A DNA stretch of 64,000 bases from Gluconobacter frateurii (lineage in GTDB: Bacteria; Pseudomonadota; Alphaproteobacteria; Acetobacterales; Acetobacteraceae), in the NCBI RefSeq assembly GCF_002723955.1, contig NZ_BEWN01000001.1:62001-126000 (forward strand), written 5' to 3'. Below, one piece after another: positions 1 to 64,000 of the stretch. Both the position numbers and the translations under genes were made by a program. The notes under the pieces were generated by a model. That model saw nothing but the letters and a program-made list of their open reading frames with translations, did not search any database and was not told the origin of the DNA. Position 1 is the stretch's first letter. Each line of letters opens with the position of its first letter.

Positions 1-100
1 CAGTCATGCCGGGCTCAAGGCCCAGCCGTCTGAAATCGACCGTAAGGCGCGCCTGTGTGACAGGACCGCCCGAACGGGCAATGGCAGCCGCTTCCGTCAT
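1..100 (-). CDS. AAC(3)-family aminoglycoside N-acetyltransferase, N-terminal fragment
   Basis: An ATG at 98-100 opens a reading frame of 33 codons that runs off the left edge without a stop. The visible peptide (MTEAAAIARSGG at the start, then VDFRRLGLEPGMT) resembles the N-terminus of AAC(3)/YokD-type acetyl-CoA-dependent acetyltransferases, where the G-L-x-P-G-M-T element precedes the conserved VHSSL strand; that strand would lie outside the window. The start is only 3 nt after the queF stop, on the same strand, so the two are probably co-transcribed and translationally coupled. Chromosomal members are often not true resistance enzymes. With so little sequence the family call is tentative. 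Confidence 0.5.
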   Translation of the reverse strand, partial: MTEAAAIARSGGPVTQARLTVDFRRLGLEPGMT

Positions 101-103
101 GCT

Positions 104-592
104 TCAGCCGCGGCCCCGGTAGCCTGGCACATCCTGTGACGGAATCCACACGCCTGCTGGCGGCTCGCCCGTCTGCCAGAACACGTCGATTGGAATGCCG
201 CCGCGCGGATACCAGTAGGCACCGATCCGCAGCCATTCCGGATCCAGAAGTTCGACCAGACGCTCAGCGATCGATACCGAGCAGTCTTCGTGGAAAGCGC
301 CATGGTTGCGGAAGCTGGTGAGATACAGCTTGAGAGACTTACTCTCCACGATCCATTTGCTCGGGATGTAGTCAATCACAAGATGCGCAAAGTCCGGCTG
401 GCCTGTGACCGGGCAGAGGGACGTGAATTCCGGTGCCGTAAAACGGACAACGTATTTGCGACCCTGATGCGGGGAAGGGACGCGTTCCAGAACGGCTTCT
501 TCGGGGCAGCTTGCGGCAGGTGTATTGCGGCCAAGCTGGCTCAGGGCATCGGTTCCCGGCGCTGAAGGCCCGGTCGGGGGTGTGTCGGACAT
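104..592 (-). CDS. queF: NADPH-dependent 7-cyano-7-deazaguanine reductase QueF
   Basis: Cytosolic enzyme that reduces preQ0 to preQ1 in queuosine tRNA-modification synthesis. The 162-residue product is of the short, unimodular (type I) QueF class. The catalytic cysteine lies in [13 protein letters not shown], the QueF signature [16 protein letters not shown] follows, and the conserved HEDC comes after it. The N-terminal 30 residues are a Pro/Ala-rich, poorly conserved lead. The ATG at 592 was chosen; a TTG 18 nt upstream would add MRVESI but has no better ribosome site. It lies divergent from typA, with 170 nt between the two starts, and runs directly into the acetyltransferase fragment downstream. 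Confidence 0.93.
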
Positions 593-762
593 AATGGATT
601 CTACTCGCAAAAGACTATGTTTTCTGATGATTTGGACCAGCTTCAGTCCACGCTCAAGTCGTGATTTATGCGAAAAGACTGCGACAGAGTTTGCATATTC
701 GCGGGATTCGGTGCAGAAGACGGCGCAAATTCTTATCTTCGATGCACCGTCTGGAAGACCAC

Positions 763-2583
763 ATGGAAATCCGTAACATCGCCATTATCGCGCACGTCGA
801 TCATGGCAAAACCACGCTGGTTGACGCGCTCCTCAAGCAGTCCGGCTCTTTCCGCGAGAACCAGCACGTTGCTGATCGCGCGATGGACAGCAATGATCTC
901 GAACGCGAGCGTGGTATCACCATTCTCGCCAAGTGCACGTCCGTTGTCTGGAAAGACTCGCGTATCAACATCATTGATACGCCGGGCCATGCTGACTTTG
1001 GTGGCGAAGTCGAGCGTATCCTGAGCATGGTGGATGGCGCGATCATCCTCGTTGACGCCGCTGAAGGTGCTCTTCCGCAGACGAAGTTCGTTCTGGGTAA
1101 GGCTCTGGCTCGCGGTATCCGTCCGATCGTGGTCGTGAACAAGATCGACCGTAGCGATGCGCGTCCAGACGAAGTGCACGAAGAAATCTTCGATCTGTTT
1201 GCGTCCCTCGGCGCTGACGAGCACCAGCTCGACTTCCCGATGCTGTACGCTTCCGGCCGTCAGGGCTGGGCTGATCTTGAGCTGGATGGACCGAAGAAGG
1301 ATCTGTCTCCGCTGTTCGATCTGGTTCTGCGCCACGTTCCGACGCCAGACGTCGACAAGGATGCACCTTTCGGAATGGTTGCAACCATTCTCGAGAGCGA
1401 CAACTTCCTTGGCCGTATCCTGACGGGTCGTATCGATCAGGGCCGTGCGAAGGTGAACATGCCGGTTCGCGTGCTGCGTCCGGATGGTTCGGTTGTCGAA
1501 AGCGGCCGTCTGACAAAGCTGCTGTCCTTCCGCGGCCTTGATCGCGTGCCGGTTGATGAAGCCGAAGCTGGTGACATCGTGGCCGTTGCCGGTCTGTCCG
1601 AAGCAACGATTCCTGACACGATCGCTGATCCGTCCATCACCGAGCCGCTCCCGTCCCGCCCGGTTGATCCGCCGACCCTGTCCATGACCTTCCGCATCAA
1701 CGATGGTCCGCTGGGTGGCCGTGAAGGCAAGAAGGTCACGTCCCGTCAGATCCGTGACCGTCTCTTCAAGGAAACTGAAGGCAACGTAGCCATTAAGGTT
1801 ACGGAAAGCCCGGAAAGCGAAGCTTTTGAAGTTGCCGGCCGTGGCGAACTTCAGCTTGGCGTTCTGATTGAAACGATGCGTCGTGAAGGCTTCGAGCTGA
1901 CGATCGGTCGTCCGCGCGTGCTCTTCCGTGAAAACGAAGAGACCGGCGAGCGTGAAGAGCCGTTCGAAGAAGTTCTGGTCGACGTGGACGAGCCGTATTC
2001 GGGCGTCGTTGTCGAGAAGATGTCCCTGCGTAAGGGCGTGATGCAGGACATGCGTCCGTCCGGTGGTGGCAAGGTCCGTCTGACGTTCCTGATCCCGTCG
2101 CGTGGCCTGATCGGCTATCATGGCGAGTTCCTGACCGACACGCGCGGCACGGGCCTCATGAACCGTCTGTTCCACGGCTATCTGCCATATGTTGGCACGA
2201 TTGAAGGCCGTCGCAACGGCTCGCTGATCTCTGCTGAAGATGGTCAGACGACGCAGTATGCGCTGTTCGCTCTTCAGGATCGTGGCACGATGTTCGTTGA
2301 CGCTGGCGAGAAGATCTACACAGGCATGATCCTGGGTGAGCATTCCCGCGAGAACGATCTGGACATCAACGCCGTTCGTGAAAAGAAGCTGACCAACATG
2401 CGTGCATCCGGCAAGGACGAAGCACTGCTTCTGACGCCGCCGCGCCGCATGAGCCTTGAGCAGGCCATCGCCTACATTGAAGACGATGAGCTGGTTGAAG
2501 TGACGCCGTCCGCCATTCGTATCCGTAAGCGTTACCTGGATCCGAACGAGCGTAAGCGCGCTTCCAAGAGTCGTGAGAGCTGA
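763..2583 (+). CDS. typA: Ribosome-associated translational GTPase TypA/BipA
   Basis: Translation-factor GTPase that binds the ribosome and supports 50S assembly and growth under stress. The 606-residue length is normal. The N-terminal G domain carries the P-loop [10 protein letters not shown], the switch element [16 protein letters not shown] (G3) and VNKIDR (G4). EF-G-like domains III and V and the TypA-specific C-terminus follow, including [19 protein letters not shown]. The ATG at 763 is preceded by TGGAAG at a good distance and gives the canonical [16 protein letters not shown] start; longer in-frame starts add an atypical basic lead. A strong intrinsic terminator follows the stop, so the gene is probably monocistronic. 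Confidence 0.97.
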
Positions 2584-2610
2584 TCTTTCCGATAAGGAAC
2601 TGATCTTTAA

Positions 2611-2646
2611 GAACGCGCATCGGGTCTCCGGTGCGCGTTTTTTTTG
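2611..2646 (+). terminator. Intrinsic terminator of typA
   Basis: GC-rich hairpin with arms at about 2613-2623 and 2629-2639 (one G-T-type mismatch), followed by an eight-T run, 28 nt after the typA stop. Confidence 0.88.
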
Positions 2647-2857
2647 TGCCTGAGAGTCGTGAGAAAGAAATCAGGAAGTCCTCGCGGGGACTTTGGCGGA
2701 ATTGAGGCGTCTTTGCGAAGACAAGCCTCTATCCCCCTGAAATTTCAAAAAGTTAATGCACGACGAAGACGTTGTCTGGTGCTAGTTTCAAACTATGGCC
2801 ACTACAGTTTTTCTGGCATGTGGTCCGTTTTTCAGTTCTCTGGAGCCTCGTTCTCAG

Positions 2858-3157
2858 ATGCGCCTTTTCAACCGTTCCCTTATCGCTGCCGTTTCCGCTC
2901 TGGCCCTGACGGCTGCTCCGGCTTTCGCTGATCCTGCCGCACCGGCAGAAACCACAACGGCGCCGACGGCTGCGGCACCTGCTGCAACCCCGGTTGCTCC
3001 GGAAGCTGCTGCACCAGCTGCTACGGATTCTGCGACTTCTACGGACACGACGACCAAGAAGAAGCACCACCACAAGAAGAAGCATCACAAGAAGCACAAG
3101 AAGGCCGCAGCTGCGACTTCCGCTCCGACAGACGACGCAGCTGCTCCGTCCAACTGA
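2858..3157 (+). CDS. Small exported Ala/Pro-rich protein with a His/Lys-rich cluster
   Basis: Function unknown. The 99-residue product begins with a clear Sec signal peptide (MRLFNRSLIAAVSALAL, cleavage likely after AFA near residue 24). An Ala/Pro/Thr-rich low-complexity stretch follows, then a strongly basic patch KKKHHHKKKHHKKHKK near residues 67-82 and an Ala-rich acidic tail. The mature protein has no cysteine and no recognisable fold. The His/Lys run could bind metal, polyphosphate or anionic envelope polymers, but nothing proves this. The start is preceded by GGAG at 2842. It is flanked by terminators and so appears to be a single-gene unit. Confidence 0.75.
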   Translation: MRLFNRSLIAAVSALALTAAPAFADPAAPAETTTAPTAAAPAATPVAPEAAAPAATDSATSTDTTTKKKHHHKKKHHKKHKKAAAATSAPTDDAAAPSN

Positions 3158-3197
3158 TTTCAGAATGGGCACCGGTTTGACCGGTCTGTTGTGATGA

Positions 3198-3232
3198 AAC
3201 GGGGTCGGCCTTAGGGCTGGCCCCGTTTTTTA
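3198..3232 (+). terminator. Intrinsic terminator of the His/Lys-rich protein gene
   Basis: Hairpin AACGGGGTCGGCC / GGCTGGCCCCGTT with a short loop and a T-rich tail, about 40 nt after the stop. Confidence 0.87.
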
Positions 3233-3552
3233 TTGTCTGAAGGCTGCCGCGCGATCACAGCGCCGCGGCTCATGGCCGACAGGCATGAGCTCGGCAGTCT
3301 GCTTTGCCGGAAATGGCTGATTGGTGAAGGCACCCTCTATCCGGCAAAAGTACCTGGCAATGCCTCGGCATGAGGATGCAGGCCGTAAGCAGAAGCTTCA
3401 GAACGCTCTTCCGGCTGTGAGAAGAGAGGACGTTTTGGTCTGCCTGTCCTAGCTATACAGCAACTATTCAGCAGTTGCCGTCAGAGCCTGTGCCACTGTG
3501 CATTCAGTGTTTCCCGGCAAGGGCAATGACGACCTTGCCGGGGAAGATGTCT
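3233..3552. other. Gene-free convergent intergenic region
   Basis: About 320 nt between the convergent small-protein gene and dadA. No credible ORF, RNA gene or repeat was seen, apart from the hairpin nearest dadA, which is listed separately. Confidence 0.6.
3511..3545 (-). terminator. Stem-loop downstream of dadA
   Basis: Inverted repeat TTCCCGGCAAGG ... CCTTGCCGGGGAA with a loop of about 10 nt, 8 nt beyond the dadA stop. There is no T-run on the dadA transcript side, so it may be a 3'-end stabiliser or a Rho-assisted end rather than a classic terminator. Confidence 0.5.
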
Positions 3553-4806
3553 TTACAGGTAACGGTCGAGAGACAGATCCAGAGACGGGATAGCTGTCTG
3601 ACGGCCGGAGATCTGGTCAGCAACGATCTGGCCGGAGCCTGCGGCCATCGTCCAGCCGAGCGTGCCATGCCCCGTGTTGAGCCACAGGTTGTCATAGCGC
3701 GGTGCCGGACCGACGATAGGTGTACCGTCCGGGGTGCAAGGGCGTAGGCCGGTCCAGTAACGTGCGGCAGAGAGGTCGCCGCCGCCGTACATTTCATTGA
3801 AGGACAGTTCCAGTGTCTCACGACGGTCCGGGCTAAGACGCAGGCTGAAGCCTGTCAGCTCAGCTGTACCACCAATGCGGATGCGGTCCCCGAGGCGTGT
3901 AATGGCAACCTTGTAGGTTTCGTCATTGACCGTCGAAACCGGTGCACGGCTCTCGTCCGTGATCGGCATGGTGAGGGAGTAGCCCTTCACCGGATAGATC
4001 GGCAGACGCAGCTCCAGCGGCTTCATCAGGCGCGGAGAGTAGCTTCCGAGTGCAAGAACATAAGCGTCTGCCTTGAGGCGGCCCGCACTCGTGCGGATGC
4101 TCAGGATGGAATCGCTGGTGGCCTCAATGGCTTCAATGTTCGTGCCCAGGCGGAACTTCACGCCTTTCTGCTCGGCCATCGCGGCGAGGCGACGCGTGAA
4201 GAGATGGGCATCACCCGTTTGGTCGCCCGGAAGGCGCAGGCCGCCGCGCAGACGATGGCGTGCATGGGCCAGACCTGGCTCATGAGCGATGATTTCATCG
4301 ACGTTCAGAAGCTGATGGTCGATGCCGCTTTCGGCCAGAAGACGCATGTCTTCGGCTGCGTGTTCGACCTGTGCGTCCGTCCGGAAAAGCTGGATCAGAC
4401 CTTTCTGGTCGCCATCATACGTAATGCCGGTTTCGTCGCGCAGGGCGTCGATCTTGTCGCGGGCATATTCCGCAATCCGGAGCATACGGCTCTTGTTGAT
4501 GTCGTAAGCTTTTTCCGAACAGTTCGCGAGCAGTTCGCCCATGAACCGGAACATGGCGGTATCGAAGCGCGGGCGGATGATGAGCGGGCTGTGCTTGCTC
4601 ATCATCCATTTGGCGACTTTGAACGGCAGACCCGGCATGGCCCACGGTGTTGAATATCCGGGGGAGACCTGACCGGCATTGGCGAAGGATGTTTCGAGCC
4701 CTACGCCAGGCTGCCGGTCAATGACTTCAACCTCATGGCCTTCCTGAGCGAGGTACCAGGCGGTTGTGACACCGATGACACCGGCGCCCATGACGATGAT
4801 TTTCAT
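3553..4806 (-). CDS. dadA: D-amino-acid dehydrogenase (DadA small-subunit type)
   Basis: FAD-dependent, membrane-associated dehydrogenase that deaminates D-amino acids to 2-oxo acids and passes electrons to the respiratory chain. The 417-residue length is that of DadA. The N-terminal dinucleotide-binding motif is IIVMGAGVIGVTTAWYLA, followed by the DadA-typical VDRQPG-like strand and SFANAGQVSPGYSTPWA. The C-terminal DAO signature is GLRPCTPDGTPIVG, with NTGHGTLGWTMA just after it. No racemase gene (dadX) is adjacent. It lies 96 nt downstream of the ferredoxin-NADP reductase on the same strand and could share its transcript, though there is no functional reason to link them. Confidence 0.93.
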   Translation of the reverse strand: MKIIVMGAGVIGVTTAWYLAQEGHEVEVIDRQPGVGLETSFANAGQVSPGYSTPWAMPGLPFKVAKWMMSKHSPLIIRPRFDTAMFRFMGELLANCSEKAYDINKSRMLRIAEYARDKIDALRDETGITYDGDQKGLIQLFRTDAQVEHAAEDMRLLAESGIDHQLLNVDEIIAHEPGLAHARHRLRGGLRLPGDQTGDAHLFTRRLAAMAEQKGVKFRLGTNIEAIEATSDSILSIRTSAGRLKADAYVLALGSYSPRLMKPLELRLPIYPVKGYSLTMPITDESRAPVSTVNDETYKVAITRLGDRIRIGGTAELTGFSLRLSPDRRETLELSFNEMYGGGDLSAARYWTGLRPCTPDGTPIVGPAPRYDNLWLNTGHGTLGWTMAAGSGQIVADQISGRQTAIPSLDLSLDRYL

Positions 4807-4902
4807 GACAGTTCTGCTGCTTTCCGATTGGTAGAAAACCGTTTTTTCGATTTGGTACCGATCAGATCAGCACCAGCGGAAACGGTTGTCTACCCCCGGT
4901 TT

Positions 4903-5925
4903 TTAGCCCGGAACGCCCTTGCTGGTAGAATATTCGAAGTGCAGGGCTGTATCCGGATGAACTATGGCGTGGATGGCATGAACTGCCATTGCGCCTTCTG
5001 AAAATCCCTGAAGAATTAATTTAAGCTTGCCGGGGTATGTGGCCACGTCGCCGATGGCAAAAATGCCTGGCGTGCTGCTCTCCAGCGTAGCTGGCGTGAC
5101 AGGCACTGTGTTGCGATGCGTATCCAGTCCCCATAGGGCGATCGGGCCAAGATCCGTGGACAGACCATAGAATGGCAGGAGCGTGTCGGCGTCCAGATGG
5201 CGGGATTCGCCAGCTAATGTGGTGACTTCTACGGCGGAAAGCTGCCCGTCCGTGCCATGCAGGGCATGAAGCTGGTAGGGGACGACCTTCTCGATGCGTC
5301 CGGCGGCAATCTGCTCTTCGATGCGGGACAGTGTTTCCGGCGCGCCGCGGAAGCGGTCACGGCGATGCAGAAGATAGATCTTTTCGGCCACTTCGGAGAG
5401 GGACAGAGCCCAGTCGAGCGCGGAATCGCCACCACCGGCGACCACGATTGTCTTGCCCGTGAAATCAGCACGCTTCTTGACGTAATACTGAACGGCACCT
5501 GTGCGCTCGTAAGCTTCCAATCCATCCAGCGGCGGACGGTTCGGGCCGAACGCCCCTGCACCCGCCGCGATGATGACGGCCTTGGCTTTCACCGTGTCGC
5601 CACGCGCTGTTGTCAGCGTGAAATCTCCACGATGGCCCGTCAGCGTTTCCACGCGGGAGCCGAGCAGGCGCGGGACGTCGAACGGGGCAATCTGCTTATC
5701 CAGAGCCTCGATCAGCGCGCCGCCCTCAATGGAAGGATGGGCTGGAATGTCGTAGATCGGCTTTTCCGGATAGAGCGCCGCACACTGGCCGCCAATACTG
5801 TCGAGTGCGTCAATCAGAACGCAGCTCAGTTTGAGCATTCCGCATTCAAAAGCTGCGAAGAGGGCGGTCGGACCGGCGCCAACAATCGCGACGTCGGTGG
5901 AGAGGGTTTGAGGTGAAATCGTCAT
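4903..5925 (-). CDS. Thioredoxin-reductase-like ferredoxin/flavodoxin-NADP(+) reductase
   Basis: Two-domain FAD/NAD(P)H flavoprotein of 340 residues. The FAD motif VAIVGAGPTALFAAFECG is at residues 13-30, the flavin-contact DSIGGQCAALYPEKPIYDIP follows, the NADPH motif is IVVAGGGDSALDWALSL, and the C-terminal FAD contact is GIFAIGDVATYPGKLKLI. The redox-active CxxC of true thioredoxin reductases is absent, which places it in the TrxR-like FNR2 class (as in Bacillus YumC and the Chlorobium enzyme) that reduces ferredoxin or flavodoxin. It is divergent from the glycosyltransferase gene, with only 46 nt between the starts. The precise partner is unknown. Confidence 0.9.
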   Translation of the reverse strand: MTISPQTLSTDVAIVGAGPTALFAAFECGMLKLSCVLIDALDSIGGQCAALYPEKPIYDIPAHPSIEGGALIEALDKQIAPFDVPRLLGSRVETLTGHRGDFTLTTARGDTVKAKAVIIAAGAGAFGPNRPPLDGLEAYERTGAVQYYVKKRADFTGKTIVVAGGGDSALDWALSLSEVAEKIYLLHRRDRFRGAPETLSRIEEQIAAGRIEKVVPYQLHALHGTDGQLSAVEVTTLAGESRHLDADTLLPFYGLSTDLGPIALWGLDTHRNTVPVTPATLESSTPGIFAIGDVATYPGKLKLILQGFSEGAMAVHAIHAIVHPDTALHFEYSTSKGVPG

Positions 5926-5971
5926 ATCTGTTTCTTAGGCGTTTTGAGTTGAATGGGGTAGACCATCCCGC

Positions 5972-7069
5972 ATGCGGTGCGCCTTTGTCATCCAACATAT
6001 TAATGCAACAGGCGGAACCGAGCGCTCTGCCTGTGCGGTGATGAACGGGCTTGTTCAGCGGGATGTGACGGTTCATCTGCTGGAACTTGTGGGAAACGGC
6101 CCGCCCGTTTTTCCGCTGGATGACAGAATTCCCGTAAAATCCCTGTTTGAAAAGCCGGTAAAAATTTTCAATTCCTGGCCCCGAATTGTTGGGAGACTGG
6201 TGGGCTATCTGAAGCGTAACCGCATCGACACACTGGTAGTCGTGGAAGCCACACATGCTCTGTATGGCGTGGCTGCCGCCCGTCTGGCTGGATGCCGTTG
6301 CATCGTGTGGGAGCACTTCAATTTCAACATTACGCTGGGGCGTCGCAAACGGGTCTGGGGGCGACAGATTGCGGCCAGATGGGCTGACGATGTTGTTGTT
6401 CTGACGGCTCGGGACAAGGCGCTTTGGCAGGCAGGACGGGACGTTCGGGCGTCTCTGGTAGTCATCCCCAACATGGCTCCTCTTGTCTGGCAAACGCCTT
6501 ATGATGAGACATCCCGAACCGTTCTGACGGTAGGCCGACTGACGCCACAGAAGGGATACGACCTTCTGTTGGCGGCATGGCGGATGGTGGAAGCTGATGC
6601 CCGCAGTGCAGGTTGGTCTCTGCTGATCCGTGGGGACGGCCCCGACCGGGATCGTTTGCTTCAGGCCGCAGAAGGGCTTTCGTGCGTGATGCTGGCTCCG
6701 GCAACACACCAGATTGAAGCGGAATATCGGCTGGCTGGACTGTATGTTTGTTCTTCCCGGTATGAAGGATTTCCCATGGTTCTACTGGAAGCCGCGTCGG
6801 CCGGGCTGCCGGTTGTGTCGTTCGATTGTGAAACCGGGCCAGCGGAAATCGTGGAAGACGGCGTGAGTGGGGTTCTGGTTCAGCCGGGCGACTTTCACGC
6901 GTTGGCCGAGGCGCTTCTGTCCTTGATGGAGCAGACAGAAAAACGGCGGGCTATGTCTGCCATGGGCCGCCGCAAAGCATTGGAGTTTCAGGAAGAGACG
7001 GTCATGGCCCGATGGATCGAGTTGCTAAGCGGCGAGGTGGTTTTCAGGATTTTTTTCGGAAAAGCCTGA
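5972..7069 (+). CDS. GT4-family glycosyltransferase (group 1)
   Basis: Predicted cytosolic GT-B glycosyltransferase of 365 residues. The N-terminal Rossmann half has a donor-loop element NATGGTERSACAVMNGL. The C-terminal half carries TVGRLTPQKGYDLLLAAW and the retaining-enzyme EX7E motif in YEGFPMVLLEAASAGLPVV. It is closest to amylovoran/GalNAc-type GT4 enzymes (LPS or exopolysaccharide assembly). Donor and acceptor cannot be read from the sequence. Its last 26 nt overlap the 3' end of the convergent methyltransferase gene, and the giant Hint-glycosyltransferase protein lies further on, so this looks like a glycan patch. Confidence 0.88.
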   Translation: MRCAFVIQHINATGGTERSACAVMNGLVQRDVTVHLLELVGNGPPVFPLDDRIPVKSLFEKPVKIFNSWPRIVGRLVGYLKRNRIDTLVVVEATHALYGVAAARLAGCRCIVWEHFNFNITLGRRKRVWGRQIAARWADDVVVLTARDKALWQAGRDVRASLVVIPNMAPLVWQTPYDETSRTVLTVGRLTPQKGYDLLLAAWRMVEADARSAGWSLLIRGDGPDRDRLLQAAEGLSCVMLAPATHQIEAEYRLAGLYVCSSRYEGFPMVLLEAASAGLPVVSFDCETGPAEIVEDGVSGVLVQPGDFHALAEALLSLMEQTEKRRAMSAMGRRKALEFQEETVMARWIELLSGEVVFRIFFGKA

Positions 7070-8147
7070 AGGCTGCCCGTAAGGGGGCTGTTAATTTCCA
7101 GGAGGTAGAGGCGCGGATGATTTCAAGATCGCGCTGCGCCGCCAAGGCAGACTGAGCGAGATGCTCTTCGCGCGAACTGCCGTAAAATTGCTCTTCTTTT
7201 TTCTTGATGCCTTCTAGTGTTGAGCCGGCGCAAATTACCTTCAGAGTTTCACCGTTCAGGTCTTTGCAGAAGGGCTGCTGGATCATCTGCGGGATGGAGG
7301 ACGAGAGAAAGTCATCCACGCGCAGAGCGCCGAACTGGGTTTTGACCGTTTCAGGCAAGCCGTTTTTCCATTCCTCCATCATCCAGCGCAGGGCGTGTAC
7401 GGGGTGGAAATGTTCCTCTACGCTACAAAATTGAATGTCGCACCACTTCTCGAAAAGGCTGATATTTCCTTCGGGCGTGGCGTTGAAATAATGCGAGGGA
7501 TAGCCATGGACCGGCTGCAGGAAGGGATAGTCTATTCGAACTATGCCGCCGGGTTTCAGTACCCGGCAAATTTCAGCAGCGACCTCCCAGGGGCGCTTTG
7601 TGTGTTCCAGTGTGGCGGCGCAAAGCACGAAATCGAACTGGGCATCAGCAAAAGGCAGATTTTCGCCAATACAAACGACGTCGGTGCTTAAAGACGGAAA
7701 AACGTCAACGTTGACCATCTGGCTGGTGACGCTGTCCCGCAGTCCGGCCCCGACGTCCAGAAACATCCATTCTGGATGCTGTTTCTGGAGGTTGGAGATC
7801 TTGTCTCCATAATTATGAGCGGAAATGGGCGGGAAGGAGGGAATGTGAAAATCCCGCTTTATGGCATCCGTCATGTAATTCGCGGGCTGGCCATAAGTGC
7901 GTGGAGTGGTAGGGGGCTGGCGAAATTCGATACGGGCTAGCTTCTTCTCGCGTATGTCCGCAATGGCATTCTGGTTAGTGGCCTGCATACGTCCTTCGTG
8001 CTGGCCATAGTGTACGAAATGCTGGGACGCGGACAGCATACATGTGGCAACATCGGGATTGGCCTCCCAATATCCGATGTCATCGGACGGTGATTCAAAA
8101 ATTGGTTTTCTGATTACCGAGGCTTCGGTATACGAAAAATTCTGCAT
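7044..8147 (-). CDS. SAM-dependent methyltransferase with N-terminal glycan-associated repeat motif
   Basis: 367-residue class I methyltransferase. The SAM-binding region is MFLDVGAGLRDS near residue 136, with the acidic strand VNVDVFPS, motif FDFVLCAATLEH and post-motif RVLKPGGIVRIDYPF (Methyltransf_11 type). The first 55 residues contain YWEANPDVA...HFVHYGQHEGR, a short element seen ahead of glycosyltransferase and methyltransferase domains in polysaccharide loci. The ATG at 8147 was chosen because GAGGAA sits six nt before it; a start 36 nt upstream is possible. It probably methylates a glycan or rhamnan-type chain, but the substrate is inferred only from context. Confidence 0.83.
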   Translation of the reverse strand: MQNFSYTEASVIRKPIFESPSDDIGYWEANPDVATCMLSASQHFVHYGQHEGRMQATNQNAIADIREKKLARIEFRQPPTTPRTYGQPANYMTDAIKRDFHIPSFPPISAHNYGDKISNLQKQHPEWMFLDVGAGLRDSVTSQMVNVDVFPSLSTDVVCIGENLPFADAQFDFVLCAATLEHTKRPWEVAAEICRVLKPGGIVRIDYPFLQPVHGYPSHYFNATPEGNISLFEKWCDIQFCSVEEHFHPVHALRWMMEEWKNGLPETVKTQFGALRVDDFLSSSIPQMIQQPFCKDLNGETLKVICAGSTLEGIKKKEEQFYGSSREEHLAQSALAAQRDLEIIRASTSWKLTAPLRAAFRLFRKKS

Positions 8148-8308
8148 GATATTTCCTCGTCTTCTATTTTTCGTAGCTTGCATATTCCGGCAAGCTTTTG
8201 AAGCTCTCCACTCGTGCTGACGATGGTCGGCAATTGTTTTGCTGTGTTTGAGGTGTATGGGGAATTTATTGTGAGGAAATGGATGTGGCGGCGAGAGAAA
8301 ATATTCTT

Positions 8309-8338
8309 ATGTCACCGGGATATGCATCCCGGTGACAT
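8309..8338 (-). terminator. Perfect 13-bp stem-loop after the giant fusion gene
   Basis: Arms ATGTCACCGGGAT and ATCCCGGTGACAT around a four-base loop, about 40 nt beyond the fusion-gene stop. Only a weak A/T tail follows on the minus strand, so it is a probable 3' end without a strong U-tract. It could also act for read-through from the opposite side. Confidence 0.6.
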
Positions 8339-8379
8339 GGGTTCTTGGTCATCAGTAGTGACGTATGAGGCTCAAGACC

Positions 8380-11300
8380 TTAACCTGCCGCGCGAAGGGC
8401 AGATTTTTGGTCCAGCGCACTGTTAAGGGCCGCCATGACGGCGTCTTCAGAGAACGTCGCCTGTGTGTAAGCCTGTCCTGCCTGAATAATGTCTGACAGG
8501 TCCTTGGCTTTGTGGAGTGCGACGATCTGGCGAGCCAGATCTTCCGCTGTTGTCTTCACGAGCGACTGAAGGCTCTTCGGTAGGGTCAAGCCCTCGGCTG
8601 CAACGGGTGTCATGATGCAGGGCACACCTGCGGACAGGCTTTCCAGAACCTTACCCTTGATGCCTGCACCGAAACGCAGCGGTGCAACGCTCAGGCGAGC
8701 CTGACCGAGAACGCTGCCCAGATCCTGCACATGCCCCAGAATGCGGATACGGTCGTTGGCCAGTGCGTGGATGCTGTCTGGCATCTCTGCTCCTACGAGG
8801 GTGCAGGTGATGGTCGGGTCCATGGCCCAGACGACCGGCATAATGTCCTGAACCAGCCAGCGGGCGGCATCACCGTTCGGGGCATGGGCGTAGTTGCCGA
8901 CGAACAGCACGCCATTGCGGTTTGTGGTCTCGGAAGCGGTTTGCGACACAGCCCAGGGCACGACATGCACATTCGCCTGAGGCAGATCCTTGAGAAGCTG
9001 TGCGGCTTCGGTCTGGGAATGCGTCAGCACGGCATCGGCCTGAAGAGCGGCGCGATATTCTGCGACCCGAACCTGATTGGCCTTGGCCATCAGTTCCGGG
9101 CGTCCTTGAATGGCGGCCTGACGGGCCAGACGCAGGAAGTGCAGATCCGCCACACTATACAGGACGCGGGCCTTGGTCTGGTTGCGACGGACAAGCGCCA
9201 TGTAGCGCGTGGCGACGTCTTCCCGGTGCAGATACACAACGTCAAAGCTGTCTTTCTGGCGGGACAGTGCATCTTCCACGGATACGAAGACCGGTGCGCC
9301 CTGAACAGTCACGGTCGGGAGCGTGTCCAGACGTGTGGTCAGGGTCATCTGGTCTGCTGCGATGAAGCAGACGTCGTATCCCAGACCTTCCAGTGCGGCC
9401 ATGTGAGACAGAATGGCCTGTGATCCTGCATCCCGCTTTGCATCCGGGCGCAGGCTGTCGATCACCAGAGCGCGTTTGCGCTGCGGTGCGCTGGCAGTTT
9501 TCATGCCCCGGCGACGGCGTGTGGCGTTGAGCGCCTTATCCGTCAGGCCGCTGATGGCCTGTGCACGGGACTGGCGGAGTTTTTCGACCTGGCCCAGCAG
9601 AAAGGACAGAACCTGATCGCCAGCCTGTTCGTCAGCAGTGGCTTCGACAGCGCGGGCGACGGTCTGCTCCATATCTGCGTCGAACATGCCCACAGGCTCC
9701 AGAACCTGCGGTGCGCCGAGGAGGGCGCCATCGCTTTCACGACGTACTTCCAGAATATGACGCGTCAGGGGCGAGAGGCCGCCCGGCAGGATGACATCAA
9801 ACCCGCAGAGCAGCGGACGGCCCGTTTTTGCAACATCGGGGCGTCGACCATTGGCCAGGACGGAGGCCAGAATTACACCGTTATCCACGACTTGAAGCGT
9901 TACCGCGTCTTCAGGAGCTGCCGAGTTCGTGACCCAGCCGGAGATGCGATTGCGGGTGGCGATGTCGATGCAGCCGTCCAGAGGGTCAACCGGAGTAGAC
10001 GCCACGATAGCCAGTGGGGCTTTGTGTTCCTTCTGGTCCATCATCCAGGGCGTGTTGCCGAGGGCAGCACCGTCCGTGACGCGGCGGACTTCGAGAACAT
10101 GACGCTCCAACGGAGACAGCCCCCCCGGAATGTCAAACCGGAAGCCACAGGCCACCCCAATATCCGGGCGAGCCTTATCAGCCCGAATTTCGCCCAGAAC
10201 CACACCGTTATCGATGATCTGAAGACGGACAGGCTTCACGCTTCCTGCAACGCGTGCCCAACCTTCGATGCGGTTATGGGTAACAACATCCACATAGCCT
10301 TCCAGATCACCTGTTGCGGGCTGGATGTTGGAAGACAGGGCGTTCAGACGGCCACGGACGGCGGCCAGAAGAGCGCCTTCCTCAACGCGTGGGGCGCAAT
10401 ACTGAGCCGGAACCGGTTCTGCATTCGGGTAGAGCACGCTGTAGTCGGCGGCGTTGTGGAACATGCCGCGAGAGCTGTCGTCCACGAAGGTTTCAGACTC
10501 CGCGCCGTTTGCGAAAATGACGTCGTGGCTTTCCAGTTCAATATGGAAATACGCGACTTCATCCATGCGCTCGGCCTGCACGATGCTGCTGCCGTTCACG
10601 AGCGACAGAGCCGGGATCAGCACGCCGTCCAGATACATGGCATGGAGCGGGGAGACGGACAGGTCCTGTTCAGGAATGTTCTTGCCGAGAGATCCCTTGC
10701 GGAAAGTGACCGGCAGGATATCGCGGTTGCCATTGGCGAACGTGCCGGAATAGCTGCGGCGGCCGATCCAGTGGATGGGGCGCAGGCCGTTCGAGCGCGT
10801 CTGGATCAGGTCACCAACTTCAAGCTGTTCGACCGGAACGTCGCCGCGTTCTGTACGGATCAGCGTGCCGCGGCAGTAGCAGGGGGTGCCTTCCGCCAGA
10901 AGCATCGTACCACCCGTACTGTCGGACTGAAGGGTGAAGAAGTCGGCGTCGTAAGCGCTATCGAGGGCGATCGTATAGGTGTCGGTGCCGTTGGATACTT
11001 CCAGCGTGGAGGGATCGGTCAGGGTTGCCGTGGCACTGTCGGACCAGGCGAGTTCCGGCAGGTCCACTTTGGCGCCGCTGGCCAGACGGATGTTCCGGGT
11101 CGTGCTGCCGGCATAAAGCGCAAGGCGGCTGCCATCCCCAACGCTGACGTTTGAGGCTGTGCTGCCGCTGTGGACAGCCGCGGTCTGGCTGCCCGTCAGG
11201 GCGACGTCAGACAGGGCTGCACCGTTCGTAGCGCTGTAATCCGTCATTTCCAGTAGCGTCAGGGACGGATCGTGGTCGGATTCACCGTCCAGCTGGCCTG

Positions 11301-13653
11301 TATTGACGTGCAGGGTCTGGAACTGGCCTGCATTGGCAAAACCGTCTGTGCCGATGGTGTGATCGAGGGACTGGGCGTTGCCTTCATAGATGTAGGTGTA
11401 GCGATTACTCGCGTCTTCCTTGGTCTCCATGTCCGTCAGGCCAGCATTGGCATAGACCTGATTGGCGTCGCTCCATGCCACGTCATTGAAGTCTCCAAGG
11501 ATGCCAACCTTCGCGGTCGGATCGCTTGAAAGCTGGTTCTGGACGTAGTTCGTGATGTACTGGGCCTGAGCAATACGATTGTTGACGGTGCTGGTCGTGC
11601 CGCCATGGTTCACGGGGGGCTGCGTGGCACCATAAAGTTCCGAGCTGCCAGCCTGGGAGGACAGATGCACGTTGATGAGCGTGACGTCCTTGCCGTTGAA
11701 CTCGAAGGTTCCAACCAGTGGCAGGCGGGTGTTCTTGAAGGTTCCGTCCAGCTCTTCACTGCCGATGGTGGTGACAGGTTCTTTCAGCGTGACGCGGTCT
11801 GTGTTGTAAAGGAACACGCTGCGGATGTTGCCGCCGGACACACCGCCCTGCGTGCCGTTCGCCGGATCGACCTGTGCCCAGGAGTAGGTCGGGCCACCCG
11901 CATCGGCGATGGCCTTGACCAGAGCGGCAAGGTTCTGTTCCGCACTGACGGTGCCGTCATTCGTGGTGCCGCTGTCGTCCTGGATTTCCTGAATGGCCAG
12001 AACGTCAGGATTATCGAGATTTTGCACGATGATCTTGGCGACCTGTGCCAGACGGTCCGCATTGGCCGGATCAAGGGCGTTGAAGTTCTCGATATTATAG
12101 TCACTGACGAGAAGATTCTGCTCGTCCTTGTGGAAGGTCGTGACCGGAGCAGGGGTTTCCGTGTGAATGACCGTGACCTGCGTGGTCGGGATTAGCTCAT
12201 AAACGCCGTTGTAATAAGTCAGGACGCCCGTAATGTCCCCGAGCTTGTCGCCCACTTCGGCGCTGATGGCAGAACCGGGAGTGACGCCGCTGTCGTAATA
12301 GATTTCGACGCGCTGAGTGTTGATGCTGCTCTCGGTGCTCTGAAGCGCACCGGTAGGCGTCAGCAGACCATTGCCATTGTCCGGCACAACCCATGTGGCG
12401 TTGGAGGCTGTGGCACCGGTCGCCACGACATCATGCAGGGTAACGACCTGACCGATGAGGTTACGATAGAAATCAAGAGCATTCGTGTCGGGGCTTAGAG
12501 ACGCCGTGCTCTTGTTAAGATCGATCGCCTGCTCAAGGTCCCCGAGGTAAGACGCGGCTGGAACCGTCAGGCCGCCCTGACCAATGACCGTTGGGGCAAT
12601 TTCTGCGTAGGCAGCACCCGTGTCTGTGTAAGAGACCAGATTGATTTCTGGCAGGGTAAGGGACTTGCTCCAGGAGGTGCCAGAGTAGTTCGTGACGGTG
12701 CCGGTGATGGTAACAGTCTCACCCACGGTCGGAAGGGTGGCTGTCTTACCCGCATAAACAAAGATGCCTGTGCTGCCGACGGTGTTCTGGTCTTTATCCG
12801 CTTGCTGAACCCAGAAGCCGATGCTGCCATTCGTATCGATTGCCGTGACGACGCCAGCGGTCGTGACGCTGGCCCCCGCATACGGACTGTAATAGCCGAC
12901 GCCATTGATCTGCTGGATTGTCAGGGTCTGGGGCGTGGTGCTGGTTCCGCCAGACGAGCTTCCACCTGTGTCCGATCCGGTGCCAGTACCCGTGCCACTC
13001 CCGGTATCGGACCCCGTAGAGCCGCCTGTGCCGGTGTCAGAACCTCCTGTGTCGGTTCCTGTCCCCGAACCGCCTGTAGAGCTGCCGTCATTAGCGGCAC
13101 CGGGTGTGACCAGAACCGTTCCCGCAGCAGCAGTGGTTCCGTAGCCGTCAATGCCGGCAAGTGAGGGGTCATCAATCGCCCAGTCGGAGGCACTGTTCGT
13201 GTCTGTTCCATCAGGAATGCGGGACGCGCCGGCAATCAGCTTGCCTGTCAGAACCGGGGCGCCAGCATAGGTCGGATCGCCGCTGCCACCGTCTGAAACG
13301 GCAATCGTGTCCCCTATTTCAGACCATGGTGTGGAGGTGAAGGTGCCTGCGTTGGCAGTGTCGAGGTCATCGCCAGCCTTACCGGTGAAATTCTTGACCA
13401 AAAGGACAGTTTGCGTGCCGTTCTGCAAAGCATTTGTCTGGTATGGCGTCACCCAGTAGCCAGCGCTGTTGGTCGTTCCGAGCTGGAAAACATTGTCAAT
13501 CTTGCCCGCAACGCTGCCGTCGCCATCGACAACGATCAGTGACCATTCGCTGTAATCTGTGTCAGCATCCCCTTTGACTTCAATAAATTCGTTCGGATCT
13601 CCAGAAACACTTGGATTAAACATGAATTCATTGATCAGAAGATTGGATGTCAT
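8380..13653 (-). CDS. Multidomain nuclease-Hint-glycosyltransferase fusion protein (1757 aa)
   Basis: Uninterrupted frame of 1758 codons. Domains in order: lamin-tail-like (LTD) fold at about 1-185 (LLINEFMFNP...NEFIEV); Gly/Ser/Thr linker 188-240; two OB-like segments around 244-345 and 395-500; endonuclease/exonuclease/phosphatase domain 510-802 with VSDYNIENF, catalytic Glu in LAIQEIQ, NVHLSSQ, LGDFND, LDHTIG and SDHDPS, i.e. all main metal/catalytic motifs; passenger-like Ser/Thr/Asn stretch 806-915; Hint domain about 921-1060 with nucleophile-type Cys925 in PCYCRGT and SPLHAMYLDGVLIPA; two about 90-residue repeats at 1118-1204 and 1225-1320; GT4-like glycosyltransferase 1390-1757 with APLRFGAGIKGKVLESLSAGVPC. 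There is no signal peptide and no RTX repeats. LTD-OB-EEP is the architecture of secreted ExeM-type nucleases, so a cytosolic-type glycosyltransferase at the C-terminus is odd. Hint self-cleavage could separate the halves, but this is inference. Confidence 0.85.
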   Translation of the reverse strand: MTSNLLINEFMFNPSVSGDPNEFIEVKGDADTDYSEWSLIVVDGDGSVAGKIDNVFQLGTTNSAGYWVTPYQTNALQNGTQTVLLVKNFTGKAGDDLDTANAGTFTSTPWSEIGDTIAVSDGGSGDPTYAGAPVLTGKLIAGASRIPDGTDTNSASDWAIDDPSLAGIDGYGTTAAAGTVLVTPGAANDGSSTGGSGTGTDTGGSDTGTGGSTGSDTGSGTGTGTGSDTGGSSSGGTSTTPQTLTIQQINGVGYYSPYAGASVTTAGVVTAIDTNGSIGFWVQQADKDQNTVGSTGIFVYAGKTATLPTVGETVTITGTVTNYSGTSWSKSLTLPEINLVSYTDTGAAYAEIAPTVIGQGGLTVPAASYLGDLEQAIDLNKSTASLSPDTNALDFYRNLIGQVVTLHDVVATGATASNATWVVPDNGNGLLTPTGALQSTESSINTQRVEIYYDSGVTPGSAISAEVGDKLGDITGVLTYYNGVYELIPTTQVTVIHTETPAPVTTFHKDEQNLLVSDYNIENFNALDPANADRLAQVAKIIVQNLDNPDVLAIQEIQDDSGTTNDGTVSAEQNLAALVKAIADAGGPTYSWAQVDPANGTQGGVSGGNIRSVFLYNTDRVTLKEPVTTIGSEELDGTFKNTRLPLVGTFEFNGKDVTLINVHLSSQAGSSELYGATQPPVNHGGTTSTVNNRIAQAQYITNYVQNQLSSDPTAKVGILGDFNDVAWSDANQVYANAGLTDMETKEDASNRYTYIYEGNAQSLDHTIGTDGFANAGQFQTLHVNTGQLDGESDHDPSLTLLEMTDYSATNGAALSDVALTGSQTAAVHSGSTASNVSVGDGSRLALYAGSTTRNIRLASGAKVDLPELAWSDSATATLTDPSTLEVSNGTDTYTIALDSAYDADFFTLQSDSTGGTMLLAEGTPCYCRGTLIRTERGDVPVEQLEVGDLIQTRSNGLRPIHWIGRRSYSGTFANGNRDILPVTFRKGSLGKNIPEQDLSVSPLHAMYLDGVLIPALSLVNGSSIVQAERMDEVAYFHIELESHDVIFANGAESETFVDDSSRGMFHNAADYSVLYPNAEPVPAQYCAPRVEEGALLAAVRGRLNALSSNIQPATGDLEGYVDVVTHNRIEGWARVAGSVKPVRLQIIDNGVVLGEIRADKARPDIGVACGFRFDIPGGLSPLERHVLEVRRVTDGAALGNTPWMMDQKEHKAPLAIVASTPVDPLDGCIDIATRNRISGWVTNSAAPEDAVTLQVVDNGVILASVLANGRRPDVAKTGRPLLCGFDVILPGGLSPLTRHILEVRRESDGALLGAPQVLEPVGMFDADMEQTVARAVEATADEQAGDQVLSFLLGQVEKLRQSRAQAISGLTDKALNATRRRRGMKTASAPQRKRALVIDSLRPDAKRDAGSQAILSHMAALEGLGYDVCFIAADQMTLTTRLDTLPTVTVQGAPVFVSVEDALSRQKDSFDVVYLHREDVATRYMALVRRNQTKARVLYSVADLHFLRLARQAAIQGRPELMAKANQVRVAEYRAALQADAVLTHSQTEAAQLLKDLPQANVHVVPWAVSQTASETTNRNGVLFVGNYAHAPNGDAARWLVQDIMPVVWAMDPTITCTLVGAEMPDSIHALANDRIRILGHVQDLGSVLGQARLSVAPLRFGAGIKGKVLESLSAGVPCIMTPVAAEGLTLPKSLQSLVKTTAEDLARQIVALHKAKDLSDIIQAGQAYTQATFSEDAVMAALNSALDQKSALRAAG
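9694..10302 (-). repeat. Two tandem protein-domain repeats in the fusion gene
   Basis: Encodes residues about 1118-1204 and 1225-1320. Both copies share the pattern G-[YC]-[VI]-D-[VI]-x-T-x-N-R-I-x-G-W, later D-N-G-V and R-P-D, then CGF, and GGLSPL-x-RH-[VI]-LEVRR near the end. The copies are divergent (not recent) and separate the Hint domain from the glycosyltransferase. Confidence 0.8.
12934..13092 (-). repeat. Low-complexity Gly/Ser/Thr/Asp linker repeat
   Basis: Encodes residues about 188-240, made of short GTGTDTGGS-like units. It is imperfect, in frame, and joins the LTD-like domain to the nuclease part. It may vary in length between strains by slippage. Confidence 0.8.
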
Positions 13654-13888
13654 CGGTAAATACCCTGATTGGAATGGTCTTGTTCAGAATGGTTACTGAA
13701 AAGTTAAAAACCATTTCTCTTTGTATGTAATAAAGAGTCAATAAGGGTTGTTTGTATTTTTCAAAGAATCACAAAACGTTCACTTTATTTCGTTTTGTGT
13801 CATATTCTATGCTTGTACAGGGCAATATCCTGTTGTCAGAAACCAGAACATTCCCCCGCTTGCTGGATGACGCGTGCGGCGTCACATT

Positions 13889-14344
13889 ATGCGCATGCAG
13901 ATACGCCTCCCTGATCAGTCCTCGACCGAACATCTTGCGGCCCGAATCGCCGGGCGGTGCGCTCCGGGCGATTGCATTGCCCTGTCCGGCAGTCTGGGGG
14001 CTGGGAAAACCACCTTCGCGCGTGCATTTCTGCGGGTTCTGGCCCGTGACCCGCAAATGGAAGTTCCAAGCCCGAGTTTCGCGCTGGTTCAGCCTTACGA
14101 CACCGCCGCCGGGCCAGTTTTCCACTATGATCTATGGCGGCTGGATGGGTCGGATGCGCTGTATGAACTGGCCTGGGATGAAGCCTGCGAAGGCATCATG
14201 CTGGTGGAATGGCCAGAGCGCGCCGAAGATCTCCTGCCCGCCAATGCCCTGCATCTGACGCTGACCTCTGGTGCGACAGAAGACGAACGGTTTGCAGAGC
14301 TGACCGGCTGGCCGAACGAACGTCTGAGCGGGATTGCGCTATGA
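13889..14344 (+). CDS. tsaE: tRNA threonylcarbamoyladenosine biosynthesis ATPase TsaE
   Basis: P-loop ATPase that works with TsaB and TsaD in making t6A37 on ANN-decoding tRNAs. About 151 residues. Walker A is SLGAGKTTFARAF, PSPSFALVQPY follows, the catalytic region is FHYDLWRLDG, and EWPE occurs in LVEWPERAEDLLP, all diagnostic of TsaE. Possible starts are GTG 13874, ATG 13889 and ATG 13895; none has a strong Shine-Dalgarno, so the first residues are uncertain. The stop overlaps the addB ATG by four bases (ATGA), which indicates one operon. A 235-nt AT-rich divergent region separates it from the giant fusion gene. Confidence 0.93.
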   Translation: MRMQIRLPDQSSTEHLAARIAGRCAPGDCIALSGSLGAGKTTFARAFLRVLARDPQMEVPSPSFALVQPYDTAAGPVFHYDLWRLDGSDALYELAWDEACEGIMLVEWPERAEDLLPANALHLTLTSGATEDERFAELTGWPNERLSGIAL

Positions 14345-17300
14345 CGGTTGTTACGATCGCGGGCACCGAGCCGTTTCTGGATCGGGTCGCTCATGAATGG
14401 CTGAAACAGGACCCCGCTGCCGGAACGGACGGGCCGGGGCTGCTGCTCGTGCCGAGCCGTCGTGCCGGGCGTGCGTTGATGGAAGCGTTCCTGCGCGTAC
14501 TAGACGGACAGGCCTCTCTTTTGCCGCGCATCGTTGCGATCAATGACGTGGATGAAGAGGCGCTGGCGTCTATCGGGATTGATGTCTCGCTGCCTCCGGC
14601 GGTCGAGCCGCAAAGACGGCTTGCCGTGCTGTCCATGTTGATTCTGCAAACGCCCATTGTCAGTGTTGGGGTGGACAAGACCAAGGGTATCGACCGGGCC
14701 TGGCCGCTGGCCAAGGCACTGGCGGATCTGATGGATGAGGCTGAGCGGAGTGGGGTCGATCTGGCGGCAAGTTTGCCAGAAGCCGTGGAAGAACGCTTTT
14801 CGGAACACTGGCAGCAGACGCTGAAATTTCTGGAAATCGTCACGACGATCTGGCCGAAATGGCTGGAAGAAGAAGGTCTGTCGAACCCCGTTGCCCGGCA
14901 GGTCGCGCGTCTGAAAGCGCAGGCGGCAGCGTGGCAGCATGTTCCTCCCCACACGCCAGTATGGGCGGTGGGGTTTGCAGATGGGTCAGCAGCGGTTTCA
15001 GATGTGCTGGCGGCGGTTGCGACGTTACCGGCTGGACTGGTGATTCTGCCGGGTGTTGATCTGGACCTGCCTCAGGCAATGTGGGACGCGCTTCCAGCGT
15101 CACACCCACAGGCGGGTCTCAAGGAAATTCTTACGGATCTGGGGCTGACACGCGATGATCTGACGGATTGGGACGGCGGCCGGGATCGGGCCAGAGAGCG
15201 CCTGATGCGTGGCGTTATGCTGCCGGAACAGGGGATTACTGCCTGGGGGCGGGATCTGAACCCGCGTAATATTTCAGGCCTGTCTCTGCTCCCCGCACAG
15301 GATCAGCAGCAGGAAGCGCAGTCCATCGCGCTGATCCTTCGCAATGTGGTGTCCGTCCCGGGCCAGACCTGTGCGCTTGTGACGCCAGATCGTAGCCTTG
15401 CTCAGCGCGTTGGGACGGAGCTTCTGCGGTTCGGGATTTATGCTGATGACAGTGCGGGTGAGCCTCTGGCGCAGACGCCAGCTGCCGTGTTCCTGCGCCT
15501 GATCGCCACGGCAGCCGAGGCCCAGCTTTCCCCGGTGGCTCTGCTTTCTGTTCTGAAGCACCCTTTGGCATCTCTTGGTCGGACACCGGGTAACTGTCAC
15601 GCCTCGGCCCGTCGGCTGGAGCGTCTGTTGCTGCGTGGACCTGCTCCTGCACCCGGTATCGCGGGCCTTAAGGCGGCACTCGAGACGTATATCCAGAACC
15701 AGCGTGACCCGGACAATGGTGCCAGCGCGGATGCTCCTGATGAGCCGGAAGGCCCAGCAGCGTTCATCGCCCGGATTGAAGCCGCTTTCGCTCCTCTGCT
15801 CAGCCTCTCTGGCGCGGTTCCGCTCCCCGAATTGCTGGAAGCCCTGATCCATACCGCCGAAGCCCTGGCCGCAACGGAAACTGAACTGACCGCCGATCCC
15901 GAAGAAGGACTGCATCCGGGCGGACGTCTCTGGATGGGGGATGATGGTGAGGCGCTATCCCGTCACTTGGCCGCTTTAATCCAGCATACCGGCATCCTGC
16001 CACCCCAAAGGCTGGCGCATCTGGATTCTTTCCTGAACACGTCCATGGCCGGGCAGATGCTGACGGGCCTTCGCGCGCATCGTGGCGGTGTGGAACTGGC
16101 CCATCCGCGTGTCACCATTCTCGGTGTGCTGGAAGCGCGTCTGTTGGCGTTCGATGTGGTTGTTCTGGGTGGATTGAACGAAACGGTCTGGCCACCTGCA
16201 ACAGATCCGGGGCCATGGCTGAGCCGCCCGATGCGGACCCGTGTTGGTCTGCCGTCTCCCGAGCGTCAGATCGGCATCAGCGCCCATGATTTCGTCTCAA
16301 CGGCGCTGGCCGCTGGGGAGGTTGTGTTCTCCAGCTCCGCCCGACGGGACGGTGCCCCGGGTGTGCCCGCCCGCTGGATGGTGCGAATGGAAGCGTTTCT
16401 GGGCGGCCGTGGGCAGAAACTGCCCGTGCATCCAGCGCTCGAATGGCAAAAGGCCATGGATCAGCCGCTGGATGGTGCAGAAACCGTGGTTCCCCCAGAG
16501 CCAAGGCCTCCTGTGGCACTCCGGCCGCGTCGTCTGAGCATCACGGAGATCGAGACGTGGATGCAGGACCCATATGCCATTTATGCCAAGCATGTTCTGA
16601 AGCTAAAGGCGCTCAAGCCGCTTGAAGAAGGTGCGGAACACGCGGATTTCGGCATGATTGTGCACGAGGCGATGGATCGCGTTCTCAAAGACTATCCGGA
16701 CCGCTGGCCGCAGAACGTAGCCTCATCCCTGAAGCGTGCCTTCACGGAAGAACTGGCCAAGGCCAATATGCGACCTGCGCTGGTCAGTTGGTGGAGCCCA
16801 AGGCTGGAGCGTATTGCGGACTGGGTTGCCGTACAGGAGCGGATCCGTCGAGAACAGGAGCACGCCATCGCGCGGCATATGGAAGTGTCTGCGTCCTTCA
16901 GGATCGAAGCTGCACGTGCACCGTTCGAACTGCGCGGTAGGGCGGACCGCATTGATGTTGATGAAGACGGCAAGGCGACGATCTTTGATTACAAAACCGG
17001 TTCCCCCCCCACCGGCAAAGCCGTGGAAGGGGGCTGGTCCGTTCAGCTTGTTCTGGAAGGGGCACTGCTGGCCAAAGGTGCTTTTGAAGGCGTTCCGGCT
17101 GCCGAGACGAAACAGCTTCTGTACTGGCATCTGACAGGCGGCGATGATCCGGGGAAAGAGAGCGAAGTTCCAAGCCGGAAATCCAGCCTTGATGCGGCGG
17201 CCCTGATTGGTGAGGCCATGGAAAAACTGCGTGGCCTCATTGATGAGTATGACCAGCCCGATCAGCCCTATCGCTCCCAGCCCTGGGCCGGGCATGTGCC

Positions 17301-17376
17301 GCGCTACACGGATTACGCCCAGTTGGCACGGGTGGATGAATGGCGCGCGGCCTATGCGGAAGGAGACGACTCATGA
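14341..17376 (+). CDS. addB: Double-strand break repair protein AddB (alphaproteobacterial type)
   Basis: Subunit of the AddAB helicase-nuclease that resects double-strand breaks for RecA. 1011 residues, normal for alphaproteobacterial AddB. The N-terminal half is an inactivated helicase-like module (LLLVPSRRAGRALMEAFL). The C-terminal RecB-type PD-(D/E)XK nuclease has GRADRIDVDEDGKATIFDYKTG, with the D and D-Y-K triad visible, and a preceding EEGAEHADFGMIVHEAMDR. The ATG at 14341 overlaps the tsaE stop, and the gene ends in an ATGA overlap with addA. A longer in-frame start lies inside tsaE and is not credible. Confidence 0.93.
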   Translation: MTVVTIAGTEPFLDRVAHEWLKQDPAAGTDGPGLLLVPSRRAGRALMEAFLRVLDGQASLLPRIVAINDVDEEALASIGIDVSLPPAVEPQRRLAVLSMLILQTPIVSVGVDKTKGIDRAWPLAKALADLMDEAERSGVDLAASLPEAVEERFSEHWQQTLKFLEIVTTIWPKWLEEEGLSNPVARQVARLKAQAAAWQHVPPHTPVWAVGFADGSAAVSDVLAAVATLPAGLVILPGVDLDLPQAMWDALPASHPQAGLKEILTDLGLTRDDLTDWDGGRDRARERLMRGVMLPEQGITAWGRDLNPRNISGLSLLPAQDQQQEAQSIALILRNVVSVPGQTCALVTPDRSLAQRVGTELLRFGIYADDSAGEPLAQTPAAVFLRLIATAAEAQLSPVALLSVLKHPLASLGRTPGNCHASARRLERLLLRGPAPAPGIAGLKAALETYIQNQRDPDNGASADAPDEPEGPAAFIARIEAAFAPLLSLSGAVPLPELLEALIHTAEALAATETELTADPEEGLHPGGRLWMGDDGEALSRHLAALIQHTGILPPQRLAHLDSFLNTSMAGQMLTGLRAHRGGVELAHPRVTILGVLEARLLAFDVVVLGGLNETVWPPATDPGPWLSRPMRTRVGLPSPERQIGISAHDFVSTALAAGEVVFSSSARRDGAPGVPARWMVRMEAFLGGRGQKLPVHPALEWQKAMDQPLDGAETVVPPEPRPPVALRPRRLSITEIETWMQDPYAIYAKHVLKLKALKPLEEGAEHADFGMIVHEAMDRVLKDYPDRWPQNVASSLKRAFTEELAKANMRPALVSWWSPRLERIADWVAVQERIRREQEHAIARHMEVSASFRIEAARAPFELRGRADRIDVDEDGKATIFDYKTGSPPTGKAVEGGWSVQLVLEGALLAKGAFEGVPAAETKQLLYWHLTGGDDPGKESEVPSRKSSLDAAALIGEAMEKLRGLIDEYDQPDQPYRSQPWAGHVPRYTDYAQLARVDEWRAAYAEGDDS

Positions 17377-20300
17377 GCGAGATTCGCAACCGCGCTGACG
17401 TTATTGCTGAAGCCGATCGCACCCAGCTTGCAGCGTCTGACCCAATGGCGTCCGTCTTCGTGTCCGCGTCTGCTGGATCAGGTAAGACGAAGCTGCTGAT
17501 TGATCGTCTGCTTCGTCTGATGCTGCCCCTTGAAGTAGAAGCAGATGATGGGTCGATTGTGTTGGCCGAAGGGGCAAACCCATCCCGCATCCTGTGCCTG
17601 ACCTACACCAAGGCCGCGGCCGCGGAGATGGCCAATCGTCTCCAGTCCCGGCTTGGCGAATGGGTGTCGCTCCCGGATGAGCGTCTGGGCCGGGAACTTG
17701 AGAAACTGCGTGTTCCCAATACGGATGAGACACGGCGTGCAGCCCGTGCGCTGTTCCTGAAGGTTCTGGACCTGCCGGGCGGTTTGCGGATCGAGACGAT
17801 CCATGCGTTCTGTCAGTCTCTACTGCGACGTTTCCCGCTGGAAGCGTCCGTTGATCCGCATTTCACCCTGATGGAAGATACGGACACAACGCTGGCTTTG
17901 CGGGAAGCCATGGAAGATGAACTCGCCAAGGCTCCGAAAATCGTGGCGGAAGTGGCGGGAACCATCGGGATCGACAGGTTCTTCCAGCGGATCCGCGCTC
18001 TGAATATGGAAGAAAGTCGCGTCCGTCCCCTGCTGGACCGTTGGCAGATCCTGCCGGACGCTGTGCTGAGCGCCTATCGGGGCGCCCTGAAAGCCGGGCA
18101 GGAGGCGGCGTCTGATCTGGAAGGGTTGATCTGTCAGCCACGCAAGGAAGCGGAATTGCGAGCCGGACTTCAGGCGGCGCTCGGCGTTGTCACGGCCGCT
18201 GCGAAGCCGACTGTGGAGCAGATGCTCCTGTGGCTCGGGACACAGTTGGAAGACCGTTCGGCACCCGTCTGGAGCAAATGTCTGCTGACGGACAAGGGCA
18301 CCGTGCGGCAGATGAACCGCATCATTAGCAAGAAAGCACAGGACGTCGTTCCTGAAATCGTGCCGCTGCTGGAAGAGGAAGGCCAGCGCCTCCTCGATCT
18401 GACAGAAAGCATCAAGCGCGCCGTGCTTCTTTCCCTGAATCGCGCGCTTCTGTCTCTTGCTGCGCCAATGCTGTCGAACTTTCGTGAGGGCAAGGCTGCG
18501 CGTGGACTGGTGGATTACAACGATCTCATTCAGGAAACGCGAAACCTGCTGGAAGATCCGGGTGCGGCCTGGGTGCTCTATAAACTGGATGGCGGTATCG
18601 ACCATCTGCTGCTGGATGAGGTGCAGGACAATTCCAGCCTTCAGTGGGAGATCGCCGGGGCTCTGACATCCGAGTTCTTTTCCGGTGAGGGTGCCTGGGA
18701 GCAGGGGCCGAGACCCCGCACAGTGTTCGCGGTCGGCGACTACAAACAGTCCATTTACGGATTTCAGGGCGCTGACCCGGAACAGTTTCATAGCTGGAGA
18801 GCCGAGTTTGCCCGTCGCGTTCAGAATGCGGGCCTGCCGTGGCGTGATCCGGATCTGAACGTCTCCTTCCGCTCCGTCACGCCCGTTCTGTCTTTCGTTG
18901 ATGCGGTCTTTTCCCAGCCGAATGCCGCACATGGTCTTTTGGAACAGGGGCAGGAGGCACTGCTTCCCCATGTGTCCGCACGTCCGGGGCAGGGTGGGCG
19001 CGTTGAACTCTGGCCGCTCGTCCCGGTGCTGGAAGGCGAGGACGATGATGAAGGTCTGACCCCCTGGCAGGCTCCGCAAGCCAATACCGGCCAGCGCAGT
19101 GCGCCGCAGCGTCTGGCGGAGGCGCTTGCCGGGTGGATTGATCAACAGATTGGTCGTTCGCCGCAACCGGGACAGGCGCCTTTGAAAGCGGGCGATGTTC
19201 TGATTCTCGTGCCGCGCCGTTCGTCCTTCCTGCGGTCTTTGATCCGGGCACTAAAATCGCGAAATGTGCCAGTGGCGACACTGGTGCGCGTCGGTTTGAC
19301 GCAGCAGGTGGCCGTTCGCGATCTCATGACGCTCTGTGCGGCACTGCTTTTGCCCCAAGACGATCTGACACTGGCGGCGGTTCTGACGTCTCCCCTTGGT
19401 GGCCTGAGCGATGATTCGCTGATGGCGCTGGCGACAAAAGATGGTCGCGCCCACGCCCTTGGCCCGAAAGGTCAGCCCCTCTGGACTGTCCTGCGGGAAC
19501 GTCATCGGGAGCGTGCGGAATGGCAGGCGGCATGGACGATGCTGTCTGCGCTTTATGCACGGGTGGATTATGCCACACCGTACCGCCTGCTGGCCGAAGC
19601 GCTTGGCCCGCATGGTGGGCGCACACGACTTCTGCGTCGTCTCGGGCCTGAAGCGGCTGAACCGGTGGACGAACTGCTGACCGCTGCCCTGCGCTACGAA
19701 GGGCTGCATCCTCCTTCGCTTCAGGGGTTTCTGCATTGGCTGGAAGCCAGCGAAATCACCAGTAAGCGTGAAGCCGAAAGCGAAACCGGGGCTGTCCGCG
19801 TCATGACCGTGCATGGGTCCAAGGGTTTGCAGGCCCGTCTGGTCGTGATGCCGGATACGTTGTCCCGTGCGCCAGCCAGTGGAGACTTCCTGTGGGAAGA
19901 GGCCGCCGGGCTGGACCTTCCGATCTGGGTGCCGAAGAAAGATGCTGGCACGGATGTCACGACGGCCTTGTCTGCCCGGGATGCAGAGAAGGCGCGGGCG
20001 GAAAACAACCGTCTGCTCTACGTAGCCCTGACGCGCGCCAGTGACTGGCTGGTGATCTGCGGAGCCTCCACGAAACGTCAGCCGGAAGACACGAGCTGGT
20101 ATCGTCAGTGTCAGGCCGGGTTCGAAACGCTCATCAATGCGCGATCCGAACCGCTGGGACTGGGGTGGGACGGAGACCGTCTGGTTCTGGAAGAAGAGCG
20201 GAGCGTGGCTCCTGCGCCGGATGCCACGCCGCAGATCGTCGCGCCCATGCTGGAATTGCCTGCGTGGCTCGGTCGTGCGCCTGACTGGCGCGCGGACGTC

Positions 20301-20930
20301 GCCCCGATGGAAGACGCCATGACGCGCCCTTTGGCTCCAAGTCGGCCAGATGGCGCAGAGTTTGGGGAAGTGCCCGCAGCCCGTTCCCCGCTGGAACTGC
20401 TTGCGGGCAGGCCAAAGCCCGTTCGGGAACAGGCCATGCGGCGCGGCACGATGATCCATCGCCTGCTTCAACTTTTGCCGGAAACGCCTTCTGAAGACCG
20501 GCTGGCGCTTGCAACCCGCTGGCTCTCCAGGCCTGCGCTCGGGCTGACAGAGAGTGAGGTCGGGCGTCTGACGGATCAGGTCATGGGCGTCCTGCACCAT
20601 CCAGATCTCGCGCCCCTGTTTCAGGCGGGCAGCAGGGCAGAGCAGCCGATTTCGGGCATCAGTGAGGGGCGCGTGGTCTTGGGGCAGGTGGATCGTCTGT
20701 GGATCGGGGACGGAGAAATCTGGATTTGTGACTACAAAACGAACCGTACTCCCCCGATTCGGGTCGAGCGAACACCGGTGGCCTATGTACGGCAGATGGC
20801 GGCCTATCGGGCTGTTCTCCAGCAACTACATCCTGATTTTGCCATTCACTGTTCACTGGTCTGGACGGAGGGACCGTCCGTTATGGTTCTTCCGGATGGG
20901 CTTCTGGATCGTGTACTGGAGGAGTCTTGA
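17373..20930 (+). CDS. addA: Double-strand break repair helicase AddA
   Basis: UvrD/RecB-like 3'-5' helicase plus nuclease, 1185 residues. Motif I is ASAGSGKTKLLIDR (residues about 32-45), motif Ia CLTYTKAAAAEMANRL, motif II LLLDEVQDNSSLQWEI, motif III FAVGDYKQSIYGFQGA, motif V VRVMTVHGSKGLQARLV and motif VI RLLYVALTRASDWLVI. The C-terminal nuclease contains GQVDRLWIG and WICDYKTN. AAGGAG at 17360 precedes the start, which overlaps the addB stop. With AddB it provides RecBCD-type function; no recBCD gene is in the window. Confidence 0.95.
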   Translation: MSEIRNRADVIAEADRTQLAASDPMASVFVSASAGSGKTKLLIDRLLRLMLPLEVEADDGSIVLAEGANPSRILCLTYTKAAAAEMANRLQSRLGEWVSLPDERLGRELEKLRVPNTDETRRAARALFLKVLDLPGGLRIETIHAFCQSLLRRFPLEASVDPHFTLMEDTDTTLALREAMEDELAKAPKIVAEVAGTIGIDRFFQRIRALNMEESRVRPLLDRWQILPDAVLSAYRGALKAGQEAASDLEGLICQPRKEAELRAGLQAALGVVTAAAKPTVEQMLLWLGTQLEDRSAPVWSKCLLTDKGTVRQMNRIISKKAQDVVPEIVPLLEEEGQRLLDLTESIKRAVLLSLNRALLSLAAPMLSNFREGKAARGLVDYNDLIQETRNLLEDPGAAWVLYKLDGGIDHLLLDEVQDNSSLQWEIAGALTSEFFSGEGAWEQGPRPRTVFAVGDYKQSIYGFQGADPEQFHSWRAEFARRVQNAGLPWRDPDLNVSFRSVTPVLSFVDAVFSQPNAAHGLLEQGQEALLPHVSARPGQGGRVELWPLVPVLEGEDDDEGLTPWQAPQANTGQRSAPQRLAEALAGWIDQQIGRSPQPGQAPLKAGDVLILVPRRSSFLRSLIRALKSRNVPVATLVRVGLTQQVAVRDLMTLCAALLLPQDDLTLAAVLTSPLGGLSDDSLMALATKDGRAHALGPKGQPLWTVLRERHRERAEWQAAWTMLSALYARVDYATPYRLLAEALGPHGGRTRLLRRLGPEAAEPVDELLTAALRYEGLHPPSLQGFLHWLEASEITSKREAESETGAVRVMTVHGSKGLQARLVVMPDTLSRAPASGDFLWEEAAGLDLPIWVPKKDAGTDVTTALSARDAEKARAENNRLLYVALTRASDWLVICGASTKRQPEDTSWYRQCQAGFETLINARSEPLGLGWDGDRLVLEEERSVAPAPDATPQIVAPMLELPAWLGRAPDWRADVAPMEDAMTRPLAPSRPDGAEFGEVPAARSPLELLAGRPKPVREQAMRRGTMIHRLLQLLPETPSEDRLALATRWLSRPALGLTESEVGRLTDQVMGVLHHPDLAPLFQAGSRAEQPISGISEGRVVLGQVDRLWIGDGEIWICDYKTNRTPPIRVERTPVAYVRQMAAYRAVLQQLHPDFAIHCSLVWTEGPSVMVLPDGLLDRVLEES

Positions 20931-21013
20931 TTTAATGGGCAGGCTCTTGCAGTCCTGACCAGAGAAGCCGATATCGGTTTACAGAAACACGTTTCATCAC
21001 AAGGAACACGTCC

Positions 21014-21340
21014 ATGAGCGCAAATACGGTTGCCGTTACGGATAGCAGCTTTGAAACAGACGTCCTGAAGTCTGACGGCCCGGTTCTGGTCGATTTCTGG
21101 GCAGAATGGTGCGGTCCGTGCAAGATGATTGCTCCGGCGCTCGAGGAAATCGGCGCTGAGTATCAGGGCCGCCTGAAGGTCGCCAAGGTCAACATCGACT
21201 CCAACCCGGAAGCCCCCACGCAGTATGGCGTCCGCAGCATCCCGACGCTGATCGTCTTCAAGGACGGCAAGCCGGTTGCGCAGCAGATGGGTGCGATGCC
21301 GAAGAGCCAGCTCAAGGCCTGGATCGAAAAATCCATCTGA
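21014..21340 (+). CDS. trxA: Thioredoxin
   Basis: 108-residue cytosolic disulfide reductase. The active site WCGPC has cysteines 33 and 36, cis-proline is in RSIPTLIVF, and the fold is complete from [15 protein letters not shown] to the C-terminal helix. AAGGAA lies ten nt before the ATG. It follows addA with an 83-nt gap that may hold its own promoter. A hairpin follows at 21360. Confidence 0.97.
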
Positions 21341-21359
21341 TCTGACGGCTACTCGCTAT

Positions 21360-21386
21360 CCACTGTCCTTCATTCGAGGGCAGTGG
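21360..21386 (+). terminator. Stem-loop between trxA and rnd
   Basis: Arms CCACTGTCCT and AGGGCAGTGG (one mismatch) with a 7-nt loop, 20 nt after the trxA stop. There is no clear T-run, so it is only a probable 3' end. Confidence 0.5.
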
Positions 21387-21426
21387 GGGCGTGGTCAGAG
21401 GCGATTCCTTTGTGTAGGATCGGGCC

Positions 21427-22632
21427 ATGCGTCCGAAAGCCTCTGATTTCCCGTCCCCCGTCATCGTGACCTCTAGCGAGGAGGTTGCACGGCTCTGCAA
21501 CAAGCTGAAGCAGGAGCCGTTTGTTACTATCGATACGGAATTCGTTCGGGAAAAGACCTACTGGCCCGAACTCTGCCTCGTGCAGCTTGCTGGCGAAGAA
21601 GACGTCGCCGTTATTGATACGCTGGCGCCGGGTATTGATCTGGCTCCATTGGGCGAGCTTCTGGATGAGCCCGGATGCATCAAGGTGTTCCATGCCGCGC
21701 GGCAGGATCTTGAAATCTTCCTTCATATTTTCGACCGGCTTCCGCAGTCCCTGTTTGATACACAGGTGGCAGCGATGGTGGCCGGATTTGGCGATCAGGT
21801 CGGCTATGACAGTCTTGTGGGCGCCATTACGGGGCAGGCTATCGACAAGGCGCATCGTTTCAGTGACTGGTCAGCCCGTCCGTTGACGAAGGCCCAGATT
21901 GCCTACGCAGCAGCAGACGTGACGCATCTCCGCACGGTCTATCTTGCGCTTCGCAAGCAGCTTGAGGACGAAGGTCGTCTGCGCTGGGCGGATGCCGAGC
22001 AGGCTGTTCTGACATCTGAAGAGACTTTCCGCCCTGACCCGCGCCGCCTGTGGGAAAAGCTCAAGGCCCGCACGAATAACCGCAGGATGCTCGGTATCCT
22101 GAGAGAAATCGTGGCATGGCGTGAGCAGGAAGCGCAGAACGCGGATATTCCCCGTCAGCGTGTTATCCGGGACGAAAGTCTGCTCGAAATTGCTGCCATC
22201 AAGCCGAACAGCATCGAGGCGCTGGCCCGCGTGCGTGGGGTGACCCGTGGTTTTGCGGAAGGCAAGATGGGGCAGGGGCTTCTGGAGGCTGTCCGTATTG
22301 GTGAGAGCCTTCCGGATGCAGATCTGCCAAAGCCCCCCTCCAAATCAGACAAGGGACGTCCTTCTGCGGCGTTGGTAGCGTTGCTTCGGGTTCTTCAGAC
22401 GGCCAAGTGTGAGCAGCACAAGGTTGCGCCACGTCTCGTGGCCTCGTCCGATGATCTGGACCGGATTGCGCTGGGTGAGACGGAAGTCGGTGCGCTCAGG
22501 GGCTGGCGTCGGGAAGTTTTCGGGCTGGATGCGCAGGCGCTGGTCCGTGGTGAGATTGCACTGGCCGTTGTAAAAGGCTGTGTTGAACTTCAACGGGTTG
22601 CACCAGAAGGTGAGCCCGTCGAGGCAGAATAA
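21427..22632 (+). CDS. rnd: Ribonuclease D
   Basis: 3'-5' exoribonuclease in tRNA and small-RNA 3' maturation, 401 residues. The DEDDy exonuclease domain has FVTIDTEFVREKTYWPELCLVQLA (Exo I), FHAARQDLEIF (Exo II) and IAYAAADVTHLRTVYLAL (Exo III). The HRDC helix bundle follows in the C-terminal half (LREIVAWREQEAQNADIPRQRVI...ALARVRGVTRGFAEG). The ATG at 21427 directly follows the short intergenic hairpin region after trxA. The C-terminal tail after about residue 310 is variable. Confidence 0.94.
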   Translation: MRPKASDFPSPVIVTSSEEVARLCNKLKQEPFVTIDTEFVREKTYWPELCLVQLAGEEDVAVIDTLAPGIDLAPLGELLDEPGCIKVFHAARQDLEIFLHIFDRLPQSLFDTQVAAMVAGFGDQVGYDSLVGAITGQAIDKAHRFSDWSARPLTKAQIAYAAADVTHLRTVYLALRKQLEDEGRLRWADAEQAVLTSEETFRPDPRRLWEKLKARTNNRRMLGILREIVAWREQEAQNADIPRQRVIRDESLLEIAAIKPNSIEALARVRGVTRGFAEGKMGQGLLEAVRIGESLPDADLPKPPSKSDKGRPSAALVALLRVLQTAKCEQHKVAPRLVASSDDLDRIALGETEVGALRGWRREVFGLDAQALVRGEIALAVVKGCVELQRVAPEGEPVEAE

Positions 22633-22763
22633 GCGTCTTCGACGTATGGATGGCTTTCTGGTAAGGAACGTCAGCCAGATTATCCCAACCCTGTGATCAG
22701 GGTTGGTCGGGCAACAGGATAGTGGGCCAGACAGGCCCGGATGCGGGACAGAGGAACCGGTAT

Positions 22764-23408
22764 ATGGACTGGACGGACGAGACGATCGCCAGACTTCGGG
22801 AGCTGTGGAGTCAGGGACTTTCGACCGCTGAAATCGGCCGCCAGCTTTCCATCACGAAGAATGCTGTTGTTGGCAAAGCCCACCGTCTGGGCCTGCCACC
22901 GCGCCCATCTCCGATCCGCAACCGCAAGGTGAAGGACGGGGAAACACCGTCCACGGAGACACCCCGCCGCAAGCCGCCCACCCGTAAGGTAGCAGCTCCG
23001 AAAGCTGAGGCATCTGCAGATCTTCTGGTGGAAAAGACTGAAGCAAAGCCGGCGGCAGTCAAGGCTGACACTCCAAAGTCTGCGCCGGCCAAACCGTCGC
23101 CCGCTCTGGAAAGCGTCATGATGTCTCCGCCGCCGCGTCCAGTCGCTGCAAAAGTGGACTCTCCTGCGCGTGTGGCTCCTGTTGCCCCAGAGCCTCGTGT
23201 TCCCCCGCCGGTTCGTCCTGCTCCGCCTCCAAGGTTTACAGCCAGTATCGACCGTCCGGCCCGTCGTGGTCCGTCCTGCTGCTGGCCGATCGGTGATCCG
23301 GGAACACCGGGTTTCCATTTCTGTGGGGCAACACCGTTGCCCGGAAAACCCTACTGTGCGGAACATGCCGCCATTGCTTACGTGAAGATCCGGGATCGCC
23401 GGGATTGA
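22764..23408 (+). CDS. gcrA: GcrA family cell-cycle regulator
   Basis: In Caulobacter, GcrA binds sigma70 holoenzyme and CcrM-methylated GANTC promoters to drive cell-cycle genes. The 214-residue product has the conserved N-terminal helix-turn-helix-like segment WTDETIARLRELWSQGLS...AEIGRQLS and KNAVVGKAHRLGLPPRPSP. A long Pro/Ala/Lys linker follows, then the C-terminal Cys-rich module SCCWPIGDPGTPGFHFCG...PYCAEHAA that contacts sigma. GAGGAA at 22751 supports the chosen ATG. The linker is long but within what the family allows. A terminator follows immediately. Confidence 0.92.
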   Translation: MDWTDETIARLRELWSQGLSTAEIGRQLSITKNAVVGKAHRLGLPPRPSPIRNRKVKDGETPSTETPRRKPPTRKVAAPKAEASADLLVEKTEAKPAAVKADTPKSAPAKPSPALESVMMSPPPRPVAAKVDSPARVAPVAPEPRVPPPVRPAPPPRFTASIDRPARRGPSCCWPIGDPGTPGFHFCGATPLPGKPYCAEHAAIAYVKIRDRRD

Positions 23409-23412
23409 ACAG

Positions 23413-23444
23413 AAAAAGCCGCCCGGTCAGGGCGGCTTTTTTTT
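23413..23444 (+). terminator. Intrinsic terminator of gcrA
   Basis: AAAAGCCGCCC / GGGCGGCTTTT hairpin with a short loop and eight Ts, 5 nt after the gcrA stop. It may also serve the convergent TonB-like gene. Confidence 0.92.
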
Positions 23445-23467
23445 ATGAATCAGGAGGATATTCCTGA

Positions 23468-23896
23468 TCACTCTATTATGAAATTGATGTGCAATTTAAA
23501 ATCGGGGCTGGGTACGGCTTTACCGTTCTGCAGAGCGGGATGATAAATGGCGCGTTCCGCATACAGCAGAGCCGTCTGATTGAACTCGATGTAATGTCCC
23601 TGCGTGACATGGCAACTGTGTGCATGTCCCTCAGCATCAATGTCGCAGTGAACTGAGACGTTATCCGCAAGCTGTTGTTTCAGAAGACGAGCAGGGTATT
23701 GCGGGTTGGACGTCAGGAAATGATTTACGGAAGCGGGCCGGGTCTGATGCGACCTGTCTGGAAGATACCAGGCGAGGCTGAGACACTGCATCAGGCAGAT
23801 GCAGAACATGAGTGGACCAAGCCAGCCTGAATTGCTGGCCTCTTCCTTGGGAAGAGGTGCAGGTTCTGTATCAGGCTTCTGTGGCGGTAGCTCCAT
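23468..23896 (-). CDS. TonB-like protein with one membrane anchor
   Basis: 142 residues. A Pro/Glu-rich cytosolic start (MELPPQKPDTEPAPLPKEE) is followed by one hydrophobic segment at about 26-45 (LGPLMFCICLMQCLSLAW) and a periplasmic part. The periplasmic part contains NPQYPARLL...VSVHCDIDAEGHAHSCHV and RAIYHPALQNGKAVPS, the pattern of TonB C-terminal domains (NPxYP, G-x-V, A...YxPA-xNG). It lacks the long Pro-rich spacer and neighbouring exbB/exbD, so it may be a short or specialised TonB. The protein is weakly conserved and the role in outer-membrane energising is inferred from the fold pattern. Confidence 0.65.
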   Translation of the reverse strand: MELPPQKPDTEPAPLPKEEASNSGWLGPLMFCICLMQCLSLAWYLPDRSHQTRPASVNHFLTSNPQYPARLLKQQLADNVSVHCDIDAEGHAHSCHVTQGHYIEFNQTALLYAERAIYHPALQNGKAVPSPDFKLHINFIIE

Positions 23897-23983
23897 TTCC
23901 CCTCACACTTCGCATGTGTCGGGTCTAAATGTAACTTAACGTTACTGAATGAAAAGCCTTTTTGTGCTCTGGAATTACATACC

Positions 23984-24020
23984 CATAAAAAAGACCGGCT
24001 TCTGTAGGGCCGGTCTTTGC
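23984..24020 (-). terminator. Intrinsic terminator of the RND efflux operon
   Basis: Hairpin AAAGACCGGC / GCCGGTCTTT with a T-run on the minus strand, 6 nt beyond the stop of the outer-membrane gene. Confidence 0.88.
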
Positions 24021-24025
24021 AGGGA

Positions 24026-25657
24026 TTAGTGAGAGGTGTTGGAAAGACTTCCCATGGGCAGCGCAGGCAGTGTGTTGCCCTGACCCAGTCCCGGTGTGTC
24101 GGGAGCAGAGGAGTTCAGGTTTTCGAACTGCTCTGGATGCTGGGACGCATTAACGTCACCAACCGGTTGGGGGTGATGCAGGTTGTCGTATTGCAGCGGC
24201 TCCACGGAGAGCGTCTGATCCATGGTCGGCAGGTTGCGTGTTGACCATCCGCCACCCAGGCTGCGGATCAGATCGACATCTGCTTTGTAGAGGCGGGTTG
24301 CGATTTCAACCTGATGAATTCGGCTTTCCAGTGTGTTTTCCTGGCTGAAAATAGCTTCCAGATAGGTGCCAACACCGCCCTGATAGAGCGTCATGGTCAT
24401 GTTCTGGGTGTCCAGATTGGCTTTGACGGCCTGCTCAAGAGCAGCATTTTCCTTGGACAGACGCTCCGTGCGGGACAGTCCGTCTTCCACTTCGCGGAAA
24501 GCAGACAGAACTTTCATGCGGTATTCGTCCCGCGTTTCACGATAAGCCGACCAAGTGCGCTGAAGCTCCGCACGACGCAGGCCGCCATCAAAGAGCGGCA
24601 TGTCCAGACTTGCCCCATAGGTCCAGAGCGAGTTGGCCAGATTGGCAAGATCAAAACCGTTGGACGCGAAACCGCCTCCGAGCTTCAGAGCGATATGCGG
24701 ATAGAAAGCCGCACGCGCGATGCCGATTTCCCGGTTGGCCTGCGCCATTTCGCGCTCTGCGGAGGCGATATCCGGGCGACGCTGAAGCAGCTCGGAAGGA
24801 ACAGAAGCCGGAATGCTGGGCTGGATGAAGCTGAAGGTCTGAATCTGCGGAATATGGAACGCAGAGGGAGACGAGTTGGTCAGAACCGCAATCGCGTGTT
24901 CCGTGACCTGACGGGCCGCCTGAATATCCAGCTGCGCGGCCTGTGTCGTGTAAAGCTGCGCCTGCGCGCGTGCCAGATCCAGACGGGGTGCGGCCTGATT
25001 CTGAACCTGATTTTCCGTAATGGTGACGGCGCGTTTGTAGAAGGAAATGGACTGCTCGTAGATCGCGTCCTGTGCGTCATAACCACGCAGTTCAATATAA
25101 TCGCGCGCCAGTTCGGCCTGTGTGCTCAGGCGTGCCATGGCGAAGTCCGCTGCACGCTGCTGGGCAAACTGCTTCTGGGATCGCACGCGGTTACGAATGG
25201 ATGACCAGAAATCCGGCTCCCAGGACACCAGTCCGCCGTAATCTTCTTCAGTTTGGGTGAGGGTGGCACCATTGCGGAACAGGCGGTCGGCAGACTGTTT
25301 GTTGTCTGACGCACCCGCTTCCATGCTGGCGTGCGGAAGCAGCTCGGAGCGTGCGACCGCAACGAGCGACCGTGCCTGAATGAAGCGTTCTGCCGCAGCC
25401 TGAATGTCGCCGTTGTCTGCTGTTGCCCGTTCTTCCAGTTCATTTAGAAGCGGGTCATGCAACATGGTCCACCAGTTTTCCGGGAGGACTGTGTCAGCGG
25501 GCGTTGCGATAGCGAACGGGGCCTGACCCTGCCAGCTTGCTGGAACAACAAAGTTCGGAGCCTTGTAAGTCGGTGCCAGATCGCAGGCAGAAAGTCCCAG
25601 CAGGGACAGGGCTGAACCGCAAGCGAGCGAGACGCGACGAAGAATAGGGTTCATCAT
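24026..25657 (-). CDS. RND efflux outer-membrane lipoprotein (NodT/OprM family)
   Basis: TolC-like channel lipoprotein of 543 residues. The lipoprotein signal MMNPILRRVSLACGSALSLLGLSACDLAPTY ends in lipobox LSAC, with acylated Cys near residue 25. The NodT signature NWWTMLHDPLLNELEERA follows, then two OEP repeats with RRPDIASAEREMAQANREIGIARAAFYP. The C-terminal tail after about residue 490 (HHPQPVGDVNAS...) is extra and Pro/Asn-rich. It is the last gene of the three-gene operon and overlaps the membrane-fusion gene by a few bases. Confidence 0.93.
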   Translation of the reverse strand: MMNPILRRVSLACGSALSLLGLSACDLAPTYKAPNFVVPASWQGQAPFAIATPADTVLPENWWTMLHDPLLNELEERATADNGDIQAAAERFIQARSLVAVARSELLPHASMEAGASDNKQSADRLFRNGATLTQTEEDYGGLVSWEPDFWSSIRNRVRSQKQFAQQRAADFAMARLSTQAELARDYIELRGYDAQDAIYEQSISFYKRAVTITENQVQNQAAPRLDLARAQAQLYTTQAAQLDIQAARQVTEHAIAVLTNSSPSAFHIPQIQTFSFIQPSIPASVPSELLQRRPDIASAEREMAQANREIGIARAAFYPHIALKLGGGFASNGFDLANLANSLWTYGASLDMPLFDGGLRRAELQRTWSAYRETRDEYRMKVLSAFREVEDGLSRTERLSKENAALEQAVKANLDTQNMTMTLYQGGVGTYLEAIFSQENTLESRIHQVEIATRLYKADVDLIRSLGGGWSTRNLPTMDQTLSVEPLQYDNLHHPQPVGDVNASQHPEQFENLNSSAPDTPGLGQGNTLPALPMGSLSNTSH

Positions 25658-26835
25658 CAGTCTTTTCCAAAGCCGGACTGGTTGTAGCCGCGCTGACCGT
25701 CCACGACATTCACCTTGTCGCCTTCCAGCACGTCGGCTGGCGGGTTGGAGATGATGCGGTCGGTCGGGGAAATGCCTGTCTGGATTTCGGTCGAGGTGTC
25801 TGCCATACGGCCAACCGTCACATTCCGGTAATGCACACGGCTGCTCTCATCCACGACCGCGACCTGCATGCCCTTTTCCTGGAAAACGAGTGCACTGGTC
25901 GGGATTTCGTACAGATGTGCGTCTTCGTTGTGGGACTTCAGGGCTGCGGAGGCGAAGGTGCCGGGCCACAGGACTTCGTCCTTGTTCTCAAGTGTAAACT
26001 CGGCAACGGCTGTGCGGGTGTTGGGATCGAACCCGCGGGACGTCGTCAGGTACTTCGCTTCGAATGTGCGGCCACGATACTGCGGGACGCTGATGGTCGC
26101 CGTCAGGTCAGGTTGCAGAACATAGGAGAATGTTTCCGGCACGGAGACGAACAGACGAAGCTTCTGCACGTCCGCCACTGTGAAGAGTTCGGAAGCGCTA
26201 CCCGTTGAGTTCAGACCGCCGCCACCGTTGTTGACGTAATCGCCGACGTTGATGTTACGGGCCGTCACGACGCCATCGAACGGTGCAACGATGGTCTTGA
26301 ACTTCTCAAGAGCTTCGAAGTGATCGACGTTCCGCTGTGCGGCGTCCACTTCTGCATGCGCAGACTGTTCGTTCGCGTTGGAGACCGAGACGGACTGCCC
26401 CGAGACGGACTGAGACCGTCCCATGGCGCGCCAGCGTTCTGCCGTGACGGTAGCGAGATGATATTTCGCCATCACGGAGTCCAGATCAGCCTTGGCCTGC
26501 GCATATTGTGCATCAAGGGCTGGGGCATTGATCTCGGCCAGAGCGTCACCGGCTTTCACATGAGCGCCGTAGTCCTTGTACCACATCTTCACGTAGCCAG
26601 AGACCTGCGGATAGATCGGCGCCTGATACCAGGCATCAATCGTGCCGGGGAGCGTCAGGGCGACCTTTTCCGGGGACTGCTTGGGATTGATGACTGCAAC
26701 GTTCGGGATCGCGCCGGCTTCGGTGTCAGCCTTCAGTTCCGTTGCCGCATGGGTTTTTTCAACAACGATGAAGCCCACGTAAAGCGCGAGAACGCAGCTT
26801 CCCGCAATGGCGAAGATTTTCGGAGAGCTGGCCAT
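25657..26835 (-). CDS. RND efflux periplasmic adaptor (membrane fusion protein)
   Basis: 392 residues. One N-terminal membrane anchor (FAIAGSCVLALYVGFIVV) is followed by the barrel-sandwich pattern GTIDAWYQAPIYPQVSGYVKMWYKDYGAHVKAGDALAEI, an alpha-hairpin of about 80 residues, FKTIVAPFDGVVTARNINVGDYV, the beta-barrel (LRLFVSVPETFSYVL) and the membrane-proximal domain. It bridges the inner-membrane pump and the outer-membrane channel. Start and stop overlap the neighbouring genes, so translation is coupled. There is no local cue to the exported compound. Confidence 0.93.
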   Translation of the reverse strand: MASSPKIFAIAGSCVLALYVGFIVVEKTHAATELKADTEAGAIPNVAVINPKQSPEKVALTLPGTIDAWYQAPIYPQVSGYVKMWYKDYGAHVKAGDALAEINAPALDAQYAQAKADLDSVMAKYHLATVTAERWRAMGRSQSVSGQSVSVSNANEQSAHAEVDAAQRNVDHFEALEKFKTIVAPFDGVVTARNINVGDYVNNGGGGLNSTGSASELFTVADVQKLRLFVSVPETFSYVLQPDLTATISVPQYRGRTFEAKYLTTSRGFDPNTRTAVAEFTLENKDEVLWPGTFASAALKSHNEDAHLYEIPTSALVFQEKGMQVAVVDESSRVHYRNVTVGRMADTSTEIQTGISPTDRIISNPPADVLEGDKVNVVDGQRGYNQSGFGKD

Positions 26836-29800
26836 TAGACAGTTTCCTTCTGACGCGAGGAACGGTTGTGGAGGATGGCGTAAACGCAGGGGACAAAGAG
26901 GAGGGTCGAGATCGTCGCGACCAGCAGGCCGCCGATGACGGCCTTGCCAAGCGGTGCGTTCGTGGAGTTCGAAATCGCCATCGGGATCATGCCGACAATC
27001 ATGGCGAGTGCCGTCATGAGCACCGGACGAATACGGCCAAAGCCAGCTTCCAGTGCGGCCTTGAGGGCATCACCATGGATTTCGAGACGTTCACGGGCGA
27101 ACGAGACCACGAGGATGGAGTTGGCGGTGGCAGTCCCCATGCACATGATGGCGCCGGTGAGAGCCGGAACCGACAGGCGTGTGCCCGTCAGGAATAGCGC
27201 CCACGCAATGCCGCCCAGAGCACCCGGCAGAGCCGTGATGATGATGAACGGGTCAAGCCAGGACTGGAAGTTCACGACGATCAGCAGATAGATCAGCACC
27301 ACGGAGACACAGAGGCCGAAGACAAGCTGGGAATAGGCACCATGCATGGTGGTGGCCTGTCCGTGGACGTCGATTTCAGCCGAGCGCGGGACGTTGTGTG
27401 CGTCGTCAGCCAGAACTTTCTTCACGCCATCCAGAACGGAGCCCATGTCCGTGCCTTCGACGTTCACATAAATGTCCATCTCGGACATCGAGTTGTAGTG
27501 GGAGACTTCGCCCGGTGTGCCAGCAGCCACCACGTCTGCGACAGCGCCGAGAAGCTGTGGGTCGATGTTTTCGGGATTACCTTCACCTTTATCCACAGGA
27601 ATGGTCAGCAGATCGCTCAGATGCGTCATCTGATCCTGTGAGGTGTAAAGGTTCAGCGGGAAGGTGACGTTGTCTTCCGGGTCCAGCCAGAACTGCGGAT
27701 CAACAACGGCTGAGCCTGACAGGGTGTAAAGTTCGTTCTGGGCGATGTCTTCTTCCGTCACGCCAGTCGCCTGACCGAAGGTACGGTTGCCGTTCACCAT
27801 CAGGGTCGGCGTGGACATGGTCTGCTGGATGGTCACATCCGCAGCACCCGGAACCTGACGGATCTTGCCGATGACGTGGCGCGCATAGTCGTAGTTCTGC
27901 ATGGCATCCGGACCAGAGATCTGAACGTCGATCGGGGCGGAAGACCCGAAGTTCAGGATTTTCTGGGTCAGGTCAGCAGGCTGGAATGTGAATACCGTGC
28001 CGGGGAAGCGCTGTGACAGATCCTTGCGGAGCAGCTTGCGGTAGTCCCAGACAGGGGAGGCGTCATTCTTCAGGGCAATCGTCAGATCGCAGTCCTGCGT
28101 GCCGACGCTTGGGGTCGGCATGAAGGCCTGGTTGTGGGGGCCTTCTGGCAGGCCGCAATCGGAGATGATGCTTTCAACCTTGCCAGGCAGGTCCTCGTGG
28201 ATGCGATCATCTACAAGGGCTGCAATACGGCCGGCCACTTCGATACGCGTGCCCAGTGGGGCACGCATATGCATCTGAAGGGTTCCGGATTTGACTTCCG
28301 GGAAGAAGTCCCGGCCCGCGAAGGCATAGAGCCCGGTTGAGGCAATCGAAATCAGCAGGAAGACGCCAACGAATGCCGTGCGGCGACCGATGCAGCGTTC
28401 CAGAAGTGTGCCGTAGCCATCACGAAAGCGATTGAAGCGCGCTTCGAAACCGGCCTGAAACCGTCCGAAGAAGCCCTTGGGCTCCGGATGGCCGTGGTCG
28501 GTTTCACCATGCGCGCCATGATGAACCTGCCCTGCCAGAAGGTACTTGGCCATGGTCGGCACGAGCGTACGGGACAGGATGAAGGACGCGATCATCGCAA
28601 AAATGATGGCTTCTGCCATCGGCATGAACAGGTAGCCCGACACGCCGTCCAGCTCGAAAAGTGGCAGCCAGACAATGCAGATGCAGGTTGTGGAGACGAA
28701 GGTCGGGATAACGATCTGATTCGCCGCATCGATGATGGCGAGTTCCAGATCCTTGCCCATTTCAAGATGGGTATCGATGTTCTCGATCATGACGGTGGCG
28801 TCATCCACAAGAATACCGACAGCCAGCGCGAGGCCACCCAGAGTCATCACGTTGATGGACTGACCCGCCCATCCCAGCCCGATGAGCGCGCAGAGAATGG
28901 CGAGCGGAATAGACGTGGCGATGATGACGGTGGAGCGCCAGGAGCCAAGGAACAGCAGGACCACGATACCGGTCAGGAACGCGGCGGTAATCATTTCCTG
29001 CACGACGTCCTTGATCTGGTCTTTCACCATCACGGAGGCGTCTTCGAGGATCGAGACATGTACATCAGGCGGCAGAATTTTACGCAGACGCGGGAGAAGC
29101 GCCTTGGTTGCGGCCACCACATCCAGAGTGGAGGCCGTGCCGCCCTTCTGGGTAATGACTTCCACGGCCTGACGGCCTTTTACCAGCACCAGATTCGTCT
29201 GAGGATGACCACCACGATAGACGTCCGCGACGTCCCTCACATAGATGACCGCATTGCCAACCCGTTTGACGGGGATATTGGCGATGTCTTCCATGCTCTG
29301 CGGGGCGGCGTTGGTCTGCACCATCCAGTCGGTTGCGTCGATCTTCTGATCACCGGCCGGCAGAACGATGTTCTGCTTGCGCAGGGCAGCCTGAACGTCC
29401 GCCGCAGCAAGATGATGAGCCCGGAGTTCTGCCTGGTTCATGGAGACCATGACAAAGCTGTCCATACCGCCATTCGGGTGAGCCACGACGGCACCTGGAA
29501 CGGTTGCGAGCAATGGACGAACCGTAATCACGCCAAGTTTGAACAGATCCGAAGGTGTTTGCTTGTCAGACGTGATCTGCAGGGCAATGACCGGCACCTG
29601 AGACGGGTTCAGGGCCATGATCATGGGCGCTGGCACCATCGGGGGCATGCCAAGGAGCACCGTCTGGGAAATTGCTGTCACTTCCGCCTCGGCATCGCCG
29701 ATGGGCGTGCCGGGCTGGAAGTAGATGTCTACAATTGAACGACCATAATAGGAGTTGGACTCCATATGCTCGATATTCTGGACTGTCGTCGTGACGGCCA

Positions 29801-30008
29801 GTTCGAAGTTGTAGGTAATACGGCCAGCAAATTCCTGTGGCAGAAGACCTGGATAGGTCCAGACCGCTGCGACGACCGGAATCTTGATGTTGGGGAATAC
29901 GTCCGTTGGCGTCCTGAGGATCGAGAGGATGCCAAGCATCACAATCAGAATCGACAGGACGACGAACGTTAAGGGTCGTCTTAGCGCGGTGACAACAATG
30001 GCATTCAT
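26835..30008 (-). CDS. RND efflux transporter, inner-membrane pump (AcrB/HAE or MdtBC-like)
   Basis: 1057-residue proton-driven RND pump. The first membrane helix is LTFVVLSILIVMLGILSILRTPTDVFPNIKIPVVAAVWTYPG; the central pattern GLALAVGILVDDATVMIENI contains the paired Asp of TM4 used for proton relay. Two large periplasmic loops and twelve predicted helices are visible. The first periplasmic loop has YNFELAVTTTVQNIEHMESNSYYG. It is first in the operon, with no transcriptional regulator next to it. Drug versus metal specificity is uncertain; the TM4 DD without the HME signature favours a hydrophobic/amphiphilic substrate class. Confidence 0.92.
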   Translation of the reverse strand: MNAIVVTALRRPLTFVVLSILIVMLGILSILRTPTDVFPNIKIPVVAAVWTYPGLLPQEFAGRITYNFELAVTTTVQNIEHMESNSYYGRSIVDIYFQPGTPIGDAEAEVTAISQTVLLGMPPMVPAPMIMALNPSQVPVIALQITSDKQTPSDLFKLGVITVRPLLATVPGAVVAHPNGGMDSFVMVSMNQAELRAHHLAAADVQAALRKQNIVLPAGDQKIDATDWMVQTNAAPQSMEDIANIPVKRVGNAVIYVRDVADVYRGGHPQTNLVLVKGRQAVEVITQKGGTASTLDVVAATKALLPRLRKILPPDVHVSILEDASVMVKDQIKDVVQEMITAAFLTGIVVLLFLGSWRSTVIIATSIPLAILCALIGLGWAGQSINVMTLGGLALAVGILVDDATVMIENIDTHLEMGKDLELAIIDAANQIVIPTFVSTTCICIVWLPLFELDGVSGYLFMPMAEAIIFAMIASFILSRTLVPTMAKYLLAGQVHHGAHGETDHGHPEPKGFFGRFQAGFEARFNRFRDGYGTLLERCIGRRTAFVGVFLLISIASTGLYAFAGRDFFPEVKSGTLQMHMRAPLGTRIEVAGRIAALVDDRIHEDLPGKVESIISDCGLPEGPHNQAFMPTPSVGTQDCDLTIALKNDASPVWDYRKLLRKDLSQRFPGTVFTFQPADLTQKILNFGSSAPIDVQISGPDAMQNYDYARHVIGKIRQVPGAADVTIQQTMSTPTLMVNGNRTFGQATGVTEEDIAQNELYTLSGSAVVDPQFWLDPEDNVTFPLNLYTSQDQMTHLSDLLTIPVDKGEGNPENIDPQLLGAVADVVAAGTPGEVSHYNSMSEMDIYVNVEGTDMGSVLDGVKKVLADDAHNVPRSAEIDVHGQATTMHGAYSQLVFGLCVSVVLIYLLIVVNFQSWLDPFIIITALPGALGGIAWALFLTGTRLSVPALTGAIMCMGTATANSILVVSFARERLEIHGDALKAALEAGFGRIRPVLMTALAMIVGMIPMAISNSTNAPLGKAVIGGLLVATISTLLFVPCVYAILHNRSSRQKETV

Positions 30009-30073
30009 TGGTTGGCGCGTCCTGATGCGGTTTAGGTAGATGCGCCGATATACACACTATGTTGTAGAGCTGG

Positions 30074-30124
30074 ATTTAAACTCCCATTTAATACAGAGAT
30101 TTAATTAAATGCAGATTTAATCTG
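30074..30124 (-). promoter_or_regulatory. AT-rich dyad cluster upstream of the RND efflux operon
   Basis: Four copies of ATTTAA occur within 50 nt (30074, 30086, 30099, 30115). They include a perfect palindrome ATTTAATTAAAT at 30099-30110 and a perfect 13-bp dyad CAGATTTAATCTG at 30112-30124, about 65-115 nt before the pump ATG. This could be an operator and/or promoter. No cognate regulator is adjacent. The rest of 30009-30242 is AT-rich with no gene seen. Confidence 0.45.
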
Positions 30125-30242
30125 TTGTTTGCTGTCGCGCATTCTATGCATCTTGTAATGAAGATATATTTATTAAAATGGAATTTATTATAATTGTAAG
30201 CTCTTCGTATCCGTTCTTTACTATTTTTTATCGCGTCTATAC

Positions 30243-30281
30243 GAAAAAACCCGCCCCTCACTGAAGAGGGGCGGGTTTTTC
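30243..30281 (-). terminator. Intrinsic terminator downstream of the bactofilin gene
   Basis: Very strong hairpin AAAAACCCGCCCCTC / GAGGGGCGGGTTTTT with a 6-nt loop, T-run on the minus side, 28 nt after the bactofilin stop. It is symmetric enough to work both ways. Confidence 0.93.
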
Positions 30282-30308
30282 AGAACCGTCAGATAAAAGC
30301 GGAAGGAA

Positions 30309-30992
30309 TTAGCCCTCAGCCTTTTCCTCTGCCACTTCCGGAGTTGTCTTTGCAGGTTCCGCAATTGGCGCACGGGGCGCGACGCCATCCGTGATCATTT
30401 CGAGCTGACCGGTGATCTGGCCACCGTCTTCAACCTGCAGGCGACGGCACTTGGCCTTGCCGATCAGACGGCCGCTGCCGCGGATCGTGAGGCTGCCATT
30501 AACGGTCAGGGTGCCGTCAATCGTGCCAGCCACTTCCGCATCTTCGACCTCGATCGCACCGCGGAAAACACCGCCCTGTGCAACGACGACTTCAGCCGCC
30601 TGGATCATGCTGGACTCGACAGTCCCTTCAACGACCAGACGCTCGGCATCCTGAACCGAACCCTGAACGCTAATGCCGCGGCCAACGACCAGCGTGCGAC
30701 GTTCCGGACCCGTCTGGCGTGGAGCACCCGGTACGCCTGCTGCACCCGGACGGGGCGCAGTTGCAGGCGTTGCGCCCGGCAGATTGTTCGGGGATGGCGG
30801 CGCCGGGAAAGGGGTACGACCCATAGAGGCGGGGTCCTTCTGCTGGTTGGGCTGGGGGCTGGCGGTTCCGGATCCGGACGCAGGAGTGGTCTGGCTGGAA
30901 GCATCCGGCCGGCTGGGAAAGATGGGCTGCCCGGCTAGCTGACTGGTCTCGGCAGGCTTTGCGTCTTCTTCCGGTTTGCGTCTTCTGAACAA
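30309..30992 (-). CDS. Bactofilin-family polymer-forming cytoskeletal protein
   Basis: Membrane-associated filament-forming scaffold, often linked to cell shape or polar envelope synthesis. A disordered Pro/Ala/Gln-rich N-terminus of about 95 residues precedes the DUF583 beta-helix core: RTLVVGRGISVQGSVQDAERLVVEGTVES, VVAQGGVFRGAIEVEDAEVAGTIDG, LTVNGSLTIRGSGRLIGKAKCRRLQVEDGGQITG. A short Glu/Pro tail follows. No ATG lies at the natural start. TTG at 30992 gives the bactofilin-like FRRRKPEEDAK opening and has GGGG about six nt upstream; an upstream TTG at 31091 would add 33 Cys-rich, uncharacteristic residues. No M23 peptidase neighbour is present. Confidence 0.85.
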   Translation of the reverse strand: MFRRRKPEEDAKPAETSQLAGQPIFPSRPDASSQTTPASGSGTASPQPNQQKDPASMGRTPFPAPPSPNNLPGATPATAPRPGAAGVPGAPRQTGPERRTLVVGRGISVQGSVQDAERLVVEGTVESSMIQAAEVVVAQGGVFRGAIEVEDAEVAGTIDGTLTVNGSLTIRGSGRLIGKAKCRRLQVEDGGQITGQLEMITDGVAPRAPIAEPAKTTPEVAEEKAEG

Positions 30993-31287
30993 GGAAACCC
31001 CGCTACGGATCTGGAAAGAACAATGACTCTGTCTCGGTCGCCCGCTGGCAGCCCTGCAAATGCAGATGCGGTCAGGTGCGGCCTCTGACAAGGCTTACAC
31101 GGTCACGCCCCGGACGGACAACCCGCGCTTTCGGCTAAATGTCATAATCTGACACGTACGCAACGGCAGGGAGAGTCTGTCCGGGGTGTTGGCGTGTTCC
31201 CAGAGGGCACCTATGATCGTGTTGATTTAATGGCGCAGATGGCGTCTTGAACGATTTTCTGCCTTTTTTATGAACTCTGGAGCTTTA

Positions 31288-32268
31288 ATGTCCGCCCCCA
31301 AGCATGATCTCCTCTGCATTGGCAACGCGATTGTCGATGTTCTTGCCTCCGTTGACCCCTCTGTCATTGCTGATCTTGGCGCCGCTCCGGGCAGTATGAC
31401 CCTGATTGACGCGGCAACGGCGCAGGACATTGAAAACCGTATTGCTGTTGAGCGTGTGGCCGGTGGTGGTTCTGGCGCGAATACCGCCGTGGTTGCCGCG
31501 CGTATGGGCGCAAAGGTGTCCTATCTTGGCAAGGTCGCCGAAGATCAGGCCGGAACGCATTTTGCTCAGGATATCCGCGATCAGGGTCTGACGTTTCCGT
31601 CACAGCCACTGGCTGCGTCTGAAGAAATCCCGACCGCCCGTTGCATCGTCCTCGTAACACCCGACGGGCAGCGCACCATGTTCACCTATCTCGGGGCCTG
31701 TACGGAATTCACGCCGGCAGACGTTCATGAAGACACGGTCACGGATGCCGCCATCACGTACATGGAAGGCTATCTGTACGACAAGCCACACGCTCAGGCT
31801 GCTTTCGAACATGCTGCCACGCTGGCCCGCAAAGCTGGCCGTCAGGTTGCTCTGACGCTGTCAGACACGTTCTGCGTCGGCCGTCACCATGCAGCGTTCC
31901 GTGGTCTTGTTGCGGGGCACGTCGATATTCTTTTTGCCAACGAAGCCGAGCTTCTGGCGCTGTATGAAACGGCGGATTTCGAAGAGGCCCTGCGTCAGGT
32001 TGCTGCAGAAACGCAGCTCGCTGTCGTCACGCGGAGTGAAAAAGGCGCTGTCGTCATCAGCAAGGGCGAGCGTCACGATGTTCCGACCACGCCGGTCAAG
32101 GTCGTTGATACGACAGGCGCGGGCGATGCCTTCGCGGCGGGCTTCCTGGCAGGCCTCAGCAAGCAGCATGATCTTGTGACGTGTGCGAAGCTCGGCAATC
32201 AGGCTGCCGGCGCCATTATCACCCGCTTCGGTGCGCGCCCTCAGGAAGATTTTTCTCTTCGCGCCTGA
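31288..32268 (+). CDS. PfkB-family sugar/nucleoside kinase (adenosine kinase-like)
   Basis: Cytosolic ribokinase-superfamily kinase, 326 residues. The substrate-lid region is LCIGNAIVDVLASVD. The first PfkB pattern is GGGSGANTAVVAARMGAKVSYLGKVAEDQAG and the second is VVDTTGAGDAFAAGFLAGL, with the catalytic Asp in GAGD. The overall form matches the alphaproteobacterial adenosine-kinase-like group that precedes or replaces AdoK. The ATG at 31288 has GGAG at 31279; another ATG 18 nt upstream is less well placed. Substrate (adenosine, ribose or other) is not settled by sequence. Confidence 0.88.
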   Translation: MSAPKHDLLCIGNAIVDVLASVDPSVIADLGAAPGSMTLIDAATAQDIENRIAVERVAGGGSGANTAVVAARMGAKVSYLGKVAEDQAGTHFAQDIRDQGLTFPSQPLAASEEIPTARCIVLVTPDGQRTMFTYLGACTEFTPADVHEDTVTDAAITYMEGYLYDKPHAQAAFEHAATLARKAGRQVALTLSDTFCVGRHHAAFRGLVAGHVDILFANEAELLALYETADFEEALRQVAAETQLAVVTRSEKGAVVISKGERHDVPTTPVKVVDTTGAGDAFAAGFLAGLSKQHDLVTCAKLGNQAAGAIITRFGARPQEDFSLRA

Positions 32269-32277
32269 TGCAATACA

Positions 32278-32304
32278 TGATCCGGGGACGTGTTTCCCGG
32301 ATCA
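32278..32304. terminator. Stem-loop between convergent kinase and cytochrome genes
   Basis: Arms TGATCCGGGGA / TTTCCCGGATCA with a 4-nt loop, located between the two stops. There is no strong T-run in either direction. Confidence 0.5.
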
Positions 32305-32320
32305 CCCTCTCGCAGAGGTC

Positions 32321-33121
32321 TCAGAGATGTTTCTGGGCTAAACCAGACTGGCCAACTTCCTGAAGATAGGCCCAGAGAGCGTCGAGCTCGGTTTCCGAAA
32401 TTGCGCTCTCCGGGAAGGCTTCCATATGTTCGCTCGGCCATTTCCGAACCTGTTTTGGGTTGCGGACAATGGCCCGTAGTCCCTTGGGCGTAATATATTC
32501 CGTAACAGGGATCGGGCGGCCAAGGTCCGGCCCCATCGTGCCTTCGCCGACGCCCATCAACTGATGGCAGGGAAGGCAGTTTTCCGCGAACACAACCTGC
32601 CCCTGTGCCGCGGCGGAACTGGTTCCGACAGGCAGTTCATTGCTGGATGATGGGGAAATGGCCGCAAGCTGGTCAACCCATTGTTCCTGCTTGATGATGC
32701 CGACGTCTTCTCCCGTCCAGACCAGCGCAAAAGGTCCTAGATCGTGTCCGTGTGGGTGGCGCTTTGGCCATTCCTTGTCCTCGATTGCGATCCATGCCGT
32801 AACATGATGCTTGCGGGCCTGTTCGAAGACGCTGCGGGGGATTTCCGCCGTAAAGAGATCTGTGGCCTGAAAAGCCAGTGCGTCATCCTGATGGATCAGG
32901 GCTGAAAGCGGGATCGCGGGGACGTCTGGTCCAAGCGGCTGCTTGATGTGGGAAAGATCGAGCCTCTGGGTCTCTGGTCGGTGCAAAAGTTCTTCGACGC
33001 TGAACTTGTGAACGGTATCGCCATCCTTGACGCTGAGAACCGAGGTTGGATCAGCCCATGCGGGGGAAGTCATCAAACCTGCGAGAACAAGCAGTCGCCC
33101 GAAAAGGTGTCGTCCGTTCAT
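32321..33121 (-). CDS. Periplasmic c-type cytochrome with N-terminal molybdopterin-oxidoreductase-like domain
   Basis: 266 residues. The Sec signal peptide is MNGRHLFGRLLVLAGLMTSPAWA. An N-terminal domain of about 130 residues (KFSVEELLHRPE...PAIPLSALI...FTAEIP...WIAIEDKEWPKR...GPFALVWTGED) resembles the non-catalytic sulfite-oxidase-like fold found in some cytochromes. A class I cytochrome c domain then has CLPCH as haem site near residue 186 and likely axial Met in EGTMGPDL or MEAFP. GTG at 33133 is an alternative start. It probably passes electrons in the periplasm; the partner is unknown and no oxidase gene is adjacent. The two-domain layout is less common than plain cytochrome c. Confidence 0.75.
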   Translation of the reverse strand: MNGRHLFGRLLVLAGLMTSPAWADPTSVLSVKDGDTVHKFSVEELLHRPETQRLDLSHIKQPLGPDVPAIPLSALIHQDDALAFQATDLFTAEIPRSVFEQARKHHVTAWIAIEDKEWPKRHPHGHDLGPFALVWTGEDVGIIKQEQWVDQLAAISPSSSNELPVGTSSAAAQGQVVFAENCLPCHQLMGVGEGTMGPDLGRPIPVTEYITPKGLRAIVRNPKQVRKWPSEHMEAFPESAISETELDALWAYLQEVGQSGLAQKHL

Positions 33122-33233
33122 TTTAACCTTCACGCGTCAAAATCTCCCGCCGGTTCAGAGGTTTATCTCTCTGCTATCATAATGATACCGCAACATGACA
33201 CGTAAACAGCAAAAAAGAGGGCAGTGCGACGCC

Positions 33234-34058
33234 TTAAAGGTCCGACCAGCCGATCTGGCGGACGCTCTCCCGTGTGAAAGCATCCCGAACCCCGGAATCA
33301 AGAAGTGCTGCCAGTTCTCCCTCCTGATCGTAGGTGGGCATAAAGCGGTGCATCATGGCGTTTTGGGCTGTGGCGGGATGAAAATAGATCTCGCTAACCC
33401 CATCCGGCAGTTTCGGGATCAGGGAACGGATACGATCAGGAGTCATATGGCCGGACCACCGCAGCCCGAAGCACCAGTCATTGGTTTTGAGACCTGCTTT
33501 GTGAATCTGGTGGCGAAGAACCCCAATCCAGCGACGCAGGGCACGATCCCCGAAGCTGTCTTTGGCATCTACTGGCTCCGGCGGCTCAAAAGGGGAGCGA
33601 ACGGCTCTGAGGCCGTGACTGAGGCCTGACTCGATCAGGAAGCGTCCTACAGTGGGGTGTAGATGCATATGCTTGTGTGCGTTGGCATGATCCAGCGGAA
33701 GGCCTGTCCGGGCAAAGACGCGGTACTGCGCTTCGATTTCACGGCGGATGGCGCTTCGGGCATGGGGACTGAAGAAATATTCAACACCTAGTCGAAGCTG
33801 ATCGCGACCAAACCAGCCCTGTTCATCCGTGATGGCCGGAAGGTCGAGCACGGATTTCCCTTCGATCGCGACAACATGCAGCCCCACCCGCAGATCGGGC
33901 ATGGATTTAGCCCGACGGATTGCATCCGACGCCGCATCGCCGGCCACCATCAAACTTGCCGTTGAAAGAACACCCTTGCGATGGGCGGCCTCGATAGCTT
34001 CGTTGACTTCCAGGCTCATGCCGAAATCATCGGCGGAAACAATGGCGCGACGGGTCAT
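33234..34058 (-). CDS. hpnK: Hopanoid biosynthesis protein HpnK (ChbG/YdjC-like deacetylase)
   Basis: 274-residue YdjC/ChbG-fold deacetylase. In Burkholderia HpnK removes the acetyl group from acetylglucosaminyl-bacteriohopanetetrol. Key motifs: AIVSADDFGMSLEVNEAI at the N-terminus with the metal-binding Asp pair, VGLHVVAIEG with the metal His, and HANAHKHMHLHPTVG with further ligands. It is last in the hpnM-I-J-K series but separated from hpnJ by an intrinsic terminator, so its expression may be lower or partly independent. The ATG at 34058 has GGAA eight nt before it. Confidence 0.92.
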   Translation of the reverse strand: MTRRAIVSADDFGMSLEVNEAIEAAHRKGVLSTASLMVAGDAASDAIRRAKSMPDLRVGLHVVAIEGKSVLDLPAITDEQGWFGRDQLRLGVEYFFSPHARSAIRREIEAQYRVFARTGLPLDHANAHKHMHLHPTVGRFLIESGLSHGLRAVRSPFEPPEPVDAKDSFGDRALRRWIGVLRHQIHKAGLKTNDWCFGLRWSGHMTPDRIRSLIPKLPDGVSEIYFHPATAQNAMMHRFMPTYDQEGELAALLDSGVRDAFTRESVRQIGWSDL

Positions 34059-34091
34059 GATGACGTTCCGGAACAGGGGGCGGGGATCATG

Positions 34092-34128
34092 AAAAAAGGG
34101 GCATGGCCGTCAAGCCATGCCCCTTTTG
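34092..34128 (-). terminator. Intrinsic terminator between hpnJ and hpnK
   Basis: Near-perfect stem AAAAGGGGCATGGC / GCCATGCCCCTTT with a 6-nt loop and a six-T run on the minus strand. It lies 27 nt after the hpnJ stop and 34 nt before the hpnK ATG. Confidence 0.88.
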
Positions 34129-34154
34129 AGAAAACGAGGCCGTCACGGACGGTC

Positions 34155-35579
34155 TCAGGCCGCGTGACGGTCCTTGAGGAACTGGAAGAATTCCACGCCC
34201 TCGCGCAGACGGCGCTTCATCATCTGCGGGCTGCGGATCATCTCGTTCAGAATGGAAGCGATCTTGGAGCCGCGGAAATAGAACTTCCGGTAGAACTCTT
34301 CAACGCTCTCGAAGATTTCCGTGTGCGACAGGTGCGGGTAATGCAGGGGAGCGATCTGCACACCGTTCTCGTCAATCAGCTCGGCTGCATCGACGTTCAG
34401 CCAGCCATTCTCGGTTGCCTGCTTGTGCAGCGCGGTGCCGGGATACGGAGCAGCCAGCGAAACCTGCAACGTGTGCGGGTTGATTTCCTTGGCGAAGGCG
34501 ATGGTCTCCTGAATGGTTTCCTTCGTCTCGCCCGGCAGGCCAACGATGAATGTGCCGTGGATCTTGATGCCCAGCTTGTGGCAGTTCTTCGTGAATTCCT
34601 TGGCGACTTCGACGCGCATGCCCTTCTTGATGTTGTGAAGGATCTGCTGATTGCCACTCTCATAGCCCACGAGAAGCAGACGCAGGCCGTTTTCCTTCAT
34701 GACCTTCAGGGTCTCGTAAGGAACGTTCGCCTTGGCATTGCAGGACCAGGTGACGCCTAGCTTGCCCATCTCGCGGGCAATGGCTTCTGCGCGCGGCAGA
34801 TCGTCCGTGAAGGTATCATCATCGAACATGAATTCCTGCACGTCCGGGAAGTACTGCTTGGCGAGACGGATCTCGGCAGCGACATGCTCCGGGCTGCGCG
34901 TGCGGTAGCGATGGCCGCCAACCGTCTGTGGCCACAGGCAGAACGTGCAGCGGGATTTGCAGCCACGGCCCGTGTAGATGGAAATGTACGGGTGCTTCAG
35001 GTAGCCGATGAAGTAGTCGTTGATGTTCAGGTCACGCTTGTAGACTTCCGTCACGAACGGAAGGCTGTCCATGTCCTCGATCATCGCGCGGTCCTTGTTC
35101 GCGATGATCTCACCTTCGGCGTTGCGCCAGGTGATGCCGTCCACTTCCGCGAGCGGCTTGCCTTCAGCAATTTCCTTGATCGTGAAGTCGAACTCGTTAC
35201 GGGCCACGAAGTCGATCGGGCCACCTTGCTTCATGCTCTCTTCCGGCTGCACAGCAACCTTGGCGCCGACCATGCCGATCATGATCTTGGGGTTGGCATC
35301 CTTGATCATCTGCGCCACGCGGACGTCAGATGCGAAGGACGGCGTGGACGTGTGCATGACCACGAGGTCACGATTCTTTACGTCCTCAAGGATCGGGTCC
35401 ATGCCCATCTTTGCCGGAGGGGCGTCAATCAGGCGGGAGCCGGGCACCAGAGCTGCCGGCTGGGCCAGCCAGGTCGGAAACCAGAAAGACTTGATTTCAC
35501 GCTTGGCCTGATAACGGGAGCCAGCACCACCATCGAAGCCGTCGAAGGAAGGAGGCTGGAGAAAAAGGGTTCTCATCAT
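34155..35579 (-). CDS. hpnJ: Hopanoid biosynthesis radical SAM protein HpnJ
   Basis: B12-binding-like radical SAM enzyme of 474 residues, needed for the cyclitol-ether form of bacteriohopanetetrol. The N-terminal domain (about 1-150) is cobalamin-binding-like (LVVMHTSTPSFASDVRVA). The radical SAM core begins at the CxxxCxxC cluster with cysteines 207, 211 and 214 in CKSRCTFCLWPQ, followed by EFMFDDDTFTDD. The C-terminal PYPGTALH and the helical tail complete the HpnJ form. The start overlaps the hpnI stop in an ATGA junction, so translation is coupled. It acts after HpnI/HpnK on the hopanoid side chain. Confidence 0.95.
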   Translation of the reverse strand: MMRTLFLQPPSFDGFDGGAGSRYQAKREIKSFWFPTWLAQPAALVPGSRLIDAPPAKMGMDPILEDVKNRDLVVMHTSTPSFASDVRVAQMIKDANPKIMIGMVGAKVAVQPEESMKQGGPIDFVARNEFDFTIKEIAEGKPLAEVDGITWRNAEGEIIANKDRAMIEDMDSLPFVTEVYKRDLNINDYFIGYLKHPYISIYTGRGCKSRCTFCLWPQTVGGHRYRTRSPEHVAAEIRLAKQYFPDVQEFMFDDDTFTDDLPRAEAIAREMGKLGVTWSCNAKANVPYETLKVMKENGLRLLLVGYESGNQQILHNIKKGMRVEVAKEFTKNCHKLGIKIHGTFIVGLPGETKETIQETIAFAKEINPHTLQVSLAAPYPGTALHKQATENGWLNVDAAELIDENGVQIAPLHYPHLSHTEIFESVEEFYRKFYFRGSKIASILNEMIRSPQMMKRRLREGVEFFQFLKDRHAA

Positions 35580-36790
35580 GATCGGACACTCCTGTGGGTG
35601 GTGGCGCCAGACTGGAACGCTGCGGCGCGCGCCGAAGATTTACGTTTTCTTCGGGCGATATGGACCGTTCTGCCGCGCCATGCAACGCGTGACCCTCTTG
35701 CACTGCCAACCATGATGGCTGCGGAGAGCCAGTCACGGAGCACCAGAAGAGGAATTGCGGCGGGTAAAGGACACTCCGTCGCGCGGTCGATAATACGGCT
35801 GCCAAGGGCACGAATAGCCCATGTCAGTCCAAGCAGTAGCCAGGTCCACCATGTGTTGGGACGAAAGAGTACGGCTGTGACGGCCCAGAACAGCGGAAGC
35901 TGAATGGAAGACAGGCCGTAGCCGACGGGTTCAACATTTTTGACGGTCCTGCCCCAGCGCAACTCGTGGGAGAGCAGTTCGCTGAGGGTGTGTTCGCCAA
36001 CAGTTGTATGGGTGAGGGACGGAGCAATGGCGATGCCCTGCCCGCGCTGACGGACAAGCTGACCAAGTTCGGCATCGTCTGCAACGTGATCAACCAGAGC
36101 TTCAAGGCCGCCAATTTCTGTCAGGGTCTCGCGTGTCAGGGCCATGGTGGCGCCAAGGCAGTCCTGACGGCCCAACAGGCGTGACATCATTACGCCTGGC
36201 AGAAAATTGTGATTGATCTGGCAGGCGCCGAGTTGCTGAACCAGCGTTCCTCCTGCCGTGCGCCCTGCATAAAGAGTTGTCACAAGGCCGGTTCCCGGCG
36301 TTTCGAGGCTGGTGACGACGTGCTTCAGATAAGTCGGAGCGCAATGAATGTCAGAGTCGGAGATGACCAGAACATCATGCTGCACCTCATCGTACATATT
36401 GATGAGATTGCTGATTTTCCGGTTCGGTCCATGTTCCGCAGCGTTGATGACGATACTGACGGGAACATTCGGGTACCGCTGACGCAGATTTTTTACGACT
36501 GTAAGCGCCGTGTCAGTCTCGTCCTGAACACCGAAGACAATCTGGAAATCTGGGTAATCCTGCGTGAAGACGCTTTCCAGCGCCTCTTTCAGCAGAGGTT
36601 CGTTGCCATGCAGGGGCTTGAGGACCGTGACTGAGGGCCATTGCCTGTCAGACAGGCGGACAGCCCCGTCCTCCCGGCGTTCCCGCTTACGGAAACGCGC
36701 GAGGAGCATCGCGCCTGTCAAGGCCTGGATGTTGCCAGCTATTGAAACAAGACTGCAGAAGCCGGCTGCAATGGAAAGAGGAGATGGCAC
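35576..36790 (-). CDS. hpnI: Hopanoid biosynthesis glycosyltransferase HpnI
   Basis: Membrane GT2-family (GT21-like) glycosyltransferase of 404 residues, which in Burkholderia adds GlcNAc to bacteriohopanetetrol. An N-terminal membrane helix is followed by VTVLKPLHGNEPLLKEALESVFTQDYPDFQIVFGVQDE, the DXD-like VISDSDIHCAP, GLVTTLYAG, the acceptor-loop DDAELGQLV, the QRRW-like HELRWGRTV and C-terminal helices (LPLFWAVTAVLF). It lies 58 nt after hpnM and overlaps hpnJ. The layout matches ceramide-glucosyltransferase-like HpnI. Confidence 0.94.
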   Translation of the reverse strand: MPSPLSIAAGFCSLVSIAGNIQALTGAMLLARFRKRERREDGAVRLSDRQWPSVTVLKPLHGNEPLLKEALESVFTQDYPDFQIVFGVQDETDTALTVVKNLRQRYPNVPVSIVINAAEHGPNRKISNLINMYDEVQHDVLVISDSDIHCAPTYLKHVVTSLETPGTGLVTTLYAGRTAGGTLVQQLGACQINHNFLPGVMMSRLLGRQDCLGATMALTRETLTEIGGLEALVDHVADDAELGQLVRQRGQGIAIAPSLTHTTVGEHTLSELLSHELRWGRTVKNVEPVGYGLSSIQLPLFWAVTAVLFRPNTWWTWLLLGLTWAIRALGSRIIDRATECPLPAAIPLLVLRDWLSAAIMVGSARGSRVAWRGRTVHIARRKRKSSARAAAFQSGATTHRSVRS

Positions 36791-36848
36791 GGCGGTCTTT
36801 TATCTCCCCTTCACGTCAGGAAGGAAGAGTGTTCCTGCCGTACAAGGC

Positions 36849-37502
36849 TCAATCATGCAGGAACTGTGTCGTTTTCCGGTCGAGCAGATCCGCAAGACCG
36901 CTTGCACCGCCCTTGGAGAGTGCACCGCCGAAATCTGCGCGCTGAGCCGCAACCTGGCTGATATGCGCATCAAGCAGAATGTCCGTGACGCGCCAGCCGG
37001 AGGCACCGCTTGTCATGATGTAATCAATGGGCGTGCCGTTATCTGCGCTGGCGCCAATCGTCGTATCTACGATCTGGCCGCCCGTGGGATTGGAGCGTGT
37101 CTGTGGCTTGATGACGAAAACAGCGTTGGCGCCTGGTTTGAAGGATGACGCATATCGCGCAATTGTGAACTGACGGAAAGAACCGAGCAGGCGGGTGCGG
37201 TCATCCGGGCTCAGGCTGTTGTAGCGAACACCCACTGAGCGGCGCAGGATCGCTTCAAGATCAAAGGCCCGGTCGATGGCCGGAGCGATCATTCCTGCAC
37301 GCTGCTGGGCTGTCTTCCCCGTCGTCTGGGCGGATTTCAGCGCGTCATAAAGACCCTGGATTGGAGCAATGGAAGAAGCGGAGTTCTGGGCTTCTGCCGC
37401 GGCAGTCTGAGCGTGTGCTGCTGTCACAGGGGTTCCTGCAAGAAGGCAGGCCGAGAGAAGTGACAGAGTCGCTGTCTGAGCAAATCGGGAATTCATGGTC
37501 AT
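36849..37502 (-). CDS. hpnM: Hopanoid-associated MlaC/Ttg2D-like periplasmic protein HpnM
   Basis: 217-residue exported protein of the MlaC (toluene tolerance, Ttg2D) family found in hopanoid clusters, probably carrying hopanoid or phospholipid across the periplasm. The signal peptide is MTMNSRFAQTATLSLLSACLLAGTPVTAAHA. The MlaC pattern AFDLEAILRRSVGVRYNSLSPDDRTRLLGSFRQFTIARYASSF is followed by GWRVTDILLDAHISQVAAQRADF. A second ATG lies two codons in. It is first gene of the hpnM-I-J-K unit and divergent from hpnH. The RND-type partner HpnN is not in the window. Confidence 0.9.
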   Translation of the reverse strand: MTMNSRFAQTATLSLLSACLLAGTPVTAAHAQTAAAEAQNSASSIAPIQGLYDALKSAQTTGKTAQQRAGMIAPAIDRAFDLEAILRRSVGVRYNSLSPDDRTRLLGSFRQFTIARYASSFKPGANAVFVIKPQTRSNPTGGQIVDTTIGASADNGTPIDYIMTSGASGWRVTDILLDAHISQVAAQRADFGGALSKGGASGLADLLDRKTTQFLHD

Positions 37503-37805
37503 GCTTTCGTCCTCTGAGACGTTTTGTGCAAGAGGTCATGCTCCTGCTGCACGGTAACAACAGCCAGATGCATAAATCGTTCTGTGGTCGAATGGCCACA
37601 TCACTACATACAATTGCAACCAATGACATTGAGGCCCACATGGCAATGAGGCTATAGCCAGTCAATCAAGAGTCCGACGCGCCCTTCCGGTGCCGGTTAC
37701 CCCAGACCGACATTGCCAAGGCCGCACGGGCCTCATTCAGATGTGTAAGGCCCCCGGCGCGCTGTCATGGCGCATTATTCCGGAGGCCAGAACCAGAGGA
37801 TTATA
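37503..37805. promoter_or_regulatory. Divergent hpnM/hpnH intergenic region
   Basis: 303 nt between the divergent hpnM and hpnH starts. It must hold both promoters. It contains AT-rich blocks around 37556-37640 and an RBS AGAGGA at about 37795 for hpnH. No clear palindrome or RNA gene was seen. Confidence 0.5.
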
Positions 37806-39002
37806 ATGGCCGTTCCTTTGATGCAGGCTGTCCGAGTCGGACGGTACGTTGTCAAGCAGCACCTCACGGGCCGCAAGCGATATCCGCTGGTCCTGATGCT
37901 CGAACCGCTGTTCCGCTGCAACCTTGCGTGCGCCGGCTGCGGTAAGATCGACTACCCGGCACAGATCCTGAACCAGCGCATGAGCCTCCAGGAATGCCTG
38001 GATGCCGATACGGAAGCAGGCGCTCCAGTCATTGCCGTTGCGGGTGGTGAACCCCTTCTGCACAAGGAAATGCCGCAGATCATCAAAGGTCTGATTGCGC
38101 GGAAGAAGTACGTCTATCTCTGCACAAACGGTCTTCTCCTTGAGAAGAAGCTTGATGATTACGAGCCCTCCCACTTCTTCTCCTGGGACGTGCATCTGGA
38201 CGGCGACAAGCTGATGCATGACTCGTCCGTCTGTCAGGATGGCGTGTTCGAGAAGGCAACGGCAGCAATCCGGGCCGCCAAGGCTCGTGGCTTCCGCGTT
38301 TCCATCAACTGCACAGTCTTTGACGGCGCAGTTCCTGAGCGTCTGGCTGCGTTCTTTGATGAAGTCATGGCGCTGGGCGTGGATGGCATCATGACGGCTC
38401 CGGGTTATGCCTACGAGCGCGCTCCGGATCAGGCTCACTTCCTGAACCGTCAGAAAACAAAGCAGCTTTTCCGTGACGTCTTCCGTCTGGGTAAGGGCAA
38501 GAAGTGGCGCTTTACGCAGTCGCCGCTGTTCCTGAACTTCCTGGCCGGTAACGAGAACTATCACTGCACGCCTTGGGGTAAGCCCCTCCGTACGGTGTTT
38601 GGCTGGCAGCGCCCCTGCTATTTGCTGGGTGAAGGCTATGCCAAGACCTTCAAGGAGCTGATGGACGATACCGAGTGGGAGAAGTATGGCACTGGCGCAT
38701 ATGAGAAATGCGCTGACTGCATGGTTCACTCGGGTTACGAATCCACTGCCGTGATGGATGCCGTTCGTCGTCCTTGGCACATCGCCAAGGTCGCCTTGTT
38801 CGGCCCGGAAACTGAAAAGCCGATGGTCCCGGAAATCTCGCTCGCCAATCAGCGCCCAGCCGAATACGGCTATGAGGCTCAGGTGGCTCAGCAGATGGAA
38901 AAGATCTCGACAGGTGGAAAGCCTGCCCGTGGGCCTCGTGTACGCGTCAACGGTCGTGCAGCAGCCAATTCTGTTCCAGCAGCTGCGGATGCAGCTGACT
39001 AA
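37806..39002 (+). CDS. hpnH: Adenosyl-hopene transferase HpnH
   Basis: Radical SAM enzyme that joins the 5'-deoxyadenosyl group to diploptene, the first step of the C35 hopanoid side chain. 398 residues. The cluster cysteines 38, 42 and 45 sit in FRCNLACAGCGKIDYP; VAGGEPLLHKEMPQI follows, then YLCTNGLLLEKK and WDVHLDGD. The HpnH-specific C-terminal part has FTQSPLFLNFLAGN and CADCMVHSGYE. The last 50 residues are variable and Ala-rich. AGAGGA precedes the chosen ATG. The next enzyme, HpnG, is not in the window, so the pathway is split across the chromosome. Confidence 0.95.
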   Translation: MAVPLMQAVRVGRYVVKQHLTGRKRYPLVLMLEPLFRCNLACAGCGKIDYPAQILNQRMSLQECLDADTEAGAPVIAVAGGEPLLHKEMPQIIKGLIARKKYVYLCTNGLLLEKKLDDYEPSHFFSWDVHLDGDKLMHDSSVCQDGVFEKATAAIRAAKARGFRVSINCTVFDGAVPERLAAFFDEVMALGVDGIMTAPGYAYERAPDQAHFLNRQKTKQLFRDVFRLGKGKKWRFTQSPLFLNFLAGNENYHCTPWGKPLRTVFGWQRPCYLLGEGYAKTFKELMDDTEWEKYGTGAYEKCADCMVHSGYESTAVMDAVRRPWHIAKVALFGPETEKPMVPEISLANQRPAEYGYEAQVAQQMEKISTGGKPARGPRVRVNGRAAANSVPAAADAAD

Positions 39003-39030
39003 ATCAGCGCTTTCTGATTGAGACAGACAG

Positions 39031-39059
39031 AAAAACCGGTCTTCAGGGCCGGTTTTTTT
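39031..39059 (+). terminator. Intrinsic terminator of hpnH
   Basis: AAAAACCGG / CCGGTTTTT hairpin with a seven-T tail, 28 nt after the hpnH stop. Confidence 0.9.
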
Positions 39060-39144
39060 GTATCCTGCCCTCTGGCTGCGTGAATATCATGGTGTCCGGG
39101 GTCAGTCCTGACTATCATCAGGCTCTCATTACTCTGGCCGGATC

Positions 39145-40437
39145 ATGTTGACCCCCATTTTTGTTATTTGCCTGCTTATTCTCCTGAACGCTGTTTTTGC
39201 CATGGGAGAGCTGGCTCTTATTTCAGCCAAGCGCCCTCGGCTGGAAGTTCTTGTCAAACAGGGCGTGCGCGGCGCGCCAGCAGCCTTACGTCTTGCGGAT
39301 GATCCGCACGCCTTTCTTCCCACTGTTCAGATCGGCATGACGCTGGTCTCGATTCTGGAAGGAACATTTGGCGGTAGCCAGATCGAAGCCAATATCCGGG
39401 AATGGATTGCAACCGTCCCGGCCCTTCACCCTTTTGCGGGTGAACTGTCGATCGTGCTGGTTGTGGCGACTATTACGTTTACCATGCTGGTCTTTGGCGA
39501 GCTCGTCCCCAAGCAGATTGCTCTGCAGCAGCCGGAACTGATTGCCTCACGCCTCTCCTGGCTGCTGGTTGTGGTGGCTCGGGTGGCTCAGCCGGTTGTC
39601 TGGTTGCTGAGCGGCACCTCCTCGCTGGTTTTGCGTCTCCTGCGCGTTGGCCCTCTGACCCGCGCTGCCGTGACAGAAGAAGAACTGCGTGCCGTTCTGG
39701 CGGAAGGTGCCCGCGCTGGTGTGCTGGAAACAGACGAGCAGGCCATGATCGAACGCCTGCTCAGGCTGGCCGACCGTCCCGTGCGCGCTATCATGACGCC
39801 TCGTAACGAACTGTTCTGGGTTGATCGCCATGCCGATCAGGAAACACTGGTGCGCAAGCTCAGGCAGTCATCCTATGCCCGAATTGTGGTGTGCGAAGGG
39901 GATGTCGATCATCCTGTGGGCGTTATTCTCGCAAAAGACATCATGGATCGCCTGCTACTGGGTATGCCGGTGTCCATCGAAGCAGCATTGCGTGACCCCC
40001 CGGTCATTCCAGACAGCCTGAGTGCCCAGGACATGATCGAACGGATGCGGGGCGTGAACCTCGGCATTACGTTCGTATTGGATGAATACGGGTCTTTCGA
40101 AGGAATCGTCACGCCGTCAGATGTGTTCGAAGCCATCGTCGGTGAAGAAAAGACGGAATCCAGTTCTTCTGAGCTTCAAGCCGCTGAGGGCAGCGATGAA
40201 TATGTGTTTGACGGCTTCATGCCCGCTGATGAGCTGCGATCGCGGCTGGATCTTCCGGAACTTCCGGGAGGGGGCAGCTACCATACACTTGGTGGCGTCA
40301 TCCTGGCGTTGCTGAGGCGAGTTCCAGCCAAGGGCGACAAGGTGGCCTTCGAAGGGTGGCTGTTTGAAGTCATGGACATGGAACGGCGCCGTGTCGCGAA
40401 GGTCAAGGTCAGCCGTCAGGTCCTTGCTGAAGACTGA
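39145..40437 (+). CDS. Hemolysin-C/CorC family membrane protein (CNNM-CBS pair)
   Basis: 430 residues. The N-terminal CNNM (DUF21) region has about four hydrophobic segments (IFVICLLILLNAVFAMGELALISAKR, TFTMLVFGELVPKQIAL, then two more). Two CBS domains follow (RAIMTPRNELFWVDRHADQ; IPDSLSAQDMIERMR...GITFVLDEYGSFEGIVTPSDVFEAIVG). The CorC/HlyC C-terminal domain has YVFDGFMPADELRSRLDLP and TLGGVILALLRRVP. Such proteins are linked to Mg2+/Co2+ efflux or tolerance rather than haemolysis. The gene stands alone between hpnH and the convergent flagellar unit. Confidence 0.92.
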   Translation: MLTPIFVICLLILLNAVFAMGELALISAKRPRLEVLVKQGVRGAPAALRLADDPHAFLPTVQIGMTLVSILEGTFGGSQIEANIREWIATVPALHPFAGELSIVLVVATITFTMLVFGELVPKQIALQQPELIASRLSWLLVVVARVAQPVVWLLSGTSSLVLRLLRVGPLTRAAVTEEELRAVLAEGARAGVLETDEQAMIERLLRLADRPVRAIMTPRNELFWVDRHADQETLVRKLRQSSYARIVVCEGDVDHPVGVILAKDIMDRLLLGMPVSIEAALRDPPVIPDSLSAQDMIERMRGVNLGITFVLDEYGSFEGIVTPSDVFEAIVGEEKTESSSSELQAAEGSDEYVFDGFMPADELRSRLDLPELPGGGSYHTLGGVILALLRRVPAKGDKVAFEGWLFEVMDMERRRVAKVKVSRQVLAED

Positions 40438-40446
40438 CCCTCCTGC

Positions 40447-40851
40447 TCAAGCGCGGCTGACAAAAAGCGCCTGCCGCTTGCTGGTGCCCTCTGCATAGTG
40501 GCCTAGGCTGCCGTAACTTTGCGGCGCTTCGGATGGCAATGGGTCTGTCAGCAACTCGATGAGTCGCTTCTGTGTCTTGATGGCACGCTGTAGCAACTCA
40601 CCATTCTGTTTGCTGAGGCCCAGCATCGTTTCCAGAAGAGTGCGATGTTCGGGAGAAATGGACGTATCTGCAAAAACGCACATATCCTGAATGGAAGCCG
40701 CCTCAATAGCTTTTTCCAACTCCAACGCCGCAGTCTGCTTGTCTGATGTCAGCGACAATGCTTCAGGAATGCGGCCTAGGGACAAGGCAGCGTTTTCCGT
40801 TTTTAGAATGGCGACAAGTTTTTCCATGGCATGAATGATGAGAAGCGTCAT
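40447..40851 (-). CDS. Putative FlgN-like flagellar export chaperone
   Basis: 134 residues, predicted almost all helical with heptad-rich segments (AALELEKAIEAAS; HRTLLETMLGLSKQNGELLQRAIKTQKRLIELL). The C-terminal SYGSLGHY...SKRQALFVSRA fits short FlgN proteins, which guard hook-associated proteins FlgK and FlgL before export. It has no catalytic motif. It overlaps the FlgJ-like gene by four bases and follows flgI on the same strand, which is the best evidence. A basal-body accessory protein is an alternative. Confidence 0.65.
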   Translation of the reverse strand: MTLLIIHAMEKLVAILKTENAALSLGRIPEALSLTSDKQTAALELEKAIEAASIQDMCVFADTSISPEHRTLLETMLGLSKQNGELLQRAIKTQKRLIELLTDPLPSEAPQSYGSLGHYAEGTSKRQALFVSRA

Positions 40852-41150
40852 TTCTGCTCCTGCATGGCCAACATTTGCCGATCAATGGCATCTGTCAGGC
40901 CAATGCCACCGTTGTTCTCCATCTGCTTGGCAATCTGCTCTACCATCATGGGACGGAACTGTTTTTCGCCAGCTCCCCCACTGAACATGTTCTGACTGTC
41001 ATCATCGTTCTGAAACATGGGCTGGAGCATCTGATTGATGGTCATGGATTCGAAATCCTGAGCCGCTTTCATGGTTTTTGCGGCATCGGGCGCTGTGTTG
41101 TGCAACGCGTAGCCTTGTGCGGAAGTCGTGACAGATGAAACGGTCATCAA
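40848..41150 (-). CDS. flgJ: Short FlgJ-type rod-binding protein
   Basis: 100-residue rod-binding domain only. The pattern KTMKAAQDFESMTINQMLQPMFQ...MFSGGAGEKQFRPMMVEQIAKQM...GIGLTDAIDRQML is that of the FlgJ N-terminal domain. The muramidase domain found in gammaproteobacterial FlgJ is absent, as is common in alphaproteobacteria, so a separate peptidoglycan hydrolase must cut the wall for the rod. Start and stop overlap flgI and the FlgN-like gene by four bases each (translational coupling). Confidence 0.85.
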   Translation of the reverse strand: MMTVSSVTTSAQGYALHNTAPDAAKTMKAAQDFESMTINQMLQPMFQNDDDSQNMFSGGAGEKQFRPMMVEQIAKQMENNGGIGLTDAIDRQMLAMQEQK

Positions 41151-42277
41151 CGCATCTCCAGTTCTGCCTGCAGGGCACCATCAGCCTTGATGGCCTGCAG
41201 GATGCTGATCATGTCACGCGGTCCTACTCCCAGGGCATTCAGGCCTGAGACCAGCTCCCGTAGTGTTGTTCCTCCGGACATGACAGCCAAATGATTGTTT
41301 TTACCGGTATCAACCTTCACGTTCGTGCGTGGGACTACAGCCGTCTGGCCATTGGAGAATGGTCCGGGTTGTGAAACCTGAGGCGTTTCTGTGATCTGTA
41401 CAGTCAGATTTCCCTGAGCCACGGCGACGGTACTGATGCGCACGTCCGCTCCCATGATGATGGTTCCACTGGCTTCGTCCACAATGACCTTCGCGGGATT
41501 GTCCGGCGTCACCAACAGGTCTCCGATACGCGAAAGCGTGGGTACCGGGTCATGCGTGCTGAGATCCAACAGGACGGTCCGCGGATCTTGGACAACTGCA
41601 ATGGGCCCCAGTGTGCGATTGATTACGGCAGCCATTCTGCTTGCAGTCGTCAGGTCAGGATTGCGCAGACTGAGATGAAGGTTGTGTCGATGGCTCAGAT
41701 CGAACGGCACTTCGCGTTCCACAACGGCACCATTGGCAATATGGCCACTCGTCGGGACATTGCGGGTGATGGAGGCCGCTGCGCCACGGGTACTGAAGGC
41801 ATTGGTTGCCAAACTGCCTTGGGCCACCGCGTAAACCTCTCCGTCTGCAGCCATGAGCGGGGTGACAAGAAGAGTGCCCCCCGTCAGGGACGAGGAGTCA
41901 CCCGCTGCGGACACGGTGACGTCAATCCGGTTTCCGCCATGCGCAAAAGCAGGCAGATCGGCTGTCACCATCACGGCTGCCACGTCATGAGTCTGGAGTT
42001 GGGTTTCCTGATCGCGAATGTTCACACCCAGACGGTTGAGCATCGAAATCAGAGTCTCTCGCGTGAAAATCGAGTTTGTCAGCCTGTCTCCAGTACCGTT
42101 AAGGCCGACAACCAGCCCGTATCCAATCAACTGATTGGTTCGTACGCCTTCCATGTCCGTGATGTCCTTGATGCGGACCGTTGCGGCCAGCGTCAGGGTG
42201 GGGACGAACAGGATCAAAACGCAGAAAAGCGCAGTCAGGCGCCAAAGATGAGGGAAACGAAGCGATAGGACAGACAT
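41147..42277 (-). CDS. flgI: Flagellar P-ring protein FlgI
   Basis: 376-residue periplasmic protein that forms the P-ring around the rod in the peptidoglycan layer. The signal peptide is MSVLSLRFPHLWRLTALFCVLILFVPTLTLAA. Family motifs: VRIKDITDMEGVRTNQLIGYGLVVGLNGTGD, the FTRETLISMLNRLG helix and the C-terminal GVGPRDMISILQAIKADGALQAELEM. It is the first gene of a tight flgI-flgJ-flgN-like unit and shows that the organism, or its ancestor, makes polar or lateral flagella. Confidence 0.96.
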   Translation of the reverse strand: MSVLSLRFPHLWRLTALFCVLILFVPTLTLAATVRIKDITDMEGVRTNQLIGYGLVVGLNGTGDRLTNSIFTRETLISMLNRLGVNIRDQETQLQTHDVAAVMVTADLPAFAHGGNRIDVTVSAAGDSSSLTGGTLLVTPLMAADGEVYAVAQGSLATNAFSTRGAAASITRNVPTSGHIANGAVVEREVPFDLSHRHNLHLSLRNPDLTTASRMAAVINRTLGPIAVVQDPRTVLLDLSTHDPVPTLSRIGDLLVTPDNPAKVIVDEASGTIIMGADVRISTVAVAQGNLTVQITETPQVSQPGPFSNGQTAVVPRTNVKVDTGKNNHLAVMSGGTTLRELVSGLNALGVGPRDMISILQAIKADGALQAELEMR

Positions 42278-42501
42278 GAAAATTCAGTGAAATCCTGACG
42301 GGTGGGGCTGTAACAAAGACCCTTCGCCGCTCAGGATGACGCGCTATCGTAAAGAAACACCTAACACAGGCGCTGAATTCTGCCCTTGGCGCAGAAATCG
42401 AAAAGGATGTTCGGGGTTGGCGAAACGGCTTGTGATGGCTATAAGCCGCGCGTTATCGCCCGCGGCTATCGATCGGACGTTGGCGGACTAGCAGGGATTG
42501 G

Positions 42502-42921
42502 ATGCGCATGATTACGCTGCCGCCGGATTATACCCCTTCCGACGAAGAAGAATTCATGAACCCCCTCCAGGTGGAGTACTTCAGGCAGAAGCTTCTGCGC
42601 TGGCGTGCTGACCTGCTGAAAGAGGCCGACGGCACGCTCGCCAGCCTTTCAGAAGGCGGTATTCATGAATCTGACATTACCGACCGTGCGAGTGTCGAAA
42701 CGGACCGCGCTTTCGAGCTGAGAACCCGTGACCGAGCCCGTAAGCTAATTGCCAAGATCAATATGGCTCTGCAGCGCGTTGAGGACGGAAGCTACGGTTT
42801 CTGCGAAGAAACGGGTGAGCCGATTGGTCTCAAACGTCTGGAAGCACGCCCGATTGCCACGCTTTCCATTGATGCGCAGGAACGCCATGAGCGCATGGAA
42901 AAGGTACATCGCGACGATTAA
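42502..42921 (+). CDS. dksA: RNA polymerase-binding transcription factor DksA (single-Cys, zinc-independent type)
   Basis: 139 residues. DksA enters the secondary channel of RNA polymerase and works with ppGpp in the stringent response. The coiled-coil domain carries the tip DITDRASVETD with the Asp residues, and the globular part is GSYGFCEETGEPIGLKRLEARPIATLSIDAQE. Only one of the four zinc-finger cysteines is kept (Cys in GFC; the others are Thr, Ala and Ser/Ile positions), as in the zinc-independent alphaproteobacterial DksA. The upstream gap of 224 nt holds its promoter. A tRNA gene follows. Confidence 0.93.
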   Translation: MRMITLPPDYTPSDEEEFMNPLQVEYFRQKLLRWRADLLKEADGTLASLSEGGIHESDITDRASVETDRAFELRTRDRARKLIAKINMALQRVEDGSYGFCEETGEPIGLKRLEARPIATLSIDAQERHERMEKVHRDD

Positions 42922-42975
42922 GGGGGTTGCACTTGGCGCGCTGAGAGGATACGAAGCGCGCCAAGGCACCGGTAT

Positions 42976-43050
<75 letters not shown>

Positions 43051-43122
43051 GCCAAATTTCCAAAATTGATTATTAATCGGTCAAAGTCTTCTGGACCAGC
43101 TGGCACAGAAAACTATTTCCTT

Positions 43123-43776
43123 TCACAAACAGACGATGCGTAAGATCGTGTCGATATTGAAGCGGATCCGCTCAGCTTGAGCGGATTCGGACATAAGATC
43201 CCGCTCAAAAATGATCGAACCAGTATACTGGTTGGTGAAGTAGTAATAGCTCACCGCTGCGATGGTGATGTTGAGCTGCACGGGGTCAATCCCGGAGCGA
43301 AAAATCCCTTCAGAGACACCACGTTTCAGGATGGTGTCGACCAGCCCGACGAAGCGCCGACTCACGATCTTCACGGGTTCGGAGGTTTTGAGATGTCGAG
43401 CCTGAGCCAGGTTTTCGCTGTTTACCAGTGAGATGAATTCCGGATTCTGAATGTAATAGTTCCAGGTAAAGCGAACGAGTCTCTCCAGAGCTTCACGCGG
43501 ATCCAGACTGTCCAGTTCCAGCTTTTTTTCGGATTCCCGAATATCGAAATAGGCGTTTTCCAGAACTGTCTGGAAGAGTTTTTCTTTGCTTTCAAAGTAG
43601 TGATAAATCATGCGCTTGTTGGCATTGGCTTCCAGCGCAATGGCATCGACGCGCGCGCCTTCCAGGCCATTACGTGCAAATTCTTTCTTTGCAGCATCAA
43701 GAATACGGCCCTTGGTTGCTTCGGCATCCCGGATCCGGGGGCGGGATGGCTGTGTGTCTGTGGGCTGTGCGCTCAA
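43123..43776 (-). CDS. TetR/AcrR-family transcriptional regulator
   Basis: 217 residues. The N-terminal helix-turn-helix is KGRILDAAKKEFARNGLEGARVDAIALEANANKRMIYHYFESKEKLFQTVL, i.e. TetR_N with the KRMIYHYF recognition helix. The C-terminal ligand domain (ERLVRFTWNYYIQNPEFISLVN) resembles the RutR/TetR_C class. The gene diverges from the sorbosone/sorbose dehydrogenase pair across a 474-nt region that contains an ATCAC-N6-GTGAT dyad. It is the natural candidate repressor of its own gene and of the sugar-oxidation genes; ligand unknown. It is less clear whether it also reads the TAACTAA palindromes further on. Confidence 0.9.
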   Translation of the reverse strand: MSAQPTDTQPSRPRIRDAEATKGRILDAAKKEFARNGLEGARVDAIALEANANKRMIYHYFESKEKLFQTVLENAYFDIRESEKKLELDSLDPREALERLVRFTWNYYIQNPEFISLVNSENLAQARHLKTSEPVKIVSRRFVGLVDTILKRGVSEGIFRSGIDPVQLNITIAAVSYYYFTNQYTGSIIFERDLMSESAQAERIRFNIDTILRIVCL

Positions 43777-43887
43777 CGGAGTGTCTCGCTTTTGCTGGAA
43801 CGGGCCGGAAGTTTTCCCGCTTTATGGCGAGAAATGATCAGACGTCAAAACATCACATAAAAAATCACATAGAAAAGCGATTTATAT

Positions 43888-43903
43888 ATCACTATAACGT
43901 GAT
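43888..43903. promoter_or_regulatory. Candidate operator ATCACTATAACGTGAT
   Basis: Perfect ATCAC/GTGAT half-sites with a 6-nt spacer, extending to a 7-of-8 match on each side, 112 nt upstream of the tetR ATG. Two more direct ATCACATA elements lie just left of it (about 43850-43870). The form fits a TetR-type autoregulatory site. Confidence 0.5.
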
Positions 43904-44144
43904 TTATGAGATTTTCCGTTGTGCGCTACCAAAGTAACCAATCGGTGCAAAAAGGGGGGTGTTTCCCGTCCAGAAGCGAGAAGGAGAAGCTCGGCGGGCA
44001 AGGTTGAAGGAATATTCCAGCGCAGAAGTTTTTCCTGAAACGTTCTGGGTTGAAGGGCTTTCCTTTGGAGAGGACTGTTTCCGGATATCGCCCGTCAATG
44101 AAGCGTCCCTTTTTGAAGCCGTTGGTGTGAAGAACGTTCACGAG

Positions 44145-44167
44145 AATCTTTAGCGTTAAAGATTTTT
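44145..44167 (+). terminator. Terminator-like hairpin in the sndh leader
   Basis: AATCTTTA / TAAAGATT around a GCGT loop, then five Ts, ending 84 nt before the sndh start. The stem is AT-rich and short, so strength is uncertain. It could end an upstream transcript or act as an attenuator. Confidence 0.45.
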
Positions 44168-44250
44168 GATCTGATGACCGTCTTCTCACAGCAGAAACTG
44201 AAACGGCGATGTGCCTGCGCAGTCGCCAGAAAGACAGGGAGAAGCCGTCC

Positions 44251-45747
44251 ATGAACAAGATGGCACAGAAACTGGCTCCATCCGGAGTGGCTCGTGACTT
44301 TGGATTTTTCATCGATGGTGAGTGGCGCCACGGACGTGAGATGTTCGAGCGCAAGTCTCCCAGTCACGATGTTGTAGTCACGCGGATTGCCCGCTGCACG
44401 GAAGCCGATCTGAACGATGCAGTTGCTGCTGCCCGGCGTGCGTTTGAAAACGGCACATGGGCTGGCCTGGCGAGTTCGGAACGTAGTGCGATCCTGCTGA
44501 AGGCGGCTGAACTGCTGAAGCAGCGTCGCGACGATATTGCCTTCTGGGAAGTGTTGGAGAACGGCAAGCCAATTTCTCAGGCTAAGGCCGAGATCGACAA
44601 CTGTATTTCCTGTTTCGAGATGGCTGCCGGTGCCGCGCGCCTTCTGCACGGCGACAGCTTCAATAACCTGGGCGAAAGCCTGTTCGGAATGGTTCTGCGC
44701 GAGCCGGTGGGTGTCGTTGGCCTCATCACGCCCTGGAACTTCCCGTTCATGATTCTGTGTGAGCGCGTGCCGTTCATTCTGGCATCGGGCTGCACGGTCG
44801 TCGTGAAGCCAGCGGAAGTCACCAGCGCAACCACGTTGATGCTTGCCGATATTCTGACGGAAGCGGGCCTGCCAAAGGGCGTCTATAATGTCGTGACAGG
44901 CACCGGAAAGAGTGTCGGTCAGGCTCTGACGCAGCATCCGGATGTGGATATGCTGTCCTTCACTGGTTCCACGGGTGTTGGCCGGTCCTGTATCCATGCG
45001 TCCGCAGACAGCAATCTCAAGAAGCTTGGCCTGGAGCTTGGTGGCAAGAACCCGATTGTCGTCTTTGCGGACAGCGATCTGGAAGATGCGGCCGATGCGG
45101 TGGCCTTTGGGATCAGCTTCAACACCGGGCAGTGCTGCGTCTCGTCCAGCCGTTTGATCGTTGAAGAGTCTGTGGCCGACAAGTTCGAAAAGCTTGTTGT
45201 CGCCAAGATGGAAAAGATCCGCGTGGGTGACCCGTTCGACCCGGAAACGCAGATTGGCGCCATTACGACGGATGCGCAGAATAAAACCATTCTTGATTAT
45301 ATTGAGAAGGGTAAGGCTGAAGGCGCGCGCGTTCTGTGCGGCGGCAACAAGGTCGATCTGGGTCGTGGGCAGTATATTGCGCCAACGCTCTTCACGAATG
45401 TGAAACCGGATATGTCCATTGCGACGGACGAAATCTTTGGCCCGGTGCTGTCCGTCTTCCGGTTCAGCAGCCTGGAAGAAGCGATCTCTCTAGCCAATGA
45501 CACGGTTTACGGTCTGGCGGCGTCTGTCTGGACGAAGGACATCAGCAAAGCCCTGAAAGTGACACGCAAGGTTCAGGCCGGGCGCTTCTGGGTCAACACG
45601 ATCATGGCTGGCGGCCCCGAAATGCCGCTGGGTGGTTTCAAGCAGTCCGGCTGGGGCCGTGAAGCGGGGATGTACGGAGTGGAGGAATACACCCAGATCA
45701 AATCCGTTCACGTCGATCTCGGTAAACGGACGCACTGGATCTCCTGA
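44251..45747 (+). CDS. sndh: NAD(P)-dependent aldehyde dehydrogenase, L-sorbosone dehydrogenase-like
   Basis: Cytosolic ALDH-superfamily enzyme of 498 residues, the same length as I recall for L-sorbosone dehydrogenase of Gluconobacter oxydans T-100, which oxidises L-sorbosone to 2-keto-L-gulonate. The oxyanion Asn lies in PWNFPFM, catalytic Glu262 in LELGGKNP and catalytic Cys296 in TGQCCVSS. Cofactor loop FTGSTGVGR and the C-terminal PLGGFKQSGWGREAGMYGVEEYTQIKSV are complete. Translation starts at an ATG with AGGGAGAAG upstream. The sorbose dehydrogenase gene begins 1 nt after its stop, so the two form one operon. A general succinate-semialdehyde/betaine-aldehyde-type ALDH is the alternative, but the neighbour argues against it. 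Confidence 0.85.
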   Translation: MNKMAQKLAPSGVARDFGFFIDGEWRHGREMFERKSPSHDVVVTRIARCTEADLNDAVAAARRAFENGTWAGLASSERSAILLKAAELLKQRRDDIAFWEVLENGKPISQAKAEIDNCISCFEMAAGAARLLHGDSFNNLGESLFGMVLREPVGVVGLITPWNFPFMILCERVPFILASGCTVVVKPAEVTSATTLMLADILTEAGLPKGVYNVVTGTGKSVGQALTQHPDVDMLSFTGSTGVGRSCIHASADSNLKKLGLELGGKNPIVVFADSDLEDAADAVAFGISFNTGQCCVSSSRLIVEESVADKFEKLVVAKMEKIRVGDPFDPETQIGAITTDAQNKTILDYIEKGKAEGARVLCGGNKVDLGRGQYIAPTLFTNVKPDMSIATDEIFGPVLSVFRFSSLEEAISLANDTVYGLAASVWTKDISKALKVTRKVQAGRFWVNTIMAGGPEMPLGGFKQSGWGREAGMYGVEEYTQIKSVHVDLGKRTHWIS

Positions 45748-45748
45748 T

Positions 45749-47341
45749 ATGACTGGTTTCGATTACGTTATCGTTGGCGGCGGTTCGGCAGGATGTGTTC
45801 TTGCCGCCCGTCTCTCCCGAAACCCGGCGGTGCGCGTCTGCCTGATCGAAGCAGGCAAGCGTGACACCAATCCGCTCATTCACATGCCGGTTGGCTTTGC
45901 GAAAATGACGACAGGTCCCCTGACATGGGGGCTTGTCACCACGCCGCAGAAACACGCCAATAACCGCCAAATTCCGTATGTACAGGCGCGCGTTCTTGGG
46001 GGGGGATCCTCCATCAACGCAGAAGTCTTTACCCGCGGGCACCCATCTGATTTCGATCGGTGGGAAGAAGAGGGTGCAGATGGCTGGGGATTCAAAAACA
46101 TCCAGAAGTACTTCATCCGCTCTGAAGGAAATTCCATTCTGGCCGGATCATGGCACGGAACGGATGGTCCACTCGGCGTGTCAAACCTGGATTGCCCGAA
46201 CCCCGTCAGCCGCGCCTTCGTGCAGAGCTGTCAGGAAATCGGAATTCCGTATAACCCTGACTTTAACGGTCCAGTTCAGCAGGGCGCTGGTATTTATCAG
46301 CTCACTGTTCGCAATAACCGCCGCTGCTCCACAGCTGTTGGCTATCTGCGTCCGGCCCTTAAGCGGAAAAACCTGACGGTCATTACTGGTGCGATGGTTC
46401 TGAAGATTGTCTTTGAAGGCAAGCGGGCCGTTGGCGTTCAGTACGTGGCTGACAGGCAGGTTCATATCGCGCGTGCGGAGCAGGAAGTGCTGGTCACGTC
46501 CGGTGCGATCGGAACGCCGAAGCTGATGATGCTGTCTGGCGTTGGTCCGGCTGCACATCTGAAAGAACATGGTATTCCCGTTGTTCATGATCTGCCGGGT
46601 GTGGGGCAGAACCTGCAGGACCACTTTGGTGTCGATATCGTTGCTGAGCTGAAAGGCCATGACAGTTTCGACAAGTACAACCAGTACAAGTGGATGATGT
46701 GGGCTGGCCTGCAATATTCGCTGTTCAGAAGTGGTCCGGTGGCCTCGAACGTCGTGGAAGGCGGAGCTTTCTGGTACGGCGATCCGGCGGCAAGCTGTCC
46801 TGATCTTCAGTTCCACTTTCTGGCGGGAGCAGGTGCGGAAGCGGGTGTGGCCTCGGTACCGAAAGGTACGTCCGGCATCACGCTCAACAGCTATACGCTC
46901 CGTCCAAAAGCGCGTGGGTCTGTCACGCTTCGCTCATCCGATCCGCGGGAAGCGCCGATTGTGGATCCGAACTTCCTTGGACATCCGGATGACCTGCGGA
47001 CAACGGCAGAAGGCGTTCGCCTGAGCTACGAAATGTTCGGAAGTCATTCGCTACAGAAATACATCAGCAAGGTTTGTCTGCCAGAAGGTGGCGGCCGTAC
47101 GCTCAAGGCTTATGAGGACTATGCCCGTCAGCAGGGGCGCACATCTTATCATCCGACCTGTACCTGCAAGATGGGCAGAGACGAGATGGCCGTGGTTGAC
47201 CCACGACTGCATGTGCATGGTCTGGAAGGCATCCGGATCTGTGACAGTTCGGTCATGCCCTCGTTGCTCGGGTCCAACACCAATGCGGCAACGGTCATGA
47301 TTGGTGAGCGAGCGGCTGATTTCATTCTGGGGAATGCCTGA
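45749..47341 (+). CDS. sdh: FAD-dependent GMC oxidoreductase, L-sorbose dehydrogenase-like
   Basis: 530-residue GMC-family dehydrogenase that closely resembles the Gluconobacter FAD L-sorbose dehydrogenase (L-sorbose to L-sorbosone). The FAD motif is DYVIVGGGSAGCVLAARLSRNP, the family signature GGGSSINAEVFTRGHPSDFDRW, second signature TSGAIGTPKLMMLSGVGPA, and the active-site His468 lies in TSYHPTCTCKMG with Asn510/512 in GSNTNAAT. There is no signal peptide, so it probably sits on the cytosolic side, unlike the periplasmic PQQ and flavocytochrome enzymes of this genus. It is translationally coupled to sndh. Electron acceptor unknown (quinone likely). Confidence 0.88.
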   Translation: MTGFDYVIVGGGSAGCVLAARLSRNPAVRVCLIEAGKRDTNPLIHMPVGFAKMTTGPLTWGLVTTPQKHANNRQIPYVQARVLGGGSSINAEVFTRGHPSDFDRWEEEGADGWGFKNIQKYFIRSEGNSILAGSWHGTDGPLGVSNLDCPNPVSRAFVQSCQEIGIPYNPDFNGPVQQGAGIYQLTVRNNRRCSTAVGYLRPALKRKNLTVITGAMVLKIVFEGKRAVGVQYVADRQVHIARAEQEVLVTSGAIGTPKLMMLSGVGPAAHLKEHGIPVVHDLPGVGQNLQDHFGVDIVAELKGHDSFDKYNQYKWMMWAGLQYSLFRSGPVASNVVEGGAFWYGDPAASCPDLQFHFLAGAGAEAGVASVPKGTSGITLNSYTLRPKARGSVTLRSSDPREAPIVDPNFLGHPDDLRTTAEGVRLSYEMFGSHSLQKYISKVCLPEGGGRTLKAYEDYARQQGRTSYHPTCTCKMGRDEMAVVDPRLHVHGLEGIRICDSSVMPSLLGSNTNAATVMIGERAADFILGNA

Positions 47342-47396
47342 AGACAATGTTTTTCAGGCGCTTCCTCGCAAAGAGCATATTTCACGCGATCATAAG

Positions 47397-47414
47397 TAAC
47401 TAATAAGATAGTTA
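47397..47414. promoter_or_regulatory. 18-bp palindromic operator candidate before the CoA-transferase gene
   Basis: TAACTAATAAGATAGTTA has TAACTA/TAGTTA arms and lies 16 nt before the CoA-transferase ATG. It matches the box at 50429 in 15 of 18 positions. Confidence 0.6.
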
Positions 47415-47430
47415 TAGTGGATCAGAACTA

Positions 47431-49002
47431 ATGACTAAGACCAGAACCGCCGCAGAAGCCGTCAGTCTCATCAAGGACGGGGCCACGATCGCAATTAACG
47501 CTTCATCCGGCCTGCTGTGTCCTGATGATGTCCTGAAGGCTCTTGGCGAGCGTTTTGAAAAAGACGCTGCGCCCAAGAAGCTCACGACGATCCATCCGAT
47601 TGCGACGGGTGACATGTTTGGAACCAAGGGCGTGGATCACATCGCGCAGCCCGGCATGATCCGGAAGATTATTGGCGGATCTTACCCGTCCGGTCCGAGC
47701 AATGCAGAGCCGCCGCTCATCTGGCAGCGTATTCTGGCCGAGGACGTTGCCGCCTATAATCTTCCGTCCGGCGTCATTTTCGACATGCTGCGGGAGGGCG
47801 CGGCATTGCGCCCCGGCGTGTTGACGAAAGTCGGTCTCGACACATTTGTGGACCCGAAGCGGGAAGGCGGTGCGATGAATGAAACCGCACGCTCCAATCC
47901 CATCGTGCGCCACCTGGACTTCGAAGGGGAGGACTGGCTGTATTTCCCTGCGCTCAAGCCAGATGTAGCCATCATTCGCGCCTCGACAGCGGACGAAAAT
48001 GGCAATCTGACGTTCGAGCAGGAAGGCGCCACCCTTGGTGCCATGGAAATGGCTCTGGCGGCTCATAACAATGGTGGACTGGTCATCGCGCAGGTTCGGC
48101 GTGTGGCAGAACAGGGCACGTTGAAGCCGCATGATGTCAAAGTGCCGGGTATTCTGGTGGATGTTGTCGTGGAAGCGCCTGATCAGCTTCAGACCACTGC
48201 CACGCCTTATGATCCTGCAATTTCTGGCGAGATTTTCCGGCCTCTGTCGTCGTTTGCCATTCCGGATTTCAATCCGGGCAAGGTGATTGCGCGACGTGTG
48301 GCGCAGGAGCTGAAGGATGGCTGGGCGGTCAATATCGGCTTCGGTATTTCCGCCAATGTGCCGCGCATCCTGCTGGAAGAAGGCCTGCATGGCAGCGTGA
48401 CATGGGTCATCGAACAGGGACCGGTTGGCGGCGTTCCGCTGCTGGATTTCAAGTTCGGCTGCGCCAGTAATGCCGAGGCGTTTGTCGCTTCGCCCCATCA
48501 GTTCAGCTACTTCCAGGCGGGCGGTTTTGACTGCTCCCTGCTGTCCTTCCTTGAGATTGGGGCTGATGGATCGGTCAACGTCAGCCGCCTTGCTGCCACG
48601 CCGCACCGTACGGCAGGGGCGGGCGGGTTCGTGGATATTACGGCACGGGCCAAGCGCATCATTTTCTCAGGCAATTTTAATGCTGGAGCCAAGATGCACA
48701 TTGAAGACGGTCGGCTCGTGATTGATCGGGAAGGCAAGATTTCCAAGATCGTGCCGGAGGTGGATCAGGTCAGCTTCTCAGGGCGCAGAGCCACCGAAAC
48801 AGGGCAGGATGTGACCTATGTGACGGAACGCTGTGTTCTCAAGCTTCTGAACGGTGAACTGACGGTTACGGAAATCGCGCCAGGTATTGATCTTCAGAAA
48901 GACGTGCTTGACCAGGCTTCTACGCCGCTGAAGGTTTCTCCTGAACTGAAGGAAATGGATGCCGTTCTGTTCAGAGATGCCGTGATGGGGCTCACGCTCT
49001 GA
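47431..49002 (+). CDS. Acyl-CoA:carboxylate CoA-transferase (propionate/acetate, PCT/YdiF type)
   Basis: Family I CoA-transferase of 523 residues with fused alpha and beta halves. The N-terminal half starts TRTAAEAVSLIKDGATIAINASSGLLCPDDVL. The active-site glutamate is Glu328 in TWVIEQGPVGGVPLLD, where the acyl-glutamate anhydride forms. The C-terminal half has YFQAGGFDCSLLSFLEIGADGSVNVSRL, FSGNFNAGAKMHI and VTERCVLKLLNGELTVTEIAPGIDLQKDVL. It would move CoA from acetyl- or succinyl-CoA to a carboxylic acid, a way to activate a substrate without ATP. It has its own upstream palindrome and leads a gene run toward glycerate kinase and acyl-CoA dehydrogenase. Confidence 0.9.
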   Translation: MTKTRTAAEAVSLIKDGATIAINASSGLLCPDDVLKALGERFEKDAAPKKLTTIHPIATGDMFGTKGVDHIAQPGMIRKIIGGSYPSGPSNAEPPLIWQRILAEDVAAYNLPSGVIFDMLREGAALRPGVLTKVGLDTFVDPKREGGAMNETARSNPIVRHLDFEGEDWLYFPALKPDVAIIRASTADENGNLTFEQEGATLGAMEMALAAHNNGGLVIAQVRRVAEQGTLKPHDVKVPGILVDVVVEAPDQLQTTATPYDPAISGEIFRPLSSFAIPDFNPGKVIARRVAQELKDGWAVNIGFGISANVPRILLEEGLHGSVTWVIEQGPVGGVPLLDFKFGCASNAEAFVASPHQFSYFQAGGFDCSLLSFLEIGADGSVNVSRLAATPHRTAGAGGFVDITARAKRIIFSGNFNAGAKMHIEDGRLVIDREGKISKIVPEVDQVSFSGRRATETGQDVTYVTERCVLKLLNGELTVTEIAPGIDLQKDVLDQASTPLKVSPELKEMDAVLFRDAVMGLTL

Positions 49003-49046
49003 ACGCGCTGGGCCGTCTTTTCCGTGAGTGGAGTCTGAAAGAAGCC

Positions 49047-50306
49047 ATGACAGTCGACGATCACAGTTTCCTGACGGGTCTGTTCAACGCCGCCATTACG
49101 GCTGCCGACGCAGACCTCGTGCTGGCTGCTAACCTGCCGGAGCGCCCGAAAGGCAAGACGGTCGTGGTTGGGGCCGGGAAGGGTGCAGCCCAGCTTGCCG
49201 CAGCTTTCGAGCGCGTGTGGGATGGCCCGCTGGAAGGTGTTGTCGTCACCCGTTATGGCTATGGCTACCCTACAGAACAGATCCGTGTTCTGGAGGCTTC
49301 CCATCCGGTCCCGGATGAAGCCGGTCTGGCTGCAACGGCGGCTCTGTTTGAGGCCGTGCGTGGATTGGGTCCGGATGATCTGGTTGTCGCTCTGATCTGT
49401 GGGGGTGGGTCAGCCCTGCTGCCTTGCCCGCCAGAAGGGTTCACGCTGGAAGACGAAGCAGAGCTCAGCCGAGTTCTTCTGTCGTCAGGAGCGCCGATCT
49501 CTGTCATGAACACCATCCGCAAGCAGTTTTCGGGCATTAAGGGCGGCCGTCTGGCTGTTGCAGCTGCCCCGGCAAAAGTGGTGTCGCTCGTGGTTTCGGA
49601 TGTGCCGTTCGATGATCCGGCGCAGGTTGCGTCCGGTCCGACGGTTCCGGATACAAAGACACGCGAAGATGCTCGCCACATGGCCAAAGCCTGGAAGCTG
49701 ACTTTGCCGCCTAAAGTTCAGGCATGGCTCGATGGGGAACTCGGGCAGGCACCCCGCCCGGAAGATCCGGCGTTTGACGGAAATGAAGTCCGGATCGTGG
49801 CGTCGGCTCATCTGTCTCTGGAGGCAGCTGCAGCGGCCTCACGGAATCTCGGGGTTCCCGCCGTTATTCTGTCTGATGCGATTGAGGGAGAGGCGCGGGA
49901 CGTTGGCAAGGTTCACGCGGCGATTGCCCGTGAGGTCAGTATCCGCAATCAGCCTTTTCAGAAGCCGGTCGTCATTCTGTCAGGTGGCGAAACAACGGTG
50001 ACCCTGCACGGGCGTGGACGAGGCGGACGCAATACGGAGTTTCTCCTGTCCTTTGCGCTCGCGGCTGAAGGCCTGCCTGTTTCCGCGCTCGCAGCGGATA
50101 CGGACGGAATTGACGGGTCTGAAGATAATGCCGGGGCCTTTGCAGATGGGGAGAGTATGGGGCGACTGCGGGAGCGCGGAATTAACCCGTCCGTCCTGCT
50201 GGCGGAAAACGATGCCTATACTGCTTTCGAGGCATTGGATGACCTGTTTGTTCCAGGTCCTACGGGAACGAACGTCAATGATTTTCGCGCTATTCTGCTG
50301 AGGTAG
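49047..50306 (+). CDS. MOFRL-type glycerate 2-kinase (GckA/TtuD-like)
   Basis: 419-residue D-glycerate kinase of the GK-II (MOFRL) family, forming 2-phosphoglycerate (older annotations: hydroxypyruvate reductase). Motifs: TVVVGAGKGAAQLAAAFERVW, EASHPVPDEAGLAAT, VALICGGGSALLPCPPEG, NTIRKQFSGIKGGRLA, LSGGETTVTLHGRGRGGRNTEFLL and AADTDGIDGSEDNAGAFADG near the C-terminus. It lies 44 nt after the CoA-transferase and probably shares its transcript. Glycerate is a common end product of tartronate-semialdehyde and sugar-acid routes, so the enzyme points to a C3 product of the neighbouring pathway. Confidence 0.92.
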   Translation: MTVDDHSFLTGLFNAAITAADADLVLAANLPERPKGKTVVVGAGKGAAQLAAAFERVWDGPLEGVVVTRYGYGYPTEQIRVLEASHPVPDEAGLAATAALFEAVRGLGPDDLVVALICGGGSALLPCPPEGFTLEDEAELSRVLLSSGAPISVMNTIRKQFSGIKGGRLAVAAAPAKVVSLVVSDVPFDDPAQVASGPTVPDTKTREDARHMAKAWKLTLPPKVQAWLDGELGQAPRPEDPAFDGNEVRIVASAHLSLEAAAAASRNLGVPAVILSDAIEGEARDVGKVHAAIAREVSIRNQPFQKPVVILSGGETTVTLHGRGRGGRNTEFLLSFALAAEGLPVSALAADTDGIDGSEDNAGAFADGESMGRLRERGINPSVLLAENDAYTAFEALDDLFVPGPTGTNVNDFRAILLR

Positions 50307-50428
50307 AAAAAGATGGCGAAGTAAAAACTGTTATTGAATAAGAACGAATTCATTCTGACTATTACGAATATCAAGTTCTTTTGATTTCATAATGCAGAAT
50401 AGCCTTGAAAACAGATCAGCCAACATAC

Positions 50429-50446
50429 TAACTAACCAGTTAGTTA
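50429..50446. promoter_or_regulatory. Perfect 18-bp palindrome before the acyl-CoA dehydrogenase gene
   Basis: TAACTAACCAGTTAGTTA, arms TAACTAA/TTAGTTA, 20 nt before the ATG. A further TAACTAA half-site follows at 50448-50454. It is nearly the same box as at 47397 and sits in a 160-nt AT-rich gap that must contain a promoter. Confidence 0.65.
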
Positions 50447-50466
50447 CTAACTAAGGGAATCGGGTT

Positions 50467-51609
50467 ATGTTTCTCAATGAAATTCAGGAGCAGGTTCGCG
50501 AAACCACACGAGCCTTCGTGGATGAAGTTATTCGCCCTGCTGCTGAGGCCCTCGACCGCGAAGAGCGTTTCCCGGCCGAAATTTATGAAGAGATGGGTCG
50601 TCTGGGCCTGTTCGGTATTGCTGTTCCGGAAGAGCTGGGTGGGCCTGGCTTCGATACCCTGACCTATGCCGTCGTGATGGAAGAACTGTCCCGCGGTTAC
50701 GCCAGCGTTGCCGACCAGTGCGGTCTGGTGGAACTGATTTCCACGCTGCTGGTGCGTCACGGCACGGATGAGCAGAAAGCCCTTCTACCAGACATTCTCT
50801 CCATGAAGCGCAAGGTCGCCTACTGCATCACTGAGCCGGAAGCTGGCACGGATGTGTCCGGTATCCGCACGACGGTCGAACGCGATGGCGACGGCTGGAT
50901 CCTGAATGGCGGCAAAATCTGGATCCATAATGCTCCGGTAGCGGATCTCGGGTTCGTTCTGGCTCGGACCGACAAGGAAGCCGGCAACCGTGGCATGTCC
51001 ATCTTCATTGTGGACCTGCACGCCAAGGGTGTTGAGCGCGGCCCGAAGGAACACAAGATGGGTCAGCGCGCCAGTCAGGTCGGTGCGCTTGATTTCACCA
51101 ATGTGCGCCTGGGTTCCAATGCCCTTTTGGGCGAGATGAACCGTGGCTTCCACATGATGATGAGCGTGCTGGACAAGGGGCGCGTTGGCATCGCGGCTTT
51201 GGCCGTTGGCATTGCACAGGCTGGCCTTGAAGCCGCTGTAGATTATGCCGGAACGCGCAAGCAGTTCGGCAAGCATATCTCTGAATTTCAGGGTGTTCAG
51301 TGGCTTCTGGCCGATATGGCCAAGGACATCGAAGCTGCCCGTCTGCTGGTTCATTCCGCTGCGGTGAAGATCGACAACGGGCAGGATGCCACACGCTCCT
51401 GTTCCATGGCAAAGTGCTTTGCGGGTGACATGGCGGTGGCTCGCACCGCCGATGCCGTGCAGGTTTTTGGTGGTTCCGGGTACATCCGTGGCTTCGAAGT
51501 TGAGCGCCTGTATCGCGATGCCAAGATCACGCAGATCTACGAAGGTACGAACCAGATCCAGCGCATGATCATTGCGCGTGAACTGCTCAAGAAGGGCGCC
51601 CGTGCATGA
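50467..51609 (+). CDS. Acyl-CoA dehydrogenase
   Basis: FAD enzyme of 380 residues that makes a 2,3-enoyl-CoA and gives electrons to ETF. The N-terminal helical domain starts FLNEIQEQVRETTRAFVDEVIRPAAEALDRE. The middle domain has YCITEPEAGTDVSGIRTTVERDGDGWILNGGKIWIHNA; the C-terminal domain has YAGTRKQFGKHISEFQGVQWLLADMAKDI and QVFGGSGYIRGFEVERLYRDAKITQIYEGTNQI, with catalytic base Glu359 in YEGT. This catalytic position is that of short-chain enzymes (butyryl/isobutyryl/2-methylbutyryl). It overlaps the SDR gene by four bases and lies upstream of the ETF genes. Its substrate cannot be read from sequence. Confidence 0.92.
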   Translation: MFLNEIQEQVRETTRAFVDEVIRPAAEALDREERFPAEIYEEMGRLGLFGIAVPEELGGPGFDTLTYAVVMEELSRGYASVADQCGLVELISTLLVRHGTDEQKALLPDILSMKRKVAYCITEPEAGTDVSGIRTTVERDGDGWILNGGKIWIHNAPVADLGFVLARTDKEAGNRGMSIFIVDLHAKGVERGPKEHKMGQRASQVGALDFTNVRLGSNALLGEMNRGFHMMMSVLDKGRVGIAALAVGIAQAGLEAAVDYAGTRKQFGKHISEFQGVQWLLADMAKDIEAARLLVHSAAVKIDNGQDATRSCSMAKCFAGDMAVARTADAVQVFGGSGYIRGFEVERLYRDAKITQIYEGTNQIQRMIIARELLKKGARA

Positions 51610-52373
51610 AACAGGTCGCTCTCGTCACCGGTTCTTCACGCGGGATTGGCCTCGCCGCCGCTGAAGCGCTCGCTAAAGAGGGATTCTCTTTAGCGGTCAA
51701 CGGGCCAGTTGATGATGCAGAACTGCGTGCAGCTGTGGCCCGTCTGGAAGGGCTGGGCGCTAAGGTTGTGGCTGCCCCGTTCGACGTCTCCGACATCAGC
51801 GCCCATGCCGGTGTTCTGGCGCGGATCGAAGACGAACTCGGCCCGCTGACAACGCTGGTGAACAATGCGGGTGTCGGCGTTCTCCAGCGGGGTGACCTGC
51901 TGGAGGTGTCCGAAGCAAGCTGGGACCGCTGCCTGACAATCAATGCGAAGGCGATGTTCTTTCTCTCACAGGCTTTCGCAAAGCGTCTTCTGGGACGGGA
52001 ACGGTCAGCGGATGCGTTCCATTCGATCGTCAACGTCACATCGTCGAACGCGACGGCTGTGGCGGTGCAGCGGTCTGAATACTGCGCGTCAAAGGCTGCG
52101 GCGGCCATGGTGTCAAAGGCTCTGGCCGTGCGTCTCGGGATCGAGAATATCGCGGTCTATGACGTTCAGCCTGGCCTGATCGCTACAGAAATGACGGCTG
52201 CCGTGATCCAGCACTACCGCCAGCGCGCGGAAGAGGGACTGACCCTGCTTCCCCGTGTTGGAGAGCCCTCGGACATGGGGCGCATCATTGCGGCCCTTGC
52301 CACCGGGAAACTGCCTTACACCACAGGCCAGGTCATTTCGGCGGATGCCGGAATGCTTGTGCCGCGCTTCTGA
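51606..52373 (+). CDS. Short-chain dehydrogenase/reductase (3-ketoacyl reductase-like)
   Basis: 255-residue classical SDR. Cofactor motif VTGSSRGIGLAAAEALAKEG, structural NAG in LVNNAGVGVLQRGDLL, catalytic Ser in VNVTSSNATA and YxxxK in SEYCASKAAAAMVSKALAVRLG. The annotated relatives often read 3-ketoacyl-ACP reductase or glucose/sugar dehydrogenase, and the present context favours oxidation of a hydroxyl on an acid or acyl-CoA. The start overlaps the acyl-CoA dehydrogenase stop (coupled translation). A DUF993 gene begins 9 nt after its stop. Confidence 0.88.
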   Translation: MKQVALVTGSSRGIGLAAAEALAKEGFSLAVNGPVDDAELRAAVARLEGLGAKVVAAPFDVSDISAHAGVLARIEDELGPLTTLVNNAGVGVLQRGDLLEVSEASWDRCLTINAKAMFFLSQAFAKRLLGRERSADAFHSIVNVTSSNATAVAVQRSEYCASKAAAAMVSKALAVRLGIENIAVYDVQPGLIATEMTAAVIQHYRQRAEEGLTLLPRVGEPSDMGRIIAALATGKLPYTTGQVISADAGMLVPRF

Positions 52374-52382
52374 GAAACGGTT

Positions 52383-53531
52383 ATGAAGATCATCCTGCCC
52401 GACGAAACCGGCCGGAAGATGGATTACCATCTGATCGGTACTCCTGTTCCTCGCAGTGTCCTTCCTGCCAATCCGGCCCGGATCGTCTATTCGGCGGCCC
52501 ATGTCGTCGCTGATCCGTTCACGGATAATGCACCGTCCGGCCGCGCAACGATCGACTGGAAGAAAACGCTTGAGTTCCGTCGCTATCTCGTCGGCATGGG
52601 CCTTGGAATTGCGGAAGCCATGGATACGGCCCAGCGCGGCATGGGGCTGGACTGGCCCGGCGCGCTGGATCTGATCCGTCGCACCAAGGCCGAACTGCCG
52701 GATGCGATGGTCGTGAACGGTGCGGGGACAGACCATCTGGACCCGAAGGATGCACGCTCCGTCGATCATGTTCTCGCGGCGTACATGGAACAGGTCGAGG
52801 CGATCCAGAAGGTTGGCGCACGCGTCATTCTGATGGCCAGCCGTGCCCTCGTTCGCGTGGCGTCCAGTGCTGAGGACTATAAGCGGGTCTACCGCGAAGT
52901 GCTCTCTGCCTGTGATGAGCCTGTCGTTCTGCACTGGCTGAGCAAGGATTTCGATCCGGCTCTGGCTGGCTATTGGGGCACGGATGACTTCAATGAGGCA
53001 CTGGAAACAGTCCTGAGCATCATTGAAGAAAACGTCTCGAAGGTGGACGGCATCAAGATTTCCCTTCTCGACAAGGAGAAGGAAATCATCATGCGTCGTC
53101 GCCTGCCAAAAGGTGTGCGGATGTATACGGGTGATGACTTCAATTACCCGGAACTGATCGCTGGTGACGAGCAGGGCTATAGCCACGCTCTTCTCGGCAT
53201 TTTCGATCCGATCGCACCGCTTGCGGCGCGGGGCGTAAAACTGCTGGGCGAGGGCGATGTGAAAGGCTTTCACGACGCGCTCGATCCGACTGTTCCACTA
53301 GCCCGCGTGATCTTTCAGGCGCCCACGCAGTACTACAAGACGGGTGTGGTGTTTCTGGCCTGGCTGAATGGCTTTCAGGATCACTTCGTCATGCTGAACG
53401 GCGCGCAGTCCATGCGCTCCCTCCAGCATTTCACTGAGATTTTCCGTCTGGCGGATGGCTGCGGCCTGCTGCGGAATCCAGATCTAGCCGTGTACCGCAT
53501 GAAGTCGCTTCTGTCGGTGTACGGGGCCTGA
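52383..53531 (+). CDS. DUF993 family DHDPS-like aldolase/lyase
   Basis: 382 residues of the DUF993 family in the dihydrodipicolinate synthase (NAL) superfamily of Schiff-base aldolases and dehydratases. The barrel strand AMVVNGAGTDHLDP is early, HWLSKDFDPALAGYWG is in the middle, and VDGIKISLLDKEKE carries Lys225, aligned with the Schiff-base lysine of DHDPS in its GIKDS motif. TGDDFNYPELIAGD follows. No member that I know has an assigned reaction, so the product is open: retro-aldol cleavage or dehydration of a keto-acid would fit. It lies between the SDR and the TIM-barrel isomerase with spacing of a few nt, clearly in one operon. Confidence 0.85.
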   Translation: MKIILPDETGRKMDYHLIGTPVPRSVLPANPARIVYSAAHVVADPFTDNAPSGRATIDWKKTLEFRRYLVGMGLGIAEAMDTAQRGMGLDWPGALDLIRRTKAELPDAMVVNGAGTDHLDPKDARSVDHVLAAYMEQVEAIQKVGARVILMASRALVRVASSAEDYKRVYREVLSACDEPVVLHWLSKDFDPALAGYWGTDDFNEALETVLSIIEENVSKVDGIKISLLDKEKEIIMRRRLPKGVRMYTGDDFNYPELIAGDEQGYSHALLGIFDPIAPLAARGVKLLGEGDVKGFHDALDPTVPLARVIFQAPTQYYKTGVVFLAWLNGFQDHFVMLNGAQSMRSLQHFTEIFRLADGCGLLRNPDLAVYRMKSLLSVYGA

Positions 53532-53533
53532 TT

Positions 53534-54391
53534 ATGCGGGACTTTCGCCACGATCATTCGGCTATCGCCCTCAATACCGCAACGCTTGGCCATAATGTAC
53601 CGGGTGTCGGGGCAGGGTGGTCACCGGAACAGACGATTGACGCCTGTGCCGAACGTGGCATTGGCGGGATCGTGTTCTGGCGGCGGGAGATCGAAGGCCG
53701 GGCTGCGGAAATCGGAGACCGGGCGCGCCAGGCTGGCGTAAAGGTTGTTGGCCTGTGCCGGACGCCGTTTCTGGTCGGGCCGCTGGGTCTTCAGGCTGAA
53801 GAGGCGATCCTGTCGGATTTCCGCCAGTCCATCGACCAGACGGCTGAGCTTGGAACCGATGTTCTGACCATTGTTGTCGGTGGTGTGGAAACCGGCACGA
53901 AGGGCGTAACCCGCAGCCTGGACATCGTGGCGGACCGGATGGCGAAGGCCATTCCCTACGCTGAAGCCTGTGGTGTGAAACTCGCGCTGGAGCCGTTGCA
54001 CCCGGCCTATGCCGGAGACCGCTCCTGCCTCACGACTACTCGTGACGCCCTGGATCTGTGTGACCTTCTGGGGTCGGACAGCGTGGGCGTTGCGATCGAT
54101 ATCTACCATGTGTGGTGGGACACGGACCTGCCACGCCAGCTCGCTCGTGCGGGAAACCGCATTCTGGGCTTTCACCTCTGTGACTGGCTTGTTCCTACAA
54201 CTGACATCCTGCTTGACCGCGGGATGATGGGGGACGGTGTTGCAGACCTGCGGGGGATCCGCAGGGAGGTGGAAGCCGCCGGGTATTCCGGCTTCTGCGA
54301 GGTGGAAATCTTTTCCGCGAATAACTGGTGGAAGCGCCACCCGGCTGACGTGCTGGACACGATGGTCGAACGCTTCCGCACTGTCTGCTGA
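53534..54391 (+). CDS. Sugar-phosphate isomerase/epimerase-like TIM barrel (AP endonuclease family 2)
   Basis: 285 residues of the xylose-isomerase-like TIM-barrel family (COG1082). Metal-binding pattern: [17 protein letters not shown] (Glu and His), [15 protein letters not shown] (Asp and His), [10 protein letters not shown] and [14 protein letters not shown] (final Glu). The name covers isomerases, epimerases and 3-keto-glycoside hydrolases; here only an aldose/keto-acid rearrangement or lyase role can be inferred. The gene starts 2 nt after the DUF993 stop. The pairing of DUF993 with this family is the main clue to their joint reaction. Confidence 0.85.
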
Positions 54392-54407
54392 CCCATCGGA
54401 GGGCATC

Positions 54408-55169
54408 ATGAAGATCCTCGTCCCTGTCAAACGTGTCGTCGATTACAACGTCCGCATCCGCGTAAAGGGTGACGGATCTGGGGTCGAGCTTGCGAACGTC
54501 AAGATGTCGGTCAATCCGTTTGACGAAATCGCCATCGAAGAAGCCGTCCGTCTCAAGGAAAAAGGCATCGCCACGGAAGTGGTTGCTGTCTCCATCGGTG
54601 TGCCGCAGGCGAAAGAAACACTGCGCACCGTGCTCGCCATGGGCGCGGACCGCGCCATTTTCGTCGAAGCCACAACAGATGTGAATGTGGATATCGAGCC
54701 TCTCGCCGTCGCCAAACTGCTGGCGAAGGTGATTGAGGATGAGAAACCGAACCTCGTCATCGCGGGCAAGCAGGCCATCGATAACGACATGAACGCGACC
54801 GGCCAGATGCTCGCTGCCCTGCTGGGCTGGGGGCAGGCAACCTTCGCGTCATCCGTCGAGATTGAGGGCGAAAGCGCAACCGTCAGCCGTGAGGTTGATG
54901 GAGGTCTTCAGACGATCCGTGTGAAACTGCCCGCCATCATCACGTCGGATCTGCGCCTGAACGAGCCGCGCTATGTCGCTCTGCCCAACATCATGAAGGC
55001 CAAGAAGAAGCCGCTTGAAGAACGCAAGGCGTCTGACCTTGGTGTGGATATTGCGCCCCGTCTGAAGGTCATCCGCACGGCTGAACCGCCTCAGCGTCAG
55101 GCGGGTGTGAAGGTCAGTTCCGTTGATGAGCTGGTTTCGAAACTCAAGACTGAAGCAGGAGTGATCTGA
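54408..55169 (+). CDS. etfB: Electron transfer flavoprotein beta subunit
   Basis: 253 residues, the normal EtfB length. It binds AMP and forms the ETF heterodimer that takes electrons from acyl-CoA dehydrogenases. The N-terminus is [20 protein letters not shown], with [23 protein letters not shown], and the signature is [23 protein letters not shown] and [27 protein letters not shown] precedes the ATG 16 nt after the isomerase gene stop. The reading frame runs further upstream, but only within the preceding gene. The stop overlaps the etfA ATG by one base. Confidence 0.96.
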
Positions 55170-56095
55170 TGTCTGTTCTGCTGCTCGCTGAAGTGGCCAA
55201 TGGCCACCTCGCTACCGATACCGTTGCCAAGGCCCTTTCCGCCGTCAAAGCACTGGGTGATGTAACGGTTCTCATTGCCACCCAGAACGGTGCGGATGCT
55301 GCTGCTGAAGCTGCAAAGCTCGATGGTGTGTCCAAGGTTCTGCTGGCGGATGACGCGTCTCTGGCCCATGAACTGGCTGAACCTGTCGCCGCCCTCATCG
55401 TGTCTCTGGCTTCCGGCTACAGCCATATCGCTGCGGGCTCGACGGCATTTTCCAAGAATGTTCTGCCACGCGTTGCCGCTTTGTTGGATGTCATGATCCT
55501 GTCAGACGTGACGGCCGTGAAGGATGCCGAGACGTTTGATCGCCCAGTCTATGCGGGCAATGCAATCCAGACGGTACAGTCCTCTGATCCGGTGAAGGTT
55601 TTCACCATTCGTACGGCGGCTTTCTCGGCTGTTGGCGGAGGTGGCTCTGCCAATGTGGAAAATGTCTCCGCTCCTGCTGATCCTGGTCTGTCGTCCTGGG
55701 TGGAAGACAAGGCGGTTGAATCCGAACGTCCGGAGCTGACGGCTGCCAAGAACATCGTCTCAGGTGGCCGTGGCGTCGGATCGAAAGAGAACTTCGACAC
55801 CATCGCCAAGCTTGCGGACAAGCTGAATGCCGCCATCGGCGCCAGCCGTGCTGCTGTGGATGCCGGATATGCGCCGAATGACTGGCAGGTCGGGCAGACG
55901 GGCAAGATCGTGGCGCCTGATCTGTATATCGCGGTCGGTATTTCCGGGGCGATCCAGCATCTGGCGGGCATGAAGGATTCCCGGGTGATCGTCGCCATCA
56001 ACAAGGACGAAGACGCCCCGATTTTCCAAGTCGCGGATTACGGGCTGGTGGGAGATCTTTTCACCATCCTTCCCGAACTGACGGCAAAACTCTGA
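55169..56095 (+). CDS. etfA: Electron transfer flavoprotein alpha subunit
   Basis: 308-residue FAD-binding subunit of ETF. The N-terminal half ([15 protein letters not shown]...) is the alpha/beta domain. The C-terminal FAD domain has [86 protein letters not shown], where [10 protein letters not shown] contacts FAD. One base overlaps etfB, so the subunits are made in step. It precedes ETF:ubiquinone oxidoreductase by 34 nt. The set completes the path from acyl-CoA dehydrogenase to the quinone pool. Confidence 0.97.
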
Positions 56096-56129
56096 CAGGC
56101 CCTGGCGGCCTGCAGGGAGGAGAAAGACC

Positions 56130-57782
56130 ATGACTACGATCGAACGGGAAAGCATGGACTATGACGTTGTCATCGTCGGCGCTGGCCCTGCCGGTCTCTC
56201 CGCGGCGATCCGGCTCAAACAGAACGAGCCGGACCTCTCCGTGGTCGTACTGGATAAGGGGTCTGAAGTCGGTGCGCATATCCTGTCAGGCGCGGTCATT
56301 GATCCGTGCGCGCTGGATGTGCTGCTCCCTGACTGGCGGACCATGGACGCGCCCATCACCGTACCGGTGAGGGAAGACAATTTCTTCCTGCTGACGGAAA
56401 AGAGCCAGATCCGCCTGCCGAACAGCATGATGCCGAAACTCATGGACAACCATGGGAATTACATCGTCTCCCTCGGGAATGTCTGTCGCTGGCTGGCACA
56501 GGTCGCGGAAGGCCTGGAGGTGGAAATCTTTCCCGGTATGGCGGCGAGCGAGATCGTTTATGACGAGCAGGGGCGCGTTGCGGGTGTTGTGGCTGGCGAG
56601 TTTGGGAAGAACCCGGATGGAACGCCGGGCGATGCCTACGAGCCGGGTATGGAGCTTCGCGGGAAATACGTATTCTTCGCGGAAGGGGCGCGGGGGTCAC
56701 TGGCCCGTCAGTTGATGGACCGGTTCGCGCTTTCCGAGGGTAAAGACCCGCAGAAATTCGGGTTGGGCCTCAAGGAAATCTGGGAAATCGATCCCGCCAA
56801 GCATCTTGAAGGCACGGTCACGCACACCATGGGCTGGCCGCTGAACAGCAAAGCCGGTGGCGGGTCCTTCATCTACCATCTCGACAACAATCAGGTCTGC
56901 GTCGGGTTTGTGGTCCATCTTGGCTATGAAAATCCTTATCTGGACCCATATCGCGAGTTTCAGGAATTCAAGCACCATCCGATGGTGGCTGAACTACTGA
57001 AGGGCGGAAAACGTGTGGCCTATGGGGCTCGTGCGCTTTCGGAAGGCGGTTGGCAGTCCATCCCCAAGGTAACTTTCCCGGGTGGTGTGCTGCTGGGTTG
57101 TTCGGCCGGGTTGGTGAATGTCCCGCGCATCAAGGGTAGCCACAACGCCATTTTCTCCGGTATCGCTGCAGCGGACGCGGCACGCTCCGCTCTGGCTGCG
57201 GGTCGGGCACACGATGAACTGACGGCCTATGAAGACGAACTTCGCAACGGCCCTGTTGGCGCTGACCTCAAACCTGTTCGCAACGTCAAACCGCTCTGGG
57301 AGCGTTTCGGGCTAGTCGGGGGCGTCGCACTCGGTGGCCTTGATATGTGGATGACGAGCCTGATCGGGTATTCCCCGTTCCGGACCCTTCACCATGGCAA
57401 ATCCGATGCCGCCGCAACCGGTCTGGCCTCGCAGTTCAAGCGGATCGACTATCGCAAACCGGATGGCGAACTGAGCTTTGATCGGACGACCAACGTGGCG
57501 TTCTCCTTCACGAACCATGAAGAACGCCAGCCGTGCCATCTGACACTGCGTGATCCCTCCATCCCGATAGCGGTTAATCTGCCGCTCTATGATGAGCCGG
57601 CGCAGCGATATTGCCCGGCGGGTGTCTATGAAGTGCTGCGTCCGGAAAATGAACAGCCACGTTTTCAGATCAACTTCCAGAACTGCGTGCACTGTAAAAC
57701 CTGCGATATCAAAGATCCAAGTCAGAATATCGTCTGGAAAACACCACAAGGTGGTGATGGTCCAAACTATCCGAACATGTAA
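56130..57782 (+). CDS. Electron transfer flavoprotein-ubiquinone oxidoreductase
   Basis: 550-residue, monotopic inner-membrane flavo-iron-sulfur enzyme that oxidises reduced ETF and reduces ubiquinone. The FAD motif is VVIVGAGPAGLSAAIRLKQ near residue 13. The quinone/membrane region is around GWPLNSKAGGGSFIYHL...GFVVHLGYENPYLDPY. The 4Fe-4S ligands are Cys495 (YCPAGVY) and Cys519, Cys522, Cys525 in NCVHCKTCDIKDP. An RBS GGAGGAGAAAG lies before the ATG. It ends the long gene run that begins at the CoA-transferase; an AT-rich hairpin follows. Confidence 0.96.
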   Translation: MTTIERESMDYDVVIVGAGPAGLSAAIRLKQNEPDLSVVVLDKGSEVGAHILSGAVIDPCALDVLLPDWRTMDAPITVPVREDNFFLLTEKSQIRLPNSMMPKLMDNHGNYIVSLGNVCRWLAQVAEGLEVEIFPGMAASEIVYDEQGRVAGVVAGEFGKNPDGTPGDAYEPGMELRGKYVFFAEGARGSLARQLMDRFALSEGKDPQKFGLGLKEIWEIDPAKHLEGTVTHTMGWPLNSKAGGGSFIYHLDNNQVCVGFVVHLGYENPYLDPYREFQEFKHHPMVAELLKGGKRVAYGARALSEGGWQSIPKVTFPGGVLLGCSAGLVNVPRIKGSHNAIFSGIAAADAARSALAAGRAHDELTAYEDELRNGPVGADLKPVRNVKPLWERFGLVGGVALGGLDMWMTSLIGYSPFRTLHHGKSDAAATGLASQFKRIDYRKPDGELSFDRTTNVAFSFTNHEERQPCHLTLRDPSIPIAVNLPLYDEPAQRYCPAGVYEVLRPENEQPRFQINFQNCVHCKTCDIKDPSQNIVWKTPQGGDGPNYPNM

Positions 57783-57787
57783 AACTT

Positions 57788-57821
57788 AAATAAAGAGAAA
57801 TAAAAACATTCTCTTTTATTT
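57788..57821 (+). terminator. AT-rich stem-loop after the ETF-QO gene
   Basis: Arms AAATAAAGAGAA and TTCTCTTTTATTT around an AT loop, 6 nt after the stop. The pairing is long but weak (A/T), followed by further T-rich sequence. It is a possible terminator. Confidence 0.45.
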
Positions 57822-57867
57822 GATTTTACCTGAGGGGATAACTCTAGAACATGAACAGTTAAAGGTT

Positions 57868-57884
57868 GTTCCCATAATGGGAAC
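57868..57884. promoter_or_regulatory. Perfect palindrome before the sugar porter gene
   Basis: GTTCCCATAATGGGAAC has 8-bp arms with one central base and ends 21 nt before the porter ATG. A nested GAACA-N9-TGTTC repeat overlaps its left side (57853-57871). It is a likely repressor operator; no regulator gene is adjacent. Confidence 0.6.
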
Positions 57885-57905
57885 CTGAAGAAGAGGAACA
57901 AGGCA

Positions 57906-59303
57906 ATGAGTGGCATAGACCTTTCGGCATCGCCGCCAGTGTCCCTGAATGGTAAAAGTGTTCTGACCGCAATTCTGGCTGCGGTCGCGGGGCTGATGTT
58001 CGGCCTCGATCTCGGTGTGATTTCAGGCGCCCTGAAATTCATCGGTCAGGAATTCAACGTGACGGATTTCGGCAAGGAATGCATTGTTTCGGCCATGATG
58101 GTCGGGGCGGCGCTGGGCGCAGTTTCTGGCGGGCGGCTCTCTTTCCTCTTCGGCCGCAAACGCCTGCTGCTGTCTTCCGCTTTTCTGTTCGTTTTAGGCT
58201 CGCTGCTCTGCGCGCTGGCAACGTCCGTCACGTTTCTCATCATCGGACGGATGGTGCTGGGCGTGTCTGTTGGCATCGCGAGCTTTACCGCTCCACTTTA
58301 CATCTCCGAGATCGCCCATCAGCACTACCGCGGGTCTCTGATCTCGGTTTATCAGCTCATGATCACGGTCGGGATTTTCGTAGCATTCATCTCCGATGCG
58401 CTGCTGGCGTATTCTGGTTCCTGGCGCTGGATGCTGGGGATCGTGGCCATCCCCGGCGTAGTGTTTTTGCTGGGTGTGCTTCTGCTGCCGGACAGCCCGC
58501 GCTGGCTGGTTCTGCGTGGCCGCAAGGACGAGGCCTTCACGGTCCTGCATCAGCTCCGTGGTCATGAAGGTGAAGCACGTTCTGAAATTGCAGACATTGA
58601 GGAGCAGCTTGCCCAGATCGAGGGTGGGTACGGCCTCTTTAAGGCCAATGCGAATTTCCGTCGTTCCGTGTTTCTCGGGGTTCTGCTTCAGACCATGCAG
58701 CAGTTCACGGGGATCATCGTGGTCATGTACTACGCCCCGCGCATCTTCGAAGTCGCAGGCTTTGGCGATAATGCGGCCATGTGGGGTACGGCGATAGTGG
58801 GACTGGTGAATGTGCTCTCCACGTTCATAGCCATCGGCTTCGTGGACAAATGGGGCCGTCGCCCGATGCTGATTGCCGGTTTTGTCATCATGACGATCGG
58901 CATGTTTACAGTCGGCACGATCCTTTACTTCGGAACGGGGAACAGCGAACTCGCCCGCTATGGTGCCGTGGTGATGCTGCTGGCCTTTATCGTGGGCTTT
59001 GCGTTCTCCGCCGGGCCGTTGGTGTGGATCCTGTGTTCGGAAGTGCAGCCCATCAAGGGCCGTGACTTCGGTATTGCCTGTTCCACCTTCACCAACTGGC
59101 TCACGAACATGATCGTTGGCCTGACATTCCTGACGCTCCTGAACACGATCGGCAACGCTCAGACCTTCTGGATGTACGCCGCTTTCAATGCATTCTTCAT
59201 CTACCTGACCCTGAAATTCGTGCCTGAAACGCGTGGTGTTTCTCTCGAGCAGATCGAGCGGAATCTCATGGCCGGCAAACCCCTTAACCGGATCGGCCTG
59301 TGA
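57906..59303 (+). CDS. MFS sugar porter (SP family, GalP/XylE-like)
   Basis: 465-residue, twelve-helix proton-linked sugar transporter in the inner membrane. Signatures of the SP family: GRLSFLFGRKRLLLSSAFLFVLGS after TM2, GRMVLGVSVGIASFTAPLYISEIA, PDSPRWLVLRGRKDEAF before the central loop, and PETRGVSLEQIERNLM at the end. GAGGA lies about 10 nt before the ATG. Its place after the sorbose/sugar-acid genes suggests uptake of L-sorbose, sorbitol or another hexitol/keto-sugar, but the family does not tell the substrate. A palindrome immediately upstream implies separate regulation. Confidence 0.93.
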   Translation: MSGIDLSASPPVSLNGKSVLTAILAAVAGLMFGLDLGVISGALKFIGQEFNVTDFGKECIVSAMMVGAALGAVSGGRLSFLFGRKRLLLSSAFLFVLGSLLCALATSVTFLIIGRMVLGVSVGIASFTAPLYISEIAHQHYRGSLISVYQLMITVGIFVAFISDALLAYSGSWRWMLGIVAIPGVVFLLGVLLLPDSPRWLVLRGRKDEAFTVLHQLRGHEGEARSEIADIEEQLAQIEGGYGLFKANANFRRSVFLGVLLQTMQQFTGIIVVMYYAPRIFEVAGFGDNAAMWGTAIVGLVNVLSTFIAIGFVDKWGRRPMLIAGFVIMTIGMFTVGTILYFGTGNSELARYGAVVMLLAFIVGFAFSAGPLVWILCSEVQPIKGRDFGIACSTFTNWLTNMIVGLTFLTLLNTIGNAQTFWMYAAFNAFFIYLTLKFVPETRGVSLEQIERNLMAGKPLNRIGL

Positions 59304-59334
59304 CACCGCGTTCTGACATCACTTCTGGCAAGAC

Positions 59335-59398
59335 TGTCCCGGTGCGCTCACGCCTGCCGGGACAAACCGCTGCCGTGGCTTCTTCCCATCAGCGGTTT
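59335..59398 (+). other. Two tandem stem-loops between the porter and gap
   Basis: First hairpin TGTCCCGG / CCGGGACA (59335-59364); the second, AAACCGCTG / CAGCGGTTT (59364-59398), ends in TTTT and lies just 22 nt before the gap ATG. The first is a probable porter 3' end. The second is in the gap leader. Confidence 0.5.
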
Positions 59399-59420
59399 TC
59401 CTTCACGGAGACCCAAGACA

Positions 59421-60440
59421 ATGACAGTAAAAATCGCCATTAACGGCTTTGGCCGTATTGGCAGGCTGGCCCTTCGCAGCATTGTTGAAACAGGACGGCA
59501 GGACGTTACGCCCGTCGGGATCAACGGGCCGGGGTCGGCGGAAGACAAAGTGCACATGCTGGTCTATGACAGTGTGCATGGCCGGATGCCAGGTGAGGTC
59601 CAGCTTGAAGGGGACATGCTCACCATCCGGCATAACGGCAGAACCTATGGCCCCATTCGTGTCTCTTCCGAGCGTGATCCGTCAAAAGTCCCCTTCGAAG
59701 GGGTGGACGTGGCGCTTGAATGTTCGGGTCTGTTCACCACGAAGGAAAAAGCCTCCCTTCTGATTGAGGCAGGTGCCCGCAAGGTTCTGATTTCCGCACC
59801 GGGAACGGACGTCGACGCCACCATCGTCTATGGCGTGAACAACGACATGCTGACGTCGGACATGACAGTCATTTCCAACGCGTCCTGCACGACCAACTGT
59901 CTCGCTCCGCTGGTGAAGGTATTGGACGATAATTTCGGCATCGACTGCGGTTACATGGTGACGATCCATTCCTACACCGGAGACCAGCAGATTGTGGACC
60001 GCCGTCACCGCGATCTCCGGCGCGCACGCTCGGCAGCCCTGAACATGGTTCCAACCTCAACAGGGGCCGCCAAGGCCATCGGGCTGGTGCTTCCCCATCT
60101 GAAAGGTCGTTTGGATGGAACCTCCATCCGTGTTCCGACGCCGAACGTCTCACTGGTTTCACTCGATTTCCTGTCCCGCAACCCGCCTGAGACACCAAAG
60201 GACGTGAACCGCGTCATGCAGGACGCGGCCAAGGGGGCCTTGAAAGGTGTGCTGGCTTATAGCGATGCGCCTCTGGTCAGCAGTGACTTCAATCATTCGC
60301 CAGCATCTTCCAATTTCGATGCGACACAGACGGCGATCATGGAATGCGGGCGGATGGTGCGCGTGTGTGCCTGGTATGACAACGAATGGGGCTTTTCGAA
60401 CCGCATGATCGACACGTCCGTCCTGTTTGGGGCGACGTGA
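59421..60440 (+). CDS. gap: Glyceraldehyde-3-phosphate dehydrogenase, type I
   Basis: 339-residue glycolytic/Calvin-type GAPDH. The Rossmann start is IAINGFGRIGRLALRS, catalytic Cys156 lies in SNASCTTNCLAP, the catalytic His is in IHSYTGDQQ, and the C-terminal WYDNEWGFSNRM is intact. The acidic residue that normally follows the second strand and sets NAD preference (Asp in INDL of NAD enzymes) is Gly36 here in GINGPGSAED, so NADP use or dual use is plausible but unproven. A terminator follows the stop by 38 nt. Confidence 0.95.
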   Translation: MTVKIAINGFGRIGRLALRSIVETGRQDVTPVGINGPGSAEDKVHMLVYDSVHGRMPGEVQLEGDMLTIRHNGRTYGPIRVSSERDPSKVPFEGVDVALECSGLFTTKEKASLLIEAGARKVLISAPGTDVDATIVYGVNNDMLTSDMTVISNASCTTNCLAPLVKVLDDNFGIDCGYMVTIHSYTGDQQIVDRRHRDLRRARSAALNMVPTSTGAAKAIGLVLPHLKGRLDGTSIRVPTPNVSLVSLDFLSRNPPETPKDVNRVMQDAAKGALKGVLAYSDAPLVSSDFNHSPASSNFDATQTAIMECGRMVRVCAWYDNEWGFSNRMIDTSVLFGAT

Positions 60441-60478
60441 GTCAGGCGGATATTTGTTTCAGAGTATGGAACGGAGCA

Positions 60479-60511
60479 TAAAAGCACTTTCCTGAATGGA
60501 GGGTGCTTTTT
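60479..60511 (+). terminator. Terminator of gap that contains the next gene's SD
   Basis: AAAAGCAC / GTGCTTTT arms with internal partial pairing and a T-run at the right edge. GGAGGG, the only good Shine-Dalgarno for the following gene, lies in the right arm, and the next ATG starts 2 nt after the T-run. Confidence 0.65.
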
Positions 60512-60513
60512 CC

Positions 60514-60978
60514 ATGATGTCCCGTCTGAAACTTCTGGCACTAATGGCCTGCCTTGGCGCGCCACTCGCGGCGTCTGCCCAGAGCGTGGGTTCCATGCCA
60601 GCGACTTGCGACAACGCGAAATTCCTGAACGACCAGCAGACTTTCGAGCAACGCGGCGCCACCCGGACGGATCTTCCGGAACATATCTGCGGACGTGTTA
60701 TTGCGGTGGCCCAGCGGGCGCAAAGAACGCGCAGCGGCTGGCATGGCTATTTCTACCTTGATGTCGGACAGGGCGTTTCCATCCGGATTGTGTCCGGGCT
60801 CGATGAGATGAGCGCCCCTCAATGGCCGTGGGTCCAGAAGGGCGACACTGTTGAAGTGCAGGGCCGCTATTACTATGACAGCCTGCGCAAGCAGGGCATT
60901 GACTGGACGCATCACGGCACGAGCCGCAAATGGCCCTGGGCCGGGTATGTGACCGTTAACGGGCATCGCTACGAATAA
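60514..60978 (+). CDS. Exported DUF3465 (OB-fold) protein
   Basis: 154 residues. The Sec signal is MMSRLKLLALMACLGAPLAASAQS. A small OB-fold-like domain follows: GRVIAVAQRAQRTRSGWHGYFYLDVGQGVSIRIVSGLDE...KGDTVEVQGRYYYDS...IDWTHHGTSRKWPWAGYVTVNGHRYE. The WTHH-x-W-x-GY/VTVNGxxYE ending fits DUF3465, a periplasmic family with no assigned role. Two Cys residues (at about 34 and 61) might pair. ATG 60514 or 60517 may be used; GGAGGG at 60498 lies in the preceding terminator stem. Confidence 0.78.
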   Translation: MMSRLKLLALMACLGAPLAASAQSVGSMPATCDNAKFLNDQQTFEQRGATRTDLPEHICGRVIAVAQRAQRTRSGWHGYFYLDVGQGVSIRIVSGLDEMSAPQWPWVQKGDTVEVQGRYYYDSLRKQGIDWTHHGTSRKWPWAGYVTVNGHRYE

Positions 60979-61013
60979 AAAAAGCCCCGGAGGATGATCC
61001 TCCGGGGCTTTTT
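60977..61013. terminator. Bidirectional terminator between DUF3465 gene and clpA
   Basis: Perfect stem GCCCCGGAGGAT / ATCCTCCGGGGC flanked by A-run and T-run, between two convergent stops; suits both transcripts. Confidence 0.95.
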
Positions 61014-61027
61014 CCTGACAAGACGAC

Positions 61028-63337
61028 TCAGTTCGTCGCTTCGTCTTTTTTCTCGGCGTCTTCGTTCTTGAGCTCCGAGCCTTCGATGATTTCGAAGTCC
61101 AGCGCGTCGTTCTTCAGACCGATCTTCACCGCGCCACCCTTTGCAAGCCGGCCGAAGAGCAGCTCTTCCGCCAGAGGCTTCTTGATGTGCTCCTGAATGA
61201 CACGGCCCAGAGGACGTGCGCCATACAGGCGATCGTAACCCTTCTCGGCCAGCCATTCCTTGGCGGCAGAGGAGATTTCGATCGTGACGTGGCGGTCGGC
61301 CAGTTGGGCTTCAAGCTGGAGAATGAACTTCTCCACCACGCGGCCCACGGTCTCCGGCGTCAGGTTGGCGAACGGAATAACCGCGTCCAGACGGTTCCGG
61401 AACTCAGGGGTGAAGGTGCGCTTGATCGCCTCTTCATCCTCGCCCGAACGACTGGTGCGACCAAAGCCGATCGCTTCCTTGGACAGATCCGCCGCGCCCG
61501 CATTCGTGGTCATGATCAGGATCACGTTGCGGAAATCGACGGTCTTGCCGTTGTGATCCGTCAGGCGACCATGATCCATGACCTGAAGCAGGACGTTGTA
61601 AAGGTCCGGATGGGCTTTTTCGATTTCATCCAGCAGCAGAACCGCATGGGGATGCTGGTCAATCGCATCTGTCAGCAGTCCGCCCTGATCAAACCCGACA
61701 TACCCCGGAGGCGCACCGATCAGACGGGAGATCGAATGACGTTCCATGTATTCGGACATGTCGAACCGGATGAGTTCGATACCCAGAGACGAAGCAAGCT
61801 GCTTGGCCACTTCCGTCTTGCCGACGCCCGTAGGGCCGGAGAACAGGTAGTTGCCAATCGGCTTCTCCGCATCACGCAGACCCGCACGGGACAGCTTGAT
61901 CGCTGCGGCAAGCGCATCAATCGCCTTATCCTGACCGAACACCATGTTCCGCAGATCCCGCTCCAGATGGCGCAGGGTCTCGCGGTCATCCGCCGTGACA
62001 GCCTTGGGCGGGATGCGCGCAATCTTGGCGATGGCGTCTTCCACGTCCTTTAGCGTTACGGTCTTGCGGCGCTTGTTCTCGGGAACCAGCATCCGGGCCG
62101 CACCGACTTCATCAATCACGTCGATGGCTTTGTCCGGCAGTTTGCGATCATGCACGTAACGGGCTGCCAGTTCGACGGCGCCACGCAGGGCCTCGTCGGT
62201 GTAGCGAACCTTGTGGTGCTTCTCGTAACTGCCCTTCAGGCCCCGAAGGATCTTGATGGCATCTTCAACAGAAGGTTCCGGCACGTCGATCTTCTGGAAG
62301 CGCCGCACCAGAGCACGGTCCTTCTCGAAGTGCTGACGGAATTCCTTGTACGTCGTGGACCCGATGCAGCGCAGCGTTCCAGCTGCCAGAGCCGGTTTCA
62401 GCAGGTTGGACGCATCCATCGCCCCACCTGACGTTGCACCCGCACCAATGACGGTGTGGATCTCGTCGATGAACAGGATTGCACCCGGCGTCTGGTCAAG
62501 TTCCGTCACGACGGCCTTGAGGCGTTCCTCAAAGTCACCGCGATAGCGCGTGCCTGCCAGAAGCGAACCCATGTCGAGGGAGAAAATCGTGCTGTCCTGC
62601 AGGACTTCAGGCACGTCCTTCTCAACGATGCGCTTGGCCAGACCTTCCGCAATGGCGGTCTTGCCCACGCCCGGATCACCCACATAAAGCGGGTTGTTCT
62701 TTGTGCGGCGGCAGAGGATCTGGATCGTGCGCTCTATCTCCTGATCGCGGCCGATCAGCGGGTCGATCCGTCCTTCGCGGGCACGATCGTTCAGATTGAC
62801 GCAATACGTTGCCAGTGCGCCGTCCTTGGCCGTTTCCTTACGCTCTTCACGCTCGGACGTATCCTTGGATGCAGCGGCAGCTTTCCGGCCCGCACCCCGG
62901 TCCGGAGCTTTGGCAATGCCGTGCGAGATGAAGTTCACGGCGTCGAGTCGCGTCATGTCCTGCAATTGCAGGAAGTACACAGCGTGGCTCTCGCGCTCGG
63001 CAAAAAGCGCAACCAGAACATTCGCACCCGTGACTTCGTCGCGGCCTGTGCTCTGCACATGGATGGCCGCGCGCTGGATCACGCGCTGGAACGCAGCGGT
63101 TGGTTTCGGTTCTGTCGGACGGTCTGATGCCAAACCCGCCAGATCCTTGTCGAGGAAATCGGTCAGGTCCGAGCGCAGTTTCTCAAGGTCGATTCCGCAG
63201 GCGCGGAAAACCGTCAGTGCGTCGGCATCTTCCGTGAGGGCCAACAGCAGATGTTCGAGGGTGGCATATTCATGACGCCGATCTCCCGCGAATGTCAGGG
63301 CGCGGTGGAGCGTCTGTTCGAGCGTACGGGACAGCAT
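61028..63337 (-). CDS. clpA: ATP-dependent Clp protease ATP-binding subunit ClpA
   Basis: 769-residue AAA+ unfoldase that feeds ClpP. N-domain residues about 1-140 ([33 protein letters not shown]) with the Clp_N repeats. D1 Walker A is [13 protein letters not shown] at residues 220-232, D2 Walker A is [15 protein letters not shown] near 505, and D2 Walker B is [16 protein letters not shown]. The ClpP-binding loop is present as IGFGRT. The C-terminal tail is acidic ([11 protein letters not shown]). The gene lies 126 nt downstream of clpS and on the same strand, the usual order for the adaptor and its unfoldase. Confidence 0.97.
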
Positions 63338-63463
63338 AGGGTGGCGCTCCTCTCGACCTCTCGTGGAAGAGGTATCTTGTCGTGGTGCAACACGTAACGC
63401 CAGTCAGAAACGCATGGCTGAACAAGAAATTGTCCGGTGCCTGCATTCCTTAGGGCAGGAAAG

Positions 63464-63892
63464 TCAGTCTTTTTCGATCGTACACTGAAGCGGATGCTGG
63501 TTCTGGCGCGCCAGATCCATGACCTGAGCCACCTTGCTTTCCGCAACCTCGTAGGTGAAGACGCCGCAGACGCCGACCCCCCGCTGATGCACCTGCAACA
63601 TGACGGCCGTCGCTTCTTCCCTGTTCATGGAGAAGAAGCGCTCGAGCACATGCACAACGAATTCCATCGGGGTGTAATCGTCGTTGAGCATCAGCACCTT
63701 GTACATGGACGGCTTGCGCGTCCGTGTCCGCGGGCGAACGACAACGCTGATCCCCAGATCTTCGTCGTCAGGCAGGCGTGGACCCGTCGGTTCCTTGGGG
63801 TCTGACGGGCCAGGTCCCGTCACGGTCAAACCGTAAGTGGACTCGGTTGTCAGACGGGCGGTGGAAGGTGAAAGAAAATCGTAAGAAGACAT
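63464..63892 (-). CDS. clpS: ATP-dependent Clp protease adaptor ClpS
   Basis: 142-residue adaptor that brings N-degron substrates to ClpA. The C-terminal domain of about 90 residues has the family core [67 protein letters not shown], including the NDD motif that anchors the N-terminal residue and the Met of the binding pocket. The first 45 residues form a Pro/Thr-rich extension, common in alphaproteobacterial ClpS. MSSYDF at 63892 was chosen. The open frame continues to the window edge, so a longer start cannot be excluded. Confidence 0.93.
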
Positions 63893-64000
63893 GACTGGTA
63901 TGATATGGGACGCTTCCCTCGACTTGAGAAGGGGGTAAGAAGCAGTACATTTCGTGAATATCGCCATGTTCCTGACATGATCTGGTCGGCTTTGCGTCAT

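What the first reader, a model, noticed from the sequence alone, without database searches (positions are those of the whole stretch)
8380..13653. Single 1757-residue protein joins a secreted-type metallonuclease, a Hint domain and a C-terminal glycosyltransferase
The uninterrupted frame encodes LTD-like fold, OB folds, a full EEP nuclease (all catalytic motifs), a Hint domain with Cys925, two repeats and a complete GT4-like domain. LTD-OB-EEP is known from extracellular nucleases (ExeM/NucH type), while GT4 enzymes use cytosolic nucleotide sugars. The two ends appear to belong to different cell compartments. Hint self-cleavage could release the nuclease from the glycosyltransferase, or the protein may work inside the cell as a toxin-like or glycan-coupled nuclease. 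No immunity or secretion gene was recognised beside it.
Basis: partly seen in the sequence, partly recalled or inferred. Interest (0 to 1): 0.75.

Follow-up and report, generated by a model that had tools for sequence, protein, structure and literature searches.

The report
DNase fused to Hint-glycosyltransferase tail
In acetic acid bacteria a DNA-cutting enzyme of a usually secreted type is made as one long protein with an intein-like domain and a sugar-attaching enzyme, one of many cases in this family where large surface-type proteins carry the same tail, which suggests the tail sugar-coats and processes whatever cargo it carries.

Summary
Window 8380-13653 (-) is one intact 1757-aa frame: LTD - OB - EEP nuclease - Hint_2 - two ~100-aa beta-sandwich repeats ('GWA', my label) - GT4/GT-B glycosyltransferase. 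It is not a sequencing slip: 11 of 26 Gluconobacter genomes carry it intact, as do Acetobacter fallax and A. senegalensis, with every segment under purifying selection. The new finding is that Hint-GWA-GT is an exchangeable tail. In the family it recurs either in one frame with other passengers (whole proteins up to 4637 aa; AIDA stalk repeats in 4 of 10 passengers scanned) or as two neighbouring genes, Hint and GWA-GT. Nuclease homologues in sister genera have LTD-OB-EEP-Hint with another Hint type and no GT in or after the gene; the Hint tree shows that the nuclease's tail was exchanged. Best explanation (inferred): a dedicated glycosyltransferase acts in cis on its exported passenger, and Hint cuts or activates the junction at Cys925, like known adhesin-plus-adjacent-GT systems. 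Against simple cleavage, residue -1 of the Hint cysteine is proline in 70 of 96 GT-linked Hints. Secretion route, cleavage and glycosylation are untested. The intracellular-toxin idea is not supported. Novelty: new variant of a known kind.

The parts
8380..13653 (-). whole fused gene, 1757 aa
   Evidence: 13 intact copies incl. this one
13090..13647 (-). LTD-like domain, residues 3-188
   Evidence: profile built from the window's residues 1-190; no Pfam hit for LTD
12925..13089 (-). Ser/Thr/Gly/Asp linker, residues 189-243 (51% S+T); 10-14 aa in GT-less sister nucleases
12169..12924 (-). OB-like region, residues 244-495
11254..12141 (-). EEP metallonuclease domain, residues 505-800
10891..11253 (-). 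pre-Hint region, residues 801-921 (short solenoid-like stub, by eye); about 123 aa in GT-fused nucleases, 4-5 aa in GT-less ones
10342..10890 (-). Hint_2 domain, residues 922-1104; Cys925 codon 10879-10881; C925, H1004, H1043 invariant in 13 copies
10036..10305 (-). GWA repeat 1 (beta-sandwich, Fn3/Ig-like prediction), residues 1117-1206
9697..9984 (-). GWA repeat 2, residues 1224-1319
8416..9480 (-). GT4 / GT-B glycosyltransferase, residues 1392-1746

Best explanation
The protein is a cargo plus a modifying tail. The cargo is an ExeM/NucH-like DNase. The tail is a GT-linked Hint_2 domain, two Fn3-like GWA domains and a GT4-type (retaining, by family) enzyme. Most likely the GT works in the cytosol on its own cargo, in cis, probably on the Ser/Thr/Gly linker (189-243) or the stub before Hint. 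It would be the fused counterpart of the neighbouring Hint-passenger and GWA-GT gene pairs. The Hint domain then acts at Cys925 (N-S acyl shift, thioester hydrolysis or transfer) to part the nuclease from the GT, and the nuclease leaves the cell by a signal-peptide-independent route. Shown: architecture, conservation, tail exchange, repeated fused/split states. Inferred: glycosylation of the cargo, cleavage, export route, DNase activity.
Against: Residue -1 of the Hint Cys is Pro in 70 of 96 GT-linked Hints (2 of 19 CTD-type); from recall, -1 Pro is poor for N-S acyl shift in inteins. Ser+Thr content of passengers does not differ between GT-linked (n=94, median 0.234) and CTD-type Hints (n=23, the 4 GT-less nucleases included, 0.253), p=0.24. 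The linker contrast is one evolutionary event. 17 of 78 GWA-GT genes have no Hint upstream on their strand. One fused protein has an eroded Hint (L133). 6 of 10 passengers scanned have no AIDA hit. A C-terminal GT would bury a type I C-terminal signal unless cut. No secretion gene is beside the locus.
Confidence: 0.42

Rival explanations
1. The tail is a surface anchor: Hint, GWA and GT-B together bind or remain on cell-surface glycan, the GT acting as a lectin or on a cell-surface polysaccharide rather than on the passenger.
For: GWA is predicted to be an Fn3/Ig-like sandwich; ordinary Hint_2 proteins carry another ~153-165-aa C-terminal domain in the same place, so the tails may be alternative terminal modules; GWA also sits on GT2 proteins.
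Against: GT residues such as R1660, K1668 and E1687 are invariant in the 23-sequence alignment of fused proteins (numbering checked), which points to catalysis; GT4 enzymes need nucleotide sugars, which are not available outside the cell (general knowledge).
Confidence: 0.18
2. Hedgehog-like ligation: Hint forms a thioester at Cys925 and transfers the nuclease to a sugar or glycolipid that the fused GT makes or holds, tethering the nuclease to the cell surface.
For: Conserved Cys/His chemistry, physical pairing of Hint with a GT; Hedgehog is the precedent for Hint-made esters (PMC7765530, passages).
Against: No sterol- or glycan-recognition region was tested; no data on any adduct; -1 Pro.
Confidence: 0.12
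3. Intracellular toxin or anti-phage nuclease held in check or modified by its GT half.
For: No signal peptide by hydropathy and no secretion gene recognised beside it.
Against: Same tail on AIDA-repeat passengers; the methyltransferase 7044-8183 was found in none of the 18 other loci searched, some of them the same place twice; the gene order around the fused gene is shared with four other Gluconobacter genomes but with none of the other loci; the nuclease half resembles ExeM, reported as extracellular or membrane-held (PMC6085458, passages). PADLOC was not searched.
Confidence: 0.08
4. Chance gene fusion without functional meaning.
For: Split neighbours exist, one only a stop codon away (L024).
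Against: Kept in 11 of 26 Gluconobacter genomes and two Acetobacter species with low dN/dS in both halves; the fused state recurs with many passengers.
Confidence: 0.03

Closest known systems
ExeM/NucH family extracellular nucleases (ExeM of Shewanella, PMC6085458; PDB 9sf9/9sf8)
   Same: LTD, OB-like and EEP domains in the same order; OB-EEP motifs aligned
   Different: no signal peptide by hydropathy; Hint-GWA-GT tail instead of ExeM's C-terminal anchor; NCBIfam score below cut-off
Hint_2 (PF13403) proteins of acetic acid bacteria
   Same: Hint domain scores far above cut-off; solenoid-like passengers elsewhere too
   Different: ten ordinary members of the own genome that I looked at carry a ~154-165-aa C-terminal domain and no GT; GT-linked Hints form their own group
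Adhesin plus dedicated adjacent glycosyltransferase (AIDA-I/AAH, HMW1/HMW1C, EtpA/EtpC recalled; SDR proteins/SdgB, PMC3794999, start of abstract)
   Same: passenger paired with a GT gene; AIDA repeats in some passengers; GT-B fold
   Different: GT4-type, fused in cis behind a Hint domain; glycosylation not shown here
Polymorphic toxins with Hint pre-toxin domains (MafB, CDI; search listings only)
   Same: Hint inside a large modular protein
   Different: variable part is N-terminal, constant tail C-terminal, no immunity gene seen

Membership tests
ExeM/NucH extracellular nuclease (NF033681) | score over the curated cut-off (300 bits) | tested here: not met
   150 bits
ExeM/NucH extracellular nuclease (NF033681) | OB-EEP order and EEP catalytic motifs | tested here: met
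ExeM/NucH extracellular nuclease (NF033681) | N-terminal lamin-tail domain | tested here: inconclusive
   no Pfam LTD hit; residues 1-190 align only to relatives in our set
ExeM/NucH extracellular nuclease (NF033681) | N-terminal signal sequence | tested here: not met
   hydropathy only, 13 of 13 without; ExeM has one, aa 1-24
ExeM/NucH extracellular nuclease (NF033681) | DNase activity | not testable with these tools
   -
Hint_2 (PF13403) | score over gathering cut-off, conserved Cys and block-B His | tested here: met
   156.8 vs 28.4 bits; residues
splicing intein / A-type BIL | C-terminal His-Asn at the end of the Hint fold | tested here: inconclusive
   by eye the block-F end reads ANG-AESETF, not HN; an FHN lies about 11 residues later, 1065-1067; no structural superposition done
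Hedgehog-type autoprocessing | sterol (or other nucleophile) recognition region and ester product | not tested
   -
GT4 / GT-B glycosyltransferases | GT-B fold and Pfam Glyco_trans_1_4 | tested here: met
GT4 / GT-B glycosyltransferases | sugar transfer | not testable with these tools
   -
TIGR03087 PEP-CTERM/XrtA glycosyltransferase | score over cut-off 316.65 | tested here: not met
   92.2 bits
adhesin with dedicated adjacent GT | GT gene next to or fused with the passenger gene | tested here: met
   57 of 78 GWA-GT frames fused to or directly after Hint
adhesin with dedicated adjacent GT | passenger carries the sugar | not testable with these tools
   -
polymorphic toxin | variable C-terminal toxin domain | tested here: not met
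   the N-terminus varies, the C-terminal tail is constant
polymorphic toxin | adjacent immunity gene | tested here: inconclusive
   none recognised

The most novel reading that the evidence does not exclude
A self-modifying cargo system: one cassette (Hint-GWA-GT4), swapped onto unrelated N-terminal cargoes across Acetobacteraceae, both glycosylates the cargo in cis and uses the Hint thioester to release it or join it to a glycan, so that any protein placed in front becomes a surface or secreted glycoprotein.
Probability: 0.2. Interest if true: 0.85.

Novelty: new variant of a known kind. Interest (0 to 1): 0.6.

Why it matters
If the tail glycosylates and processes its own cargo, it would be the first case I know of in which Hint chemistry and a glycosyltransferase sit in one chain. 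It gives a directly testable substrate (the DNase with a short Ser/Thr/Gly linker), and could be a portable way to make secreted glycoproteins in industrially used acetic acid bacteria. Even without that, it gives a function-linked neighbour to a large, little-studied set of Hint_2 proteins (2-17 per Gluconobacter genome, 26 of 26 genomes).

Full report

Is it a real gene. The window lies in a 3.3-Mb genome. The genus is Gluconobacter by inference: handle G013, same genus, has a contig of 875,908 bases, the same length as the G. cerinus NBRC 3267 contig that holds the best match in the named scan. Among 26 Gluconobacter genomes, 11 have the fused gene in one open frame, the window's included, and one (G002) has it interrupted. 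It is also in Acetobacter fallax and A. senegalensis (L203, L221). In these 13 full-length copies, median pairwise dN/dS is 0.06-0.23 in each of ten segments; pairs that were saturated or too close were left out, so 31 to 77 of 78 pairs were used per segment. C925, H1004 and H1043 of Hint, the EEP residues N520, E556, N609, H663, D721, N723, D764, H794, and R1660, K1666, K1668, E1687 of the GT are invariant in the 13.

The tail is a module. I searched the GT part in 26 genus and 299 family genomes; 24 of 26 and 119 of 299 have a match at 1e-40. I fetched 80 regions, mostly down the ranking plus some picked in the own genus, and scanned them with profiles made from the window's own domains. Of 78 frames holding GWA and GT, 31 also hold Hint (two are the nuclease gene itself), 26 follow a Hint gene directly (gaps -400 to +105 nt; I take the large overlaps to reflect early alternative starts), 2 have Hint further upstream, 17 have none upstream on that strand and 2 lack flank. 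In L024 a single stop codon lies between Hint and GT. Fused proteins reach 4306 and 4637 aa (L129, L135). Their passengers hold 22 and 24 AIDA stalk stretches. In all I scanned 10 passengers: 4 hold AIDA, 5 have no Pfam hit and 1 has only a sub-threshold match; 3 further sequences scanned beside them were two ordinary Hint proteins and a sister nuclease. On a quick GT tree of 102 rows, fused and neighbouring states need at least 8 changes, while strongly supported branches force only 2-3.

The nuclease changed tails. Of 299 family genomes, 25 have a match to residues 1-888 at 1e-20: 3 have nuclease-Hint-GT, 4 (L041-L044) have LTD-OB-EEP-Hint without GT, and 18 show no Hint in the frame fetched, 7 of which are cut by a locus end. 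For the 4, no GWA or GT was found in 3.6-4.0 kb downstream. In a tree of 122 Hint domains these 4 group with 19 ordinary Hints that carry a ~153-165-aa C-terminal domain (SH-aLRT 98). The nuclease-Hint-GT proteins nest among the other 99, of which 92 are GT-linked by my labels (one, L185_2528, only through a GWA gene) and 7 are labelled noGT; of those 7, L165 and L295 lie in a cluster with a GT, L166 has a GT on the other strand, and the rest lack flank or a GT. The exchanged unit includes ~123 aa before Hint that the GT-less nucleases lack (4-5 aa). The S/T-rich linker between LTD and OB is also long only in the GT-fused nucleases: 34-60 aa in 13 of 13, against 10-14 aa in 4 of 4. This is one historical contrast, not many.

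Mechanism. Repeated fusion and neighbourhood is strong evidence that the Hint-bearing passenger and the GT work together. Known systems of this kind glycosylate an exported adhesin with a dedicated cytosolic GT (recalled, except SdgB as above). The simplest reading is that the GT modifies the passenger, and that in fused forms Hint must part them before or during export. Export would not use Sec: no N-terminal hydrophobic stretch in 13 of 13, unlike ExeM (PMC6085458, passages). The own genome has a type I ABC/HlyD pair followed by Sel1, GT2-GT4 and, one gene on, GT4 genes, a plausible but unproven route. Points against: proline before the Hint cysteine in 70 of 96 GT-linked Hints, so cleavage may be slow, triggered or absent; passengers of GT-linked Hints are not richer in Ser/Thr than those of ordinary Hints; 17 GWA-GT genes have no Hint upstream; one fused protein keeps the GT with an eroded Hint (L133). 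GWA domains also sit on GT2 proteins, so GWA is tied to glycosyltransferases rather than to Hint.

Verdict. The protein is best described as a DNase cargo on a recurrent Hint-GWA-GT tail, a new variant of known kinds (Hint-processed proteins; passengers with dedicated glycosyltransferases). Function is inferred from architecture and comparison alone.

Noticed in passing
window 7044-8183 (-): Methyltransferase gene directly downstream of the fused gene, found in none of 18 other loci searched; its N-terminus has a YWEANPDVA..HYGQHEGR motif. Looks like a species- or strain-specific insertion.
   Followed up: partly
window 5972-7069 (+): Convergent GT4 gene next to the fused gene, kept at the same place in four other Gluconobacter genomes, one of them the G. 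cerinus record.
   Followed up: partly
L334 (G000 contig C2, about 490.6-501.5 kb): Type I secretion ABC and HlyD genes followed by a Sel1-repeat gene, a 984-aa GT2-GT4 protein, a 303-aa gene and a GT4 gene: a secretion locus with its own glycosyltransferases.
   Followed up: partly
L320:506-3037 (-): 843-aa protein with two GWA domains and two GT2 stretches, about 10 kb from that HlyD gene and 2.5 kb from the last GT4 gene.
   Followed up: no
L326 (G005 contig C1): Three tandem Hint genes in front of one GWA-GT gene, as if one GT served three passengers.
   Followed up: no
L310-L319, L321-L325, L327-L329: Ordinary Hint_2 proteins share an unannotated 153-165-aa C-terminal domain with DDRR.LGV, GW and RWT.GNA-like motifs.
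   Followed up: no
L019 / L037 (G002): The fused nuclease gene is interrupted in this genome between residues ~190 and 360; whether real or an assembly fault is unknown.
   Followed up: no
L210, L214: L210 has a fused Hint-GT gene and a second Hint gene with no GT found downstream; L214 has two Hint-GT frames in a row, the first with a partial GT.
   Followed up: no
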